Shown: positions 1-64,000 of the stretch, piece after piece
Position numbering within the stretch: position 1 is the stretch's first letter
How the letters are laid out: every line of letters starts with the position of its first letter
Source: Thermohalobaculum sediminis
GTDB taxonomy: Bacteria; Pseudomonadota; Alphaproteobacteria; Rhodobacterales; Rhodobacteraceae
Assembly: GCF_023487995.1 (NCBI RefSeq)
Contig: NZ_JAMFKN010000003.1
Location: 248,001-312,000, forward strand
DNA length: 64,000 nucleotides
Direction: 5' to 3'
The notes under the pieces: generated by a model
The model's input: the letters and a program-made list of their open reading frames with translations, nothing else
The model's database searches: none
Told to the model about the DNA's origin: nothing
Program-made: the position numbers and the translations under genes

Positions 1-813
1 GCGCGCAACCCGCTCGCGCTGATCGGGCTTCTCATCATCGTCGCGCTGCTCGCGGCGGCGGCGCTCGCGCCCTGGATCGCGACGCACGACCCCTACGCCC
101 AGAACCTCGCCGGGCGCCTGCAGCCGCCGCTCTCGCCCGGCCACTGGCTCGGCACCGACGAGTTCGGCCGCGACATCTGGAGCCGGCTGGTGCACGGCGC
201 GCGGATCACGCTCTACATCGTCGCGCTGGTGACGGTGACGGCGCCGGTGGTCGGGCTGATCATCGGCACGGTCTCGGGCTATTTCGGCGGCATCGTCGAT
301 ACCGCGCTGATGCGGCTCACCGACATCTTCCTCGCCTTCCCTCGCCTCATCCTCGCGCTGGCCTTCGTCGCGGCCCTGGGGCCCGGCATCGAGAACGCGG
401 TGCTCGCCATCGCGCTGACCGCCTGGCCGCCCTATGCCCGCGTCGCCCGGGCCGAGACGCTGACCGTGCGCGGCGCCGACTTCATCGCGGCCGTCCGCCT
501 CCAGGGGGCGGGGGCGGGACGGATCGTGGTGGGCCATGTGATGCCGATGTGCGTGCCCTCGGTCATCATCCGCGTGACGCTGGACATGGCGGGGATCATC
601 CTCACCGCGGCGGGGCTCGGCTTCCTCGGCCTCGGCGCGCAGCCGCCGCTGCCGGAATGGGGGCTTATGATCGCCTCGGGCCGCAAGTTCCTGTTCGAGC
701 AGTGGTGGGTCGCCACCATGCCGGGGCTTGCGATCTTCATCGTCTCGCTCGGCTTCAACCTGCTGGGCGACGGCCTACGCGACGTGCTGGACCCGCGGAG
801 CGCCACGAGATGA
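1..813 (+). CDS. Peptide/nickel ABC transporter permease (OppC/DppC-like), 5' end missing
   Basis: The reading frame is open from base 1, so the gene begins upstream of the window; about 270 residues are visible. It is an inner-membrane permease of the BPD_transp_1 family that imports oligopeptides or similar solutes. Near the left edge the sequence has the family's first membrane helix (NPLALIGLLIIV) followed by GTDEFGRDIWSRLVHG, the hallmark of DppC/OppC proteins. The EAA-type cytoplasmic loop lies around AGRIVVGHVMP. Its TGA stop overlaps the ATG of the next ATPase gene (ATGA), so the genes are translationally coupled. The partner permease and the binding protein must lie to the left. The substrate cannot be told from sequence alone. 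Confidence 0.93.
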   Translation, partial: ARNPLALIGLLIIVALLAAAALAPWIATHDPYAQNLAGRLQPPLSPGHWLGTDEFGRDIWSRLVHGARITLYIVALVTVTAPVVGLIIGTVSGYFGGIVDTALMRLTDIFLAFPRLILALAFVAALGPGIENAVLAIALTAWPPYARVARAETLTVRGADFIAAVRLQGAGAGRIVVGHVMPMCVPSVIIRVTLDMAGIILTAAGLGFLGLGAQPPLPEWGLMIASGRKFLFEQWWVATMPGLAIFIVSLGFNLLGDGLRDVLDPRSATR

Positions 814-1640
814 GCCTCCTCGAGGTCGAGAACCTCCGCGTGACCTTCGCGACCGAGGCCGGGCCGGTCGAGGCCGTGCGCGGCGTCTCGTTCCGCCTCG
901 ACCGCGAGCGGCTCGGCATCGTGGGCGAGTCCGGCTCGGGAAAGACCATGACCGGCCGCTCGGTCCTGCGCCTGATCCGCCCGCCGGGGCGGATCGAGGC
1001 CGACCGCATGGCGTTCGGCGGCGTGGACCTGATGCGCATCTCCGAGCGCGAGATGCGCGCGCTCCGCGGCCGGCGCATCGCCATGGTGATGCAGGACCCC
1101 AAGTTCTCGCTCAACCCGGTGATGCGGGTGGGCGCGCAGCTGACCGAAGGCCTGCGCCTGCGCGACGGCATGTCGGCCCGCGAGGCGCGCGCGAAGGCGC
1201 TCGAGGCGCTCGAGGCCGTGCAGATCCGCGACCCCGAGCGCGTGCTCGACGCATACCCGCACGAACTTTCGGGCGGCATGGGCCAGCGCGTCATGATCGC
1301 TATGATGCTGATCCCCGAGCCGGACCTGCTGATCGCCGACGAGCCGACCTCGGCGCTCGACGTCACCGTGCAGGCGGAAGTCTTGCGCATCCTCGATGCC
1401 CTGGTGCGCGAGCGCGGCATGGGGCTGATGTTCATCAGCCACGACCTCAACCTGGTGGCGCGCTTCTGCGACCGGGTGCTGGTGATGTATCGCGGCCGCA
1501 TCGTCGAGGAGATCGAGGCCCAGCGCCTGTCGCAGGCCACCCACCCCTACACCCAGGGCCTGCTCGGCTGCCTGCCAAAAATCGGCGGAGCACGCGGCCC
1601 CCTGCCCACGCTCGCGCGCGACGCTGCCTGGTCGGAGTGA
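810..1640 (+). CDS. Peptide ABC transporter ATP-binding protein (DppD/OppD-like)
   Basis: Cytoplasmic ATPase of the Opp/Dpp importer, 276 aa. The ATG at 810 overlaps the permease stop; longer upstream readings would run through the permease gene and are rejected. Walker A is GESGSGKT (residues 39-46), the ABC signature LSGGMGQR (153-160) and Walker B with DEPT (173-180). The C-terminus is short compared with typical DppD proteins of about 320-330 aa, although the HPYTQGLL motif of the oligopeptide-type C-terminal extension is still present. It is 4 bp upstream of the second ATPase gene, with which it should form a heterodimer. Confidence 0.93.
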   Translation: MSLLEVENLRVTFATEAGPVEAVRGVSFRLDRERLGIVGESGSGKTMTGRSVLRLIRPPGRIEADRMAFGGVDLMRISEREMRALRGRRIAMVMQDPKFSLNPVMRVGAQLTEGLRLRDGMSAREARAKALEALEAVQIRDPERVLDAYPHELSGGMGQRVMIAMMLIPEPDLLIADEPTSALDVTVQAEVLRILDALVRERGMGLMFISHDLNLVARFCDRVLVMYRGRIVEEIEAQRLSQATHPYTQGLLGCLPKIGGARGPLPTLARDAAWSE

Positions 1641-1644
1641 GCCG

Positions 1645-2415
1645 ATGGCGCTGATCGAGATCGACGACCTCCACGTCACCTTCGAGGCCAAGGGCCGCCC
1701 GGTCCACGCCGTGCGCGGCGTGAGCCTCGCCGTCGAGGTGCGCGAGTCGTATGGGCTCGTGGGCGAGTCGGGCTCGGGCAAGTCCACCATCCTGCGGGCG
1801 ATCTGCGGCATGGCCCCGGTGACCGGCGGCGCGATCCGCATCGACGGGCGCGCCCTTGCCCCGCGCCGCGACCGCGGCTTTGCCCGCCGGGTGCAGATGG
1901 TATTCCAGGACCCCTATGCCTCGCTCCACCCGCGCCATACCGTCGACCGCACGCTGGGCGAGCCTCTGGCAATACACGGGCTCGCGCGCGGGGCAGAACG
2001 CGGGCGGCGCATCGTGCAGGCGCTGGCCGATGTCGGGCTCGACGCGGCCTTCCGCTTCCGCTTCCCGCACCAGCTCTCGGGCGGGCAGCGCCAGCGCGTC
2101 GCCATCGCCCGTGCGCTGATGCTCGAGCCCGAGATCCTGCTGCTCGACGAGCCCACCTCGGCGCTCGACGCCTCGGTGCAGGCCGAGGCGCTCAACCTGC
2201 TCTCGCGGCTGAGGGCCGAGCGCGGGCTCACATTCCTGATGGTCAGCCACGACCTCGCGGTGATCGACCACATGTGCGACCGCCTCACGGTGATGAAGGA
2301 GGGCCGCGCCGTCGAGAACCTCGACCATGCCCAGCTCGCCCGCCACGACATGAAGGCCAGCTACACCCGCGAGCTTTTCGCCGCCACCACCGAGCGGATC
2401 GCCGCCGCCGAGTGA
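1645..2415 (+). CDS. Peptide ABC transporter ATP-binding protein (DppF/OppF-like), short form
   Basis: Second ATPase of the peptide importer, 256 aa. Walker A is GESGSGKS (40-47), the Q-loop is in VFQDPYASLHPR, the signature is LSGGQRQR (144-151) and Walker B ends in DEP (168-170). The protein stops soon after SYTRELF, so most of the C-terminal extension seen in DppF/OppF (usually about 300-330 aa) is missing. The frame is intact and shows no sign of a frameshift. It is the last gene of the operon: the next gene is convergent, and the intervening 200 bp hold inverted repeats. Confidence 0.92.
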   Translation: MALIEIDDLHVTFEAKGRPVHAVRGVSLAVEVRESYGLVGESGSGKSTILRAICGMAPVTGGAIRIDGRALAPRRDRGFARRVQMVFQDPYASLHPRHTVDRTLGEPLAIHGLARGAERGRRIVQALADVGLDAAFRFRFPHQLSGGQRQRVAIARALMLEPEILLLDEPTSALDASVQAEALNLLSRLRAERGLTFLMVSHDLAVIDHMCDRLTVMKEGRAVENLDHAQLARHDMKASYTRELFAATTERIAAAE

Positions 2416-2465
2416 TGGCCTGCGCCTGCGCCCCACGCCCCCGCCCGATGCAGCGGTTTCCCAAG

Positions 2466-2519
2466 CTTGATCCGGGGTCACGGCATGACGGGGCCAATCG
2501 CTCGGCGTCCCGGATCAAG
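2466..2519. repeat. Intergenic inverted repeat with 11-bp arms, REP-like
   Basis: The arms CTTGATCCGGG (2466-2476) and CCCGGATCAAG (2509-2519) are perfect reverse complements around a 32-nt centre. The right arm continues into a small hairpin of its own, CCCGG / CCGGG. This G+C-rich 'GATCAAG / CCCGG' composition resembles the dispersed intergenic palindromes of many alphaproteobacteria. I saw no second copy in this window, so the claim that it is a repeat family member is inference. Confidence 0.45.
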
Positions 2520-2581
2520 CCCGGGACAGAGAGATCGTTCGCCCCCCGCCATCCTCGCTGCACGGCCCCCTCACCCTCGCT

Positions 2582-2602
2582 GCCCCGGCCCCGGGCCGGG
2601 GC
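2582..2602. terminator. Strong GC hairpin between convergent genes
   Basis: GCCCCGGCC and GGCCGGGGC form a perfect 9-bp stem with a 3-nt loop. It sits between the peptide transporter ATPase (+) and the RNA methyltransferase gene (-), 15 bp from the latter's stop codon. There is no U tract on either strand, so a terminator role is plausible rather than shown. Confidence 0.35.
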
Positions 2603-2617
2603 CTCGCGGGGGCTCCC

Positions 2618-3844
2618 TCACCCCCGCGACATCGCCGCGACCAGTTCAAGGTGGCTCGACCAGCGGAACTGGTCGACCGGCTGCACCCAGTCGATGTGAT
2701 AGCCGCCATCGATCAGGATCCGCACGTCGCGCGCGAAGGTTGCGGGGTTGCAGCTCACCATCGCCAGCCGCGGCACGGCCGAAGCCGCGATTTCCTCGGC
2801 CTGCGCCTTGGCCCCCGCCCGCGGCGGGTCGATGACCAGCGCCTCGAACCGCGCAAGCTCGGCTGCCCTCATCGGCCTGTGGAACAGGTTGCGCCGCTCG
2901 CAGGTCACGCGCCGCAGGCCCGGCGCGGCGCGCCAGGCCGTATCGAGCGCGGCCAGCGCCGCGGCCTCCCCCTCGACCGCATGAACCTCGGCCCGCTCGG
3001 CCAGCCGCAGCGCGAAGGTCCCGCAGCCGGCGAACAGGTCCGCCACGCGGCCCGCGCTGCCCACGGCCTCCGCCACCGCCGCAGCCAGCGCCGCCTCGCC
3101 CTCGCGCGTCGCCTGCAGGAAACCGCCCGGCGGCGGCACGACGCGAGCGCGGCCCATCGGCTGCGCGGGCTCCTTCAGCGTAACCACGGGCTCACCCGCG
3201 ACCGACAGGCGCGCGAGCCCCGCCCGCGCAGCCACCCCCGCCAGCAGCGCCCGCCCCGGCCCGTCGAGCGCCTTCACCCCTTCGAGCGCGGCGTCCACCC
3301 CCTCATCCGAGGCGGTCAGCACGATCCGCACCTCGCCCTTTCGGCTCGCCGCGCGCTCGACCAGCTCCACCAGCCGTGGGATCGCCGCCACGAGCGAGGG
3401 GTCCGCGACCGGGCATTCGGTGACCGGGACGATCGTCTCGCTCTGCCCCTCGTGGAAGCCGATCATCGCGCCCTTTCTGAGCCGCCGCGCGGCCAGCGTG
3501 ATCCGCCTGCGGCTCGCGGGCGGCGAGGTCAGGGTCTCGCGCACCTCGACCCCCGCGATCCCCCGCGCGGCCAGCGCCGAGGCGACGAGCCCGCGCTTCC
3601 ACCCCGCCACCAAGCCATCCGCGGCATGCTGCAACACGCAGCCCCCGCAGGTGCCAAAATGGCGGCAGACGGGCGCGATGCGCTCGGGCGAGGCCGCGAT
3701 CACCTCGGCCACGCGGGCGCGCGTGCCGTGGCGGATGACCCGCACCCGCTCGCCCGGCAGGGCGAAGGGCACGAACAGGGCGCCCCCTTCGGTCACCCCG
3801 TCGCCCTGCGCGCCCAGCCGCTCGATCGTGACCTCGTCGCTCAT
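2618..3844 (-). CDS. 23S rRNA/tRNA m5U methyltransferase, TrmA/RlmD family (COG2265)
   Basis: SAM-dependent uracil-C5 RNA methyltransferase, 408 aa, cytoplasmic. The start is the ATG at 3844, giving MSDEVTIERLG. The frame stays open upstream, but that part is low-complexity Arg/Ala/Pro sequence covering two hairpins. Four cysteines for a [4Fe-4S] cluster are visible: C60, C66, C69 and C144. The SAM-binding motif is DLFAGCGTFALRLAE and the nucleophile is C365 in VSCNPATFARD. Which RNA position is modified (RlmC, RlmD or TrmA type) cannot be decided here. It lies downstream of tlyA, as in many alphaproteobacteria, separated by two strong hairpins. Confidence 0.93.
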   Translation of the reverse strand: MSDEVTIERLGAQGDGVTEGGALFVPFALPGERVRVIRHGTRARVAEVIAASPERIAPVCRHFGTCGGCVLQHAADGLVAGWKRGLVASALAARGIAGVEVRETLTSPPASRRRITLAARRLRKGAMIGFHEGQSETIVPVTECPVADPSLVAAIPRLVELVERAASRKGEVRIVLTASDEGVDAALEGVKALDGPGRALLAGVAARAGLARLSVAGEPVVTLKEPAQPMGRARVVPPPGGFLQATREGEAALAAAVAEAVGSAGRVADLFAGCGTFALRLAERAEVHAVEGEAAALAALDTAWRAAPGLRRVTCERRNLFHRPMRAAELARFEALVIDPPRAGAKAQAEEIAASAVPRLAMVSCNPATFARDVRILIDGGYHIDWVQPVDQFRWSSHLELVAAMSRG

Positions 3845-3866
3845 CCCCACCCTCTCCACCCCCGCG

Positions 3867-3902
3867 CCCGCCCGCCGCCGCCGGGAGGCGGCGGCGGGCG
3901 GG
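3867..3902 (-). terminator. Very strong 16-bp hairpin in the tlyA / methyltransferase spacer
   Basis: CCCGCCCGCCGCCGCC (3867-3882) pairs perfectly with GGCGGCGGCGGGCGGG (3887-3902) around a 4-nt loop. It ends 23 nt upstream of the methyltransferase start codon on the transcribed strand. No U tract follows, so it may be a Rho-assisted or processing structure, or a translation-dampening leader hairpin. Confidence 0.4.
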
Positions 3903-3926
3903 GGCGGGGCCGTCGCGCGGCCGCGA

Positions 3927-3947
3927 GGGTGGCGCGCAGCGCCACCC
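3927..3947 (-). terminator. 9-bp hairpin downstream of tlyA
   Basis: GGGTGGCGC and GCGCCACCC form a perfect 9-bp stem with loop GCA (TGC on the transcribed strand). It lies about 140 nt after the tlyA stop and just before the larger hairpin at 3867-3902. No U tract is present. Confidence 0.4.
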
Positions 3948-4087
3948 GAGTGCCGTGCAATCCCCTGGGCAGCGCACTGCCCGCCGGAACGCGACGCAAC
4001 CCTTAGCCGCGCAACCCCGGATGCGGTACAGCCTATGCACGACCGCAGCACGCGCCGCCGCCACCGCGCACCGGCCCGCGCCGCCCG

Positions 4088-4813
4088 TCAGCCGGGCTTG
4101 CGCGCCGCGATCAGGAATTCCCGGTTGCCGTCGGCGCCGGTTATAGGGCTCTCAACCTCGCAGGTCACCTCCCAGCCTTGCGCGCCCAGCCAGTCACGAA
4201 TGCGGGCGCGCACGGCGGCGTGGATGGCGGGGTCCTTGACGATGCCGCCCTTCCCCACGGCGCCGGGCCCGGCCTCGAACTGCGGCTTGATGAGTGCCAC
4301 CAGCGCCGCGCCGGGCTTCGCCAGCCGCATTACCCCCGGCAACGCCTTCTCGAGCGAGATGAACGAGACGTCCGTCACGATCCAGTCCACCGGCGGCACC
4401 AGGCCGTCGGGAATCGTGCGGGCGTTCACACCCTCGAGGTTCACCACACGCGGGTCGGCCGCGAGCCGCGGGTGCAACTGCCCATGCCCCACATCGAGCG
4501 CGAATACCCGCCGCGCACCGCGCGCGAGCAGCACTTCCGTGAAGCCCCCCGCCGAGGCGCCAACATCGAGCGCGTCGCCCGCCGGCGCCAGCCCGAACGC
4601 ATCGAGCGCGTGGAGCAGCTTGAGCGCCGCGCGCGAAACCCACGGGTTCGACGCGCCGGCCAGTTCCACTTGCGCCCCCTCCGCCACCTGCTGCGCGGGC
4701 TTCGTTGCAAGCACGCCGTTCACCAGCACCAGCCCCTCGGCGATCATCGCCTGCGCCCTTGCCCGGCTCGATGCGAGGCCGCGTGCGACGAGGTGCTGGT
4801 CGAGGCGGGTCAT
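4088..4813 (-). CDS. tlyA: TlyA-family rRNA 2'-O-methyltransferase (hemolysin-like)
   Basis: 241 aa. An N-terminal S4 RNA-binding domain (about residues 2-60, MTRLDQHLVARGLASSRARA) is followed by an FtsJ-like Rossmann methyltransferase domain (DVGASAGGFTEVLLARGA, then a DVSFIS motif and IKPQFEAG). The family 2'-O-methylates 16S and 23S rRNA; older annotations call it hemolysin A. The ATG at 4813 overlaps the TGA of the upstream mrr-like gene (ATGA). In related genomes dxs normally sits directly upstream, so this coupling is to an apparent newcomer. Confidence 0.93.
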   Translation of the reverse strand: MTRLDQHLVARGLASSRARAQAMIAEGLVLVNGVLATKPAQQVAEGAQVELAGASNPWVSRAALKLLHALDAFGLAPAGDALDVGASAGGFTEVLLARGARRVFALDVGHGQLHPRLAADPRVVNLEGVNARTIPDGLVPPVDWIVTDVSFISLEKALPGVMRLAKPGAALVALIKPQFEAGPGAVGKGGIVKDPAIHAAVRARIRDWLGAQGWEVTCEVESPITGADGNREFLIAARKPG

Positions 4814-5736
4814 TCCTCGGTGAAAAAGTTCTCGTCAATTTCGGAGAGGACGATTTGACGAACAGGGCGAACGCCAACGGAGTGCTTGATCATCAACCTC
4901 GCAAGAGCTTGCCCGTCCGGCAGCACGATGCGCTGCGCCACTCGATCCACATATGCTTTTGCATCGCCAGAGAAACTTGAAGTCGTTACGAAGACGCCCT
5001 TTGTTGCACCCTCTCCAGTCAGAGAACCGACAAATTGCTGGATTGCGGGTCGCCCAACTTTGACATCCAACGAGTAGCGCTTTGCCTGAACATACACCGC
5101 ATCGAGGCCAAGGGCGTCCTCGTTGATGATCCCATCGATCCCCCCGTCCCCGGCCCTTCCGAGACGGTGGCCGGCGCCCTCGCGCCCATTGCCGTATCCC
5201 ATCGCAACAAGGAGATCAACGACGGCCGACTCGAAGAATCGCGGCGACCCGCCAAGCAGTCGGGTCACGAGTTCGTCGGCCAAATCCGCCTCTATCTCGG
5301 CGACCGCCTGCGAAATTCGGTCCTCCGGGGTAGCGAGCGAGATTCCCACGTCGAGAGCAGTTCCAGACGCCCCAACACCGTCGTCGCCACTCGCGGCTCG
5401 GCGGCGCCATTCGTCGAACCCCTCAAATGAGGCAAGAATAGAATTATCGATCCATTCAGGATTCGTCGCCAGCAGTTCTTGTCCCACCTTCGTCAACTCA
5501 TGATGGTTTCGACGCGGCGAGTGCAGCAATCCCGCTTTTGAGAGATACGTGCGCGCCCAATGGGCGCGGTCTGCGACCACCGTCTTCTTGCCGGACGGGA
5601 GAAGTTCCGCGGCCTCCTCCTCAGTCAACCCAAAATACGAAATCAAGTCGGGGATGCAGTCCCGAACCGACCGATGCCCCGACGCGATGGAGCGCATCAA
5701 CGGCAGCATGAATTTCTGGTAATCTGGAATAGCCAT
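4810..5736 (-). CDS. mrr: Mrr-family type IV restriction endonuclease
   Basis: 308 aa from the ATG at 5736. A GTG at 5739 is an equally possible start, and an AGGCGG Shine-Dalgarno-like block ends about 7-10 nt upstream of the two. The N-terminus (about 1-90) is a winged-helix Mrr_N domain that selects DNA. The C-terminus (about 162-285) is the Mrr_cat PD-(D/E)XK nuclease fold with GDGGIDG (D201) and QAK (Q217, K219). E. coli Mrr is of similar length and attacks methylated DNA. The gene is visibly less G+C-rich than its neighbours (60-bp lines counted at 50% and 60%, against 78% for one line of dxs). It separates dxs from tlyA. No methyltransferase gene accompanies it, as expected for a modification-dependent enzyme. 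Recent acquisition is inferred. Confidence 0.9.
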   Translation of the reverse strand: MAIPDYQKFMLPLMRSIASGHRSVRDCIPDLISYFGLTEEEAAELLPSGKKTVVADRAHWARTYLSKAGLLHSPRRNHHELTKVGQELLATNPEWIDNSILASFEGFDEWRRRAASGDDGVGASGTALDVGISLATPEDRISQAVAEIEADLADELVTRLLGGSPRFFESAVVDLLVAMGYGNGREGAGHRLGRAGDGGIDGIINEDALGLDAVYVQAKRYSLDVKVGRPAIQQFVGSLTGEGATKGVFVTTSSFSGDAKAYVDRVAQRIVLPDGQALARLMIKHSVGVRPVRQIVLSEIDENFFTEE

Positions 5737-5769
5737 CACAGCATTACCGCCTCGATACTTGAAACGGAT

Positions 5770-7686
5770 TTACGCCCGCGCCGCCGCCTCCGCCTGGCCC
5801 AGCGCCGCCAGCGCCGTGCGCACGATGTCGGGGGCGCAGAGGCCCGCGAGCTCGTACATCCGGGCCGGGCTGTCCTGGTCGAGGAACACGTCCGGCAGCA
5901 CCATCGGGCGAACCTTCAGCCCGTGCTCCAGCATCCCCTCATGCGCCAAAAGGTGCAGGACGTGGGAGCCGAAGCCGCCGACCGACCCCTCCTCGATGGT
6001 GATCAGCGCCTCGTGGTTGCGGGCGAGGTTCAGGATCAGGTCGCGGTCCAGGGGCTTGGCGAAGCGCGCATCCGCGACCGTGGTCGGCAGGCCGCGGGCG
6101 TCGAGTTCCTCGGCCGCGCGCATCGCCTCCTGCAGGCGGGTCCCGAGGCTGAGGATCGCGATCTTGCCGCCTTCCTTGACGATGCGGCCCTTGCCGATCG
6201 GCAGCGGCACGCCCCGCTCGGGCATTTCGACGCCCACCCCCTCGCCGCGCGGGAAGCGGAAGGCGATGGGCCCCGCGTCATGAGCGCGCGCGGTCGCGAC
6301 CATGTGGACGAGTTCGGCCTCGTCGGCCGCGGCCATGATGACGAAGTTCGGCAGGCAGCCCAGATAGGCCACGTCGAACGAGCCCGCATGGGTCGCGCCA
6401 TCTGCCCCCACCAGCCCCGCGCGGTCGATCGGGAAGCGCACCGGCAGGCCCTGGATCGCGACGTCGTGCACCACCTGGTCGTAGCCGCGCTGCAGGAAGG
6501 TCGAATAGATCGCGCAGAAGGGCTTCATCCCCGACGCCGCCAGACCCGCGGCGAAGGTCACCGCGTGCTGCTCGGCAATGCCGACATCGAAGGTTCGCGC
6601 CGGGAAGCGCTTCTGGAACAGGTCCACCCCCGTGCCGTCCGGCATCGCCGCGGTGATGGCGATGACCCGGTCATCCGCCTCGGCCTCCTTGATCAGGCTC
6701 TGCGCGAAGACCTTGGTGTAGCTGGGCGCGTTCGAGGGCGACTTCTTCTGCTCGCCGGTGATGACGTCGAACTTGGCTCGCGCGTGCCCCTTGTCGGGCG
6801 CGTTCTCGGCGGGCGCGTAGCCCTTGCCCTTCTTGGTGATGGCGTGGATCAGCACGGGCCCGTCGGCGTAGTCGCGGACGTTCCTCAGCACCGGCAGCAC
6901 CTGGTCGAGGTCGTGCCCGTCGATCGGGCCGATATAGGTGAAGCCGAGTTCCTCGAACAGCGTGCCGCCCACGGTCATGCCCTTGGCGAATTCCTCCATC
7001 CGCCGCGCACCCTCGCGGAAGGGGGCGGGCAGGAGGTCGAGCGCGCGTTTCGCCGCCTCGCGGAAGTCGTGGTAGCCCTTGCCGCTGAGGAGCCGCGAGA
7101 GATAGGCCGACATGGCGCCCACGGGCGGCGCGATCGACATCTCGTTGTCGTTGAGGATCACGATCAGCTTCGACTTCACGTGGCCGGCGTTGTTCATCGC
7201 CTCGTAGGCCATGCCCGCCGTGATCGAGCCGTCGCCGATCACCGCGATCACGTCGCCCACGTCCGTGGCGCCGAGGTCGCGGCCCACCGCGAAGCCCAGC
7301 CCCGCCGAGATCGAGGTCGAGGAATGCGCCGCGCCGAAGGGGTCGTAGGGGCTCTCGGCCCGCTTGGTGAAGCCCGACAGGCCGCCGCCCATCCGCAGGG
7401 TGCGGATGCGGTCGCGCCGCCCGGTCAGGATCTTGTGCGGGTAGCACTGATGGCCGACATCCCAGATCAGCTTGTCGCGCGGCGTGTCGAACACCGCGTG
7501 GATCGCCACGGTGAGCTCGACCACCCCAAGCCCCGCGCCGAGATGGCCGCCGGTCACCGAGACGGCCGAGATCGTCTCGGCCCTGAGTTCGTCCGCGAGC
7601 CTGTGCAACTCGGCGTCGGACAGGCGCTTGAGGTCGGCCGGCGATCTCACCTGGTCGAGAAGGGGCGTCTGGGGGCGGTCGTTCAA
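5770..7686 (-). CDS. dxs: 1-deoxy-D-xylulose-5-phosphate synthase
   Basis: First enzyme of the MEP isoprenoid pathway. It joins pyruvate and glyceraldehyde 3-phosphate with thiamine diphosphate as cofactor. At 638 aa it is full length. Visible are the N-terminal [15 protein letters not shown], the ThDP motif starting [16 protein letters not shown], the central transketolase domain with [11 protein letters not shown] and a C-terminal domain. The start appears to be TTG at 7686, preceded by GGGAGACGACTG; no ATG or GTG in frame fits better. It belongs to the minus-strand run HDAC-like / xseB / dxs, with mrr placed 33 bp downstream. Confidence 0.97.
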
Positions 7687-7768
7687 CAGTCGTCTCCCAT
7701 GTGGCGGCCGCGCTGCGCGTCACCGGCTCTCTAGTCGGAAACCGCAGCGGCTGACAATGCCGTCCCGA

Positions 7769-8011
7769 TCATTCCGCGTCGAAGGGCGCGGTCGCCGCAG
7801 CGCCACCCGACGAAGATGCAACGATCTTCTCGACCTTCAATTCGGCGTCGCGCAGCTTGCCCTCGCAATGCGCGCGCAGGGCTTCGCCGCGCTCGTAGAG
7901 CGCGATCGACTGCTCGAGCGGCACCTGCCCGCCCTCGAGGCTCTGGACCACCGCCTCGAGCTCCTTCAGGGCGTCCTCGAAGCTCAGCTCCGCGATCTTC
8001 GGTGCGCTCAT
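7769..8011 (-). CDS. xseB: Exodeoxyribonuclease VII small subunit
   Basis: 80 aa, the expected size for XseB. The core SFEDALKELEAVVQSLE, then VPLEQSIALYERGEALR, is the family signature and forms the helical hairpin that binds the large subunit XseA. The acidic and Ala-rich tail is variable in the family. xseA is not in the window. The gene sits between the HDAC-like gene (3 bp upstream) and dxs, an arrangement common in alphaproteobacteria. Confidence 0.95.
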   Translation of the reverse strand: MSAPKIAELSFEDALKELEAVVQSLEGGQVPLEQSIALYERGEALRAHCEGKLRDAELKVEKIVASSSGGAAATAPFDAE

Positions 8012-8014
8012 CGT

Positions 8015-8950
8015 TCAGCCCTCCGCATGCGCGATCAGCTCGTGCAGATGCGCGGCCAGGCTCTCGGCGAGGCCGTCGAGATCATACCCCCCCTCGAGCG
8101 TCGAGACCACGCGCCCGCCGCAGCACTCGGCCGCGACCCTGCAAAGCTCGCGCGTGACCCATGCGAAATCCGAATCGAGCCAGTTGAGATTGGCGAGCGG
8201 GTCGTTCACATGCGCGTCGAACCCGGCCGAGATCATCACGAGCTCGGGGCCGAAGTCGCGCAGGGCGGGCAGGATGGTGCCCTCGTACGCCAGGCGCATG
8301 TCGCGCCCGCCCGACATCGGCCTCAGCGGCGCGTTCACGATGTTGCCGACCCCGCGCTCATGCGCCGCGCCCGTGCCCGGGTAGAGCGGCATCTGGTGCG
8401 AGGACGCGAAGAAAACGCGCGCGTCCTCCCAGAAGATGTCCTGCGTGCCGTTGCCGTGGTGGACGTCGAAATCGACGATGGCGACCTTCTTCAGGCCCAG
8501 CACGTCGGTTGCATGGCGGGCGCCCACGGCCACGTTGTTGAACAGGCAGAACCCCATGGCGCGCTCGCGCTCGGCATGGTGGCCGCATGGGCGCACGGCG
8601 CAGAAGGCCGCCTTCACCTCGCCCTTCACGACCGCCTCGACCGCGTCGATGTTCGATCCCGCGGCATGGCGGGCGGCCGCGAGGCTGCCGGGCGACATGT
8701 GGGTGTCTGGGTCGAGGCTGACCGAGCCGGACGCCGGAGCGGCGCGCTTGATGCGCTCGACATAGGCGTCCGTGTGGGCTCGCTTGAGCGCGTCGTCCCC
8801 CGCGGCCGAGGCCTCGCGCCGGAGCAGGTGGTCGAACTCGGCGCGGTGCAGCACGCGGTCGACTGTCTCGATGCGGGCCACGCGCTCGGGATGGCCCGGG
8901 GGCGTGACGTGCTGGTGGCTCGACGGATGTGTCAGGATCAGGACGCTCAT
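8015..8950 (-). CDS. Histone deacetylase-family amidohydrolase
   Basis: 311 aa zinc-dependent deacetylase of the arginase/deacetylase superfamily. Seen: HPERVARIE near the N-terminus, the active-site [16 protein letters not shown], and the metal site [11 protein letters not shown] with the Asp and His ligands. A third ligand region is [13 protein letters not shown]. Bacterial members deacetylate acetylated polyamines, acetoin-type substrates or protein lysines; the substrate here cannot be assigned. It is the first gene of the xseB-dxs run. The ATG at 8950 is the only plausible start. Confidence 0.93.
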
Positions 8951-9002
8951 GGCGCGACACTAGACGCCCCGCGCCGGGCGCGCAAATGCGCCGTGCGGCC
9001 GC

Positions 9003-9821
9003 TCAGGACGCCGGCGCATAATGCCGCCCGTTCCACTGCCAGACGGCACTGCCCCGACGCCCCGTGACGAGGATGTCGCGCACCCCGCGCGTGCGCCCGG
9101 CGGCGGCATCGACCTCGAAGGCGAGCAGCCGCGCGACCGGCCGCCAGCCCGTCCCCTCGCGGAAATAGATGTCGAACGAGCATCCGGCCGTGCCGCAATA
9201 GAGCTCGGACGAGTTGTTCCAAATCACGTCGAGATCGCCGTCGCCGTCGAGGTCGATCTCGGCATAGCGCACGTCGCGGAGCTGCTCCGCGCGGGTCTCG
9301 GTGGCGGCGACGAGGGACGGGTCATGGTCGGTCTGGCGGTAGATCGTATCGGGCGCTGGCCCCGTCGGCAGGCTGACCGAGGGGGCGAGCGTCTCTGGCG
9401 CGCCGGTGGTCGGCCCGGCCGCGCCGGGGGCGGCGGGATCCGGCGACATGATCTCGCCCGGGACGGGCGCGCGGGCCACGCGGGTATCGCCCTGCCCGGC
9501 CGGCCGCCGCGGCAGCGCCGCGAGATCGGCCTGGATGCGCCGCGCGAAGGCGTCGTCGATCTCTCCGGTGACCGGCAGGCCGCGCAGGCGCTGGTAGTCG
9601 AGGACCGCGGCCCGCGTCCTCGGCCCGAAGAGGCCATCGACCGGGCCGGGACGGAAGCCCAGACGGTTCAGGCCCGCCTGTGCCTCGGCGACCGGCATGG
9701 CGTGCCGCTCGGCCGCCGGAGGGTAGTCGCCGCGCGTGCCGGGCGCGCAGCCCGCCAGCGGGATGCCGAGCAGCACGAATGCAATGGCCACGTCTTTGAG
9801 GATCTTTCGCATAGCGCGCAT
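9003..9821 (-). CDS. Lipoprotein with peptidoglycan-binding domain and Ca-binding-like repeat
   Basis: 272 aa from the ATG at 9821 (an ATG at 9812 is equally possible). The N-terminus is a lipoprotein signal, MRKILKDVAIAFVLLG followed by the lipobox LAGC. A PG_binding_1-type helical domain follows (AEAQAGLNRLGFRPG then FGPRTRAAVLDYQ). A Pro/Ala-rich linker leads to a C-terminal domain with DLDGDGDLDVIW, an EF-hand or FG-GAP-like Asp loop, and a nearby Cys pair (CGTAGC). It should be anchored in a membrane and bind the sacculus. Function unknown. It follows the hybrid kinase gene closely and may be cotranscribed with it. Confidence 0.82.
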   Translation of the reverse strand: MRAMRKILKDVAIAFVLLGIPLAGCAPGTRGDYPPAAERHAMPVAEAQAGLNRLGFRPGPVDGLFGPRTRAAVLDYQRLRGLPVTGEIDDAFARRIQADLAALPRRPAGQGDTRVARAPVPGEIMSPDPAAPGAAGPTTGAPETLAPSVSLPTGPAPDTIYRQTDHDPSLVAATETRAEQLRDVRYAEIDLDGDGDLDVIWNNSSELYCGTAGCSFDIYFREGTGWRPVARLLAFEVDAAAGRTRGVRDILVTGRRGSAVWQWNGRHYAPAS

Positions 9822-9844
9822 TCCATCGGTTCCCGATCGGTTTA

Positions 9845-11935
9845 TCAAGCCCGCCCGAGCCCCGGCAGCGCGGCGAGGCAGGCCTCGAGCGCCTCGCGCC
9901 GGATCGGCTTGGGCAGATGCGCCGCGAAGCCGGCCGCGATGTAGCGTTCGGCCTGGTGCGGCATGGCGTTGGCGGTCACCGCGATGGCGGGAACCTTCGG
10001 GCGGTGCTGGAGGGCCTCGATCCACCGAAGGCCCGCGACCAGCTCGATGCCGTCCATCCCCGGCATCGAGATGTCGAGCAGCGCCGCGTCGAACGCCCCC
10101 GCCTCGTAGGCCGCGAGCGCCTCGACCCCGCTCTCGACCATCGTGACCTCGGCATCGAGGGGCGCGAGGCACGCCATGAGGACCATCCTGTTCACCCGAT
10201 TGTCGTCCGCCGCGAGGATGCGGAGGCCAGCCCTCGGGCGGGGCGACGCGGCGGCGGGCAGGTCCGCGCCCGGATCCGGCGGCGCCACGGGCAACGGCAG
10301 GATCACGCGCACCTCGGTCCCCTTGCCGGGCCGCGAGCCGAGCGAGACCTCGCCCCCCATCGCGTCCGCGAGCCCCCGCACGATCGCGAGCCCGAGGCCG
10401 GTGCCGCCGAATTCGCGCGTCGTCGAGGCGTCGGCCTGGGTGAATCGCTCGAACACCCGCGCGGCCTGCTCGGGACTCATGCCGATCCCGGTGTCGCGCA
10501 CCTCGAAAATCACTTTCCCGGCATCGTCTGGCGCGCCGCTCACGTGGACCGCAACCTCGCCCGACGGCGTGAACTTGATCGCGTTGCCGACGAGGTTGTG
10601 CAGGATCTGCTGCAATCTGACCGGGTCGCCAATCCGCATCCGCGGCAGGGCGGGATCGACACGGACATCGAGCGAGATGCCCTTCTCAGACGCCTTGATG
10701 GCATGGACCGGTTCGATGCGCCGTGCGATCTCGTCGAGCGCGAGGCGCGTGTGCTCCAGCGTCATGCGCCCGGCTTCGATCTTCGAGACGTCGAGAACGT
10801 CGTCGAGGATGCTCGTCAGCATGTCGCCCGATTCGGCGATCGCGGCCAGCATCTTGCGCGCGCGGGGCTCCGGCACCAGCGCCTCGAGGGCCGCCGCCAT
10901 GCCGATCACGCCGTTCATCGGCGTGCGAATCTCGTGGCTCATGGAGGCGAGGAAGGCGCTCTTTGCCGCGTTCGCCGCCTCGGCACGCAGGCGCGCGGCC
11001 TCGAGCTCGCGCTGCTGGCGCTTCAGGGCCGTGATGTCCACCCGGAATCCCACGCGCCCGCCCTCGGCGGTCGGCGATTCGACGACCCTGTACCAGCGGT
11101 CGCCGGGAAGCTCCTGCTCGACCACCGTGCAGACGCCCTCGTGGCGGTGGAGCCGCTCCGCCAGCCAGTCCTCCTCGCGCCCGACGGCCTGGGGATACTG
11201 GCCGCGCGCGAGGCCGTGGCGCAGGATCTCCTCGAAGCTCGCGCCGGGGCGGATGGCTTCGGCGCTCTCGGCATAGATCTCGCGATAGCGCCTGTTGGAG
11301 AGGACGAGGCGGTCGGCCGCGTCGAACAGCGCGAAGCCGTCCGGCAGGGCCTCGACGGCATTGCGGAGCCGCGTCTCGGCCCGGGTCGCACGGGCGAGCG
11401 CGCGCAGCTCCTCGGTCACGTCGCGCAGGACCCCGAACAGGCCGCTGATCCGGCCATCGCCGCCGCGCTCGGCGCGCCCGATGGCGTTGACCGCGCGCAG
11501 CCGGCCGTCCGGCAGGCGCAGCCGCACCTCGAGATCGTAGGGTGCGCCGGCATGCAGGGCCCGCTGGAACGCCTTGCGAAGCTCGGCACGGTCGGCCGGG
11601 TCGTAGCCGTCGAGGGCTTCGCCGACCGTGGGTCCATCGGCGCGCGGGGTCAAATCGTGGATGCGCCAGGCCCCCGCCGACCAGTCGATCCGCTCGGCCC
11701 CGACACGCCAGTGCCAATGCCCGATCATCCCCAGCCGCTCGGCCATCTCGAAGAGCGCGAGGTCGCGGTGCGGAGCCGCCGGCCCCGGACGCGTGCCGCC
11801 TGCGGCCGCCCCGGGCGCGGGAGGGCTCGCAAGCGCGCCCGTGCCCGCGGCTTCGCCTTGCCGGGCCGTCGGGGCCATCTGCGGATCGTCGTCGGGCGTG
11901 GTGTCGCGATGCATGCGGCGCAGTCTCGCAGCCAT
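9845..11935 (-). CDS. Cytosolic hybrid sensor histidine kinase with two PAS domains and a receiver
   Basis: 696 aa with no convincing membrane segment. Order of domains: low-complexity N-terminus (1-55), PAS (about 60-175), second PAS-like domain (about 185-300), a short coiled coil, HisKA with phospho-acceptor H334 (SMSHEIRTPMNGVIG), HATPase with N-box (NLVGNAIKF), DTGIG (481-485) and GTGLGLAIV, then a receiver domain with D621 (LLDISMPGMDG) and K676. It would autophosphorylate on histidine and pass the phosphate to its own receiver. No Hpt protein is nearby. The OmpR-type regulator just upstream is a possible but unproven partner. The signal is unknown. Confidence 0.93.
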   Translation of the reverse strand: MAARLRRMHRDTTPDDDPQMAPTARQGEAAGTGALASPPAPGAAAGGTRPGPAAPHRDLALFEMAERLGMIGHWHWRVGAERIDWSAGAWRIHDLTPRADGPTVGEALDGYDPADRAELRKAFQRALHAGAPYDLEVRLRLPDGRLRAVNAIGRAERGGDGRISGLFGVLRDVTEELRALARATRAETRLRNAVEALPDGFALFDAADRLVLSNRRYREIYAESAEAIRPGASFEEILRHGLARGQYPQAVGREEDWLAERLHRHEGVCTVVEQELPGDRWYRVVESPTAEGGRVGFRVDITALKRQQRELEAARLRAEAANAAKSAFLASMSHEIRTPMNGVIGMAAALEALVPEPRARKMLAAIAESGDMLTSILDDVLDVSKIEAGRMTLEHTRLALDEIARRIEPVHAIKASEKGISLDVRVDPALPRMRIGDPVRLQQILHNLVGNAIKFTPSGEVAVHVSGAPDDAGKVIFEVRDTGIGMSPEQAARVFERFTQADASTTREFGGTGLGLAIVRGLADAMGGEVSLGSRPGKGTEVRVILPLPVAPPDPGADLPAAASPRPRAGLRILAADDNRVNRMVLMACLAPLDAEVTMVESGVEALAAYEAGAFDAALLDISMPGMDGIELVAGLRWIEALQHRPKVPAIAVTANAMPHQAERYIAAGFAAHLPKPIRREALEACLAALPGLGRA

Positions 11936-12006
11936 TCGGTAATCAAAGATTAACCAATCGACCGATGGAGACCGGCAGCGCGCTGGTGCGGCCGCCGACC
12001 GGAAGG

Positions 12007-12717
12007 TCAGTCGGGCGTCAGCATGTAGCCCGCGCCCCGCACGGTCTGCAGGTAGCGCGGGGCCTTGGGGTCCGCCTCGATCTTGCGGCGCAGGCGGGTA
12101 ATCTGCACGTCGACCGCGCGTTCCTGCACGTCGTTGTTCTGTCCGCCCAGTTCGGCCGCGAGGCGCGCGCGCGTCACGGGCTCGTTCGGCTGGCGGGCGA
12201 AGACGCGCATCAGCGCCTGCTCGGTCGTCGTCAGCCGCACCAGTTGCTCGCCGCTGGTCAGCTCGCCGCGCAGGATGTCATAGCGCAGCGGCCCCAGCGC
12301 GAGGACGCGCGGCGGAGCCTCGGCCTCGGGCTGCGGCACGGCGCGGCGCAGGATCGCGGCGATCCTGAGCAGCAGCTCGCGCGGCTCGAAGGGCTTGGCG
12401 AGATAGTCGTCCGCGCCCGCCTCGAGCCCCTCGATCCGCTCGCCCGTCTCGGCGCGCGCGGTCAGCATCAGCACGGGCGCATTGATGCGCTCGCGCATCC
12501 GGCGCAGGAAGCTCACGCCGTCCTCGCCCGGCATCATGACGTCGATCACCAAAAGATCGAAGGCGAGGTTCACGAGGATCCGCTCGGCATGCGCCGCGTC
12601 GCGCGCCGAGGTCACGAGATAGCCGTTGCGCATCAGGAAGCGCTTGAGCAGGTCGCGGATGCGCTGATCGTCGTCGATCACCAGGATGTGCGGGGGCTGC
12701 TCGGGGATCTCGATCAT
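12007..12717 (-). CDS. OmpR/PhoB-type response regulator (PetR-like)
   Basis: 236 aa. Receiver domain with D16, D17, phospho-acceptor D59 (VIDVMMPGEDG), T86 and K108. A winged-helix DNA-binding domain follows (ERAVDVQITRLRRKIE, then YLQTVRGAGYML). The ATG at 12717 overlaps the stop of the MarR gene (ATGA), so the two are coupled. The pairing MarR plus OmpR-type regulator resembles the PetP/PetR pair of Rhodobacter capsulatus, known from the cytochrome bc1 (pet) locus. That orthology is inferred from arrangement and size. No classical sensor kinase adjoins; the hybrid kinase downstream carries its own receiver. Confidence 0.9.
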   Translation of the reverse strand: MIEIPEQPPHILVIDDDQRIRDLLKRFLMRNGYLVTSARDAAHAERILVNLAFDLLVIDVMMPGEDGVSFLRRMRERINAPVLMLTARAETGERIEGLEAGADDYLAKPFEPRELLLRIAAILRRAVPQPEAEAPPRVLALGPLRYDILRGELTSGEQLVRLTTTEQALMRVFARQPNEPVTRARLAAELGGQNNDVQERAVDVQITRLRRKIEADPKAPRYLQTVRGAGYMLTPD

Positions 12718-13265
12718 CTCCCCTCCCTCCCCACCAGCGAGAGCACGGCGTCGCGGCCGTGCTCGTCGATCATCCGCTCGAGCACCTTGCGGAAGCCCGC
12801 CACGGCGTCGGGCCCCGCCTCGGAGAACGCCCGGCGCAGCCGCTCGCGCTGCGGCGCCGACAGCGAGCGTTCGAGCTCGTCGCCCGCCGCCGTCAGGTTC
12901 AGGTGCCGCTGGCGGCGGTCGGCCTCGCCGGTGGTCTGGCTGACCAGGCCGTCTTCGACCAGCTGCCGCAGAACCCGGTTCAGCGACTGCTTGGTGACAC
13001 CGAGAATGTCGAGCAGCCCCGCCACGGTGATGCCGGGGCGGCGCTTGATGAAGTGGATCGCGCGGTGATGCGCCCTGCCGTAGCCCCGTTCGGCCAGCAC
13101 GGCGTCCGGGTCCGACGTGAAGTCGCGATACGCGAAGAACAGCAGCTCGATGCCCTGCCGCAACTGCTCGTCGGTCAGGAAGAGAAGCTGCTCCGGACGA
13201 CTCGGTGTCTGGCCGGCACTGCCGGGCACGCCGCGCAGACCCGGAATCCCCCTATCCCGGCTCAT
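12714..13265 (-). CDS. MarR-family transcriptional regulator (PetP-like)
   Basis: 183 aa from the ATG at 13265, chosen because GAGG lies 9 nt upstream; a longer GTG reading from 13280 would cover that Shine-Dalgarno. The winged helix-turn-helix is seen in ITVAGLLDILGVTKQSLNRV, followed by a wing and the MarR basic motif ADRRQRHLNLT. It is translationally coupled to the response regulator gene and transcribed away from ilvE. A promoter and a short inverted repeat in the spacer suggest autoregulation. Confidence 0.9.
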   Translation of the reverse strand: MSRDRGIPGLRGVPGSAGQTPSRPEQLLFLTDEQLRQGIELLFFAYRDFTSDPDAVLAERGYGRAHHRAIHFIKRRPGITVAGLLDILGVTKQSLNRVLRQLVEDGLVSQTTGEADRRQRHLNLTAAGDELERSLSAPQRERLRRAFSEAGPDAVAGFRKVLERMIDEHGRDAVLSLVGREGR

Positions 13266-13288
13266 CACCACTTGCCTCACGATTTACG

Positions 13289-13305
13289 TCAGCCTTATTG
13301 ACTGA
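13289..13305. promoter_or_regulatory. Candidate operator for the MarR regulator
   Basis: TCAG-N9-CTGA is an imperfectly spaced dyad in the ilvE / marR spacer. It lies at the expected start point of the minus-strand promoter at 13306-13334, where a repressor would block initiation. Only four bases per half-site match, so this could be chance. Confidence 0.3.
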
Positions 13306-13334
13306 TTGATAGCGCGATGTTACGCACGCCGCAA
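13306..13334 (-). promoter_or_regulatory. Candidate sigma70 promoter for the MarR/response regulator pair
   Basis: On the minus strand, TTGCGG, a 17-bp spacer and TATCAA precede the MarR gene. The -10 box matches 4 of 6 consensus bases and the -35 box 3 of 6. The predicted start is near 13299, giving a 34-nt leader. Confidence 0.4.
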
Positions 13335-13385
13335 GATGCGCGAGCATATTCTGCTCGATTGACGTCTTCATGCGAAAGAATCGTT

Positions 13386-13404
13386 CCCGTGGCAACCCCA
13401 CGGG
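13386..13404 (+). promoter_or_regulatory. Leader hairpin upstream of ilvE
   Basis: CCCGTGG (13386-13392) and CCACGGG (13398-13404) form a perfect 7-bp stem with a 5-nt loop. It ends 11 nt before the AGGAG ribosome binding site of ilvE. It could modulate translation; no U tract or leader-peptide codon run marks it as an attenuator. Confidence 0.3.
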
Positions 13405-13429
13405 TGGAGATCCCTAGGAGAATCCCACT

Positions 13430-14311
13430 ATGGCGACTGCGAGTGCCTATGACGACCGCGACGGGTTCATCTGGATGGATGGCAACCTGATCGAGTGGCG
13501 CTCGGCCAAGGTGCACGTGCTCACCCATGCGATGCATTACGCCTCGGCGGTATTCGAGGGCGAGCGCGCCTATGGCGGGCGCATCTTCAAGTCCGAGGCT
13601 CACTCGCAGCGGTTGCTCGACAGCGGCACGGCGGTCGACATGCCGATCCCCTGGACGGTCGAGCAGATCGAGAAGGCCAAGGCCGACACGATGCGCGCGA
13701 ACGGGCTCAGCGACGCCTATGTCCGCGTCCTGGCCTGGCGCGGCTCGGGCCTCGACATGGGGGTGTCGGCTGCGCGCAACCCGGTGCGGATGGCGGTCGT
13801 CACCTGGGAGTGGGGCGCCTATTATGGCGACGCGAAGATGAAGGGCGCGAAGCTCGACATATCGAAGTGGAAGCGCCCCTCGCCCGAGACGATCCCGAGC
13901 CATGCCAAGGCCGCAGGGCTCTACATGATCTGCACCATGTCGAAGCACGCGGCCGAGGCGAAGGGCTGCTCGGACGCGCTGATGATGGACTATCGCGGGT
14001 ATGTTGCCGAGGCGACCGGCGCGAATGTCTTCTTCGTCAAGGACGGCAAGGTGCACACGCCGATGCCCGACTGCTTCCTCAACGGCATCACCCGCCAGAC
14101 CGTCATCGGAATGATGAAGGACAAGGGCATCGAGGTGATCGAGCGCCACATCATGCCCGAGGAACTCGAGGGCTTCGAGCAGTGCTGGCTCACCGGCACC
14201 GCCGCCGAGGTCACCCCGGTGGGCGAGATCGGCCCCTACCGCTTCGAGGTAGGCGCGCTGACGCGCGACATCGCGCTGAGCTACGAGCAGCTCGTGCGCG
14301 GCAACCACTGA
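13430..14311 (+). CDS. ilvE: Branched-chain amino acid aminotransferase
   Basis: 293 aa class IV PLP-dependent transaminase that catalyses the last step of Leu, Ile and Val synthesis and the first step of their breakdown, with glutamate/2-oxoglutarate as partner. Seen: the N-terminal LTHAMHYASAVFEGERAY, the PLP-lysine region IPSHAKAAGLY, ALMMDYRGYVAEATGANVFF, and ITRQTVIGMMKDKGIEVIER, all typical of IlvE. A clear AGGAG lies 8 nt before the ATG. It is divergent from the MarR/response regulator pair and is followed by a hairpin, so it is probably monocistronic. Confidence 0.96.
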   Translation: MATASAYDDRDGFIWMDGNLIEWRSAKVHVLTHAMHYASAVFEGERAYGGRIFKSEAHSQRLLDSGTAVDMPIPWTVEQIEKAKADTMRANGLSDAYVRVLAWRGSGLDMGVSAARNPVRMAVVTWEWGAYYGDAKMKGAKLDISKWKRPSPETIPSHAKAAGLYMICTMSKHAAEAKGCSDALMMDYRGYVAEATGANVFFVKDGKVHTPMPDCFLNGITRQTVIGMMKDKGIEVIERHIMPEELEGFEQCWLTGTAAEVTPVGEIGPYRFEVGALTRDIALSYEQLVRGNH

Positions 14312-14320
14312 GGCGCGGCC

Positions 14321-14345
14321 GGCGATGCGCGCGCAGCGCATCGCC
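14321..14345 (+). terminator. Hairpin downstream of ilvE
   Basis: GGCGATGCGC and GCGCATCGCC form a perfect 10-bp stem with a 5-nt loop, 9 nt after the ilvE stop codon. No U tract follows. The rest of the 294-bp spacer to the next gene shows nothing recognisable apart from G+C-rich low-complexity sequence. Confidence 0.5.
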
Positions 14346-14605
14346 GCCCGGTCCTTGCCGGCCTGCCGCGCCCCGACCCGCCCGCTCCGCCGCAGTTGGC
14401 CGCCTTCGCGGGAGCGCGGATCGGTTCCACCACCCGTCGCACCGCCCCCCGGCGCCGGGCGCATTCGGGAACGGCGGCGGCGGCCGCGCGTTTCGGTGTC
14501 GCGCAGGGGGCGCTGGCTGCGCGCGCTGCCGGGGGCATTGCCGCCATCTCGGCGCAGCGCGGACACTCTCGGGCGCAGTGACAACCTGCCCGCCGGGGTC
14601 CGCTC

Positions 14606-16996
14606 ATGGTGCCGATCAGCCCGCTCGCCACGCTTGCCGCTGTCGCGGCCGGCATCCTCGCCGCCCTTGAATGGCTTGGCGTCCCCGCCCTCAGGGCGAT
14701 AGCGACCCACTGGTTCCTGTTCCTGCCCGGGCTCGTCGTCGTAATGGGCATGGCGGGGGTGATCGGGCGGGGCTTCGGCCTGCACAACATCTCCCACGAG
14801 GACCCCGAGCTTGCAGCCCGCTACGGCGCCGGGCATGGCTGGGGCATCCATCGCAACAGCCCCGCCATCTTCGGGCAGGCGGCGCTCGCGGCGTCGCTTG
14901 TGCATGTCTGGGGCTTCGCCTTCACGCTGGGGATCGACGGCGTGCCGGACCGAACTCTGGCGGCCGCGGCGCCCGAGATCGGCACGGCGGTAGCGCTCTC
15001 GGCCCTGCTGGGGCTGGTCTGCGGCGCGGTGCCGGTCAACCGCGCGGTCACCGGCCCGCGCCAGCCGGGCGAGGGCTGGCGCAGCCTGCTGGGCGCGGGG
15101 CTCGGGGTCGTCGCGGCCTGGGGGATGCTGTGGCTCGCGATCCGCATCGAGCCGCTGGCCGGCGCACTGCTCGGCCCTTGGGCGGACGGGGACACCGTGG
15201 CGCTGGGCATTCCCGGGGTCCTGATCTGCGCGGCACTGCTGGGCTATCCCAAGCTTCTGCCGGCGATCGCGCTCTCGGCGCTGGGCACGCTTCTGCTGCT
15301 GGGGTATGCGGCGGTCTCGATGCTGCCCGACTCGTGGCAGTTCGGGGCGCTGCTGGCGCTAGGGGGCTGGCTGGTGCTCGCGAATGGCGTCATCGACCGG
15401 CTGCGCCATGGCGAGGCGCGGCTGAAGTTCGAGGTCCCCGGCATCGTCGATCCCGGCGGCCAGAGCCATTACCTGCCGGGCCGCCAGCTCGACCTGCGCG
15501 CGCTCTATCCCGATTCGGCCGAGGCGACGGACATCGCCCGCTTTCGGGCCGACCAGCGCGCGCGGGCACCCGAGACGCAGACTGACCCCGACGAAGCCTT
15601 CGCGGCGAAACCCGGACGCGTGGCCCCGCTCGCCGCCCTCGCCGCATGGCGCGCACGCACGGCGCCCCCGCCGCTCCAGCCGCCTGAGCGGATCGACGGG
15701 ACGGCGCTGACCGAGGCAGGCCTCGACGCGGGGGTCGTGGGCGAGGCCCTCGCGCGTGCGCGAGCTTTCGGGTCCGCGTCGGCGCAGGACGCCGAGGACC
15801 AAAGCCGGCGCCCGAGGCCCAAGCTGGTGCTGATCACGACCTCGGGCGGGGCCTACCGGGCCTCGTTCTGGACCGGCATCGTGCTCGACGCGCTGAGCAC
15901 GCTCGAACGGACCGGCGCGCAGCCGGGCTTCGCCGCAAACGTGCGGCTGATCACCGGGGCCTCGGGCGGCATGGTGGGCGGGGCCTATTTCGCAGCGATG
16001 GCCGGCCCCGGCAGCGGTGCGCAGGGCTCGGTCTGCGCCCGGATCGAGTCCGACATCCTTGCGGTGCAGGACGCATCGGGCCCCTTCGCCGGGCGCTATC
16101 CCCATCCCACGCGCTTTCCAATCCCGCGCGACAGTCTGTCGGCCGTGGCGCAGCGGCTGGTACAGCGCGACCTGCCGGGCCTTCTGCGCCCGGGCGTGTC
16201 GCGCATCGACCGGGGCACGGTGCTCGAAGACCAATGGGCGACGCTCGACTGTTCCTTCGCGGACCTCCGCCAGGGCGAGGCGGATGGCTGGCGGCCGTCG
16301 CTGATCCTCTCGCCCATGCTGGCCGAGACGGGGCAGCCGCTCCTGATCTCGAACCTCGACATGGACCTCGTGCGCCGCGACGCATATGGCGAGACCGTGC
16401 AGTTCTTCGACTGGTTCCCGGCCGCGCAGGCGACGTTCCGGGTCAAGACGGCGGTGCGGCTCAACGCGGCCTTCCCCTACATCGCCCCCGCCGCCGCCCT
16501 GCCGACGCGGCCCTACCGTCGGGTGGTGGATGCCGGCTACTACGACAATTACGGCGTCGACCTCGCGGCGACCTATCTGGCACGCCCCGAGATCCGCGAC
16601 TGGGTGCTGGACAACACCTCGGGTGTCATCGTGATCCAGCTGCGCGCCTTCCCCTTCACCCTGCCGCTGACCGCACAGGCGGGCGCGGTGGGCCGGGCGC
16701 TGCAATGGCTGACGACGCCCGTCGAGGCGATGCTGGCCGCGCGCGGCTCGACCATGACCTTCCGCAACCGCCAGAGCCTGAGGCAGGTCCGGCTCGATTA
16801 CCGCGACCGCGCCTGGCCCGACCGGCCCGCCTTCGCGCGCCCGGATTTCGTCGAGAGCCTGAGCTTCGAGGTGGATTCGCAGACCAGCCTCAACTGGTAC
16901 CTGCCCGGCCGCGAGGTCGCGGAGATGCGCCGCGCCTTCCGCGCCGAGGCGATGCAGAAGATCGTGGCCGCCCTCGTCGAGGCATGGTGGCGCTAG
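14606..16996 (+). CDS. Membrane-anchored patatin-like phospholipase
   Basis: 796 aa. The first about 265 residues hold roughly seven hydrophobic helices (for example around 5-25, 33-53, 90-110, 124-144, 160-180, 203-237, 245-262). The rest is a soluble patatin-like hydrolase domain. It has the oxyanion loop TSGGAYRASFW (from about 412), the nucleophile elbow GASGG with S453, and the catalytic-dyad Asp in VVDAGYYDNYG (D642), a variant of the usual DGG/DGA. Patatins hydrolyse acyl esters of phospholipids. The combined architecture suggests a lipase tethered to the cytoplasmic membrane. The Shine-Dalgarno is weak. It ends 7 bp from the convergent dehydrogenase gene. The substrate is unknown. Confidence 0.85.
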   Translation: MVPISPLATLAAVAAGILAALEWLGVPALRAIATHWFLFLPGLVVVMGMAGVIGRGFGLHNISHEDPELAARYGAGHGWGIHRNSPAIFGQAALAASLVHVWGFAFTLGIDGVPDRTLAAAAPEIGTAVALSALLGLVCGAVPVNRAVTGPRQPGEGWRSLLGAGLGVVAAWGMLWLAIRIEPLAGALLGPWADGDTVALGIPGVLICAALLGYPKLLPAIALSALGTLLLLGYAAVSMLPDSWQFGALLALGGWLVLANGVIDRLRHGEARLKFEVPGIVDPGGQSHYLPGRQLDLRALYPDSAEATDIARFRADQRARAPETQTDPDEAFAAKPGRVAPLAALAAWRARTAPPPLQPPERIDGTALTEAGLDAGVVGEALARARAFGSASAQDAEDQSRRPRPKLVLITTSGGAYRASFWTGIVLDALSTLERTGAQPGFAANVRLITGASGGMVGGAYFAAMAGPGSGAQGSVCARIESDILAVQDASGPFAGRYPHPTRFPIPRDSLSAVAQRLVQRDLPGLLRPGVSRIDRGTVLEDQWATLDCSFADLRQGEADGWRPSLILSPMLAETGQPLLISNLDMDLVRRDAYGETVQFFDWFPAAQATFRVKTAVRLNAAFPYIAPAAALPTRPYRRVVDAGYYDNYGVDLAATYLARPEIRDWVLDNTSGVIVIQLRAFPFTLPLTAQAGAVGRALQWLTTPVEAMLAARGSTMTFRNRQSLRQVRLDYRDRAWPDRPAFARPDFVESLSFEVDSQTSLNWYLPGREVAEMRRAFRAEAMQKIVAALVEAWWR

Positions 16997-17003
16997 CGCG
17001 CCA
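16988..17003. terminator. Short hairpin between convergent genes, stop codon in its loop
   Basis: TGGCGC and GCGCCA form a 6-bp stem whose 4-nt loop contains the TAG stop of the patatin-like gene. It fills the 7-bp gap between the two convergent stop codons. It could act as a weak bidirectional terminator. Confidence 0.3.
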
Positions 17004-17975
17004 TCAGACCTTGAGCACCCGGATCGGCGCGCCCGACATCCATGCCGCGATCGCCTCGACCGTCTGGCGGTAGAAGATCTCCCAGGTCTGGCGGCTGACA
17101 TAGCCGACATGGGGCGTAAGCAGCAGGCGGCCTTCTGCGATCAGCTGGGGGTCGCGGATCGGGTCGTCCCGCGGCACGGGCTCGGTGTCGTAGACATCGA
17201 TCGCCGCCCCGCCCAGCCGCCCGGCCCGCATTGCGTCGAGGACTGCGTGCGCGTCCGCGATCGGCCCGCGCGAGGTGTTCACGAGGAACGCGTCCGGCTT
17301 CATCCAGCCAAGCTCGGTCGCCCCGATCAGCCCGCGCGAGCGTTCGGACAGCACGAGGTGGATCGAGACGACGTCCGACGCTTCCAGCAGCGCCCGCAGG
17401 CTCGGCGCCCGCTCGACGCCCAGTTCGGCGCAGCGTGCCTCGGTCAGGTTCTGCGACCAGGCCGCGATATCCATCCCGAAGGGCCGCGCGAGGGCCGCCA
17501 CCTGCGCGCCCAGGCGGCCGAGCCCGACCAGCCCCAGCCGAAGCCCCGCCAGATCGCGGCCAAGCCCCGCCTGCCAGCCCCCCGCCGCCATCGCGTTCGC
17601 CTCGCGGACCAGCCCGCGGGACAGCGCGAGGATCAGCAGCATCGCCATCTCGGCCGTGGTTGTGCCGCGGCTCTCGGTGCCGCAGACGGTGATGCCCCGT
17701 TCGGCCGCCGCGGCGAGGTCGATCGAGAGGTTCCGCGCCCCGGTGGTCACGATCAGCCGCAGGTTGGGCAGCGAGCGGATCAGGCTGCCCGGCAGGGGTG
17801 TGCGCTCGCGCATCACCGCAAGCACCTCGAAGGGCGCGAGCCGCTCGACCAGCGCCCGATGGTCCGTGAGAGTGTCGCGAAAGACCGTGATCCCAGCCCC
17901 GCTGGCCTCGAGCACCGACCAGTCGGCGCTTTCCAGCGCGACGCCCTGATAGTCGTCCAGCACTGCGATCTTCAT
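17004..17975 (-). CDS. D-2-hydroxyacid dehydrogenase, NAD(P)-dependent
   Basis: 323 aa from the ATG at 17975, which has a strong GGAGAGG 8-10 nt upstream. The Rossmann fingerprint is LGLVGLGRLGAQVAAL. The catalytic residues of the 2-hydroxyacid family are in place: Arg in NTSRGPIADAHAV, Glu in DVYDTEPVPRDDP, and His in LLTPHVGYVS. Such enzymes reduce 2-keto acids (phosphoglycerate, glyoxylate, pyruvate classes). The PHVGYVS variant and lack of an ACT domain argue against SerA. The exact substrate is unknown. Confidence 0.9.
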   Translation of the reverse strand: MKIAVLDDYQGVALESADWSVLEASGAGITVFRDTLTDHRALVERLAPFEVLAVMRERTPLPGSLIRSLPNLRLIVTTGARNLSIDLAAAAERGITVCGTESRGTTTAEMAMLLILALSRGLVREANAMAAGGWQAGLGRDLAGLRLGLVGLGRLGAQVAALARPFGMDIAAWSQNLTEARCAELGVERAPSLRALLEASDVVSIHLVLSERSRGLIGATELGWMKPDAFLVNTSRGPIADAHAVLDAMRAGRLGGAAIDVYDTEPVPRDDPIRDPQLIAEGRLLLTPHVGYVSRQTWEIFYRQTVEAIAAWMSGAPIRVLKV

Positions 17976-18105
17976 GGCGACCCCTCTCCGCTCCAGCCTT
18001 CGCCGTCGAGATATGCCCCGATCGGCGCCCGCTGGCCAGCGGATCGAGACCCTCGGGCCGGCCATCGCCGCGCCACGCGGCGGACGGCCGCGCCGGGGCC
18101 GGGGG

Positions 18106-18762
18106 TCAGCGGCCCCCGGCGGGCACGGCGGCTCCGTTCCACCCGGACCCGAGCCGGAACAGCCGGCGCAGGCAGGCGCGCCCATTCAGGGCCGCCTCCT
18201 CGACCAGCGTCAGGGTGGTCGGCCAGGGCGCGCGGATCCGGCCCGCGACCTCGCCCTCGCCAAGGCTCAGGGTCGCGCCGAACTTCGCCGCGAGCTTCTG
18301 CATCCGGCGGTTTCCGACCATGCACGCCATGTGGACCGAGCCGACGCACCGGTTGCGCGCCAGCACCAGCGCCTTGCGCATCAGCATCACGCCGAGGCCG
18401 CGGCCCTGGAACGCGCGCTCGATGCTCATCGCGAGGTCGGCCTCGCCGGTATGGGGATCGGGATGCACCATCAGCTCGACCGCGCCGCGCAGGGTGCCGT
18501 CGACCTCGCAGCCCAGGATCCGGGTCCGCGCCCAGTCGATCATGGCGCAATGGCGCCGGATCGCGGCATCGTTCAGGTCGCCGCAGAAGCGCATCCGGCG
18601 GTCATGCCCGGCGAGCCGAAGGAAATGCGCCTCGAGCGCGGCGAGATCGTCGGGGCCCAGCGTGCGGATGTCAGCCCGCGGTGGGGGAAGAATCTGCGTC
18701 GTCGGGGCGGGAGGCACAAGCGAGGCGTGCCAGCCCTTCGGACCGATGGCGGTGGAACACAT
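18106..18762 (-). CDS. GNAT-family N-acetyltransferase
   Basis: 218 aa. After a Pro-rich N-terminus, the GNAT fold begins at about residue 30. The acetyl-CoA pyrophosphate loop is AFQGRGLGVMLMRKAL (QGRGLG at 119-124), preceded by the beta-strand region GEADLAMSIE. A perfect GGAGG lies 6 nt before the ATG. Upstream is a leader nearly 70% identical to that of a small ORF at 50.7 kb (see separate entry), so the gene belongs to a shared regulatory class. Substrate unknown. Confidence 0.88.
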   Translation of the reverse strand: MCSTAIGPKGWHASLVPPAPTTQILPPPRADIRTLGPDDLAALEAHFLRLAGHDRRMRFCGDLNDAAIRRHCAMIDWARTRILGCEVDGTLRGAVELMVHPDPHTGEADLAMSIERAFQGRGLGVMLMRKALVLARNRCVGSVHMACMVGNRRMQKLAAKFGATLSLGEGEVAGRIRAPWPTTLTLVEEAALNGRACLRRLFRLGSGWNGAAVPAGGR

Positions 18763-18845
18763 GGAAGACCTCCGTCGCGGTTCGCGTCACGTCCATCTTC
18801 CTCCCGGCGCAGGGGTCTCGGCGCCCCTCGTTTTGCACTGCACAA
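18763..18845 (-). promoter_or_regulatory. Conserved leader, copy A (upstream of the GNAT gene)
   Basis: Read on the minus strand this has, in order, a TGC-repeat element, CTGC, GGGAGGAAGA, GTGAC, then GACGGAGGTCTTCC directly before the ATG. Aligned without gaps from the start codon, 47 of 68 bases match the leader at 50667-50745. The TGC element also matches after a 2-nt gap. GGAGG sits 9 nt before a GTG (18790), giving a possible overlapping leader ORF of 39 codons (18671-18790) in another frame. Whether it acts at DNA, RNA or translation level is open. Confidence 0.6.
18831..18845. promoter_or_regulatory. TGC-repeat element, PhaR-site-like, copy 1
   Basis: TTTTGCACTGCACAA is a near-palindromic TGCA repeat. 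PhaR, the repressor of polyhydroxybutyrate granule genes in Paracoccus and Rhodobacter, recognises TGC-rich dyads of the CTGC-N3/4-GCAG type. Three similar elements lie at 50.1-50.8 kb. The assignment to PhaR is inference. Confidence 0.4.
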
Positions 18846-18976
18846 CGCAGGTGGGGCGGCAGCCGGCACAGGTCAAGGAGCGCGTGGCGCGCGACTGCGA
18901 CGCGGCGATGCAGGGCTGCAACGGTCACGAGACCGCCCCCCGTTCTGGCCGCGCCACGGCGATTCGGGCTGCGCCC

Positions 18977-19005
18977 TTGTTGCGTCGCGGCGGAACCGCT
19001 ATGTT
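18977..19005 (+). promoter_or_regulatory. Candidate sigma70 promoter for the rsfS-rlmH run
   Basis: TTGTTG, a 17-bp spacer and TATGTT (4 of 6 consensus). The predicted start is near 19012, about 60-80 nt before rsfS. It sits in the 329-bp divergent spacer between the GNAT gene and rsfS; apart from this and leader A the spacer shows nothing else. Confidence 0.4.
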
Positions 19006-19091
19006 CAGGGCAGTTGCAGGGTCGTGAAACGGTGGCCATCCCGGCCCCGGCGCCTCTCCGACGGAGGGTAGTTCTGACTGCTGAAATCTCC

Positions 19092-19496
19092 ATGAGTGCC
19101 GCTGGCACTCGTCCTTCCGCCCCCGCCATCGGCGGCATTGCGGACGCAACCGGGAGCGACGCTCTCCTCTCCCTCATCGTCACATCGCTCGACCAGGACA
19201 GCGCCGAGGAGATCGTCACGATCGACCTCAGCGGCAAGTCGTCGATCGCCGACCACATGGTCGTGTGCTCGGGCCGCTCGTCGCGCCACGTCGCCGCGCT
19301 GGCCGAGAAGCTGATCGAGCGTCTCAAGGCCGAGGCCGGCATCGTTGCGCGGGTCGAGGGCAAGGAGGCCGCCGACTGGGTGCTGATCGACGCGGGCGAC
19401 GTGATCGTCCATGTCTTCCGGCCCGAGGTGCGCAGCTTCTACCAGCTCGAGAAGATGTGGCAGACCGAGCCCGACAGGACGGCGCGCCGCATCTGA
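19092..19496 (+). CDS. rsfS: Ribosome silencing factor RsfS (Iojap/DUF143 family)
   Basis: 134 aa from the ATG at 19092. RsfS binds ribosomal protein L14 and blocks 30S/50S joining in starved cells. The core is intact: SIADHMVVCSGRSSRHVAAL, GKEAADWVLIDAGDVIVHVF and FYQLEKMW are diagnostic. The ATG has no Shine-Dalgarno. A GGAGGG block at 19063-19068 is ideally placed (5 nt) for an in-frame CTG at 19074, which would add LTAEIS. The rlmH gene follows after 10 bp, as in most bacteria. Confidence 0.95.
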   Translation: MSAAGTRPSAPAIGGIADATGSDALLSLIVTSLDQDSAEEIVTIDLSGKSSIADHMVVCSGRSSRHVAALAEKLIERLKAEAGIVARVEGKEAADWVLIDAGDVIVHVFRPEVRSFYQLEKMWQTEPDRTARRI

Positions 19497-19506
19497 TGCC
19501 ACGCCG

Positions 19507-19977
19507 ATGCGCATGACCATCGCCGCGGTCGGGCGGATGCGCGCGGGCCCGGAGGCGGAGCTTGTGCGCGATTATCTGGCGCGCGCCACCCAGGCGGGCC
19601 GCGGGCTGGCGCTGGGTCCCTTCGACGTCATCGAGATCGACGAGCGCAAGGCGCGCGAGCGCGCGGCGCAATCGGCGCGCCTGATCGAAGCCGCGCCGAC
19701 CGGGGCGCATGTGATTGCGCTCGACGAGCGCGGGAGCACGATGTCGAGCCCCGATCTCGCCGCCCTGCTCGCCCGCCTGCGCGATGCGGGAACTGCCGGC
19801 TGCAGCTTCTTGATCGGCGGCGCGGACGGGCATGACGAGGCCCTGCGCCGCCGCGCCGACCGGCTCATCAGTTTCGGGCCGATGGTCTGGCCGCATATGC
19901 TGGCGCGGGCGATGCTGGCGGAACAGCTCTACCGCGCGGTGTCGATCCTCGGCTCCGGCCCCTATCACCGCGAGTGA
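19507..19977 (+). CDS. rlmH: 23S rRNA (pseudouridine-1915-N3)-methyltransferase
   Basis: 156 aa, the standard RlmH length. A SPOUT-fold enzyme with the knot motif FLIGGADGHDEALRRRA and the C-terminal LAEQLYRAVSI-LGSGPYHRE found in nearly all RlmH. It methylates pseudouridine 1915 in helix 69 of 23S rRNA using SAM. The start is ATG 19507 (MRMTIAAVGRM) or ATG 19513. It is coupled to rsfS, a near-universal pairing. Confidence 0.95.
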   Translation: MRMTIAAVGRMRAGPEAELVRDYLARATQAGRGLALGPFDVIEIDERKARERAAQSARLIEAAPTGAHVIALDERGSTMSSPDLAALLARLRDAGTAGCSFLIGGADGHDEALRRRADRLISFGPMVWPHMLARAMLAEQLYRAVSILGSGPYHRE

Positions 19978-19980
19978 TGC

Positions 19981-20619
19981 ATGAACGAGCTGCGCTTCTG
20001 GTTCGATCCAGCCTCGACCTATTCCTGGCTCAGCGTGCTGCGGATCGACGCGGCCGCGCGCGACGCGGGGGTGCGGGTCCGCTGGCAGCCCTTCCTCCTC
20101 GGCCCGATCTTCCGGGCGAAGGGCTGGGAGACCTCGCCCTTCAACCTCGACCCCGCCAAGGGCGCACATATGTGGCGCGACCTCGAGCGCCGCGCGGCGG
20201 GTCTGGGCCACCCGGTGCGTCGGCCCGACGCCTTCCCGGCCAACAGCCTGCGCGCGGCGCGAGTGATGACCGCAGCGATCGACCAGCCGTGGCTTCCGGC
20301 CTTTGCCCGCGCGGTGATGACCGCTCAGTTCGCGCGCGGCGCGAACATCGCCGAGGATGCGACGCTGGAAGCCGCGCTGCGCGAGGCGGCTGCCGGGCCG
20401 GAATGGCTGGCCCGCGCCGAGGCGCCCGCCGTCAAGGACGCCCTGCGCGCCGCGACCGGGGAGGCTGCGGCCGTGGGCATCTTCGGCGCGCCGAGCTTCA
20501 CCGTCGGACGCGAGCTCTTCTGGGGCGACGATCGGCTCGACGAGGCGCTGGCCTGGGCCCGGGGACGCCATCCGCTGCAGGCGGATGCGCGCCTTGCCCC
20601 CGAGGGGCCGAACGACTAG
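19981..20619 (+). CDS. DsbA-fold protein, 2-hydroxychromene-2-carboxylate isomerase-like
   Basis: 212 aa, thioredoxin/GST-kappa fold. The N-terminus LRFWFDPASTYSWLSVLRID matches the family's DP-(I/A)SPYS substrate and glutathione site. The C-terminal IFGAPSFTVGRELFWGDDRLD is the cis-Pro region. Family members isomerise hydroxychromene carboxylate in naphthalene breakdown or act as glutathione-dependent oxidoreductases. The actual substrate in a non-naphthalene context is unknown. It follows rlmH by 3 bp. Confidence 0.9.
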   Translation: MNELRFWFDPASTYSWLSVLRIDAAARDAGVRVRWQPFLLGPIFRAKGWETSPFNLDPAKGAHMWRDLERRAAGLGHPVRRPDAFPANSLRAARVMTAAIDQPWLPAFARAVMTAQFARGANIAEDATLEAALREAAAGPEWLARAEAPAVKDALRAATGEAAAVGIFGAPSFTVGRELFWGDDRLDEALAWARGRHPLQADARLAPEGPND

Positions 20620-20656
20620 ACCGCTGGAAACGGAACCCGAGCAGGAAGGGCGGCAC

Positions 20657-22195
20657 ATGGCGACACGACCCGTGGTCCTATGCATCCTCGACGGCTGGGG
20701 CCTCGGCGAGCGGCGCGACGCCAATGCGCCGGTTCTCGCCGATACGCCGAACTTCGACCGCATCTGGCAAGACTGCCCGCACACCACCCTCTCGGCCTCG
20801 GGCGAGGATGTGGGGCTGCCCGCCGGCCAGATGGGCAATTCCGAGGTGGGCCACACCAACATCGGCGCTGGCCGCGTCGTCTGGATGGACCTGCCCCGGA
20901 TCGACAAGGCGATCGAGGATGGCAGCTTTGCCCTCAATCCCGCCTTCGACCGCTTCGCCGACACCCTGCAGGCCACGGGCGGCACCGCACATGTGATCGG
21001 GCTGATGAGTCCCGGCGGCGTGCATTCCCACCAGCACCATTTCGCCCGCACGGCGCGCCAGCTTGCCCGGCGTGGCCTGCGGGTGCGGCTCCACCTGTTC
21101 CTCGATGGCCGCGACGTGCCGCCGAAATCCGCGCTGCCGCAGCTCGCCGCCTTCGAGGAGGAACTGGGCGACGCCGCCGAGATCGCCACCGTGACCGGAC
21201 GCTTTCACGCGATGGACCGCGACAGGCGCTGGGAGCGCGTCGAGGCCGCGTGGCGCGTCATCGTCCGGGCCGAGGGCCACCGTGCCGCCAGCGCGCGCGA
21301 GGCGATCGAGGCCGCCTACACACGCGGCGAGACCGACGAGTTCGTCGAGCCCACCGCGATCGGCGCCTATCCCGGCATCGCGGCGGATGGCGACGGCCTC
21401 GTCTGCGTCAACTTCCGCGCCGACCGGGCGCGCGAGATCCTGATGGCGCTGCTCGACCCCGCCTTCGACGGCTTTGCCCGCGCGCCGCAGCCGCGCTTTG
21501 CCGCGGCGCTGGGGATGGTCGAGTATTCGGACCGGCTGAACGGGCTGATGGACACCCTTTTCCCGTCCGAGCGGATCGCGAACACACTGGGCGAGTGGGT
21601 GGCGGCGCATGGCCTGCGGCAGTTCCGGCTGGCCGAGACCGAGAAGTATCCGCATGTCACCTTCTTCCTGAATGGCGGCATCGAGGTGCCCGCAGCGGGC
21701 GAGGACCGCTTCATGGCCCCCTCGCCGCGCGTCCGGACCTACGACCTTGCCCCCGAGATGGCGGCGGCCGAGGTGACCGGACAGCTGTGCGAGGCCATAC
21801 GGGCGCGCTATGACCTCATCGTCGTGAATTACGCGAACCCCGACATGGTGGGCCACACCGGCAGCCTCGAGGCCGCGATCCGGGCCTGCGAGGCGGTCGA
21901 CCGGGGGCTAGGCGCCGCGCTCGCCGCGCTGCGCGAGACCGGCGGGGCGATGCTGGTCACCGCCGACCATGGCAATTGCGAGGTGATGGTCGATCCCGAA
22001 ACCGGCGGGCCGCACACCGCGCACACGACCAACCCGGTCCCTCTGATCCTGGTCGAGCCCGAGCGCGCTGCCGGGCATGGCCTCGCGACCGGCGGGCGGC
22101 TTGCCGATCTGGCGCCGACGCTGCTCGGGCTCATGGGCCTGCCGCAGCCGCCGGAGATGACCGGCCGCTCGCTGCTGACGGAGCCCGGCGCGTGA
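20657..22195 (+). CDS. gpmI: 2,3-bisphosphoglycerate-independent phosphoglycerate mutase
   Basis: 512 aa glycolytic enzyme interconverting 3- and 2-phosphoglycerate with two Mn ions. Of the alkaline phosphatase superfamily. Seen: first metal Asp in VLCILDGWGLGERRDANAP, phosphoserine in GNSEVGHTNIGAGRVV, and second-site residues in NYANPDMVGHTG and TADHGNCEVM. The start is ATG 20657 with AGGAAGGG upstream; the longer open frame overlaps the previous gene and is rejected. The TGA overlaps the GTG start of the next gene (GTGA). Confidence 0.97.
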   Translation: MATRPVVLCILDGWGLGERRDANAPVLADTPNFDRIWQDCPHTTLSASGEDVGLPAGQMGNSEVGHTNIGAGRVVWMDLPRIDKAIEDGSFALNPAFDRFADTLQATGGTAHVIGLMSPGGVHSHQHHFARTARQLARRGLRVRLHLFLDGRDVPPKSALPQLAAFEEELGDAAEIATVTGRFHAMDRDRRWERVEAAWRVIVRAEGHRAASAREAIEAAYTRGETDEFVEPTAIGAYPGIAADGDGLVCVNFRADRAREILMALLDPAFDGFARAPQPRFAAALGMVEYSDRLNGLMDTLFPSERIANTLGEWVAAHGLRQFRLAETEKYPHVTFFLNGGIEVPAAGEDRFMAPSPRVRTYDLAPEMAAAEVTGQLCEAIRARYDLIVVNYANPDMVGHTGSLEAAIRACEAVDRGLGAALAALRETGGAMLVTADHGNCEVMVDPETGGPHTAHTTNPVPLILVEPERAAGHGLATGGRLADLAPTLLGLMGLPQPPEMTGRSLLTEPGA

Positions 22196-23373
22196 GCCGG
22201 GCGGGCGCGGCATCGGCACTCGCGCTCGCCCTGACGCTCGCGCTCGGCGCGCCCTTCCCCGCCGCTGCATCCGACCCTGCTTCAGTCATCGAGGACGCAA
22301 GGGCAGACCTCACCCGCGCGGGGCGCGCGCTCGAGCGCGCCTCGACCCCGCCCGAGAAGCTCGAGGCGCTCGGCCGCGCCGCCGCGGCGGCGGAAACTGC
22401 CCTTGGGGCCTACCGGCTCCTGCTGCGCGCGCTCGCGGCCGAGGAGGCGTCGCTCGCCGCTGCAATGGCCGGCGACCGCGAGAGCGCGGCACGGCTCGTC
22501 TCGGCCCTCGACAGCCTCTCGCGCGCGCCGCGCTCGGCGCTGCTCGCCTATCCCGGCGGCCCCATCGAGGCGATCCGCGCGGCGAGCCTGATGGCCGCGA
22601 TCGCGCCGGAACTCGACCGCCGGCGCATCGATCTCGCGCTGCGGCTCGACCGGCTCGCCGAGCTTCGCCTGCGCGAGGAGGCGGCGCGGGCCGAGGCGGA
22701 GACCCTGCTGGCCGAACTCCAGCACCTCCGGGCCGAGGCCTACCGGGCTGTGCGCGAGCATCACGGCCGCGCGCCCGCCGACCGCGCGCTGGCGGCACAG
22801 GCCGCGGCGGCGTCGGCCCGGGCGCGCGACCTCGCCGGCCTCGCCGATGCTCTCGCCGGCCGGGGCGCGACGGCGACGACGGCAGGGACGACAACCTCCG
22901 CACGTGGCGCCGCCGCCGGTTTTGGCGAACCGCCCACCCCTCTGCCGTTGCCCGTCGCGGGTCGGATGACCGCGGGATTCCGCGACCCCGACCCCTGGGG
23001 GCGGCGCGGCGCCGGCCTGACCCTGAGCGCCCCGCCCTGGGCCGAGGTCCGCGCGCCCGTGAACGCGACGCTGCGCTATGCCGGGCCGCTCACCGACTAT
23101 GGGCAGGTTGCGATCCTCGAACCGCGGCCCGGCTGGCTGATCGTGCTGGCGGGCCTCGGACGGATCACGAGGGCGCCCGGCGAGACGGTTCTCGCCGGCG
23201 AGGCACTGGGCGATCTGGGCGGCCTTCTGCCCGAGAACGAGGAATTTTTACTTGAAGCGACCGGTAAGGATGGTGAGATCCTAGACCGGAAGCTTTATAT
23301 CGAGGTGAGGCGCGATGGACAGCCCATCGACCCCGAGCCTTGGTTCGGCAATGGCGGCAAGCGAGGCCCTTAG
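22192..23373 (+). CDS. EnvC-like murein hydrolase activator (M23-type domain)
   Basis: 393 aa from the GTG at 22192, coupled to gpmI. The N-terminus is a signal peptide (SALALALTLALGAPFPAAA). A long Ala/Glu/Arg-rich coiled-coil region (about 25-230) precedes a LytM-like C-terminal domain (about 250-385). That domain lacks an obvious HxxxD / HxH zinc set, as in EnvC, which is a degenerate peptidase that activates amidases at the division septum. Its position before ctpA is the usual alphaproteobacterial order. Periplasmic. Confidence 0.88.
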   Translation: MSRAGAASALALALTLALGAPFPAAASDPASVIEDARADLTRAGRALERASTPPEKLEALGRAAAAAETALGAYRLLLRALAAEEASLAAAMAGDRESAARLVSALDSLSRAPRSALLAYPGGPIEAIRAASLMAAIAPELDRRRIDLALRLDRLAELRLREEAARAEAETLLAELQHLRAEAYRAVREHHGRAPADRALAAQAAAASARARDLAGLADALAGRGATATTAGTTTSARGAAAGFGEPPTPLPLPVAGRMTAGFRDPDPWGRRGAGLTLSAPPWAEVRAPVNATLRYAGPLTDYGQVAILEPRPGWLIVLAGLGRITRAPGETVLAGEALGDLGGLLPENEEFLLEATGKDGEILDRKLYIEVRRDGQPIDPEPWFGNGGKRGP

Positions 23374-23376
23374 TTC

Positions 23377-24693
23377 ATGCGCAAGACCATTCTGGCCCTG
23401 ATGGCGGGCGTCGCTCTCGGTGTCTCGGCTCCGCACTTCGCATCCCTGACCCACGCGCAGGAAAACAGTGCCCGCACGACATACGAGTATCTTGACCTGT
23501 TCGGGGACATCTTCCAGCGCGTCCGGACCTCCTACGTCGAGGAGGTCAACGAGAAGAAGCTGATCGAGGCGGCGATCAACGGGATGCTCGCCTCGCTCGA
23601 TCCGCACTCGACCTACCTGCCGCCCGCGAACTTCGAGGACATGCGCGAACAGACGCGCGGCGAGTTCGGCGGGCTCGGCATCGAGGTCACGATGGAGAAC
23701 GGCTTCGTAAAGGTCGTGGCCCCCATCGACGACACGCCGGCCGCGCGCGCCGGCATCGAGTCGGGCGACTTCATCACCCATATCGACGGGGAATCGGTGC
23801 TCGGCCTCACCCTCTCGGACGCGGTCGACAAGATGCGCGGGCCGGTGGGGTCGGAGATCACCGTCACGATCGGGCGCGAGGGCGCCGAGGAGCCCTTCGA
23901 CGTCACGATCGTGCGCGACACCATCAAGATCCGCGCGGTGCGCGCGCGCGCCGAAGGCAATATCGGCGTCATCCGCATCACCACGTTCAACGAGCAGACG
24001 ACCGAGAACCTGCGCGAGGGCATCGAGCAGGTGACGGCAGAGATCGGCGCCGACAAGGTCGCGGGCTTCATCATCGACCTTCGCAACAACCCGGGCGGCC
24101 TGCTGACGCAGGCGATCGAGGTTTCGGACGCCTTCCTCGACAAGGGCGAGATCGTCTCGACCCGCGGCCGCGACCTCGAGCAGGCCGAGCGCGTGAACGC
24201 GCAGCCGGGCGACCTCGCGGGCGGCAAGCCGCTGGTGGTGCTGATCAACGAGGGCTCCGCCTCGGCGTCCGAGATCGTTGCGGGCGCGCTGCAGGATCAG
24301 CGCCGCGCGATCATCGTGGGCGCCAAGAGCTTCGGCAAGGGCTCGGTCCAGACCATCATGCGGCTGGGCGACAAGGGGGCCGTCAAGCTCACCACGGCGC
24401 GCTATTTCACGCCCTCGGGGCGGTCGATCCAGGCGCTTGGCATCGAGCCGGACATCCTCGTCGAGGAGCGCAAGATCGCCAGTGCCGACGAGGAACAGCC
24501 GCGCCAGCTCCGCTCGGAGGCCGAGCTCCGCGGCAGCCTCTCGAACGAGCTGTCCGAGGACGAGAAGAAGCTGCTCGAGGACGAGCGCGCGCGTCATGAA
24601 GCGACGGCGAAGCTGCGCGCGGACGACTTCCAGCTCGCCTATGCCATTGACCTGCTGAACGGGCTTGCGATCTACGACCGCGGCCAGAACTGA
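23377..24693 (+). CDS. ctpA: Carboxyl-terminal processing peptidase, S41 family
   Basis: 438 aa, periplasmic. Signal peptide (residues 1-28), a PDZ domain (about 95-175) and the S41 catalytic core. The Ser/Lys dyad is S296 in [17 protein letters not shown] and K321 in KSFGKGSVQ, spaced as in E. coli Prc. It trims C-termini of periplasmic and lipoproteins and is often linked to cell wall hydrolase control. It follows the envC-like gene by 3 bp, consistent with a joint role in wall remodelling. Confidence 0.96.
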
Positions 24694-24749
24694 ACGGTCT
24701 TGAGCCTCCCCGCGTCCTCCGGCTGGCCGCCGGGGGGCACGGAGCCCGG

Positions 24750-25256
24750 ATGTCCGAGATGACTTACTCCGCTCCGCCGACCGACATCGCGCGCCTTCCC
24801 TACCGGCCATGCGTTGGGCTGGTGCTCCTCAATTCTTCCGGGCACATCTTCGCCGGGCAGCGGATCGATTCGACCTACGATGCCTGGCAGATGCCGCAGG
24901 GCGGGATCGACCAGGGCGAGACGCCGCTCGAGGCCGCCCTACGCGAGCTGCGCGAGGAGACGGGGATCGACCCTTCGAGTGTCAGGGTGCTGCGGGAGAG
25001 CAGCCGGTGGCTCACCTACGATCTCCCGGCGCATCTGGTGGGACGTCTCTGGGGCGGACGCTTCCGCGGCCAGAGCCAGCGCTGGTTCGCGATGCGCTTC
25101 AAGGGCGACGACAGCGAGATCGACATCGAGACCCATGAGCCCGAGTTCAACCGGTGGGCCTGGATGAACCCGGCCGACCTGATTCACCGCATCGTGCCGT
25201 TCAAGCGTGACACCTATTCGGCGGTCTTCGCCGAGTTTGCCGATCTGCTGGCCTAG
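24750..25256 (+). CDS. rppH: RNA pyrophosphohydrolase (Nudix)
   Basis: 168 aa. The Nudix box occupies residues 51-73 ([20 protein letters not shown], then TGI). The RppH-specific framing is [21 protein letters not shown] and the C-terminal [15 protein letters not shown]. It removes pyrophosphate from 5'-triphosphorylated mRNA and so starts RNase E-dependent decay. It is last in the gpmI-envC-ctpA-rppH run and converges with a lipoprotein gene 25 bp away. Confidence 0.95.
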
Positions 25257-25281
25257 CCGCCGCGGTGCTGCGCGTGCGCGG

Positions 25282-25788
25282 TCAGATGATGTTGTACGTG
25301 TCCCCCGGCGTCCGTGTGCGGCGGATGTCGTCGCCGGAGCTCCCGGACGCCCCCTCGGGAACGAAGACGAACTCCGTTCCGAAGCGATAGACGGTGGCGC
25401 AGCCGCTCTCCCCCCCGCCCCAGTCCATTTCCCACTGGCGGCAGATCGACGCGCCCGAGGGGCCGCCACCGCGGATGCTCCACTGGCCGCGATTGCGCTC
25501 AACGGCGCCATCCTTGGTCCTCGACTGTCCGACCAGTTCGCCATTGCGGCCGACATACACGTGCCACAGACGCTCGGCGCCGACGTGGCTCAGGGTCGAA
25601 TCGGTCAGGTAGATCTCGATCTCCGCGGCGGTGAGCGGCAGCGTCCCCCGGTCCACCACATCGCCTGACGTCACGACCTTCTCATCGTCGGGCGTCAGGT
25701 CGGCGGACGCGCAGGCGGCGAGCAGCGCTGCCGTCAGGATGACCGCGCCAGTCCGATGTGTCCCCGTCACCATGACGCCACCATGCAT
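25282..25788 (-). CDS. Putative lipoprotein, function unknown
   Basis: 168 aa (an ATG at 25773 is an alternative start). The N-terminus is a lipoprotein signal ending in the lipobox LLAACAS. The mature part has a beta-rich look with two cysteines (SICRQWE and ESGCATVYR), which recalls the small DUF995-type secreted proteins of alphaproteobacteria; that match is tentative. Divergent from nothing; it shares a 162-bp spacer with the end of the atp operon. Confidence 0.72.
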   Translation of the reverse strand: MHGGVMVTGTHRTGAVILTAALLAACASADLTPDDEKVVTSGDVVDRGTLPLTAAEIEIYLTDSTLSHVGAERLWHVYVGRNGELVGQSRTKDGAVERNRGQWSIRGGGPSGASICRQWEMDWGGGESGCATVYRFGTEFVFVPEGASGSSGDDIRRTRTPGDTYNII

Positions 25789-25894
25789 TTACTTCGCCCG
25801 GCACGGACATATTCCGATCCCACGCCGGAAGCGCAAGCGTTCTGCGTTCCATGGCACCGCAACAGGCGCCGCGGAGAGCCCCGAACGCGAAGCA

Positions 25895-25918
25895 GCGCGC
25901 CGGACCACGCCGGCGCGC
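25895..25918 (-). terminator. Terminator hairpin of the atp operon
   Basis: GCGCGCCGG and CCGGCGCGC form a perfect 9-bp stem with a 6-nt loop, 32 nt after the atpC stop. On the transcribed strand it is followed by TGCTTCGCGTTC, only partly U-rich. Confidence 0.5.
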
Positions 25919-25950
25919 CGCATCGTTGGGATTCATGGCTCGCGCGCGCG

Positions 25951-26349
25951 TCAGGCGCCGAGTCGCTCTGCGATCGACCTGATGTCGTTGAGCCGGAGCG
26001 CCTCGAGCTGCGCCCGCTCGGCCGGAGCCTCTGCCGCCGCCGCCGCAAATGCCTCGATCTTCTCGTCGAGCCAGGACCTGGTCACCCTCTCGGCCTCGAC
26101 CGCTTCCTCGGCCAGCACCGAGACGGCGTCGGGCGAGATTTCGGCAAAACCGCCGGTCACGAAGTAGCTTTCCTCGCCCGCGCTGCCACGGACCGTAACG
26201 AAGCCCGGCCGCAGTGTTGTCAGGAACGGCGCGTGGTTGGGCATCGCCGTCATGTCGCCGGCCATACCGGGAACAGTCACTGACTCCGCCTCGGCCGAGG
26301 CGAGCTTGCGCTCGGGGCTCACCAGCTCGAATTTCATCATCTCTGCCAT
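25951..26349 (-). CDS. atpC: F1 ATP synthase epsilon subunit
   Basis: 132 aa from the ATG at 26349 (MAEMMKFELVSPERK); GGAG lies upstream, and the longer reading to 26415 starts in non-coding-like sequence. The beta-sandwich domain holds FELVSPERKLASAEAESVTVPG and TAMPNHAPFLTTLRPG; the C-terminal helical hairpin runs from about residue 85. The subunit is part of the central stalk and inhibits ATP hydrolysis. Last gene of atpHAGDC, about 114 bp after atpD. Confidence 0.95.
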   Translation of the reverse strand: MAEMMKFELVSPERKLASAEAESVTVPGMAGDMTAMPNHAPFLTTLRPGFVTVRGSAGEESYFVTGGFAEISPDAVSVLAEEAVEAERVTRSWLDEKIEAFAAAAAEAPAERAQLEALRLNDIRSIAERLGA

Positions 26350-26463
26350 CTGGTCACTCCCCCTCGACGGGGCTCCGGTCTCTGTGCCGCGCCCGTCACC
26401 CCGGCCCGCGGCCATGGCTGCCGGCCCGAACCTGACGGCCGGGCCGCACCGGTCATGGCCTCA

Positions 26464-28780
<2,317 letters not shown>

Positions 28781-28810
28781 CTGCCCAAGTCTCCTCCAGC
28801 CGCGGCAGGG

Positions 28811-30348
<1,538 letters not shown>

Positions 30349-30349
<1 letters not shown>

Positions 30350-30909
30350 CACCCGACCTCTTTCATGACATTCTGCAGGGAAGCGAGCTTCGAGCGGATC
30401 GACGTGTCGATCATCTTCGAGCCCACCTTCACGATAAGACCGCCGATGAGATCCTCATCGACCTTGACGTTCAGCTTGACCTCGCGGCCGGTCGCACCCT
30501 TCAGCGTCTCCGCGAGGTTCGCGAGCTGCGCGTCCGACAGCGCGCGTGCCGCCGTGACCTCGGCGGTCAGCTCGCCGCGATGCTCGGCCATCAGCGCGCG
30601 GAAGGTCGCGATCAGCTGCGGCAGGACGAACAGGCGGCGCTTCGAGGCCATCAGGCCGATCAGGTTGGCGGTGAGACCCGACAGGTCCAGCGCCTTGCCG
30701 ACCGCGGCCATGGCGCGGCTCTGGTCGTCGCGGGCGTAGATCGGGCTCGCGATAAGCGAGCGCAGGTCCTCGCTCGCCTCGAGTGCCTCGCCGAGCCGCG
30801 CGATGTCCGCCTCGGCCGCCTCGAGCGCCCCGCTCTCCTGCGCCAGCTCGAACAGCGCGGTCGCGTAGCGCCCGGCGATGCTGGCGGAAAGGGAGGATGT
30901 TTCCGACAC
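30349..30909 (-). CDS. atpH: F1 ATP synthase delta subunit
   Basis: 186 aa from a GTG at 30909, which has GGAAGG six nt upstream. The reading to 30972 would begin in promoter-proximal sequence and lacks homology-like content. Family marks: [20 protein letters not shown] at the N-terminus and [20 protein letters not shown] at the C-terminus. It is the stator cap linking F1 to Fo. First gene of an F1-only operon; Fo genes are not in the window, as usual in Rhodobacterales. Confidence 0.95.
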
Positions 30910-31069
30910 GGTCTGCCTTCCCGGTTGCGCCCGGCGCGGCGCCGGGACGCGCCTGCCGGACAAATCGATCATTGCACCGGGACGCGCCGGAACCGGCCCC
31001 CGGAGATGCGCCCGTCAGCTAGCACAGGGGTGGTGCGCATGCAACATCGCGCCGTGCCGGGCTGCGCGG

Positions 31070-31098
31070 GTTATTCAGGGGATTCGGATCTTTGTGAA
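31070..31098 (-). promoter_or_regulatory. Candidate sigma70 promoter for atpHAGDC
   Basis: On the minus strand, TTCACA (5 of 6), a 17-bp spacer and AATAAC (4 of 6), about 155 nt upstream of atpH. A second, weaker candidate (TTGCAT-N17-TAGCTG) lies closer to the gene. The 280-bp spacer has no other feature I can name. Confidence 0.45.
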
Positions 31099-31188
31099 GG
31101 GGGCACGGTCGGGCACGGGAACGGGCACATCGTCGCAGCGCCCGCCACGACGTGCGCCGGCCGGCGCGCGCGGGATGGCCGCAGCGAG

Positions 31189-31668
31189 TCAGGCGGCCCC
31201 GGCCCGGTCGATGCGGCACTGGAAGCAGCCGTTCCGCGCCGAGCGCACATGCACGAAGGTGATCGCCCCATCGTCCAGCAGGGCCGCCGCGCGCTCCGCG
31301 AGGGTAGCGGCGGGGACGACCGCGCCAGTGCCGTAGACGATGCGTTCGGCCGCGTCGTAGCCGCGCAGCATGTAGTCGGGGCTCGAGGTCAGGATCGGCG
31401 GCAGACCCTCGCCCTGCCAGGGCGCGCAGGGCTCGGCGCAGAGGAAGACCGGTCCGGTCTCGGCATAGGGCTGCCGGGCGCCGAAGGGCGAATGCGCGAG
31501 GATCAGCATCCCGGCGCCTTCGGGGATCATGCTCAGGCAATGCCGGCAGGGCGCCCCGGCACCGTCCGAGACGGCGCGCTCGGGCCGGTTGCCATGGGCG
31601 TCGAGGCCGCCCGCCTGCAAGGCGCGGACCAGCGCCGTGGGAATCGGGGTCACGCGAATCTCGGTCAT
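31189..31668 (-). CDS. DUF1203 family protein
   Basis: 159 aa from the ATG at 31668, with AGGAG 8 nt upstream. The family core is visible: CRHCLSMIPEGAGMLILAHS, RQPYAETGPVFLC, and YMLRGYDAAERIVYGTG. A CxxC near residue 41 and further cysteines (CAEPC, CFQC) may bind a metal. Function unknown; members are scattered in Proteobacteria. It is separated from priA by a hairpin. Confidence 0.88.
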   Translation of the reverse strand: MTEIRVTPIPTALVRALQAGGLDAHGNRPERAVSDGAGAPCRHCLSMIPEGAGMLILAHSPFGARQPYAETGPVFLCAEPCAPWQGEGLPPILTSSPDYMLRGYDAAERIVYGTGAVVPAATLAERAAALLDDGAITFVHVRSARNGCFQCRIDRAGAA

Positions 31669-31702
31669 CGTCGGGCTCCTGTGCCGGGTGTGCGGCCGAA
31701 GA

Positions 31703-31721
31703 TGCCGGCGCGGCGCCGGCA
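31703..31721 (-). terminator. Hairpin downstream of priA
   Basis: TGCCGGC and GCCGGCA form a perfect 7-bp stem with a 5-nt loop, about 50 nt after the priA stop. On the transcribed strand it is followed by TCTTCGG. Confidence 0.4.
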
Positions 31722-31770
31722 AGCCCACCCGGTTCTTGCGGCGCGGCGCAGGTTGGCCCCGCGCGGCGCC

Positions 31771-33969
31771 TCAGAGGAAGCTTTGCGGGTCGATGTCGAT
31801 GACCACGCGCACCGCGGCGGGCACCTTCACAGCCGCGACCCAGCCGCGGATCGCCTCCTGCAGCGCCGCGCCCTTGGGCGCCTTGACCAGAAGCCGCATC
31901 CGCACCCGGCCCCGCACCCGGGCGATGGGCGCGGGCGCGGGGCCGTAGACCTCGGCCCCCGCCCGCTCGACCAGGGGCGCGGCGCGGCCGAGCGCGCGCG
32001 CGACCTCGGTCACCCGCGCCTCGTCCTCGCCCGACACGATGACCCCCGCGAGGCGCCCGTAGGGCGGCATGCCCGACAGGTGCCGGATCTCGGCCTGGCT
32101 GCGCCAGAAAGCCTCGGCGTCGCCTGAAACGATCGCGCGCATCACCGGGTGGTCGGGGCTCGCAGTCTGGATCAGGGCGCGTCCGGCCCGTTCCGAGCGG
32201 CCTGCGCGGCCCGCCACCTGGTGCAGGATCTGGAAGGTGCGCTCGGCTGCCCGCAGGTCGCCCCCCATCAGCCCCATGTCGGCGTCGATCACGCCAACCA
32301 GCGTCAAGAGCGGGAAATTGTGCCCCTTCGCCACCATCTGGGTGCCGATCACGATGTCGGCATCGCCCGCCGCGATCGCCGCGAGGCGCGCCTTGACCGC
32401 CTCGGGCCCGGCGATCAGGTCGGAGGAGAGCACCTCGACCCGCGCGCCGGGGAACAGGTCGGCCGCCTCCTCGGCCAGCCGCTCGACGCCGGGCCCGCAG
32501 GCCGCCAGGCGGTCGTCGCGCCCGCAGCTCGGGCAGGACTGCGGCACGGGCTCGGTGTGGCCGCACTGGTGGCACATCAGCTCGGACCGGAAGCGGTGCG
32601 TCACCATCCACGCGTCGCAGTCCGGGCAGCCGAAGCGGTGGCCGCAGGCGCGGCACAGCGTCAGCGGCGCATAGCCCCTGCGGTTCAGGAAGAACAGCGC
32701 CTGCTCGCCGGCCGCGAGCCGGGCCCGCGTGGCCTCGGCCAGCCGCGTCGTGATCCAGCGGTCGCGCCCTGGCGCCTCGCTGCGCAGGTCCACCGTCTCG
32801 ATCGCCGGCAGCACGGCACGGCCAAAACGGTCGGGCAGGTCGATGCGGCGGTATTTCCCCGCCTCGGCATTGGCCCAGCTTTCCAGCGAGGGTGTGGCCG
32901 AGGCCAGCACCACCGCCGCGCCCTCGACCGAGGCCCTCAGCACACCCATGTCGCGGGCGTGGTAGAGCACCACGTCCTCCTGCTTGAACGAGGCTTCGTG
33001 CTCCTCGTCGATCACCACGAGGCCGAGATCGGCAAAGGGCAGGAACAGCGCCGAGCGAGCGCCAACGACGAGCCGCGCCTCGCCAGAGGCGGCCCCGTGC
33101 CAGACGCGGCGGCGCTCGGTCCCGGTCACGCCGTGGTGCCACTCGGCCGGCCGCGCGCCGAATCGCGCCTCGACGCGGGCGAGGAAGCCGGGCGTGAGCG
33201 CTACCTCGGGCAGCAGCACCAGCGCCTGGCGCCCGCGCGCGATGCATTCGGCCACCGACTCGAGATAGACCTCGGTCTTGCCCGAGCCGGTCACGCCCCT
33301 GAGCAGCGTGGCAGAGAACCCGCCCGCCGCGATGTCGGCGCGCAGCGCCTGCGCCGCCGCCGCCTGGTCGTCCGACAGATGCCCGCCGGGCGGCTGGCCG
33401 AACATCGGCGCGAAGGGTGGATCGGCGGGCACCGCCGATGCCGCCAGCGCGCCCATCGCCTCGAGCCCCTTGACGACGCCGCCCGAGACGCCCGCCAACC
33501 GCGCAAGTTCGACAGGCGCAAGGCCCGCGCCGCCCAGTTCCCCCAGCACCTCGATCACACGCGCGCGCGCCGGCGTGAGCCGCCCGGGCGGCGGCCCTGC
33601 GAGACGCAGCACCGTCCGCATTCGCGGCGGCTGGCCGAGATCGGGCACCCGCGTCGCCAGCCGCAGCATCATGCCGGGCGGCGTCATCGTGTAGTCCGCA
33701 GCGCGATCGAGGAATCGGCGCAGCCCCTCGCGCAACGGCGCCACCTCGAGTCGGGCCGCCACCGTCTTGAGCCGCGCCGGGGCGACGTCCCCCGCCCCCT
33801 CGCCCCAGACCACGCCCACGGCCCTGCGGGCGCCCAGCCCGACCTCGACGAATTCTCCGGGCTCGAGCGCCATTCCCTCGCCCACCAGGTAGTCGAGCGG
33901 GCCCGGGAAAGGCATGGGCAAAAGCACGCCGACGCGCGAACCGGGCCCGAATCGCCGCGCGCCGCTCAC
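31771..33969 (-). CDS. priA: Primosomal protein N' (PriA helicase)
   Basis: 732 aa from a GTG at 33969. An N-terminal DNA-binding domain is followed by a superfamily 2 helicase core with Walker A VTGSGKTEVYLES and the DEEH box (VVIDEEHEASFK). Zinc-binding cysteine pairs follow (CRACGHRFGCPDC, CHQCGHTEPVPQSCPSCG), then motifs V/VI in IGTQMVAKGHNFPLLTLVG and QVAGRAGRSERAG. It restarts collapsed replication forks. Divergent from the transaldolase-like gene. Confidence 0.97.
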   Translation of the reverse strand: MSGARRFGPGSRVGVLLPMPFPGPLDYLVGEGMALEPGEFVEVGLGARRAVGVVWGEGAGDVAPARLKTVAARLEVAPLREGLRRFLDRAADYTMTPPGMMLRLATRVPDLGQPPRMRTVLRLAGPPPGRLTPARARVIEVLGELGGAGLAPVELARLAGVSGGVVKGLEAMGALAASAVPADPPFAPMFGQPPGGHLSDDQAAAAQALRADIAAGGFSATLLRGVTGSGKTEVYLESVAECIARGRQALVLLPEVALTPGFLARVEARFGARPAEWHHGVTGTERRRVWHGAASGEARLVVGARSALFLPFADLGLVVIDEEHEASFKQEDVVLYHARDMGVLRASVEGAAVVLASATPSLESWANAEAGKYRRIDLPDRFGRAVLPAIETVDLRSEAPGRDRWITTRLAEATRARLAAGEQALFFLNRRGYAPLTLCRACGHRFGCPDCDAWMVTHRFRSELMCHQCGHTEPVPQSCPSCGRDDRLAACGPGVERLAEEAADLFPGARVEVLSSDLIAGPEAVKARLAAIAAGDADIVIGTQMVAKGHNFPLLTLVGVIDADMGLMGGDLRAAERTFQILHQVAGRAGRSERAGRALIQTASPDHPVMRAIVSGDAEAFWRSQAEIRHLSGMPPYGRLAGVIVSGEDEARVTEVARALGRAAPLVERAGAEVYGPAPAPIARVRGRVRMRLLVKAPKGAALQEAIRGWVAAVKVPAAVRVVIDIDPQSFL

Positions 33970-33994
33970 CGTGTCATGACCCCGGAATCGGGGG

Positions 33995-34024
33995 TTGGAC
34001 CGCCCCGCGCCCTTCGGCTAGATT
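33995..34024 (+). promoter_or_regulatory. Candidate sigma70 promoter for the transaldolase-DUF484-xerC run
   Basis: TTGGAC, an 18-bp spacer and TAGATT (4 of 6), with a predicted start about 68 nt before the ATG. It lies in the 129-bp divergent spacer to priA. Confidence 0.35.
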
Positions 34025-34098
34025 GCCGCCCGACACCGACCCCCGCAGGGCGGTGATGCCGGCAGGCTGCCCCCCGGGACCGCAGAGGACGAACCCCA

Positions 34099-34755
34099 AT
34101 GAAATTCTTCATCGACACGGCCGAGATCGACGAGATTCGCGATCTGGCCGCCACCGGCATGGTCGACGGCGTGACCACCAACCCCTCGCTGATCGCCAAG
34201 TCGGGCCGCAACATCCTCGAGGTCACGAAGGAGATCTGCGAGATCGTCCCCGGCCCCGTCTCGGCCGAGGTGACCGCGACCGAGGCATCCGCCATGATCG
34301 AGGAAGGCCGCTTCCTCGCCGGGATCGCGCCCAACATCGCGGTCAAGGTGCCGCTGACCTGGGACGGGCTCAGGGCGTGCAAGGCGCTGTCGGATGACGG
34401 GCACATGGTCAACGTGACGCTCTGCTTCTCGGCCAATCAGGCGCTGCTGGCGGCGAAGGCGGGGGCAACCTTCATCTCACCCTTCCTCGGGAGGCTCGAC
34501 GACATCAATCTCGACGGGATGGAGCTGATCGCGGACATCCGGCAGATCTACGACAACTACGACTTCAAGACCCAGATCCTTGCTGCCTCGATCCGCACGG
34601 TGAACCACGTGGCCGAAGCCGCCAAGATCGGCGCCGACGTGGCGACCATCCCGCCCGCCGTGCTGAAGAAGCTCGCCGACCACCCGCTTACCGACAAGGG
34701 GCTCGCGGCCTTTCTGGCAGACTGGGCCAGGACCGGCCAGTCGATTCTCAAGTGA
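34099..34755 (+). CDS. Transaldolase / fructose-6-phosphate aldolase, small type
   Basis: 218 aa TIM-barrel enzyme of the short TalC/FSA subfamily. The N-terminus [17 protein letters not shown] and [14 protein letters not shown] are typical. The Schiff-base lysine is K83 in [13 protein letters not shown]. Members transfer or cleave a dihydroxyacetone unit; in Rhodobacterales it is annotated as transaldolase of the pentose phosphate pathway. It starts a run with DUF484 and xerC genes. Confidence 0.94.
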
Positions 34756-34768
34756 CGGGCGCGCGCAG

Positions 34769-35533
34769 ATGAAGCTCCAGGACCCCTCGGCCACCGGCAG
34801 CGCGGCGGGCGCGGTCGTGCTCGACGCCGAGGAACGCGACCTGATCCGCTCGCTGATCCTCGCCGACCCCGAGCTGGTGCTGTCGGACGACCAGGTGATG
34901 CGGGCGCTGATCCGCGCGACGGGCCCGCTCGACCGCAACGTGGTCGACCTGCGCGACAAGCTGGTCGAGCGGCTCGAGCAGCGGCTCTCCAAGCTCGTCC
35001 ATGCCAACCGCTCGGTGATCGCCGCGGCCTACGAGAACGTCGCCTCGACCCAGCAGGTGCACCGCGCGGTCACGCAGCTTCTCGAGGCCCGCGATCTCGA
35101 CGACTTCCTGCGGCGGCTGACGCAGGACGTGCCGCGCATGGTGTCGATCGACGCGGTGCGGCTCTGCCTCGAGGCGGATGTCGACGACATCCGCCCGGCG
35201 GCAGGCGTGGCGGGCGATCTTGGCGGGCGCGTGCTCGCGCTGCCGATCGGCATGGTCGAGACCTATCTCACGCTCCACCCCGACGCGCGGGCCGGGCGCA
35301 TCGTGCTGCGCGAGGCGAGCGAGGAGTCGGACCTGCTGTTCGGGTTCGAGCGCGTGGCCTCCGAGGCCCTGCTTCGGCTCGATCTCGACGGCGCGGCGGG
35401 GCTGCTGGCGCTCGGCTCGACCGATCCCGACCGCTTCACGCCCGAACAGGGCACCGACCTGCTCGAGTTCTTCGCAGGCGCGGTGGCGCGGCTGGCGCTC
35501 GCGCATCTCTCGCGGCTCGATCCGGGGGCGTGA
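34769..35533 (+). CDS. DUF484 family protein
   Basis: 254 aa. A helical N-terminal part (about 20-80, DPELVLSDDQVMRALI, then VDLRDKLVERLEQRL) precedes a GAF-like domain (about 95-245). The family is regularly encoded just upstream of xerC, as here (36 bp). Its biochemical role is unknown, but the linkage suggests a part in chromosome dimer resolution or signal input to it. Confidence 0.92.
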   Translation: MKLQDPSATGSAAGAVVLDAEERDLIRSLILADPELVLSDDQVMRALIRATGPLDRNVVDLRDKLVERLEQRLSKLVHANRSVIAAAYENVASTQQVHRAVTQLLEARDLDDFLRRLTQDVPRMVSIDAVRLCLEADVDDIRPAAGVAGDLGGRVLALPIGMVETYLTLHPDARAGRIVLREASEESDLLFGFERVASEALLRLDLDGAAGLLALGSTDPDRFTPEQGTDLLEFFAGAVARLALAHLSRLDPGA

Positions 35534-35569
35534 CATGGCGCCCGCCCGCCCGGACGCGGCCAGCCGCCG

Positions 35570-36493
35570 ATGAGCGAGCCGTCCGAGGGCGCGGGCGATC
35601 TTCTGGCCCGGTGGCTCGCGCAACTCTCGGCCGTGCGCAGGGCGAGCCCCAAGACCGTCGAGGCCTATGGGCGCGACCTGCGCGCCTTCCTTGGCTTCAT
35701 GGGCGCCCATACCGGCGGCGGCATGGGCAGGACGGCGCTGGGCGGGCTCACGGTCTCGGACTTTCGGGCCTGGATGGCGGCCGAGCGCGGCCGGGGCGTC
35801 GGCCCGCGCACGCTGGGCCGCAAGCTCGCGGCGGTGCGCAGCTTCTACCGCTGGCTCGCCCTGGCCGAGGGCGTGGACTGCCCGGCGCTCCTGACCCTGC
35901 GCACGCCCCGGAGCCCGCGCCGCCTGCCGCGCCCGGTCGCGGCCCAGGACGCCCGCGCCATTCTCGCCGCCGTCTCGGCACATGCCGAGCCGTGGATCGC
36001 CGCGCGCGACCAGGCGGCGCTCACGCTGATCTGGGGCTCGGGGCTAAGAATCTCGGAGGCGCTGGGACTGAGGCAGCGCGACGCGCCGCTGGGGCAGTCG
36101 GTGCGCGTCACCGGCAAGGGCGGCAAGGAGCGCGAGGTGCCCGTCCTGCCGGTCGCACGCGCGGCGGTCGAGCAGTATCGCGCGCTCTGCCCCTTCGCGC
36201 CGGGGCGCGATGCGGCGCTGTTCCTGGGCGCGCGCGGCGGGCCTCTCAACCCGCGCCTCCTGCAGGGTGCGATGGCGACCGCGCGCATGGCGCTGGGCCT
36301 TCCCGCCTCAGCCACGCCGCATGCCCTTCGCCATGCCTTCGCCACGCAGCTTCTGGCAGCGGGGGGCGACCTCAGGGCGGTGCAGGAGTTGCTGGGCCAT
36401 GCCTCGCTCGCGACCACGCAGGTCTACACGGGCGTCGACGAGGCCCGGCTGATGGAGGTCTATGCCCGCACCCACCCGAAGGCGCGCGGCTGA
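35570..36493 (+). CDS. xerC: Tyrosine recombinase XerC
   Basis: 307 aa. An N-terminal SAM-like core-binding domain (about 10-105) is followed by the catalytic domain. The full catalytic set is present: R160 (GSGLRISEAL), K183, H251 and R254 (HALRHAF), H277 (LGHASL) and nucleophile Y286 (TTQVYTG). With XerD it resolves chromosome dimers at dif. It sits in a house-keeping context, not next to an integrated element, so a phage integrase is unlikely. Confidence 0.93.
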   Translation: MSEPSEGAGDLLARWLAQLSAVRRASPKTVEAYGRDLRAFLGFMGAHTGGGMGRTALGGLTVSDFRAWMAAERGRGVGPRTLGRKLAAVRSFYRWLALAEGVDCPALLTLRTPRSPRRLPRPVAAQDARAILAAVSAHAEPWIAARDQAALTLIWGSGLRISEALGLRQRDAPLGQSVRVTGKGGKEREVPVLPVARAAVEQYRALCPFAPGRDAALFLGARGGPLNPRLLQGAMATARMALGLPASATPHALRHAFATQLLAAGGDLRAVQELLGHASLATTQVYTGVDEARLMEVYARTHPKARG

Positions 36494-36563
36494 GACCCGC
36501 CGCGCACCTTGGCGTGGCCCGCGTCCGCGATACCTCCACCCGAGACAACAGCGGCAGGCAGCG

Positions 36564-37217
36564 GTGCTGACGGTTCGATTCCTCGCCAAGTCCTATCCCA
36601 CGCCGCAAGGGCCGCTCGAGGTGCTGCGGGGCGTCGATCTCGACGTTGCGGCCGGCGAATGCGTCGCGCTGACGGGCGAGTCGGGCTCGGGCAAGAGCAC
36701 GCTCCTGCACCTGATCGCCGGGCTCGACGCGGCCGATGCCGGCGAGATCACCATCGGGGGCACGCGCCTGCGCGGCCTCGACGACCGCGGGCGGGCGCGG
36801 CTGAGGCGCGACCTGATCGGCCTCGTCTTTCAACAGTTCAACCTCATCCCCAGCCTGCGCGTCGGCGCGAACCTCGCCTTCCAGGCGCGGATCGCCGGGC
36901 GCCACGACCCCGATTGGGAACTGCGGATGGCCCGCCGCCTGGGCATCGAGGGGCTTCTGGGGCGCTATCCGGACCAGATCTCGGGCGGCCAGCAACAGCG
37001 CGTCGCGATCGGCCGGGCGCTGGCCGCGCGCCCGCCGCTGATCCTCGCGGACGAGCCCACCGGCAATCTCGACGAGGCGACGTCCGAGGAGGTGGTGGCG
37101 GTGATTCGCGACCTCGTGCGCGAGAGCGGGGCGGCCTGCCTGATGGTGACACATTCGACCCATCTCGCGGGGCTGCTGGACCGGCGGCTTCACCTGACCG
37201 CGGGGCGCATCGCATGA
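36564..37217 (+). CDS. ABC transporter ATP-binding protein, LolD/AttE-like
   Basis: 217 aa from a GTG at 36564; the frame is open further left, but those residues are Arg-rich filler. Walker A is GESGSGKS (38-45), the Q-loop is in [11 protein letters not shown], the signature is ISGGQQQR and Walker B reads [12 protein letters not shown]. This is the MacB/LolD type that pairs with FtsX-like permeases and works by mechanotransmission rather than transport through a channel. It overlaps the permease gene (ATGA). Confidence 0.92.
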
Positions 37218-39784
37218 CCGGGCGCGAGGCGCCCCGGACCGGGCCGCCGGGGGCATCGAGCCCCCGCCGCCCCGGCGGCGGCACGGCGCCGCGGCGCAGT
37301 CCCGGCCGTCTCGCCGGATGGCTATGGGTTCTCGGCGTCCTCCTCAGCCATTGGCGCCGCCGGCCGGGCCAGCTTGCCACGCTGCTCCTCGGCCTCGCGA
37401 TCGCCACGGCGCTCTGGTCGGGCGTCGAGGCGCTGAACGAGCAGGCCCGCGCGTCCTACGACCGCGCGGCGCGCGCCTTCCAGGGCGCCGGCATGCCCGC
37501 CCTGGTGGCGGCGGAGGGCGGCGATCTCGACGAGGCGCTGTTCGGCCCGATGCGCCGCGCCGGCTGGCAGGTCTCGCCGGTCATCGAGGGCCGCATCCGC
37601 ATCGGCGGCGCGCCCTTCCGGCTCATCGGCATCGAGCCGGTCAGCCTGCCGCCCGAGGCCGGGCTGAGCGCCCTTGGCGGCGGCGAAGCACGCGGGCAGG
37701 GCTTCACCGATTTCGTCCTTCCCCCCGGCCGCACACTGGCGGCCCCCGAAACGCTCCAGCGCCTCGGCCTCGCCGAGGGCGCGGTCGTCGCGACCGACGA
37801 CGGACGCCGCCTGCCGCCGCTCGCGCGGTCGGGCGAGATCGCGCCGGGGCTGCTCGCAACCGATATCGGCTTCGCGCAGTCGGTTTTGGGGCGCGAGGGC
37901 CGGGTCTCGCGCTTCCTCCTCGGCGAGGGCGAGGGCGCGCCGCTCGAGGGCGTGACCGCAACGCCGCTCAGCCGCGTCGCCCCCGAGCCGGGGCGCGCGG
38001 ACGATATGCAGCGCCTGACCGAGAGCTTCCACCTCAACCTCACGGCCTTCGGGCTGCTCGCCTTCATGGTCGGGCTCTTCATCGTCCATTCCGCCATCGG
38101 CCTCGCGGTCGAGCAGCGCCTCGCTATGTTCCGGACGCTGCGCGCCTGCGGTGTGTCCGCGCTGGGCCTGACCGGCGCGCTGCTGGCCGAGCTCATGACC
38201 CTCGCGGCGGTGGCGGGGCTGGCCGGGGTCGCCGCCGGCTGGCTGATCGCCCTGGCGCTGCTGCCCGATGTCGCGGCGACGCTGCGCGGCCTCTATGGCG
38301 CCGAGGTGTCGGGCGTGCTCGCGCTGGGCGCGGTCTGGTGGCTTTCGGGGCTAGCGATCAGCCTCGCGGGAGCGCTGGCCGCCGCGGCGGCCGGGCTTCT
38401 CCGCGTACATCGCCTGCCGGTGCTGGAAAGCGCCGCGCCGCGGGCCTGGGAGGCGGCGAGCCGGCGGCGCATCGCCCGGCTCGGTCTCGCCGCGCTGGGC
38501 CTGATCGCGCTTGCCGCCGCCCTCGCCGCCAGCGCCGAAGGGCTCGAGACCGCATTCGCGGCGATGGGCTGCCTGCTGCTGGGCGCGGCTCTTGCGCTGC
38601 CGGCCGTCATCGGTCGCGCGCTGATCGCGGCTGAGGCGGTGGCGCGGCGGCCGGTCGTCCAGTGGTTCTGGGCCGACACCCGCCAGCAGCTTCCGGCGCT
38701 TTCGCTCGCGCTGATGGCGCTGCTGCTCGCGCTGGGCGTGAACATCGGGGTGGGCACCATGGTCGGCAGCTTCCGAACGGCCTTCACCGGCTGGCTCGAC
38801 GGGCGGCTCGCGGCCGAGGCCTATGTCCGGCCCGCCTCGGGGGCCGAGGCCGCGCGCGTCATCGCCTGGCTCGCCGCCCGCCCCGAGGTGACGGCCGTCC
38901 TGCCGAGCCGCGCCGAGGAGACCCGCATCGCCGGCTGGCCGGTTGAACTGCAGGGCTTCACCCCGCACGCCACCTATCGCGAGCGCTGGCCGACCCTCGC
39001 GGTCGTGCCCGGCGGCTGGGACGCGGTCGCGTCAGGCACTGCCGCGCTGGTCAGCGAGCAGCTGGCGCGGCGCGCCGGCCTTCGCATCGGCGACGCGGTG
39101 AGCGTGCCGACACCGACCGGGGACTGGCATCTCGATGTCGCGGGGATCTATCCCGACTACGGCAACCCGAAGGGCCAGGTCCGCGTCGCGCTCGGGGCCT
39201 TCGAGGCGCGCTGGCCGGAAGGGGCGCCGAACTCGATGGGCATCCGGGCGGATCCAGCGGCCGTGCCCGCCCTGCTTTCGGCGCTTGCCGCTGAGACGGG
39301 GATGGAGCCCGCCAACATGGTCGACCAGGCGGCGCTCAAACGCGAATCGACCGCGATCTTCGAACGTACCTTCACGGTGACGGCGGCGCTCAACACGCTG
39401 ACGCTGGGTGTGGCGGGGGTGGCGCTCATGGCCTCGCTGATGACGCTTGCCGCCCATCGCCTGCCGCAGCTTGCGCCGCTGTGGGCGCTAGGCCTCACGC
39501 GGCGCAGGCTCGCGCTGATCGAGATCCTGCGGATACTGGCGCTGGCCGCATTGACGGCGCTCGTCGCCATCCCGCTCGGCCTCGCGGTGGCCTGGCTCCT
39601 CGTCGCCGTGGTCAACGTCGCGGCCTTCGGCTGGCGGCTGCCGCTGCACGTCTTCCCCGCCGACTGGGCGGCTCTGGCGGCGCTCTCGCTCGCCGCGGCG
39701 CTCGTGGCATCGCTGTCGCCGGTGCTCAGGCTTGCCCGCACGCCGCCGGCCCGGCTTCTGCGGATCTTTGCCGATGAACGCTGA
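37214..39784 (+). CDS. ABC transporter permease with two FtsX-like modules, AttF/AttG-like fusion
   Basis: 856 aa from the ATG at 37214. It carries two permease modules, each with a periplasmic domain. The first membrane helix is near residues 43-63. A cluster of helices around 275-425 ends the first module and a further set runs to about 540. Then come a second periplasmic region and three to four C-terminal helices. This is the layout of long permeases made by duplication or fusion. The last bases overlap the downstream gene by 11 bp, so all three genes form one coupled unit. Substrate unknown; lipid or lipoprotein handling is likely for the class. Confidence 0.9.
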   Translation: MTGREAPRTGPPGASSPRRPGGGTAPRRSPGRLAGWLWVLGVLLSHWRRRPGQLATLLLGLAIATALWSGVEALNEQARASYDRAARAFQGAGMPALVAAEGGDLDEALFGPMRRAGWQVSPVIEGRIRIGGAPFRLIGIEPVSLPPEAGLSALGGGEARGQGFTDFVLPPGRTLAAPETLQRLGLAEGAVVATDDGRRLPPLARSGEIAPGLLATDIGFAQSVLGREGRVSRFLLGEGEGAPLEGVTATPLSRVAPEPGRADDMQRLTESFHLNLTAFGLLAFMVGLFIVHSAIGLAVEQRLAMFRTLRACGVSALGLTGALLAELMTLAAVAGLAGVAAGWLIALALLPDVAATLRGLYGAEVSGVLALGAVWWLSGLAISLAGALAAAAAGLLRVHRLPVLESAAPRAWEAASRRRIARLGLAALGLIALAAALAASAEGLETAFAAMGCLLLGAALALPAVIGRALIAAEAVARRPVVQWFWADTRQQLPALSLALMALLLALGVNIGVGTMVGSFRTAFTGWLDGRLAAEAYVRPASGAEAARVIAWLAARPEVTAVLPSRAEETRIAGWPVELQGFTPHATYRERWPTLAVVPGGWDAVASGTAALVSEQLARRAGLRIGDAVSVPTPTGDWHLDVAGIYPDYGNPKGQVRVALGAFEARWPEGAPNSMGIRADPAAVPALLSALAAETGMEPANMVDQAALKRESTAIFERTFTVTAALNTLTLGVAGVALMASLMTLAAHRLPQLAPLWALGLTRRRLALIEILRILALAALTALVAIPLGLAVAWLLVAVVNVAAFGWRLPLHVFPADWAALAALSLAAALVASLSPVLRLARTPPARLLRIFADER

Positions 39785-40865
39785 CCGCCGCTGGCTTCTC
39801 AAGGGGCTCTCCGCCCTCGCGCTGATCCCCGCCGCCGCCCTGGCGCAGGGCTTCGCGGGGCTGGGCGCGACCGCCAAGGGCTTCGCCGAGGTGCTGCCAT
39901 CGACGCGGCTGCGCTTTCCCGCCGATCACGGACCCCACCCGGATTTCCGGATCGAATGGTGGTACGTGACGGCGGTGCTCACCGACGAGGCGGGCGCCGA
40001 GGCGGGTGTGCAATGGACGCTGTTCCGCATCGCGCTCGCCCCGCCGGACCACGGCGGCGCGGGCTGGCAGACGCCGCAAATCTGGATGGGACATGCCGGT
40101 CTCACGACAGCGACGAGTCATCACCACGCCCAGCGCTATGCCCGCGCAGGCGTGGGGCAGGCGGGGGTGGCGGCCACGCCCTTTGCGGCCTTCATCGACG
40201 ACTGGCGCCTGGCCGAGACCGCCCCGCGCGCGCCCGGCACGCCGGCAAGCGCCCTCGGTCCGGTCGAGATGCGCGCGCACGGGGCCGATTTCGCCTATGA
40301 GCTCGCCCTCGCGACCTACCGAGGCGTGGCGCTGCAAGGAGTCGAGGGCTACAGCGTGAAGTCCGAGCGCGGCCAGGCGTCGCACTACTACTCCCAGCCC
40401 TTCTTCGCGGTCACGGGCTGGATCGCTCCCGGCGGCGCGCGGCGCGCGGTGACCGGGCGCGCCTGGATGGACCGCGAATGGTCGAGCCAGCCGCTCGATG
40501 CCGACCAGGCGGGCTGGGACTGGCTGTCGCTCCACCTGCCCGACGAGCGCAAGCTGATGGTCTACCGCCTGCGCGCGAGGGCCGGCGCACCCTATGTCAC
40601 CGGGAACTGGATCGAGCCGGACGGACGCTCGACGCGGCTAGACCCCGGGACGATCGAGGTCGACCCGCTGGCCGAGGCAGAGGTTGCCGGGCGCAGCATC
40701 CCCGTCCGCTGGCGGATCGCCATCCCGTCCCGCGGGCTCGCGATCGAGACCGAGGCGCTGAACCCGCAAAGCTGGATGGCCACCGACTTCGCCTACTGGG
40801 AGGGGCCGGTGCGCGCGACGGGCACCCATCCCGGCCGCGGCTATCTCGAGATGACGGGCTATTGA
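39774..40865 (+). CDS. Lipocalin-like AttH/CrtC-family protein, Tat-exported
   Basis: 363 aa. The N-terminus MNADRRWLLKGLSALAL carries a twin-arginine motif (RRWLLK), so it should be exported folded. The mature part matches the AttH / hydroxyneurosporene synthase N-terminal lipocalin fold: FRIEWWYVTAVLT, VQWTLFRIAL, YYSQPFFAVTG and DREWSSQPL. In Agrobacterium attH ends the attEFGH ABC operon, which fits this arrangement. CrtC-type carotenoid hydratase activity is possible but no other carotenoid gene is nearby. It overlaps the permease gene by 11 bp. Confidence 0.88.
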   Translation: MNADRRWLLKGLSALALIPAAALAQGFAGLGATAKGFAEVLPSTRLRFPADHGPHPDFRIEWWYVTAVLTDEAGAEAGVQWTLFRIALAPPDHGGAGWQTPQIWMGHAGLTTATSHHHAQRYARAGVGQAGVAATPFAAFIDDWRLAETAPRAPGTPASALGPVEMRAHGADFAYELALATYRGVALQGVEGYSVKSERGQASHYYSQPFFAVTGWIAPGGARRAVTGRAWMDREWSSQPLDADQAGWDWLSLHLPDERKLMVYRLRARAGAPYVTGNWIEPDGRSTRLDPGTIEVDPLAEAEVAGRSIPVRWRIAIPSRGLAIETEALNPQSWMATDFAYWEGPVRATGTHPGRGYLEMTGY

Positions 40866-40916
40866 CCCGCCCGCGCCACCCGCGCGCGCCGCGACGGCCC
40901 GAGCCGGCACCGGGCG

Positions 40917-40939
40917 CGCGGGGGCTCGATGGCCCCGCG
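40917..40939. terminator. Hairpin between convergent genes
   Basis: CGCGGGG and CCCCGCG form a perfect 7-bp stem with a 9-nt loop in the 83-bp gap between the AttH-like gene (+) and the FMN reductase gene (-). It ends 9 bp from the latter's stop. No U tract. Confidence 0.35.
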
Positions 40940-40948
40940 GGACCGGCC

Positions 40949-41476
40949 TCAGATAGCGGCCCGGAGCGCCTCCATCTTCTGGCGCAGGAACTTCTCGGCG
41001 GCCTCGTCCGTGAGCCGTCCATCGGCGTCGAACTTCTTCGACGAATTGCCCACCGAAACCTCGGGCGCGGTGACCAGCCGCACGCCGAAGGGGATCAGCA
41101 TGAGATACAGTGCCGAGGTCGCGCGCTGCCCGCCCGCCATGCCCGCGGCGGCCGAGATCGGCGCCACGGGCTTGCCCTCGGTCGCCATCGGCCGCACCCG
41201 GCTGATCCAGTCGAGGGCGTTCTTCAGCACGCCCGGCGGCGCCTTGTTGTATTCCGGGGTCGAGATCACGATGGCATCCGCCGCCCGGATCTGCTCGACC
41301 AGCCGCGTGACCTCGCCGGGCATCCCCTCGGCCTCGAGGTCGGCGTCGTAGAGCGGCAGACGCAGGTCGGCCATGTCGAAATGGTCGGGGGCGAACAGCC
41401 GCGCGGCCTCCTTCACCAGCATGGTGTTGGTGCTGCCCTTGCGCAGGGCACCCGAGATGCCGAGCAGGCGTGTCAT
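40949..41476 (-). CDS. NADPH-dependent FMN reductase (flavodoxin-like)
   Basis: 175 aa. The phosphate loop of the FMN site is SGALRKGSTNTMLV and the isoalloxazine-binding motif is STPEYNKAPPGVLKNALDW, as in chromate and quinone reductases of the NADPH_FMN family. It reduces quinones or other electrophiles by two-electron transfer. It is the gene upstream of the lpd terminator and has no operon partner. Confidence 0.93.
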   Translation of the reverse strand: MTRLLGISGALRKGSTNTMLVKEAARLFAPDHFDMADLRLPLYDADLEAEGMPGEVTRLVEQIRAADAIVISTPEYNKAPPGVLKNALDWISRVRPMATEGKPVAPISAAAGMAGGQRATSALYLMLIPFGVRLVTAPEVSVGNSSKKFDADGRLTDEAAEKFLRQKMEALRAAI

Positions 41477-41549
41477 GTGGGTCCCTCGTTCTTATGGCTT
41501 CCCAGCAGAGCTAGGCCGGATCGCCGCGCGCGCCAATCCCGCGGACGCG

Positions 41550-41577
41550 AAAAAGGGCGCCCGTGACGGGGCGCCCT
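41550..41577 (-). terminator. Intrinsic terminator of lpd
   Basis: AGGGCGCCC and GGGCGCCCT form a perfect 9-bp stem with a 6-nt loop (41554-41577). It is followed on the transcribed strand by TTTTCGCG. Lying 23 nt after the lpd stop, it is the most canonical rho-independent terminator in the window. Confidence 0.8.
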
Positions 41578-41599
41578 CGGGATCATCCGCGCAGTGCGC

Positions 41600-42988
41600 T
41601 CAGGCGTGAATCGCGCCCTGCCCACAGGCCAGCGCCGCCTCGCGCACCGCCTCGGAATAGGTGGGGTGCGCATGGCAGGTCATGGCGATGTCCTCGGCCG
41701 CGGCGCCGAACTCCATGGCGACGCAGATCTCGTGAATCAGATCGCCCGCACCCGGTCCGATGATATGCGCGCCCAGCACGCGGTCGGTCTCGGCATCGGC
41801 GAGGATCTTGACGAAGCCGTCCGACACCAGGTTCGCCTTGGCCCGGCCGTTCGCGAGGAAGGGGAACTTGCCGACCTTGTACTTGCGGCCCTCGGCCTTC
41901 AGCTGTTCCTCGGTCTTGCCCACGCTCGCGACCTCGGGGGCGGTGTAGATCACGCCCGGGATCACGCCGTAATTGACGTGGCCGTGGCGGCCGGCGATCA
42001 CGTCCGCCGCCGCCATGCCCTCGTCCTCGGCCTTGTGCGCCAGCATCGGGCCCTCGATCACGTCGCCGATGGCGTAGATGCCGGGGATGTTGGTCCGCCA
42101 GTGGCCATCGGTCTTGATCTGACCCTTGTCCGTCATCTCGACCCCCAGCCGGTCGAGGCCCAGCCCCGCCGTGTAGGGCTTCCGCCCGGTCGCGACCAGC
42201 ACGACATCGGCGTCGATCGTCTGCTCGCTGTCGTCCTTGCGCAGCCGGTAGGTGACCTTGAGCTTGGTCTTGAGCGTCTCGACCCCCTGCACCGCCGCGC
42301 CGAGCACGAACTTGAAGCCCTGCTTGCCCAGGATGCGCTGGAAGTGCTTGACCACCTCGCCATCCTGCCCCGGCGTGATCTGGTCGAGATACTCGACCAC
42401 CGTGACCTCGGCGCCGAGGCGTCCCCAGACCGAACCGAGCTCGAGCCCGATCACACCAGCCCCGATCACCACCAGCTTCTTCGGCACCGAGGTCAGCTCG
42501 AGCGCCCCGGTCGATGTCACGACGCGCTTCTCGTCGACCTCGACACCCTTCAGCGCGGCGGGCTCGGACCCGGTGGCGATCACGATGTTCTTCGCGTTCA
42601 GGACCTCGTCGCCCACCTTGACCTGGCCGGGGGCGACGATCTCGGCCCAGCCCTTCACATAGGTCACCTTGTTCTTCTTGAAGAGGAACTCGATGCCCTT
42701 GGTGTTGACGTCGATCGCCTCCTGCTTGTAGGCGATCATCTGGGGCACATCGACCTCGAGACCCGAGGCCTTGATGCCCATCTTGCGGAAGTTGCCCTCG
42801 GCCTCGTGCAGCATCTCGGAGGCATGCAGGAGCGCCTTCGATGGGATGCAGCCGACATTGAGGCAGGTGCCGCCCAGCGCGCCGCGCCCCTCGATGCAGG
42901 CCACCTTGAGCCCGTTCTGCGCCGCCCGGATCGCGCAGACATAGCCGCCCGGGCCGCCGCCGATCACCACCACGTCATAGTCGGCCAT
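41600..42988 (-). CDS. lpdA: Dihydrolipoyl dehydrogenase (E3 component)
   Basis: 462 aa flavoprotein that reoxidises dihydrolipoyl groups of 2-oxoglutarate dehydrogenase. FAD motif [15 protein letters not shown], redox disulfide C42-C47 ([20 protein letters not shown]), NAD motif [13 protein letters not shown] and the C-terminal active-site HAHPTYSEA are all visible. It is the last gene of the suc-lpd group and ends at a strong terminator. Confidence 0.98.
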
Positions 42989-43110
42989 CGAATGTCCCCT
43001 CTCCTGTCCGTCCGCCCCTGCGGGCTCTCCCGGCGCGTCCGCACGCGTCCGGGCGCCCCTGCGTCAAGCCCTGATCGCCCATCCGGGCGCCCATTCCCCA
43101 GCGCCTCGCG

Positions 43111-43533
43111 TCAGGCGCTCCCCGGGTCGCGCGCGGCCCCGATCGGCACGCGCGCGCACCAGGCCAGCAGCGCCGCCATCATCGGCGCATAGACTGCGAC
43201 GAACCCCGCTGCAGCGACCGGAGCGCCATTGGGCCCCAGCACCGCCCGCAGCGCCAGCGCCCCGGCCAGCGCATGCAGCGTCGCGAGGATGCCCATCTCG
43301 GTCACTGCCCCGTTCCCCCGCCTCAGCCGCCAGCGCGCCCAGACCATCACGATGCCGATGACGAGCGCGATGACCGCGGCGAACAGGTAGCCCAGTTGCG
43401 GCGGCATCCCCAGCGCCTGGCGCATGCTCAGCGCCGCAACCGCGCCGATGGCCCCCATGGGCCCGACCACGGCCATCAGCCGCGGCACGGCGGCGTCGCG
43501 GATGCGGAGTGTGGCATGTGCCCATCCCGTCAT
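43111..43533 (-). CDS. Small integral membrane protein, function unknown
   Basis: 140 aa with about four hydrophobic helices (around 16-38, 45-65, 78-100, 105-125) separated by short Arg-rich loops (WARWRLRRGNG). No family recognised. It lies between sucB (20 bp upstream) and lpdA, in the same direction. Position and coding potential support a real gene; I know of no function. Confidence 0.7.
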   Translation of the reverse strand: MTGWAHATLRIRDAAVPRLMAVVGPMGAIGAVAALSMRQALGMPPQLGYLFAAVIALVIGIVMVWARWRLRRGNGAVTEMGILATLHALAGALALRAVLGPNGAPVAAAGFVAVYAPMMAALLAWCARVPIGAARDPGSA

Positions 43534-43553
43534 CCGCCACCGCCCCCCGGGTC

Positions 43554-44786
43554 TCAGAGATCCATCAGCAGGCGGCGCGGATCCTCGAGGCTTTCCTTGA
43601 CCCGCACGAGGAAGGTCACCGCCTCCTTGCCGTCGATGATCCGGTGGTCATAGCTCAGCGCCAGGTACATCATCGGCCGCGCCACGATCTGCCCGCCCAC
43701 GACCATCGGGCGCTCCTGGATCTTGTGCATGCCCAGGATGCCCGACTGCGGCGGGTTCAGGATCGGCGAGGACATCAGCGAGCCATAGACGCCGCCGTTC
43801 GAGATGGTGAAGGTGCCGCCCTGCATCTCGGCCATCGACAGCTTGCCGTCGCGGGCCTTCACGCCGAACTCGGCTATCTTCTTCTCGATCTCGGCGAAGC
43901 TCATGGCGTCGGCATCGCGCACCACGGGCACGACGAGGCCCGAGGGCGTGCCGACCGCGACGCCGACATGGCAGTAGTTCTTGTAGACGATCTCGTCGCC
44001 GTCGATCTCGGCATTGACCGCCGGGATCTCCTTCAGCGCGTGGCAGCAGGCCTTCACGAAGAAGGACATGAAGCCCAGCTTCACGCCGTGCTTCTTCTCG
44101 AAGATGTCCTTGAACTCGTTGCGGATGCCCATCACGCCCGACATGTCCACCTCGTTGTAGGTGGTCAGCATGGCGGCGGTGTTCTGGGCCTCCTTCAGGC
44201 GGCGCGCGATGGTCTGGCGCAGCCGGGTCATCTTCACCCGCTTCTCGCGCTCGGGCGCGGCGGCGGGCGCCGAGGGGGCGGCCGGCACCGGGGCCGCCGG
44301 CGCGGCGGCCGCCGGGCGCGGGGCAGCGGCGGCGCGGGCCACGTCCTCCTTCATGACGCGGCCATCCCGTCCAGTGCCGTCGACCTGATCGCGGCTGAGC
44401 CCCGCCTCGGCCATCGCCTTCTTCGCCGAGGGCGCATCCTCGACATCGGCGCGCGGCTCGACCGCGGTGGGGCCGGCGCCGGGTTCGGGCACGCTCGCCG
44501 CCGCGGGCTCGGGCGCCGCCTTCGCGGCGGGCTTCGCCGCAGCGCCTGCGCCGTCCTCGATCGTGGCAAGGAGCGCATCCACCCCCACGGTCTCGCCCGC
44601 CTTGGCGACATGCTCGCCCATCACGCCGGCGGCGGGCGAGGGCACCTCGACGGTCACCTTGTCGGTCTCGAGCTCGCACAGCATCTCGTCGGCGGCAACC
44701 GCCTCGCCAGGCTGCTTGAACCAGGTCGCGACGGTCGCCTCGGTCACCGATTCGCCCAGCGTCGGAACCCTGACTTCGATGGTCAT
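43554..44786 (-). CDS. sucB: Dihydrolipoyllysine-residue succinyltransferase (E2 of 2-oxoglutarate dehydrogenase)
   Basis: 410 aa from the ATG at 44786. One lipoyl domain (1-77) with the lipoylated K43 in [15 protein letters not shown] Pro/Ala-rich linker, a peripheral-subunit-binding domain (about 112-150), a second Ala/Pro linker and the catalytic domain follow, with [10 protein letters not shown] near the C-terminus. It forms the core of the complex with SucA and LpdA. Both partners are encoded next to it. Confidence 0.97.
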
Positions 44787-44808
44787 ACTCTGTGTCCCCT
44801 TGATCCGT

Positions 44809-47757
44809 TCAGAGCGTGAGCGCGGCGTTGACCAGCGCGTCCTGCTCGGCCTTGTGCTGGCTTGCGAGCCCGGTCGCAGGCGAGGCCGAGGCCGCGCGGC
44901 CAGCATAGACCGGCCGCGACACCTTGGCGCCGATCCGCGTCAGCACCCATTCGATGTTCGGCTCGACGAAGAACCATGCCCCCTGGTTCTTCGGCTCCTC
45001 CTGGCACCACACGACATCGGCGTTACGGAAGCGCTGCAGCTCGCGCGTGAGGCTGAGGGCCGGGAAGGGATAGAACTGCTCGAGCCGCATCAGGTAGACG
45101 TCATCGAGCCCGCGCGCGTCGCGCTCTTCCAGCAGGTCGTAATAGACCTTGCCCGAGCAGATCACGACGCGGCGGATCTGGTCGTCCGCCTTCAGCTTCA
45201 GCTCCGAGCCGCCCATCTCGGCATCGTCCCACAGCACGCGATGGAACGACGAGCCTTCGGCCATTTCCTCGAGCTTCGAGACGCAGCGCTTGTGCCGCAG
45301 CAGCGACTTCGGCGTCATCAGCACCAGCGGCTTGCGGAAGCTGCGGTGAAGCTGGCGGCGCAGGATGTGGAAGTAGTTCGCAGGCGTCGTGCAGTTGGCG
45401 ACGATCCAGTTGTCCTCGGCCGAGAGCTGCAGGTAGCGCTCGAGCCGGGCCGAGGAGTGCTCGGGCCCCTGCCCCTCGAAGCCGTGGGGCAGCAGCATCA
45501 CCAGGCCCGACATGCGCAGCCACTTGCGCTCGCCCGAGCTGATGAACTGGTCGATCATGATCTGGGCGCCGTTGGCGAAGTCGCCGAACTGCGCCTCCCA
45601 CAGCACCAGCGCCTTTGGCTCGGCGAGGCTGAAGCCGTATTCATAGCCCAGCACCGCGTATTCCGAGAGCATCGAGTCGATGACCTCGTATTCCGCCTGC
45701 CCCTCCATGATGTGGTTGAGCGGGTAGTAGCGCTCCTCGGTCTCCTGGTCGATGATGCCGGAATGGCGCTGGCTGAAGGTGCCGCGGGTGCAGTCCTGCC
45801 CCGAGAGACGGACCTTGTAGCCCTCGGTCAGCAGCGTGCCGAAGGCGAGCGCCTCGGCGGTCGCCCAGTCGATGCCCTCGCCGGAATCGATCATCTGCTT
45901 CTTGGCTTCCAGCAGGCGCTCGATCGTCCGGTGCGGCTTGAACTCGGCCGGCAGCCGGGTCAGCGCGGCGCCGACGCGCCTCAGCGTCTCCATCGGCACC
46001 GCCGTCTGGCCACGCTGATATTCCTCGCCCGACTTGCTCAGGCCCGACCAGCGGCCGTCCAGCCAGTCGGCCTTGTTCGGCTTGTAGTCCTTCGCCGCCT
46101 CGAACTCGTCGTTCAGGAAGGACTGGAAGGCGGCCTTGGCCTGCTCGACCTCGTCCGCGTCGATCAGCCCATCCTCGACCAGCCGCTCGGTATAGAGCTG
46201 AAGGGTCGTCTTCTGCTTGCGGATCGCCTTGTACATGAGGGGCTGGGTGAACATCGGTTCATCCCCCTCGTTGTGGCCGAAGCGGCGGTAGCAGAAGATG
46301 TCGATCACCACGTCGCGCTGGAACAGCTGGCGGAACTCGGTCGCCACCTTGGCGGCGTGGACCACCGCCTCGGGGTCGTCGCCGTTCACGTGGAAGATGG
46401 GGCAGTCCACCATCTTGGCGATGTCGGTTGGATAAGGCGACGAACGCGAGTGGTGCGGCGCCGTTGTGAAGCCGATCTGGTTGTTGACGACGATGTGAAT
46501 GGTGCCGCCCGTGCGGTGCCCCTTGAGGCCCGAGAGACCGAAGCACTCGGCCACAACGCCCTGCCCCGCGAAGGCCGCGTCGCCATGCAGCAGGATCGGG
46601 ATGACGCTGGTGCGGTCGTTGCCCGCGATCTCCTGCTTCGCGCGCACCTTGCCCAGCACGACCGGGTTCACCGCCTCGAGGTGGCTGGGGTTCGCGGTCA
46701 GGCTGAGATGCACGGTGTTGCCGTCGAACTCGCGGTCCGACGAGGCGCCAAGGTGATACTTCACGTCGCCCGAGCCGTCGACATCCTGCGGCTTGAAGCT
46801 GCCGCCCTGGAACTCGTTGAAGATCGCCCGGTAGGGCTTCGACATGACGTTGGCCAGCACCGACAGGCGCCCGCGATGCGGCATGCCGATCACGATCTCC
46901 TTGGCGCCCAGCGCACCGCCGCGCTTGATGATCTGCTCCATCGCCGGGATCAGCGCCTCGCCGCCGTCGAGGCCGAAGCGCTTGGTGCCGGTGTACTTCA
47001 CGTGCAGGAACTTCTCGAAGCCCTCGGCCTCGACCAGCTTGTTCAGGATCGCCTTGCGACCCCGCTTGGTGAACTGGATTTCCTTGCCATAGCCTTCGAT
47101 GCGCTGCTGCAGCCAGGACTTGGGCTCGGGGTCCTGCAGGTGCATGAACTGCAGCGCGAAGGTCCCCTGGTAGGTCCGCTTCAGCAGCGCCTCGATCTCG
47201 CGCATGGTGGCGTATTCGAGGCCCAGCACGTTGTCGATGAAGATCGGCCGGTCGAGATCGGCCTCCTTGAAGCCGAAGAAGCGCGGGTCGAACTCTGGGT
47301 GCTGGACATGGCCCGTCAGCCGCAGCGGGTCGAGGTCGGCGCCCAGGTGCCCGCGCGAACGGAACGAGCGGATGTACATGATCGCCCGGATCGAATCGAG
47401 CACGGCCGCGCGCATCTGGGCCGCGTCGATCATGTCGCCCTTGGCAGCCGCCTTGGCCTCGATCTTCTTCGCGAGCTTCGCGGCGCCCGGCACCTGGTCC
47501 CACTGGCCGTCGAGCGCGGCCACCAGCTCGCCATTCGCCGTGGGCGGCCAGTCGCGCCGCTCCCAGGGCGCGCCCTCGGCCTCGGCGGTCACCGCGCTCG
47601 GGTCATCCCCCAGCGCGGCGAACCAGGCGGCCCAGCTCGGGTCCACCGACGCGGGGTCGGCGACGTAGCGCGCATAGAGCTGCTCGACATACTCGGCGTT
47701 GTGCCCTTGCAGGAAGGACGAAGCGTGAAGCTGAAAGTTCTGGCTCTGATCGTTCAT
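44809..47757 (-). CDS. sucA: 2-oxoglutarate dehydrogenase E1 component
   Basis: 982 aa from the ATG at 47757 ([20 protein letters not shown]), which matches the usual N-terminus; an in-frame ATG at 47844 lies in leader sequence. The ThDP-binding motif spans [15 protein letters not shown] to VVNNQIGF; the transketolase-like domain includes [20 protein letters not shown]. It decarboxylates 2-oxoglutarate and succinylates the E2 lipoyl group. It heads sucA-sucB; a strong hairpin separates it from sucCD. Confidence 0.98.
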
Positions 47758-47874
47758 GGTCGCGCCAATCGGGAGGGCCTTGCAGCCCCCCTTTCCCCAG
47801 ATGTCACAGGGCCGCATCTCCCAGGCCCCACTTGCCTTTGCCATGCCGCCCTCTCACGGGGCCGCTCTGGCGAT

Positions 47875-47905
47875 GCGGGCGGCGCAGCTTGCCTGCGCCG
47901 CCCGC
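47875..47905 (-). terminator. 13-bp hairpin between sucD and sucA
   Basis: GCGGGCGGCGCAG and CTGCGCCGCCCGC form a perfect 13-bp stem with loop CTTGC (on the plus strand), starting 7 nt after the sucD stop. No U tract follows. It probably terminates or attenuates sucCD transcription, or protects the sucCD 3' end. Confidence 0.55.
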
Positions 47906-47911
47906 CTATCC

Positions 47912-48796
47912 TTACCGACCGAGCGCCTTAAGCAAAGCCTCTCCGAGGCCCGCGGGGCTTTCTGCGACCACAATCCCGGCGGATTGCATCGCCTCGATCT
48001 TGTCCTCGGCGCCGCCCTTGCCCCCCGAAATGATGGCACCCGCGTGCCCCATCCGGCGGCCCGGGGGGGCCGTGCGCCCGGCGATGAAGCCCGCGATGGG
48101 CTTCGAGCGGCCGCGCTTGCGCTCGTCCGCGATGAACGCGGCCGCGTCCTCCTCGGCCGAGCCGCCAATCTCGCCGATCATGATGATCGACTCGGTCTCC
48201 GGATCGCCCAGCAGGAGCTCGAGCGCGTCGATGTGCTCGGTCCCCTTGATCGGGTCGCCGCCGATGCCGATGCAGGTCGACTGCCCCAGCCCCGCGGCGG
48301 TGGTCTGCGCCACGGCCTCATAGGTAAGCGTGCCCGACCGCGACACAATCCCCACCGAACCGCGCCGGTGGATATGACCCGGCATGATGCCGATCTTGCA
48401 GGCGTCTGGGGTGATGATTCCCGGGCAGTTCGGGCCGATCAGCCGCGAGGCCGACCCGCCCAGCGCGCGCTTGACCTTCATCATGTCCATCACCGGGATG
48501 CCCTCAGTGATGCAGACGATCAGCGGGATCTCGGCGTCGATCGCCTCGAGGATGGCGTCCGCGGCGAAGGGGGGCGGCACGTAGATCGCGGTCGCGTCCG
48601 CGCCCGTCTTTGCCACGGCGTCGGCCACGGTATCGAAGACGGGCAGGCCGATATGGGTCGAGCCGCCCTTGCCCGGCGTGACGCCGCCGACCATCCGGGT
48701 GCCGTAGGCGATCGCCTGCTCGGTGTGGAAGGTGCCCTGCGCGCCGGTGAGGCCCTGGCAGATGACCTTGGTGTTCTCGTCGACCAGAACCGCCAT
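47912..48796 (-). CDS. sucD: Succinyl-CoA synthetase alpha subunit
   Basis: 294 aa from the ATG at 48796. CoA-binding motif [36 protein letters not shown], and the phospho-histidine region [19 protein letters not shown] with the active His in GHAGA. It makes GTP/ATP from succinyl-CoA with SucC. The sucC stop and this ATG are one base apart (TGATATG), which implies coupled translation. Confidence 0.98.
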
Positions 48797-48797
48797 A

Positions 48798-49997
<1,200 letters not shown>

Positions 49998-50118
49998 TGC
50001 CTTTTCCGCCCTCCCCATCGCGTTCGCGGCCTCGCCGCCCTGGGTTCGTTCTCTGTTGGCGCGATCGGGGCGCGGAAGTGCCGTCCCGTCCGTCGCATCC
50101 CGCCCGTCTGGCGCCCTT

Positions 50119-50147
50119 CCTCTAGCTTGCGGTGCGCCATGCTGCAA
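50119..50147 (-). promoter_or_regulatory. Candidate promoter for sucCD
   Basis: On the minus strand, TTGCAG, a 17-bp spacer and TAGAGG, with a predicted start about 115 nt before sucC. Both boxes match only 3 of 6 consensus bases. The TGC-repeat element at 50138-50162 overlaps the -35 box, which would suit repression. Confidence 0.3.
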
Positions 50148-50162
50148 CTGCACAATGCACCC
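50138..50162. promoter_or_regulatory. TGC-repeat element, PhaR-site-like, copy 2 (sucC side)
   Basis: The site contains CATGCTGCAACTGCACAATG, three phased TGC(A) units. Its reverse complement closely matches the elements at 18831-18845 and 50751-50769. PhaR recognition is inferred from the TGC-dyad character. Confidence 0.4.
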
Positions 50163-50205
50163 TGTGACAACGGACCACCTTGCGGTCCGCGAAACGGCAG
50201 GTATG

Positions 50206-50215
50206 TGGTATACCA
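50206..50215. promoter_or_regulatory. Perfect 10-bp palindrome TGGTATACCA
   Basis: TGGTATACCA resembles the NGGT-N-ACCN operators of GntR-family regulators. It lies about 210 bp upstream of sucC. No GntR gene is in the window. A chance occurrence cannot be excluded. Confidence 0.3.
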
Positions 50216-50456
50216 GAGCGACCAAGCTGTCTACCAGCGTCGACCGCCCGGAGAGGCCACATCGTCCGCCCGAACGCGGATCGGGGTCCCAGGCCGACGA
50301 AAGGCCGGACATGTCGGAACCGGGCGGGTGGTCGGCGGAATGCCTGCCAGAGCGGCGCAGACCGGCGCGCCGACCGCGAGCGCGCAGAGAAGCGGAGTGG
50401 AGATGCGCACGGACCGGGGAGGCCCCTGCCACCCCGGTCCCATCTACGGCTCGGCG

Positions 50457-50666
50457 TCAGCCCGCCAGACGGCGGCGGCGGAACCTCAACGTGGCGCCTG
50501 AGATCTGTCCGCGCACCGCTAACGCGCCTGCACGCAGCCACCGCGCGAATGCCTCGGCCCGAAGGCGCTGGCCCTCGCGGATCGCCGCGTCGATCACCTC
50601 GGGGCTGATGCGAGGGATATCGCCCGCCTCGCGGGCGCGGATCTGGTCGATGGTCGGTCTGCTCAT
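50457..50666 (-). CDS. Small 69-aa protein of unknown function
   Basis: The ATG at 50666 has GGAGG 6 nt upstream. The protein is helical and very basic at its C-terminus (LRFRRRRLAG). The segment IREGQRLRAEAFARWLRAGA recalls short Rhodobacterales proteins with an (A/E)-LRAEA-x-LR motif, a tentative likeness. Its leader is nearly 70% identical to that of the GNAT gene at 18.1 kb, which is the best argument that it is expressed. It lies between sucC and mdh, in the same direction. Confidence 0.65.
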   Translation of the reverse strand: MSRPTIDQIRAREAGDIPRISPEVIDAAIREGQRLRAEAFARWLRAGALAVRGQISGATLRFRRRRLAG

Positions 50667-50745
50667 GGAAAACCTCCGTCACACGATGTGTCACGGGCGT
50701 CTTCCTCCCGATGCAGCGGACGTGGACCGTCTTTTTGCGCTGCAC
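50667..50745 (-). promoter_or_regulatory. Conserved leader, copy B (upstream of the 69-aa ORF)
   Basis: Order on the minus strand: GTGCAGCGCAAAA, CTGC, GGGAGGAAGA, GTGAC, and GACGGAGGTTTTCC directly before the ATG. It aligns base for base with 18763-18830 from the start codon upward. The internal GTG (50694) is 28 nt before the main ATG in both copies, in another frame, and has GGAGG 9 nt upstream in both. Confidence 0.6.
50732..50745. promoter_or_regulatory. TGC-repeat element, PhaR-site-like, copy 3
   Basis: TTTTTGCGCTGCAC is nearly identical to TTTTGCACTGCAC at 18831 and holds the same place relative to leader B as that element does to leader A. It would sit at the transcription start of the candidate promoter at 50750-50778. 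Confidence 0.4.
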
Positions 50746-50749
50746 CCTG

Positions 50750-50778
50750 AATTTGTGCATTGCAGCATGAGAGATCAA
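50750..50778 (-). promoter_or_regulatory. Candidate promoter for the 69-aa ORF
   Basis: On the minus strand, TTGATC, a 17-bp spacer and CAAATT. The predicted start is near 50743, giving a leader of about 77 nt that contains all conserved blocks of leader B. Confidence 0.35.
50751..50769. promoter_or_regulatory. TGC-repeat element, PhaR-site-like, copy 4
   Basis: ATTTGTGCATTGCAGCATG lies in the spacer of the candidate promoter at 50750-50778. Its reverse complement begins CATGCTGCAA, as does the element at 50138. Bound protein here would block RNA polymerase. Confidence 0.42.
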
Positions 50779-50861
50779 GTCCAAACGGGGCGGGAACATG
50801 CATGGCGCTGTTGCGCGCGATGCATGGCGGGACCGGGCGCAGCGGCCGGCCCTAACGACGA

Positions 50862-50890
50862 CGGACCGCGGGCTGGCTGCCCGCGGTCCG
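50862..50890 (-). terminator. Terminator of mdh
   Basis: CGGACCGCGGGC and GCCCGCGGTCCG form a perfect 12-bp stem with a 5-nt loop, 24 nt after the mdh stop. On the transcribed strand TCGTCGTTAGGG follows, which is moderately U-rich. Confidence 0.65.
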
Positions 50891-50914
50891 CTGATTACTG
50901 CTCCCGAGGCCTGC

Positions 50915-52731
<1,817 letters not shown>

Positions 52732-52818
52732 CTCGGGGCACCTCGCTCGGTCACGGAAGGCCGAGGCTGCGGCGCAAGCCCGGACGTCGTCAAGCGCGGC
52801 CGTTGCGACGCCCGCGCC

Positions 52819-52848
52819 CCTTGCGCGATGCTGCACCGCACGCATAGA
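52819..52848 (+). promoter_or_regulatory. Candidate promoter for the mcl2-like gene
   Basis: TTGCGC, an 18-bp spacer and TAGAAG (4 of 6), about 45 nt before the ATG. The spacer contains TGCTGCACCGCAC, a degenerate TGC-repeat like the PhaR-like elements elsewhere. Confidence 0.3.
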
Positions 52849-52893
52849 AGTCGCGCAAGATTGTTTCACACGTCGCGCCCGGGAGGCCGCCCG

Positions 52894-53781
52894 ATGACCA
52901 ACCAAGCCCCGCGCCCGCGCCGCTCGGTCCTCTACATGCCGGGCTCGAAGGCCCGCGCGCTGGAAAAGGCCCGCGGCCTGCCCGCCGACGCGCTGATCCT
53001 CGACCTCGAGGACGCCGTCGCACCGGCCGAGAAGCTGGCCGCGCGCCAGATGGTCGCCGGCGCCGTGCGCGCGGGCGGCTTCGGGCCCCGCGAGGTGTTG
53101 ATCCGAATCAACGGGCTCGACACCGAATGGGGAGCCGACGACCTTGCCGCCGCCGTGGCCGCGGGCCCCGACGCGGTGCTTGTTCCGAAGGTCGAGAGCG
53201 CGCGGATGGTGCGCGACGTGGCGCTCGGCTTCGAGCGGCTTGGCGCGCAGCCCCACACCCGCATCTGGGCGATGATGGAGACGCCGCTCGGGATGCTGAA
53301 CGCCCCCGAGATCGCGGGGGCGCATCCGCTGCTCGCCTGCCTCGTGATGGGGACGAACGATCTCGTGAAGGACCTGCGCGCGCAGCACACCGAGATGCGG
53401 CTGCCGGTGATCACGGGGCTGGGGCTCTGTCTGCTGGCGGCGCGCGCCCATGGGCTTGCCATCGTCGACGGCGTCTACAACGCCTTCCGCGACGCCGAGG
53501 GGCTGAGGCGCGCCTGCCTGCAGGGCCGCGAGATGGGCATGGACGGCAAGACGCTGATCCATCCCGACCAGCTGGCGATCGCCAACGAGGTCTTCGCCCC
53601 CTCGGACGCCGAGATTGCGCAAGCCCGCACTTATGTGGAAGCCTTCGCCGCGGCCGAGGCGCGGGGCGAGGGGGTGGCGGTGGTGGACGGGCGGATCGTC
53701 GAGAACCTCCATGTCGAGAGCGCCCGCCGCCTTCTGGCCGAGGCCGAGGCGATCGCGCGCCTCGCGGCCGCAGCGGACTGA
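52894..53781 (+). CDS. mcl2: HpcH/HpaI-family CoA ester lyase, probably (3S)-malyl-CoA thioesterase
   Basis: 295 aa from the ATG at 52894 with GGGAGG upstream. CitE-like TIM barrel: RRSVLYMPGSKARALEKAR, Mg/CoA-site LILDLEDAVAP, VLVPKVESA, IWAMMETPLGMLNAPEIA, and MGTNDLVKDLRAQ. In Rhodobacter sphaeroides the paralogue encoded beside mdh and mch is Mcl2, which hydrolyses (3S)-malyl-CoA to malate in the ethylmalonyl-CoA pathway. The same synteny here is the main reason for the call. A malyl-CoA lyase is the alternative. Confidence 0.82.
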   Translation: MTNQAPRPRRSVLYMPGSKARALEKARGLPADALILDLEDAVAPAEKLAARQMVAGAVRAGGFGPREVLIRINGLDTEWGADDLAAAVAAGPDAVLVPKVESARMVRDVALGFERLGAQPHTRIWAMMETPLGMLNAPEIAGAHPLLACLVMGTNDLVKDLRAQHTEMRLPVITGLGLCLLAARAHGLAIVDGVYNAFRDAEGLRRACLQGREMGMDGKTLIHPDQLAIANEVFAPSDAEIAQARTYVEAFAAAEARGEGVAVVDGRIVENLHVESARRLLAEAEAIARLAAAAD

Positions 53782-53794
53782 CAGGGAGCACGAC

Positions 53795-54370
53795 ATGCCG
53801 ATCCTCATCCTTGGCCTCGCCCTATGGTGGGCGACGCATCTTCTCAAGATCAAGGCACCGGCGCGGCGCGCCGAACTCGATGCGCGGCTGGGCGCGGGGC
53901 CGGCCAAGGGGGTGATGGCGGCCCTCAGCGTCGCGGCCGTCGCGCTGATGGTGATCGGCTACCAGCGCGCGGAATTCGTGAACCTGTGGTTCCCGCCCGC
54001 CTATCTGGTCCACCTCAACAACCTGCTGATGCTGGTGGCGGTGTTCTTCTTCATCGCCAAGGGCATTCCCAGCGGGGTGCGGGCACGGGTGCGCCACCCG
54101 CAGCTGATCGCCACCAAGACCTGGGCGCTGGCGCACCTGCTGGTCAATGGCGATCTCGCCTCGGTGGTGCTGTTCGGCGGAATCCTCGCCTGGGCGGTGG
54201 TGGCGATGATCGGCATCAACAAGCGCGACGGCAAGGACTGGGCGCGCCCGGCGCCCGGCACGGTGAAGGGCTGGGCGATCCATGCGGTGGCCACCGTCGT
54301 GGTGTTCGGCATCATCGCCATGCTGCACCTGTGGGCCGGGGTCTCGCCCCTGCCGGGAGGGGGAGCATGA
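53795..54370 (+). CDS. NnrU family membrane protein
   Basis: 191 aa with about five membrane helices. The N-terminal LILGLALWWATHLLKI and the Arg-rich loop are typical, as are TKTWALAHLLVNGDLASVVLFG in the middle and the C-terminal WAIHAVATVVVFGIIAMLHLW. NnrU was named from a nitrite/nitric oxide reductase locus, but most copies have no known role in denitrification. SD GGGAG is present. The stop overlaps the next start (ATGA). Confidence 0.9.
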   Translation: MPILILGLALWWATHLLKIKAPARRAELDARLGAGPAKGVMAALSVAAVALMVIGYQRAEFVNLWFPPAYLVHLNNLLMLVAVFFFIAKGIPSGVRARVRHPQLIATKTWALAHLLVNGDLASVVLFGGILAWAVVAMIGINKRDGKDWARPAPGTVKGWAIHAVATVVVFGIIAMLHLWAGVSPLPGGGA

Positions 54371-54570
54371 AGGCCTATCGCCTGCTGACCGAGGACGACA
54401 CCTCGGCCTTCTGCCACAAGGTCACGGCGGCGCTCAACGCGGGCTGGGAGCTCTATGGCAGCCCCGCCTACACCTTCGATGCGGCCCGCGGCGTGGTGCG
54501 TTGCGCGCAGGCCGTGGTGAAGGAGGTCGAGGGCGAGTATTCGTCGGACGTGAAGCTCGGCCAGCTCTGA
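54367..54570 (+). CDS. DUF1737 small protein
   Basis: 67 aa. MKAYRLLTEDDTSAFCHKV followed by LNAGWELYGSPAYTFD is the DUF1737 core, a small alpha/beta fold of unknown function. It is translationally coupled to the NnrU-like gene (ATGA) and followed by a hairpin before mch. Confidence 0.9.
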   Translation: MKAYRLLTEDDTSAFCHKVTAALNAGWELYGSPAYTFDAARGVVRCAQAVVKEVEGEYSSDVKLGQL

Positions 54571-54581
54571 GGCGCGGCCCA

Positions 54582-54600
54582 CGCCCCCGTCGAGGGGGCG
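54582..54600 (+). terminator. Hairpin between DUF1737 and mch
   Basis: CGCCCCC and GGGGGCG form a perfect 7-bp stem with a 5-nt loop, extended by CAC/GTG pairing with a bulge. It lies 12 nt after the DUF1737 stop. It may terminate, or set the level of mch. Confidence 0.35.
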
Positions 54601-54642
54601 CGTGCCGCCCGTCCCGAGCAAGCGCGGGCCGGATGGGGAAGG

Positions 54643-55695
54643 ATGACGAACGCCATGGCAAAGACCGATCCGGGCCGCTTCTTCGAGGACTACCGCGTCG
54701 GCGAGGAGATCGTCCATGCAACGCCCCGCACGGTGACCGAGGGGGACCGGGCGCTCATGACCGCGCTCTACCCCTCGCGCTTCGCGCTGGCGTCCTCCGA
54801 CGAGTTCGCCCGCGCTTGCGGCCTGCCGCGCGCACCGCTGGATGATCTCGCGGCCTTCCACGTCGTGTTCGGCAAGACCGTGCCCGACATCTCGCTGAAC
54901 GCGGTCGCCAATCTCGGCTATGCCGAGGGGCGGTTCCTCACGCCGGTCTTTCCCGGCGACACGCTGAGCACGATTTCCGAGGTCATCGGCCTGCGCGAGA
55001 ACTCGAACGGGCGCACCGGCGTCGTCTGGGTGCGCTCGACCGGCTACAACCAGCGTGCCGAGGCAGTGATCCGCTATTGCCGCTGGGTGATGGTGAAGAA
55101 GCGCGACGCGGCGGCGCCGCCGCCCGAGGCAGTGGTGCCGAAACTCGCCGACGCCGTGGCGCCCGCCGATCTGGTGGTGCCCGAGGGTCTCGGCTTCTCG
55201 GGCTACGACGCGCGCCTCGCTGGCTCGCCGCATTTCTGGGACGACTACGAGCCGGGCGAGAAGATCGACCACGTGGACGGCGTGATGCTCGAGGAGGCCG
55301 AGCACATGATGGCGACGCGCCTTTGGCAGAACACGGCGCGCGTTCATTTCGACCCGGCCGCGCGGGGCGGCGAGCCGCGCCTGATCTATGGCGGGCACAT
55401 CATCTCGCTCGCCCGCGGGCTCAGCTTCAACGGGCTCGGCAACGCGCAGATCGTGGCGGCGATCAATGGCGGCGCGCACACCGCGCCCTGCTTTGCCGGC
55501 GACACGGTGCGCGCCTGGTCCGAGGTGCTCGACAAGGCCCCGACGCCCGTGCCGTCGGTCGGCGCGCTGAGGCTGCGGCTGGTCGCGGTGAAGAACCGCA
55601 CTTCCGCGGACTTCCCCCACCGCGCGCCGGACGGCCGGCATGCCGAGGGCGTGGTGCTCGATTTCGATTATTGGGTGCTGATGCCGCGACGTTGA
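54643..55695 (+). CDS. mch: Mesaconyl-CoA hydratase (beta-methylmalyl-CoA dehydratase), MaoC-like
   Basis: 350 aa (an ATG at 54655 is an alternative start closer to known N-termini). It has two hot-dog folds: an N-terminal MaoC-like half (PGRFFEDYRVGEEIVHATPR) and a C-terminal half (PHFWDDYEPGEKIDHVDG). Mch hydrates mesaconyl-CoA to beta-methylmalyl-CoA in the ethylmalonyl-CoA pathway, used for acetate and C1/C2 growth in place of the glyoxylate shunt. The location beside mcl2-like and sdh genes matches Rhodobacter sphaeroides, which supports the assignment. Confidence 0.88.
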   Translation: MTNAMAKTDPGRFFEDYRVGEEIVHATPRTVTEGDRALMTALYPSRFALASSDEFARACGLPRAPLDDLAAFHVVFGKTVPDISLNAVANLGYAEGRFLTPVFPGDTLSTISEVIGLRENSNGRTGVVWVRSTGYNQRAEAVIRYCRWVMVKKRDAAAPPPEAVVPKLADAVAPADLVVPEGLGFSGYDARLAGSPHFWDDYEPGEKIDHVDGVMLEEAEHMMATRLWQNTARVHFDPAARGGEPRLIYGGHIISLARGLSFNGLGNAQIVAAINGGAHTAPCFAGDTVRAWSEVLDKAPTPVPSVGALRLRLVAVKNRTSADFPHRAPDGRHAEGVVLDFDYWVLMPRR

Positions 55696-55716
55696 GAACC
55701 CCGCTGCGACGGGCCC

Positions 55717-56247
55717 TCAACCGGCGCGGCAGGCGGCGAAGGCCGCGGCGGCGGCACTTCGGGCGGCATCGAGATCGACCCTCAGCCGCTGGAACTCGAA
55801 GAGCCGCGAGACGACGTTCCGAATGAGCGCCTGCAAATCCGCCCGCCCGGGATCATCGGCCAACGCGCCTTCGAGCCGGGCGATCCGCTCGGTCCGGGCG
55901 GCATGGGCGGTGTCCGCCATGTAGCCCGCGTCGTCCTCCGCGCTCCAGGCGATCGCGCCGCCCTCGGCCTCGAAAGCAAGCGGGCGCTCGGCGGCGAGAT
56001 GGGCGATCCGGTCGAACATGTCCTGCGCGCGCAGAAGCTGAAGGTCCCGCACGCGGCCCGCCAAAGCCGTCTGGTCGGGCGCGACGCCGGCGATCAGCTC
56101 GGCAAGTCCGGCCTCGAAGGCACGACGCGCCTCGGTCTCGGTTCCCGCCATCACCAGCGCGCACTCGGCCGGCGTGGCGGCATGACCGGTGGGGGCCTGC
56201 AGCGCCGCAGCGACGAGCATGGCCGCCGCCCGCCCGGCGCGGCTCAC
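55717..56247 (-). CDS. Secreted helical protein of unknown function
   Basis: 176 aa from a GTG at 56247 that overlaps the permease stop (GTGA). A signal peptide (1-23, ending GHAATP) is followed by an all-helical, Ala-rich mature protein with only two cysteines, near the start and the end, which could form a disulfide. No family recognised. The tight coupling to the amino acid ABC transporter genes suggests a periplasmic accessory, but this is inference. Confidence 0.72.
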   Translation of the reverse strand: MSRAGRAAAMLVAAALQAPTGHAATPAECALVMAGTETEARRAFEAGLAELIAGVAPDQTALAGRVRDLQLLRAQDMFDRIAHLAAERPLAFEAEGGAIAWSAEDDAGYMADTAHAARTERIARLEGALADDPGRADLQALIRNVVSRLFEFQRLRVDLDAARSAAAAAFAACRAG

Positions 56248-57035
56248 CGCAGCGCCACGCCGCCGATCCCCGCGAGCCCCGGCGCCTGCGCGCCCTTCGT
56301 CCTGACGGGGCGGATGTTGAGGTGCCGCAGGTAGCGCCGCTCGACCTGCCGGAAGGCCCAGACCACCGCGAAGGTGATCGCCATGTAGAGCGCCGCCGCC
56401 GTGAGGAACCCCTCATAGGCCACGTAGTGCCGCGCGTTCAGCGTGCGCCCCGCCCCGAGGATGTCCTGAATCGTGATCACGCTCGCGACGACCGAGCCAT
56501 GCAGCATGAACACGATCTCGTTGCCGTATTGCGGCAGCGCGCGCCTGAGCGCCGAGGGCAGCAGCACCAGCCGCGTCACCTGCGAGGGGTTGAGGCCCAG
56601 CGACTTCGCCCCCTCGATCTCGCCCTTGGGAACCACGCTGAGCCCACCACGCAGGATCTCGGCCTGATAGGCGCCCGAGTTCAGCGAGAAGGCGATCAGC
56701 GCGCACCACCAGGCCGACTTGAGCGACGGCCAGACCCCGGCGAGCCACGAGTCGCCAAGAAAGGCCGGCGCGCCCCACAGGTAGCTCGACCGCACCCAAT
56801 CGAACTGGCTCAGGCCGTAATAGATGAGGTACGTCTGCACCAGCAGCGGCGTGCCCCGGAAGACGTAGACATAGGCGCCCCAGACGCGGTGGAAGCGCCC
56901 CTTCTGGTGCAGCGACAGCGCTGCTGGCAGCGCGATCACGAAGCCGACCGCGAGCGCGAGCACGGTGAGATGCAGCGTGATCCACACCCCCTTGGCGAAC
57001 ATCGGCCAGGCGGCTGCGATGATCTCGAAATTCAT
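56244..57035 (-). CDS. Polar amino acid ABC transporter permease, HisM type
   Basis: 263 aa from the ATG at 57035 (MNFEIIAAAWPMFAKGVWIT). Five membrane helices; the EAA loop is GEIEGAKSLGLNPSQVTRLVLLP, and ALPQYGNEIVFMLHGS is typical of HisM/ArtM. It overlaps the partner permease gene by 4 bp. It should form the channel with the HisQ-like subunit. Confidence 0.93.
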   Translation of the reverse strand: MNFEIIAAAWPMFAKGVWITLHLTVLALAVGFVIALPAALSLHQKGRFHRVWGAYVYVFRGTPLLVQTYLIYYGLSQFDWVRSSYLWGAPAFLGDSWLAGVWPSLKSAWWCALIAFSLNSGAYQAEILRGGLSVVPKGEIEGAKSLGLNPSQVTRLVLLPSALRRALPQYGNEIVFMLHGSVVASVITIQDILGAGRTLNARHYVAYEGFLTAAALYMAITFAVVWAFRQVERRYLRHLNIRPVRTKGAQAPGLAGIGGVALR

Positions 57036-57769
57036 GCCGCGATCCCCCGGCTCACGCGCGCATCGACCCGCCTCAGCGCCCAGCCGGAGACGGCGGTGAT
57101 CGCCAGATAGACGAGGATCACGGCGACGAAGAACAGGAACGGCTCGCGCGTCGACTTGCCCGCCTTGTCGGCAAGACCGACCAGATCCTCGAGCCCGATC
57201 ACCGACACCACGGCGGTCGACTTCACCAGCACCATCCAGACATTGCCATAGCCGGGCAGCGCATGGCGCAGAAGCTGCGGCAGGGTCACCAGCCACAATG
57301 TCTGGCCGCGGTTCAGACCCAACGCATAGGCGGCCTCGGCCTGGCCCCTAGGCACGCTGAGATAGGCGCCGCGGAAGGTCTCGGTCAGGTAGGCGCCGTA
57401 GATGAAGCCGATCGCGGCCACACCCGCCCAGAACTTCGAGACCTCGACATAGTCGAGGCCCAGGCCGCGGCCGATGTCGTTCACCAGCCGCTGCCCGCCG
57501 AAATAGATCAGCAGGATCAGAACGAGATCCGGCACGCCGCGCACGATGGTGGTGTAGACCCCGGCAGCGGCGCGCGGCGCCATCGCGCCCGCGAGCTTCG
57601 CGATCGCGCCCATCCCGCCCAGCACGGTGGCAACCACGAGCGATAGAAGCGCCACCTCGATCGTGACCAGCGCCCCCCGCCCCAGCAGGGGCGCATATGC
57701 AAAGAGCTGTTCCAGCCGCAGGCCCCTTTGGATCCCGGACGCGGGCGGCGCACCGCCCGCGTCTGACAA
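57032..57769 (-). CDS. Polar amino acid ABC transporter permease, HisQ type
   Basis: 245 aa. The only suitable start is TTG at 57769, 11 bp after the binding-protein stop. It has the family's RGVPDLVLILLIYFGG and the EAA loop GQAEAAYALGLNRGQTLWLV. LPGYGNVWMVLVKSTAVVSVIG is typical of HisQ/ArtQ. No ATP-binding gene follows the operon. Confidence 0.92.
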   Translation of the reverse strand: MSDAGGAPPASGIQRGLRLEQLFAYAPLLGRGALVTIEVALLSLVVATVLGGMGAIAKLAGAMAPRAAAGVYTTIVRGVPDLVLILLIYFGGQRLVNDIGRGLGLDYVEVSKFWAGVAAIGFIYGAYLTETFRGAYLSVPRGQAEAAYALGLNRGQTLWLVTLPQLLRHALPGYGNVWMVLVKSTAVVSVIGLEDLVGLADKAGKSTREPFLFFVAVILVYLAITAVSGWALRRVDARVSRGIAA

Positions 57770-57779
57770 GCGCAGTGGG

Positions 57780-58538
57780 TCAGCTGCCGTAGACGTCGAA
57801 GTCGAAGTACTTGTTCGCGATCGCAGTGTATTCGCCCGAGGCGCGAATATCCTTGATCGCCTTGTTCAGAGCGGCCTCGAGCGCGTCATCGTCCTTGCGG
57901 ACGGCGATGCCCGCGCCGGGGCCGTGAAACGCCGGGTCGTAGTGGTCGCCGCCGAAGAAGGCGAAGCCCTTGCCCGCGTCGGTGCGCAGGAAGCCGTAAT
58001 CCATCGCAACCGAGTCTGCGACCACCGCATCGACGCGGCCGGCCTGCAGGTCGAGATAAGCCTCGTCCTGCGTGCCGTAAAGCCGCAGCTCGACGCCGGG
58101 GAACTTGCCTTCCATGTAGTCCTGATGAATCGTGCCGCGCTGCACACCCACGACCTTGCCCTTCATCCCTTCCGGGGTGTCGGACAGGCCCGCGCCCTCG
58201 CGGCCGATGAACTTTGCCGGCGTGTAGTAGTACTTCTCGGTGAAGTCGACTGCCTTCTTGCGCTCCTCGGTAATCGACATCGAGGCGATGATGGCGTCGC
58301 ACTTGCCCTCGATCAGCGCGGGGATGATGCCGTCCCATTCGGTCTGCACCATCTCGCAGCTCTTGCCCATCGCGCCGCAGAGCGCGTTGGCGATGTCGAT
58401 GTCGAAGCCGACGATCTCGCCGGAGGGGGTGACCTCCGAGAACGGCGGATAGGCGCCCTCGACGCAGATCTTCAGATCGGCCGCTGTGGCGGTCGTGGCG
58501 AACCCCGCCAGCGCGGCGGCGAGCACAAGACGCTTCAT
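57780..58538 (-). CDS. Periplasmic binding protein for basic/polar amino acids (HisJ/ArgT-like)
   Basis: 252 aa from the ATG at 58538; GGAG lies upstream. Signal peptide 1-19 (ending TATAAD). SBP_bac_3 fold with ICVEGAYPPFSEV, GEIVGFDIDIANALC, and MSITEERKKAVDFTEKYYYTP, typical of lysine/arginine/ornithine and octopine-type proteins. A Cys pair (LCGAMGKSC) is also as in that group. It leads the transporter operon. The ligand is probably a basic amino acid. Confidence 0.93.
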   Translation of the reverse strand: MKRLVLAAALAGFATTATAADLKICVEGAYPPFSEVTPSGEIVGFDIDIANALCGAMGKSCEMVQTEWDGIIPALIEGKCDAIIASMSITEERKKAVDFTEKYYYTPAKFIGREGAGLSDTPEGMKGKVVGVQRGTIHQDYMEGKFPGVELRLYGTQDEAYLDLQAGRVDAVVADSVAMDYGFLRTDAGKGFAFFGGDHYDPAFHGPGAGIAVRKDDDALEAALNKAIKDIRASGEYTAIANKYFDFDVYGS

Positions 58539-58766
58539 TTTCGAAACTCTCCCTGCGAGATTGTTTTCCACGGTATTTTCTCTGCGGCGATATTGGACAG
58601 CCCCGCGCGCGGGCGTCAACTGCTGTCACACATCCTTACGGCACGTCAGACCGCCCCTTCGGCCGCCCCGACGGCCAGCTTCCCCTTGTGCGCCGACACC
58701 CGGCTGTGCCTCACTTGGGCAACGACCGGAACCGCGCGCGGCACACGCGGCACTGGGAGGTACGCC

Positions 58767-60089
58767 CTGGAGTTCGACACCATCATCGATGCGATCTACG
58801 GCTCGGTGCCGCGGGCGCAGAACGCGCTGGCCGAGTTCGCACAGCCCTGGCGGCTTTACCAGCTCGGCATCCTCGCGCTGGCCTTCTTGATCGCCCATGT
58901 GGTCAGCAGGCTGATCGAGCCGCGCCTCGAGGCGCGCATCCGCGCCATGGAATCGGTGCCGCGGCCGCGGATGCGTCTGTTCGTGACCATCCTGCGGCGG
59001 CTGCGCCCGATCATCTTCGTGGCGCTCTCGTGGATCGCCGTCTTCGCGCTCAGGGCGACCACATGGCCCAGCCGCAGCTACCTCGTCGCGCTTGTCGCCT
59101 CGCTGGTGCTCGCCTGGGTGCTGGTGGGCGTCAGCGGGCGGCTGATCCGCAACCGGGCGCTTCGCACCGTCGTCACCTGGGGCGCCTGGACCTTCGCGAC
59201 CCTTGCGATCCTGGGCCAGCTCGGCACTGCGGCCGATGCGCTCGACGCAGCCGCGCTCTCGTTCGGCGAGGTGCGCATCTCGCTTCTGGTGGTGCTCAAG
59301 GGGGCGATCACCGTGGCGCTGCTGTTCGCCGGCGCGGGGCTGCTCGCGAACGCCGCCCACCGCCGGATCGTCGGCATCGAGGACATCACCCCCGCCTCGA
59401 AGGTGCTCGCCGACAAGGGGATCCGGCTGTTCCTCTACGGCGCCGCCGTGGTGGTCGGACTTCAATCGGTGGGCTTCGACCTCACCAGCCTCACGGTGCT
59501 GTCCGGCGCGATCGGCCTCGGCATCGGCTTCGGCCTGCAGAAGGTTGTCTCGAACCTGATCTCGGGCGTGATCCTGCTGCTCGACAAGTCGATCAAGCCG
59601 GGCGACGTGATCTCGCTGGGCGAGACCTTCGGATGGATCTCCGAACTCGGCGCGCGCTATGTCGCCGTGGTCACCCGCGACGGGCGCGAATACCTGATCC
59701 CGAACGAGGACCTGATCACCGGACAGGTGGTGAACTGGTCGCATTCCTCGGATCTGGTGCGGCTCGACCTGTTCTTCGGGGTCGCCTATGCCTCGGATCC
59801 GCACAAGGTCCGCCGCCTCGCCCGCGAGGCCGCCGCAAAGGTCCGGCGCGTCGTGCCCGAGCCGGCGCCGGTCTGCCACATCACCGGCTTCGGTGACAGC
59901 TCGATCGATTTCGTTCTGCGCTTCTGGATCCGCGACCCGGTCGGCGGCATCACCAATGTGCGCGGCGACGTGTTCCTCGCGCTCTGGGACGCGCTCAAGG
60001 CCGAAGGCGTCGAGATCCCGTTCCCGCGGCGCGACGTGACGATCCTCGGCGGCCCGCAACCCGCCGGACCGCACGCGGCCGAGGGCTGA
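58767..60089 (+). CDS. MscS-family mechanosensitive channel
   Basis: 440 aa if translation starts at the CTG at 58767, which follows an ideal GGGAGG by 6 nt. GTG 58806 and TTG 58686 are in frame but lack ribosome binding sites. Several N-terminal membrane helices precede the MscS core, with pore helix GAIGLGIGFGLQKVVSN. The beta domain follows (IKPGDVISLGETFGWISELG, then LIPNEDLITGQVVNW). It opens under membrane tension to release solutes. Divergent from the amino acid binding protein. Confidence 0.9.
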   Translation: MEFDTIIDAIYGSVPRAQNALAEFAQPWRLYQLGILALAFLIAHVVSRLIEPRLEARIRAMESVPRPRMRLFVTILRRLRPIIFVALSWIAVFALRATTWPSRSYLVALVASLVLAWVLVGVSGRLIRNRALRTVVTWGAWTFATLAILGQLGTAADALDAAALSFGEVRISLLVVLKGAITVALLFAGAGLLANAAHRRIVGIEDITPASKVLADKGIRLFLYGAAVVVGLQSVGFDLTSLTVLSGAIGLGIGFGLQKVVSNLISGVILLLDKSIKPGDVISLGETFGWISELGARYVAVVTRDGREYLIPNEDLITGQVVNWSHSSDLVRLDLFFGVAYASDPHKVRRLAREAAAKVRRVVPEPAPVCHITGFGDSSIDFVLRFWIRDPVGGITNVRGDVFLALWDALKAEGVEIPFPRRDVTILGGPQPAGPHAAEG

Positions 60090-60151
60090 TCACATGGCCG
60101 CAAGCTGCCACCGCAGCGCACACGTTTTTCGCATCTGCGGCATTTTCACGT

Positions 60152-60180
60152 TTGAATGCGACGGGCGCGGCCCGTATGAC
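60152..60180 (+). promoter_or_regulatory. Candidate sigma70 promoter for sdhCDAB
   Basis: TTGAAT (4 of 6), a 17-bp spacer and TATGAC (4 of 6), with a predicted start near 60187, about 32 nt before sdhC. It is one of the better promoter matches in the window. Confidence 0.5.
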
Positions 60181-60218
60181 AGAGAAAATACCAGAGGCAC
60201 GAAAGCCTGGGGGACGAC

Positions 60219-60602
60219 ATGGCAGACGTGAACCGCGGCGACCGGCCGCTTTCGCCGCATCTTCAGATCTATCGCCCGCAGATCACCAGCGTCATGTCGA
60301 TCCTGCACCGGGTCACCGGCGTGGCGCTCGGCTTCGGCGCGCTTCTGGTGGTCTGGTGGTTCCTCGCGGCGGCGAGCGGGCCCGGCTACTTCGCCTTCGT
60401 CGATGGGCTCCTGACCTCGTGGCTCGGCACGCTGGTCATGGTCGGCTCGCTCTGGGCGCTCTGCTATCACTTCTGCAACGGCATCCGGCACCTGTGGTGG
60501 GACACGGGCCGCGGCTATGGGCTCGACGAGGTGACGCGCTCGGGGCAGGCCGCGGCGGTGGCCTCGGTCGTGCTGACGCTGATCGTGCTGATCGCGGCCT
60601 GA
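60219..60602 (+). CDS. sdhC: Succinate dehydrogenase cytochrome b556 subunit
   Basis: 127 aa membrane anchor with three helices. Diagnostic: RPLSPHLQIYRPQITSVMSI, the HRVTG motif and YHFCNGIRHLWWD, which carries the haem b ligand. It anchors SdhAB and forms the ubiquinone site with SdhD. SD GGGGGACGAC precedes the ATG. First gene of the operon. Confidence 0.96.
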   Translation: MADVNRGDRPLSPHLQIYRPQITSVMSILHRVTGVALGFGALLVVWWFLAAASGPGYFAFVDGLLTSWLGTLVMVGSLWALCYHFCNGIRHLWWDTGRGYGLDEVTRSGQAAAVASVVLTLIVLIAA

Positions 60603-60615
60603 GGGGAGAAGGACC

Positions 60616-60996
60616 ATGAGCTTCAAGACCCCTCGCGCGCGCGCCTCCGGCCTTGGCACGGCGCATTCGGGCACGCATCACTGGTGGGTGCAACGGCTCT
60701 CCTCGATTGCGCTGATCCCCCTCACCGTCCTGTTCGCGCTTCCCTTCGCCGGCGCGCTCGGGCAGGGGCACGAGGCGGTCGTGGCGCTCTACGCCAGTCC
60801 CTTCCACGCTCTGGTCGCGGTCCTGACGATCGCCGTCGCCTTCCAGCACCTGCACCAGGGCCTGCAGGTCGTCATCCAGGACTATGTGCATCACAAGGGC
60901 TGGCTCACCGCAGCGCTGACCGGCGCGTGGATGCTGAGCGGCGCGGCCGGCCTCGCCGGCGTGTTCGCCGTGCTCAAGATCGCCTTCGCGGGCTGA
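60616..60996 (+). CDS. sdhD: Succinate dehydrogenase membrane anchor subunit
   Basis: 126 aa, three helices. [20 protein letters not shown] at the start and [19 protein letters not shown] with the second haem/quinone His and Tyr/Asp residues identify SdhD of the alphaproteobacterial type. It lies 13 bp after sdhC with GGGAGAAGG as ribosome binding site. Confidence 0.95.
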
Positions 60997-61037
60997 CGGC
61001 TCGCCGCCAGCCGAAGCTGAGAGAGAGACGGACCACA

Positions 61038-62846
61038 ATGGCCGCATACACTTACGTCGATCACAAGTACGATGTCGTCGTCGTCGGCGCCGGGGGCGCG
61101 GGCCTGCGCGCGACGCTGGGCATGGCCGAGCAGGGGCTCAAGACCGCCTGCATCACCAAGGTCTTCCCCACCCGCTCGCACACCGTCGCGGCGCAGGGCG
61201 GCATCGCCGCCTCGCTGGCCAACATGGGCCCCGACAACTGGCAGTGGCACATGTACGACACCGTCAAGGGGTCGGACTGGCTGGGCGACTCGGACGCCAT
61301 GGAGTACCTGGCGCGCGAGGCGCCCAAGGCGGTCTACGAGCTCGAGCACTACGGCGTGCCCTTCTCGCGGACCGAAGACGGGCGGATCTACCAGCGCCCC
61401 TTCGGCGGCCACACCACCGAATTCGGCGAGGGCCCGCCGGTGCAGCGCACCTGCGCCGCCGCCGACCGCACCGGCCATGCCATCCTGCACACGCTCTACG
61501 GCCAGTCGCTCAAGCACAGCGCCGAGTTCTTCATCGAGTATTTCGCCACCGACCTCGTGATGTCCGAGGACGGCCGGTGCCAGGGGGTGATCGCCTGGAA
61601 GCTCGACGACGGCACCATCCACCGCTTCGCCGCCAAGATGGTGGTGCTGGCGACCGGCGGCTATGGGCGGGCCTATTTCTCGGCCACCTCGGCACATACA
61701 TGCACGGGCGACGGCAATGGCATGGTGGCGCGCGCGGGCCTGCCGCTTCAGGACATGGAGTTCGTGCAGTTCCACCCCACCGGAATATACGGCGCGGGCT
61801 GCCTGATCACCGAGGGCGCGCGCGGCGAGGGCGGGTATCTCACGAACTCGAAGGGCGAGCGCTTCATGGAGCGTTACGCCCCCACCTACAAGGACCTCGC
61901 GTCGCGCGACGTGGTCTCGCGCTGCATGACCATCGAAATCCGCGAGGGCCGCGGCGTGGGCCGTGACGGCGACCACATCCACCTGCACCTCAACCACCTG
62001 CCGCCCGAGGTGCTGAAGTCGCGCCTGCCCGGCATCTCGGAATCGGCTCGAATCTTCGCGGGCGTCGACGTGACCAAGGAACCGATCCCGGTCCTGCCGA
62101 CGGTCCACTACAACATGGGCGGCATCCCCACGAACTACTGGGGCGAGGTGCTGAACCCCACGGCCGACAGCCCCGACGCCGTGGCCCCCGGCCTGATGGC
62201 GGTGGGCGAGGCCGGATGCGCCTCGGTCCATGGCGCGAACCGGCTGGGCTCGAACTCGCTCATCGACCTCGTCGTATTCGGCCGCGCCGCCGCGATCCGC
62301 GCGGGACAGGTGGTCGACCGCGCCGCGGCCATCCCCGACCTGAACCCTGCTTCCGTCGAGCGGGCGATGGAGCGCTTCGATGGGCTTCGCCACGCCAAGG
62401 GTCAGGCGCCTACGGCCGAGCTGCGGCTCAAGCTCCAGAAGGCGATGCAGGAGGACGCCGCCGTCTTCCGCACCGCCGAGACGCTGCAGCAGGGCTGCCA
62501 GCGCGTCTCGGCAGTCAATGCGCAGGCCGCCGACATCCGCGTGACGGACCGCTCGCTGATCTGGAACTCGGACCTGATGGAGACTCTCGAGCTCACCAAC
62601 CTGCTGCCCTGCGCGCTGGCGACCGTCTACTCGGCCGAGGCCCGCAAGGAGAGCCGCGGCGCCCATGCCCGCGAGGACTTCACCGCGCGCGACGACACGA
62701 ACTGGCGCAAGCACACGCTTGCCACGGTGTCCGACGCGGGCGAGGTGGCGCTCGACTACCGGGCCGTCCATGTCGACCCCCTGACGCCCGAGGATCGGGG
62801 CGGCATCCCGCTCAAGAAGATCGCGCCCAAGGCGCGCGTCTACTGA
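61038..62846 (+). CDS. sdhA: Succinate dehydrogenase flavoprotein subunit
   Basis: 602 aa from the ATG at 61038. FAD motif [17 protein letters not shown]; the FAD-linking His in [19 protein letters not shown]; the active-site region [20 protein letters not shown] and [17 protein letters not shown]. It oxidises succinate to fumarate and passes electrons to SdhB. The open frame upstream overlaps sdhD and is a shadow. Confidence 0.98.
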
Positions 62847-62867
62847 GGCGATGGGCGGGCGTCGGAC

Positions 62868-63641
62868 ATGGTTGGCGATGGGGCGGGGGCGATGAGCCTC
62901 GTGGCGCCCGTCGTGTCCGCGCCCGGACAGCGCTCGCCTGACGAGATCGCGGCGCTGCACCGCCATCGGGTCGACAAGGCGATCGCCTGGTTCCGCGAGG
63001 CGGCCGAGGGCCGCACGCCGCGGCTCTGCCCGATCTGCGGCTATCGCGGCGTCTTCTCGCCGGTGCGCTTCAAGGTGGAAACCTGGTGCCCGTCCTGCGA
63101 CTCGCGCCCGCGCCACCGGCTGCTGAAACTTTGGATGGAGCGCGAGATGCGCCTCGCGCCCGGCGCCGAGGTGATCCATTTCGCCGCCGAGCCCTGGGTG
63201 CGCGGCTGGCTCGAGGCCAGGGGCGCGCGCTACCGCACGGCCGATATCAACGACCGCTTCGAGCTGCGGCTCGACATCACCGCGATGGACCTGCCCGACG
63301 CCTCGGCCGACATGGTCATTGCGAACCATGTGCTCGAACATGTCGACGACGCAGCGGCGCTGGCCGAGATCGCCCGCGTCCTGCGCCCCGGCGGTCAGGC
63401 CGTGCTCACGGTGCCGATGATCGAGGGCTGGGAGGCGACCTACGAGGCGCCGGACCTCGACGAGCCGCAGCGCCGCCTGCGCTATGGCGACCCCGACCAC
63501 CGCCGATTCTACGGCCGCGACATCCGCGAGCGCATCCGCCGGGCGGGCCTCGCGCTCGCGGAATTCGCCGCGGTCGAGCCCGACGTCTCGGCCCATGCCC
63601 TGCAACGGGGTGAACGCATCTTCATCGGAACCAGGCTCTGA
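62868..63641 (+). CDS. Zinc-ribbon class I SAM-dependent methyltransferase inside the sdh operon
   Basis: 257 aa (ATG 62892 is an alternative start). An N-terminal zinc ribbon with C54-x2-C57 and C74-x2-C77 (LCPICGYRG, WCPSCD) is followed by a Methyltransf_11-like Rossmann domain (about 100-185) with the motif IANHVLEHVDD and VLRPGG. It sits between sdhA (21 bp) and sdhB (33 bp) in the same direction, so it should be cotranscribed. Substrate unknown. Similar SAM enzymes with a Cys ribbon modify sugars, lipids or proteins. Confidence 0.88.
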   Translation: MVGDGAGAMSLVAPVVSAPGQRSPDEIAALHRHRVDKAIAWFREAAEGRTPRLCPICGYRGVFSPVRFKVETWCPSCDSRPRHRLLKLWMEREMRLAPGAEVIHFAAEPWVRGWLEARGARYRTADINDRFELRLDITAMDLPDASADMVIANHVLEHVDDAAALAEIARVLRPGGQAVLTVPMIEGWEATYEAPDLDEPQRRLRYGDPDHRRFYGRDIRERIRRAGLALAEFAAVEPDVSAHALQRGERIFIGTRL

Positions 63642-63674
63642 CGCCGCCTCGCGGCCAACGGAGAAGAGGACGAC

Positions 63675-64000
63675 ATGGTTGAACTCGCGCTGCCGAAGAA
63701 CTCGCGCATCACGGTCGGCAAGACCTGGCCCAAGCCGCAGGGGGCGAAGAACGTCCGCGCCTTCCGCATCTACCGCTGGGACCCGGACACGGGCGAGAAT
63801 CCGCGGGTCGACACCTATTATCTCGACCTCGACGACTGCGGGCCGATGGTTCTCGACGCGATCATCAAGATCAAGAACGAGATCGACCCGACCCTTACCT
63901 TCCGTCGCTCGTGCCGCGAGGGCATCTGTGGCTCGTGCGCCATGAACATCGACGGCATCAACACGCTGGCCTGCACCTACGGCATCGACGAGGTGAAAGG
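63675..64000 (+). CDS. sdhB: Succinate dehydrogenase iron-sulfur subunit, 3' end missing
   Basis: The first about 108 residues are present; the gene runs off the window. [20 protein letters not shown] with [20 protein letters not shown] is the SdhB N-terminus, and [15 protein letters not shown] with the following LACTYG supplies the [2Fe-2S] cluster cysteines. The SD is AGAGGA. The [3Fe-4S] and [4Fe-4S] domain lies beyond the edge. Confidence 0.96.

Follow-up and report, generated by a model that had tools for sequence, protein, structure and literature searches.

Two genes lying 32 kb apart in one 64,000-nucleotide stretch of the Thermohalobaculum sediminis genome (the window) raise the question of why mRNAs for non-homologous proteins should begin with similar leaders. 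The first encodes a GNAT acetyltransferase of 218 aa (18106..18762, minus strand; Pfam Acetyltransf_1, E 4e-10) and the second an arginine-rich protein of 69 aa (50457..50666, minus strand). The original prediction placed the leaders at 18763-18830 and 50667-50734, anchored on the start codons; we found them there, on the minus strand, directly upstream of the ATG codons at 18762 and 50666. It had counted 47 identities in 68 ungapped positions; the ungapped match stands, but the recount is 45/68. A TGC element beyond this match aligns past a gap of 2 nt as claimed, and both leaders have a GTG codon that precedes the ATG by 28 nt and is itself preceded, at 9 nt, by GGAGG. Shuffled sequences had been proposed as a control for chance, and 30 base-shuffled GNAT leaders scored 35-41 at their best places against 45/68 for the real pair, while no other ungapped placement of the real GNAT leader on either strand of the window exceeded 39. 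When the 84-nt GNAT leader was compared by blast with the 4.31-Mb genome, 16 matches were returned at E up to 10, with the leader itself followed by the copy before the 69-aa gene (E = 3.9e-6) and the next match at 0.048. A spaced pattern search found the two leaders and no third place. The leader duplication is real, and the resemblance is more than chance.

The two proteins had been called unrelated, and the genes are non-homologous; the 69-aa protein turned out to be a remote relative of the RSP_7527 family. Profile-profile comparison of this protein and its orthologue with nine RSP_7527-family proteins gave an hhalign probability of 95.1%, and both missed the NCBIfam cut-off of the family (15.4 and 12.2 against 26 bits). 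Compared with the family, the 69-aa protein is longer and has an arginine-rich C-terminus; it contains 15 arginines and its K+R minus D+E is +8. A true RSP_7527-family match is present elsewhere in the genome of the window (39.6 bits), and 49 of 149 genomes of the bacterial family have such a match. In R. sphaeroides, RSP_7527 has an RpoHII-dependent promoter, its 3' UTR yields the UdsC sRNA, and the sRNA from this mRNA falls under heat stress (PMC9779115).

We searched for orthologs in 61 genomes, that of the window plus 60 relatives. A single close orthologue of the GNAT protein, with 73% identity, was found in Thermohalobaculum xanthum, all other matches being at 38% or less, and the 69-aa protein has one orthologue in the same species (57% identity) and a weak match in one further genome. 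T. xanthum M0105, a Paracoccaceae member of Rhodobacterales, carries the leader before both orthologous genes. A want of copies in relatives had been named as evidence against a shared element; T. xanthum has both copies, and no further relative does. The gene neighbourhoods also agree. In the window the 69-aa gene lies between malate/lactate dehydrogenase and succinyl-CoA ligase genes (Pfam), and in T. xanthum the end of a malate dehydrogenase gene precedes it (sequence read by eye); RsfS, SPOUT methyltransferase and iPGM genes adjoin the GNAT gene in the window (Pfam), and in T. xanthum SPOUT methyltransferase and iPGM genes (Pfam) and an RsfS-like frame, read by eye, stand beside it. Since both T. 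xanthum genes carry the leader and their neighbours agree, the leader was most likely duplicated before the two species diverged.

Between the two species the leader of the 69-aa gene is identical at 85 of 90 positions from -90 to -1 and at 36 of 60 from -150 to -91, while the first three 60-nt coding blocks of the gene show 40, 48 and 37 identities of 60; the leader is better kept than the protein (57%). The leader of the GNAT gene retains 38/43 positions from -43 to -1, 35/47 from -90 to -44 and 17/30 from -120 to -91, and its first three coding blocks retain 44, 32 and 43 of 60. We also noticed that the near-perfect conservation of the 69-aa leader does not stop at the start codon but takes in 14 or more coding nucleotides (ATGAGCAGACCGAC; 50653-50666), and that the leader of a DUF1127 gene (L113, L114), compared by eye, likewise looks well kept between the two species.

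The part of the leader next to the start codon is predicted to fold into a hairpin, P2, of 39 nt, which ends at the ATG and occupies 18763..18801 before the GNAT gene and 50667..50705 before the 69-aa gene (both minus strand). Its outer stem pairs GGAAGAN with GTYTTCC directly 5' of the ATG, and inside it a CGT/ACG pairing is followed by a GA bulge, a four-pair stem and a three-base loop. The GNAT leader has GGAAGAT/GTCTTCC outside and CGT-(GA)-CGCG / CGCG-ACG inside, and the 69-aa leader has GGAAGAC/GTTTTCC and CGT-(GA)-CACA / TGTG-ACG. Among the leaders the four-pair stem occurs as CGCG/CGCG, CGCA/TGCG and CACA/TGTG, and in the outer stem of the T. xanthum 69-aa leader one A-U pair has become G-U and one G-U pair A-U. 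The Shine-Dalgarno sequence GGAGG (18769..18773 and 50673..50677, minus strand) lies partly in the internal loop of P2. The conserved blocks of the original prediction, GGGAGGAAGA, GTGAC and GACGGAGGTNTTCC, are real, but they are the two arms of one hairpin; since GGGAGGAAGA and GACGGAGGTNTTCC hold the arms of P2 and GTGAC is its inner stem and bulge, the hairpin explains them. CGGGAGG is invariant across the four leaders, and its GGGA, just 5' of P2 (18802..18805, minus strand, in the GNAT leader), stays unpaired in each of the four predicted folds, which makes it a possible toehold.

All 14 pairs of P2 are kept in all four sequences, that is, in two genes and two species, with 3 pairs changed on both sides. 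In a slid-partner control, 34-57% of cells paired and 0-1 pairs were changed on both sides. The column-shuffle control was mixed: 10 of 500 shuffles reached the observed percentage paired plus covariation score, 62/500 the both-side changes and 353/500 the further pair types. When the same substitutions were placed at random, as many P2 pairs were kept in 0.0007 of trials for the paralogues and in 0.020 for the GNAT orthologues; for the 69-aa orthologues, which differ by 2 changes, the value was 0.56, so that this pair by itself gives no support. With two species only, the independent changes in P2 are few. The folding z of P2 against shuffles was -2.5 and -4.7 for the GNAT and 69-aa leaders of the window and -2.5, -4.7, -2.5 and -4.0 over the four leaders; the minimum-energy fold of both 69-aa leaders has slightly different pairing in the inner part.

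By prediction and comparison, all four sequences have a conserved stem that covers the ribosome-binding region as far as the start codon. In the predicted fold at 37 C the spacer to the ATG is fully paired, with the Shine-Dalgarno core left 38-60% unpaired. To free the final 11 bases ahead of the ATG would cost a predicted 13.0, 11.6, 11.8 and 11.0 kcal/mol in the four leaders, whose ensemble energies are -17.0 to -22.5. A second hairpin, P1 (TGCAGCG/CGCTGCA; 50710..50746, minus strand), belongs to the leader of the 69-aa gene only; it is identical in both species there (z -3.5, and -3.3 in T. xanthum) and is not common to the GNAT leaders, whose corresponding region folds no better than shuffles (z +0.7, +0.5). 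The TGC element was also considered as an arm of a shared P1 and rejected, as the joint fold breaks 5 of 8 predicted pairs, in one sequence each.

A profile search for further copies had been suggested. A covariance model recovered the four known sites (E 4.2e-19 to 4.7e-18), and nothing comparable was found in 394 genomes of the bacterial family, where 25 weak matches (E 1.9e-4 to 0.088) appeared in a run with stricter filters, which lose weak matches; a very diverged further copy may exist. Read by eye, 5 of these 25 (L035, L037, L042, L049 and L050) have an ORF of more than 35 aa at the start-codon position of the model. One of them, L037, from another genus, has a 21-bit P2 match that ends exactly at the ATG of a gatC-like ORF (translation read by eye). 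Three other genomes from the genus, including one at 85% completeness, gave no match to the model or matches at E 0.27 and above. A pattern scan of contigs returned 15 stretches, of which 2 are from T. xanthum and the other 13 scored at most 19.7 bits or gave nothing at E up to 1, and the P2 model gave nothing over 14.3 bits on 30 RSP_7527-family loci and 6 phasin loci. Rfam had 0 matches at the gathering score in the whole window, and with permissive settings 18700-19000 and 50600-50850 each yielded 2 weak matches, none over the hairpins. A plasmid origin was rejected, the 69-aa leader being without a match in the plasmid collection, and so was a phage origin, the exact hairpin pattern being absent from the viral contigs searched. 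Among the papers listed on such leaders and on the genus, no account of the leader was noticed, which is not proof of absence.

Upstream of the hairpin the leaders share two further elements. All four leaders have TTGA in identical alignment columns, as CTTGA at 18873..18877 in the GNAT leader and 50775..50779 in the 69-aa leader (minus strand). It may serve as a -35 element, and in the form CTTGA it is reminiscent of heat-shock promoters. The TGC element is a palindrome like TTGTGC-N3-GCACAA, lying in the GNAT leader at 18831..18845 (TTGTGCNNNGCACAA with 1 mismatch), and a pattern scan placed a distal copy with 2 mismatches at 50753..50767 and a proximal one with 3 mismatches at 50733..50747 in the 69-aa leader. 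The window holds no excess of boxes at up to 3 mismatches (10 against an expected 15.2); just two boxes there have fewer than 3 mismatches, and each belongs to one of the two leaders. Across the four leaders the best sites match 9-11 of 12 bases, and at 4 of the 6 phasin genes of the two genomes they match 10-12 of 12. In each genome one phasin gene is preceded by the full 12/12 box in two copies and a second by a box of 10-11/12; the third phasin pair has only 8/12, so that 2 of 6 phasin genes are without a good box. The box is also enriched upstream of RSP_7527-family genes, with TTGTGCNNNGCACAA-like matches of at least 9 bases in 8 of 27 loci (30 loci, L083-L112, less 3 short ones) against 15 of 384 control stretches, the pattern having been chosen after some phasin and RSP_7527-family promoters had been viewed. 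The cores of published PhaR motifs are YGCRNYGCR and GCN3GC, and sites rich in TGC are described for Paracoccus denitrificans and R. sphaeroides (PMC12542648, PMC10888616). Judged by its sequence, the TGC element is probably a PhaR (PHB-responsive) operator and a part of the leader separate from the hairpin. A further TGC-rich block (atgctgcaactgcac...) was seen at about 50139-50160, ahead of the minus-strand succinyl-CoA ligase gene, and in T. xanthum too; it is another possible PhaR-type site.

We propose, with a probability of roughly 0.6, that the leader is a lineage-restricted operator which masks the ribosome site of two mRNAs and which came from a duplicated promoter-plus-leader with a probable PhaR operator upstream. 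A segment of roughly 120 bp would have been duplicated before the split from T. xanthum, its copies now heading the GNAT acetyltransferase gene and the 69-aa RSP_7527-like gene. Transcription would start near the TGC palindrome, and if this is a PhaR operator, transcription would increase as PHB granules withdraw PhaR. The mRNA is predicted to fold into P2, whose 3' arm would contain the entire spacer to the ATG and some of the Shine-Dalgarno sequence; with the ribosome site covered in this manner, translation would stay low until P2 is opened, or would be tuned by a factor which recognises P2 with its invariant GA bulge and the unpaired GGGA. The same leader pair is kept in the sister species, which makes joint translational control of the two genes probable. 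The central claim of the original prediction, a shared post-transcriptional element, is supported by the predicted hairpin over the ribosome-binding site and by compensatory changes across two genes and two species. We infer that masking lowers translation and that a common trans factor acts on both mRNAs, possibly an RNA-binding protein or an sRNA using the invariant GGGA and the bulge. The prediction had offered a small RNA or a protein as a possible partner, but none was found: PF02599, sought as a sign of CsrA, matched neither of the two genomes at E 0.01 (3 of 14 control genomes), and no CcsR-like CCUCCUCCC motif occurred near 10 DUF1127 genes. Control by CsrA is therefore unlikely.

If a small RNA is the partner, a trans sRNA with an anti-Shine-Dalgarno-like stretch (UCUUCCUCCC) could invade the 5' arm of P2 from the GGGA toehold and switch on both mRNAs. 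The invariant CGGGAGG, with GGGA unpaired in all four folds, would suit such an sRNA, and Rhodobacteraceae are known to carry CCUCCUCCC-type sRNAs next to DUF1127 genes. However, the 10 DUF1127 genes of the two genomes, inspected from -300 to +900, offered scattered short CCTCCC or CTCCTCC in 5 loci and no CCTCCTCCC, and the 5' arm itself differs in the 69-aa leader of T. xanthum (GGGAGGGAAA), so we consider this mechanism unlikely.

It is rather unlikely that the upstream GGAGG and GTG (18788..18790, minus strand, in the GNAT leader) form a leader start at which a ribosome would open P2 and gate, or compete with, the main start. An overlapping leader ORF was part of the original prediction, and what survives of it is the GTG with GGAGG 9 nt upstream, kept in 4/4 leaders; the overlapping GA bulge, moreover, is invariant without a pairing reason. 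The frame that follows is poorly supported, as it runs for 39 codons in the GNAT leader and for 190, 34 and 56 in the others with no conserved end, its codons in the inner stem and loop vary between leaders in line with the pairing, and the stem largely explains the conservation of CGTGAC.

Equally, we think it rather unlikely that only DNA was duplicated, so that promoter and operator are what counts, with the hairpin carried along or arising by accident in a purine-rich leader. The similarity does take in the TGC operator and the TTGA element, and between the 69-aa orthologues the region from -90 to -44 (44/47) is as conserved as the hairpin (41/43). The compensatory changes in P2 argue against this, as do the GNAT orthologues, which keep the hairpin best (38/43, as compared to 35/47 and 17/30 further upstream). 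An RNA thermometer, which a hairpin over the ribosome site, the CTTGA element and the RpoHII-dependent promoter of RSP_7527 might suggest, is very improbable, since P2 is predicted not to melt within 25-65 C, its spacer staying 95-100% paired over that range.

Returning to the masking operator, a more specific form of it is attractive as a candidate but speculative, and in full we judge it quite unlikely: the arginine-rich 69-aa protein might itself bind P2, through the GA bulge and the GGGA flank, in its own and the acetyltransferase mRNAs, and so control itself autogenously within a minimal two-gene translational regulon, born by operator duplication and placed under PHB-responsive transcription. 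If the masking operator is real, the two species hold a compact natural translational regulon which arose by the copying of a leader before an unrelated gene, with both copies kept, and the leader pair would allow the birth of post-transcriptional regulons to be tested. It would also hint at what the small, widespread proteins of the RSP_7527 type do, and at a possible tie to PHB storage.

Among known systems, PhaR (AniA) operators are the probable counterpart of the DNA element: the leaders have the TGC-N3-GCA palindrome found at 4 of 6 phasin genes, but this comparison accounts for that element only and not for the hairpin. The hairpin comes closest to the leader hairpins that sequester ribosome sites, such as phage coat-protein operators and ribosomal-protein leaders, which serve autogenous or global translational control. 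Unlike these, P2 stands before two non-homologous genes in two species only and is without an Rfam family match. Like these, it is short, ends at the start codon, has the Shine-Dalgarno sequence in or near it, and combines a conserved bulge with compensatory changes in its stem.
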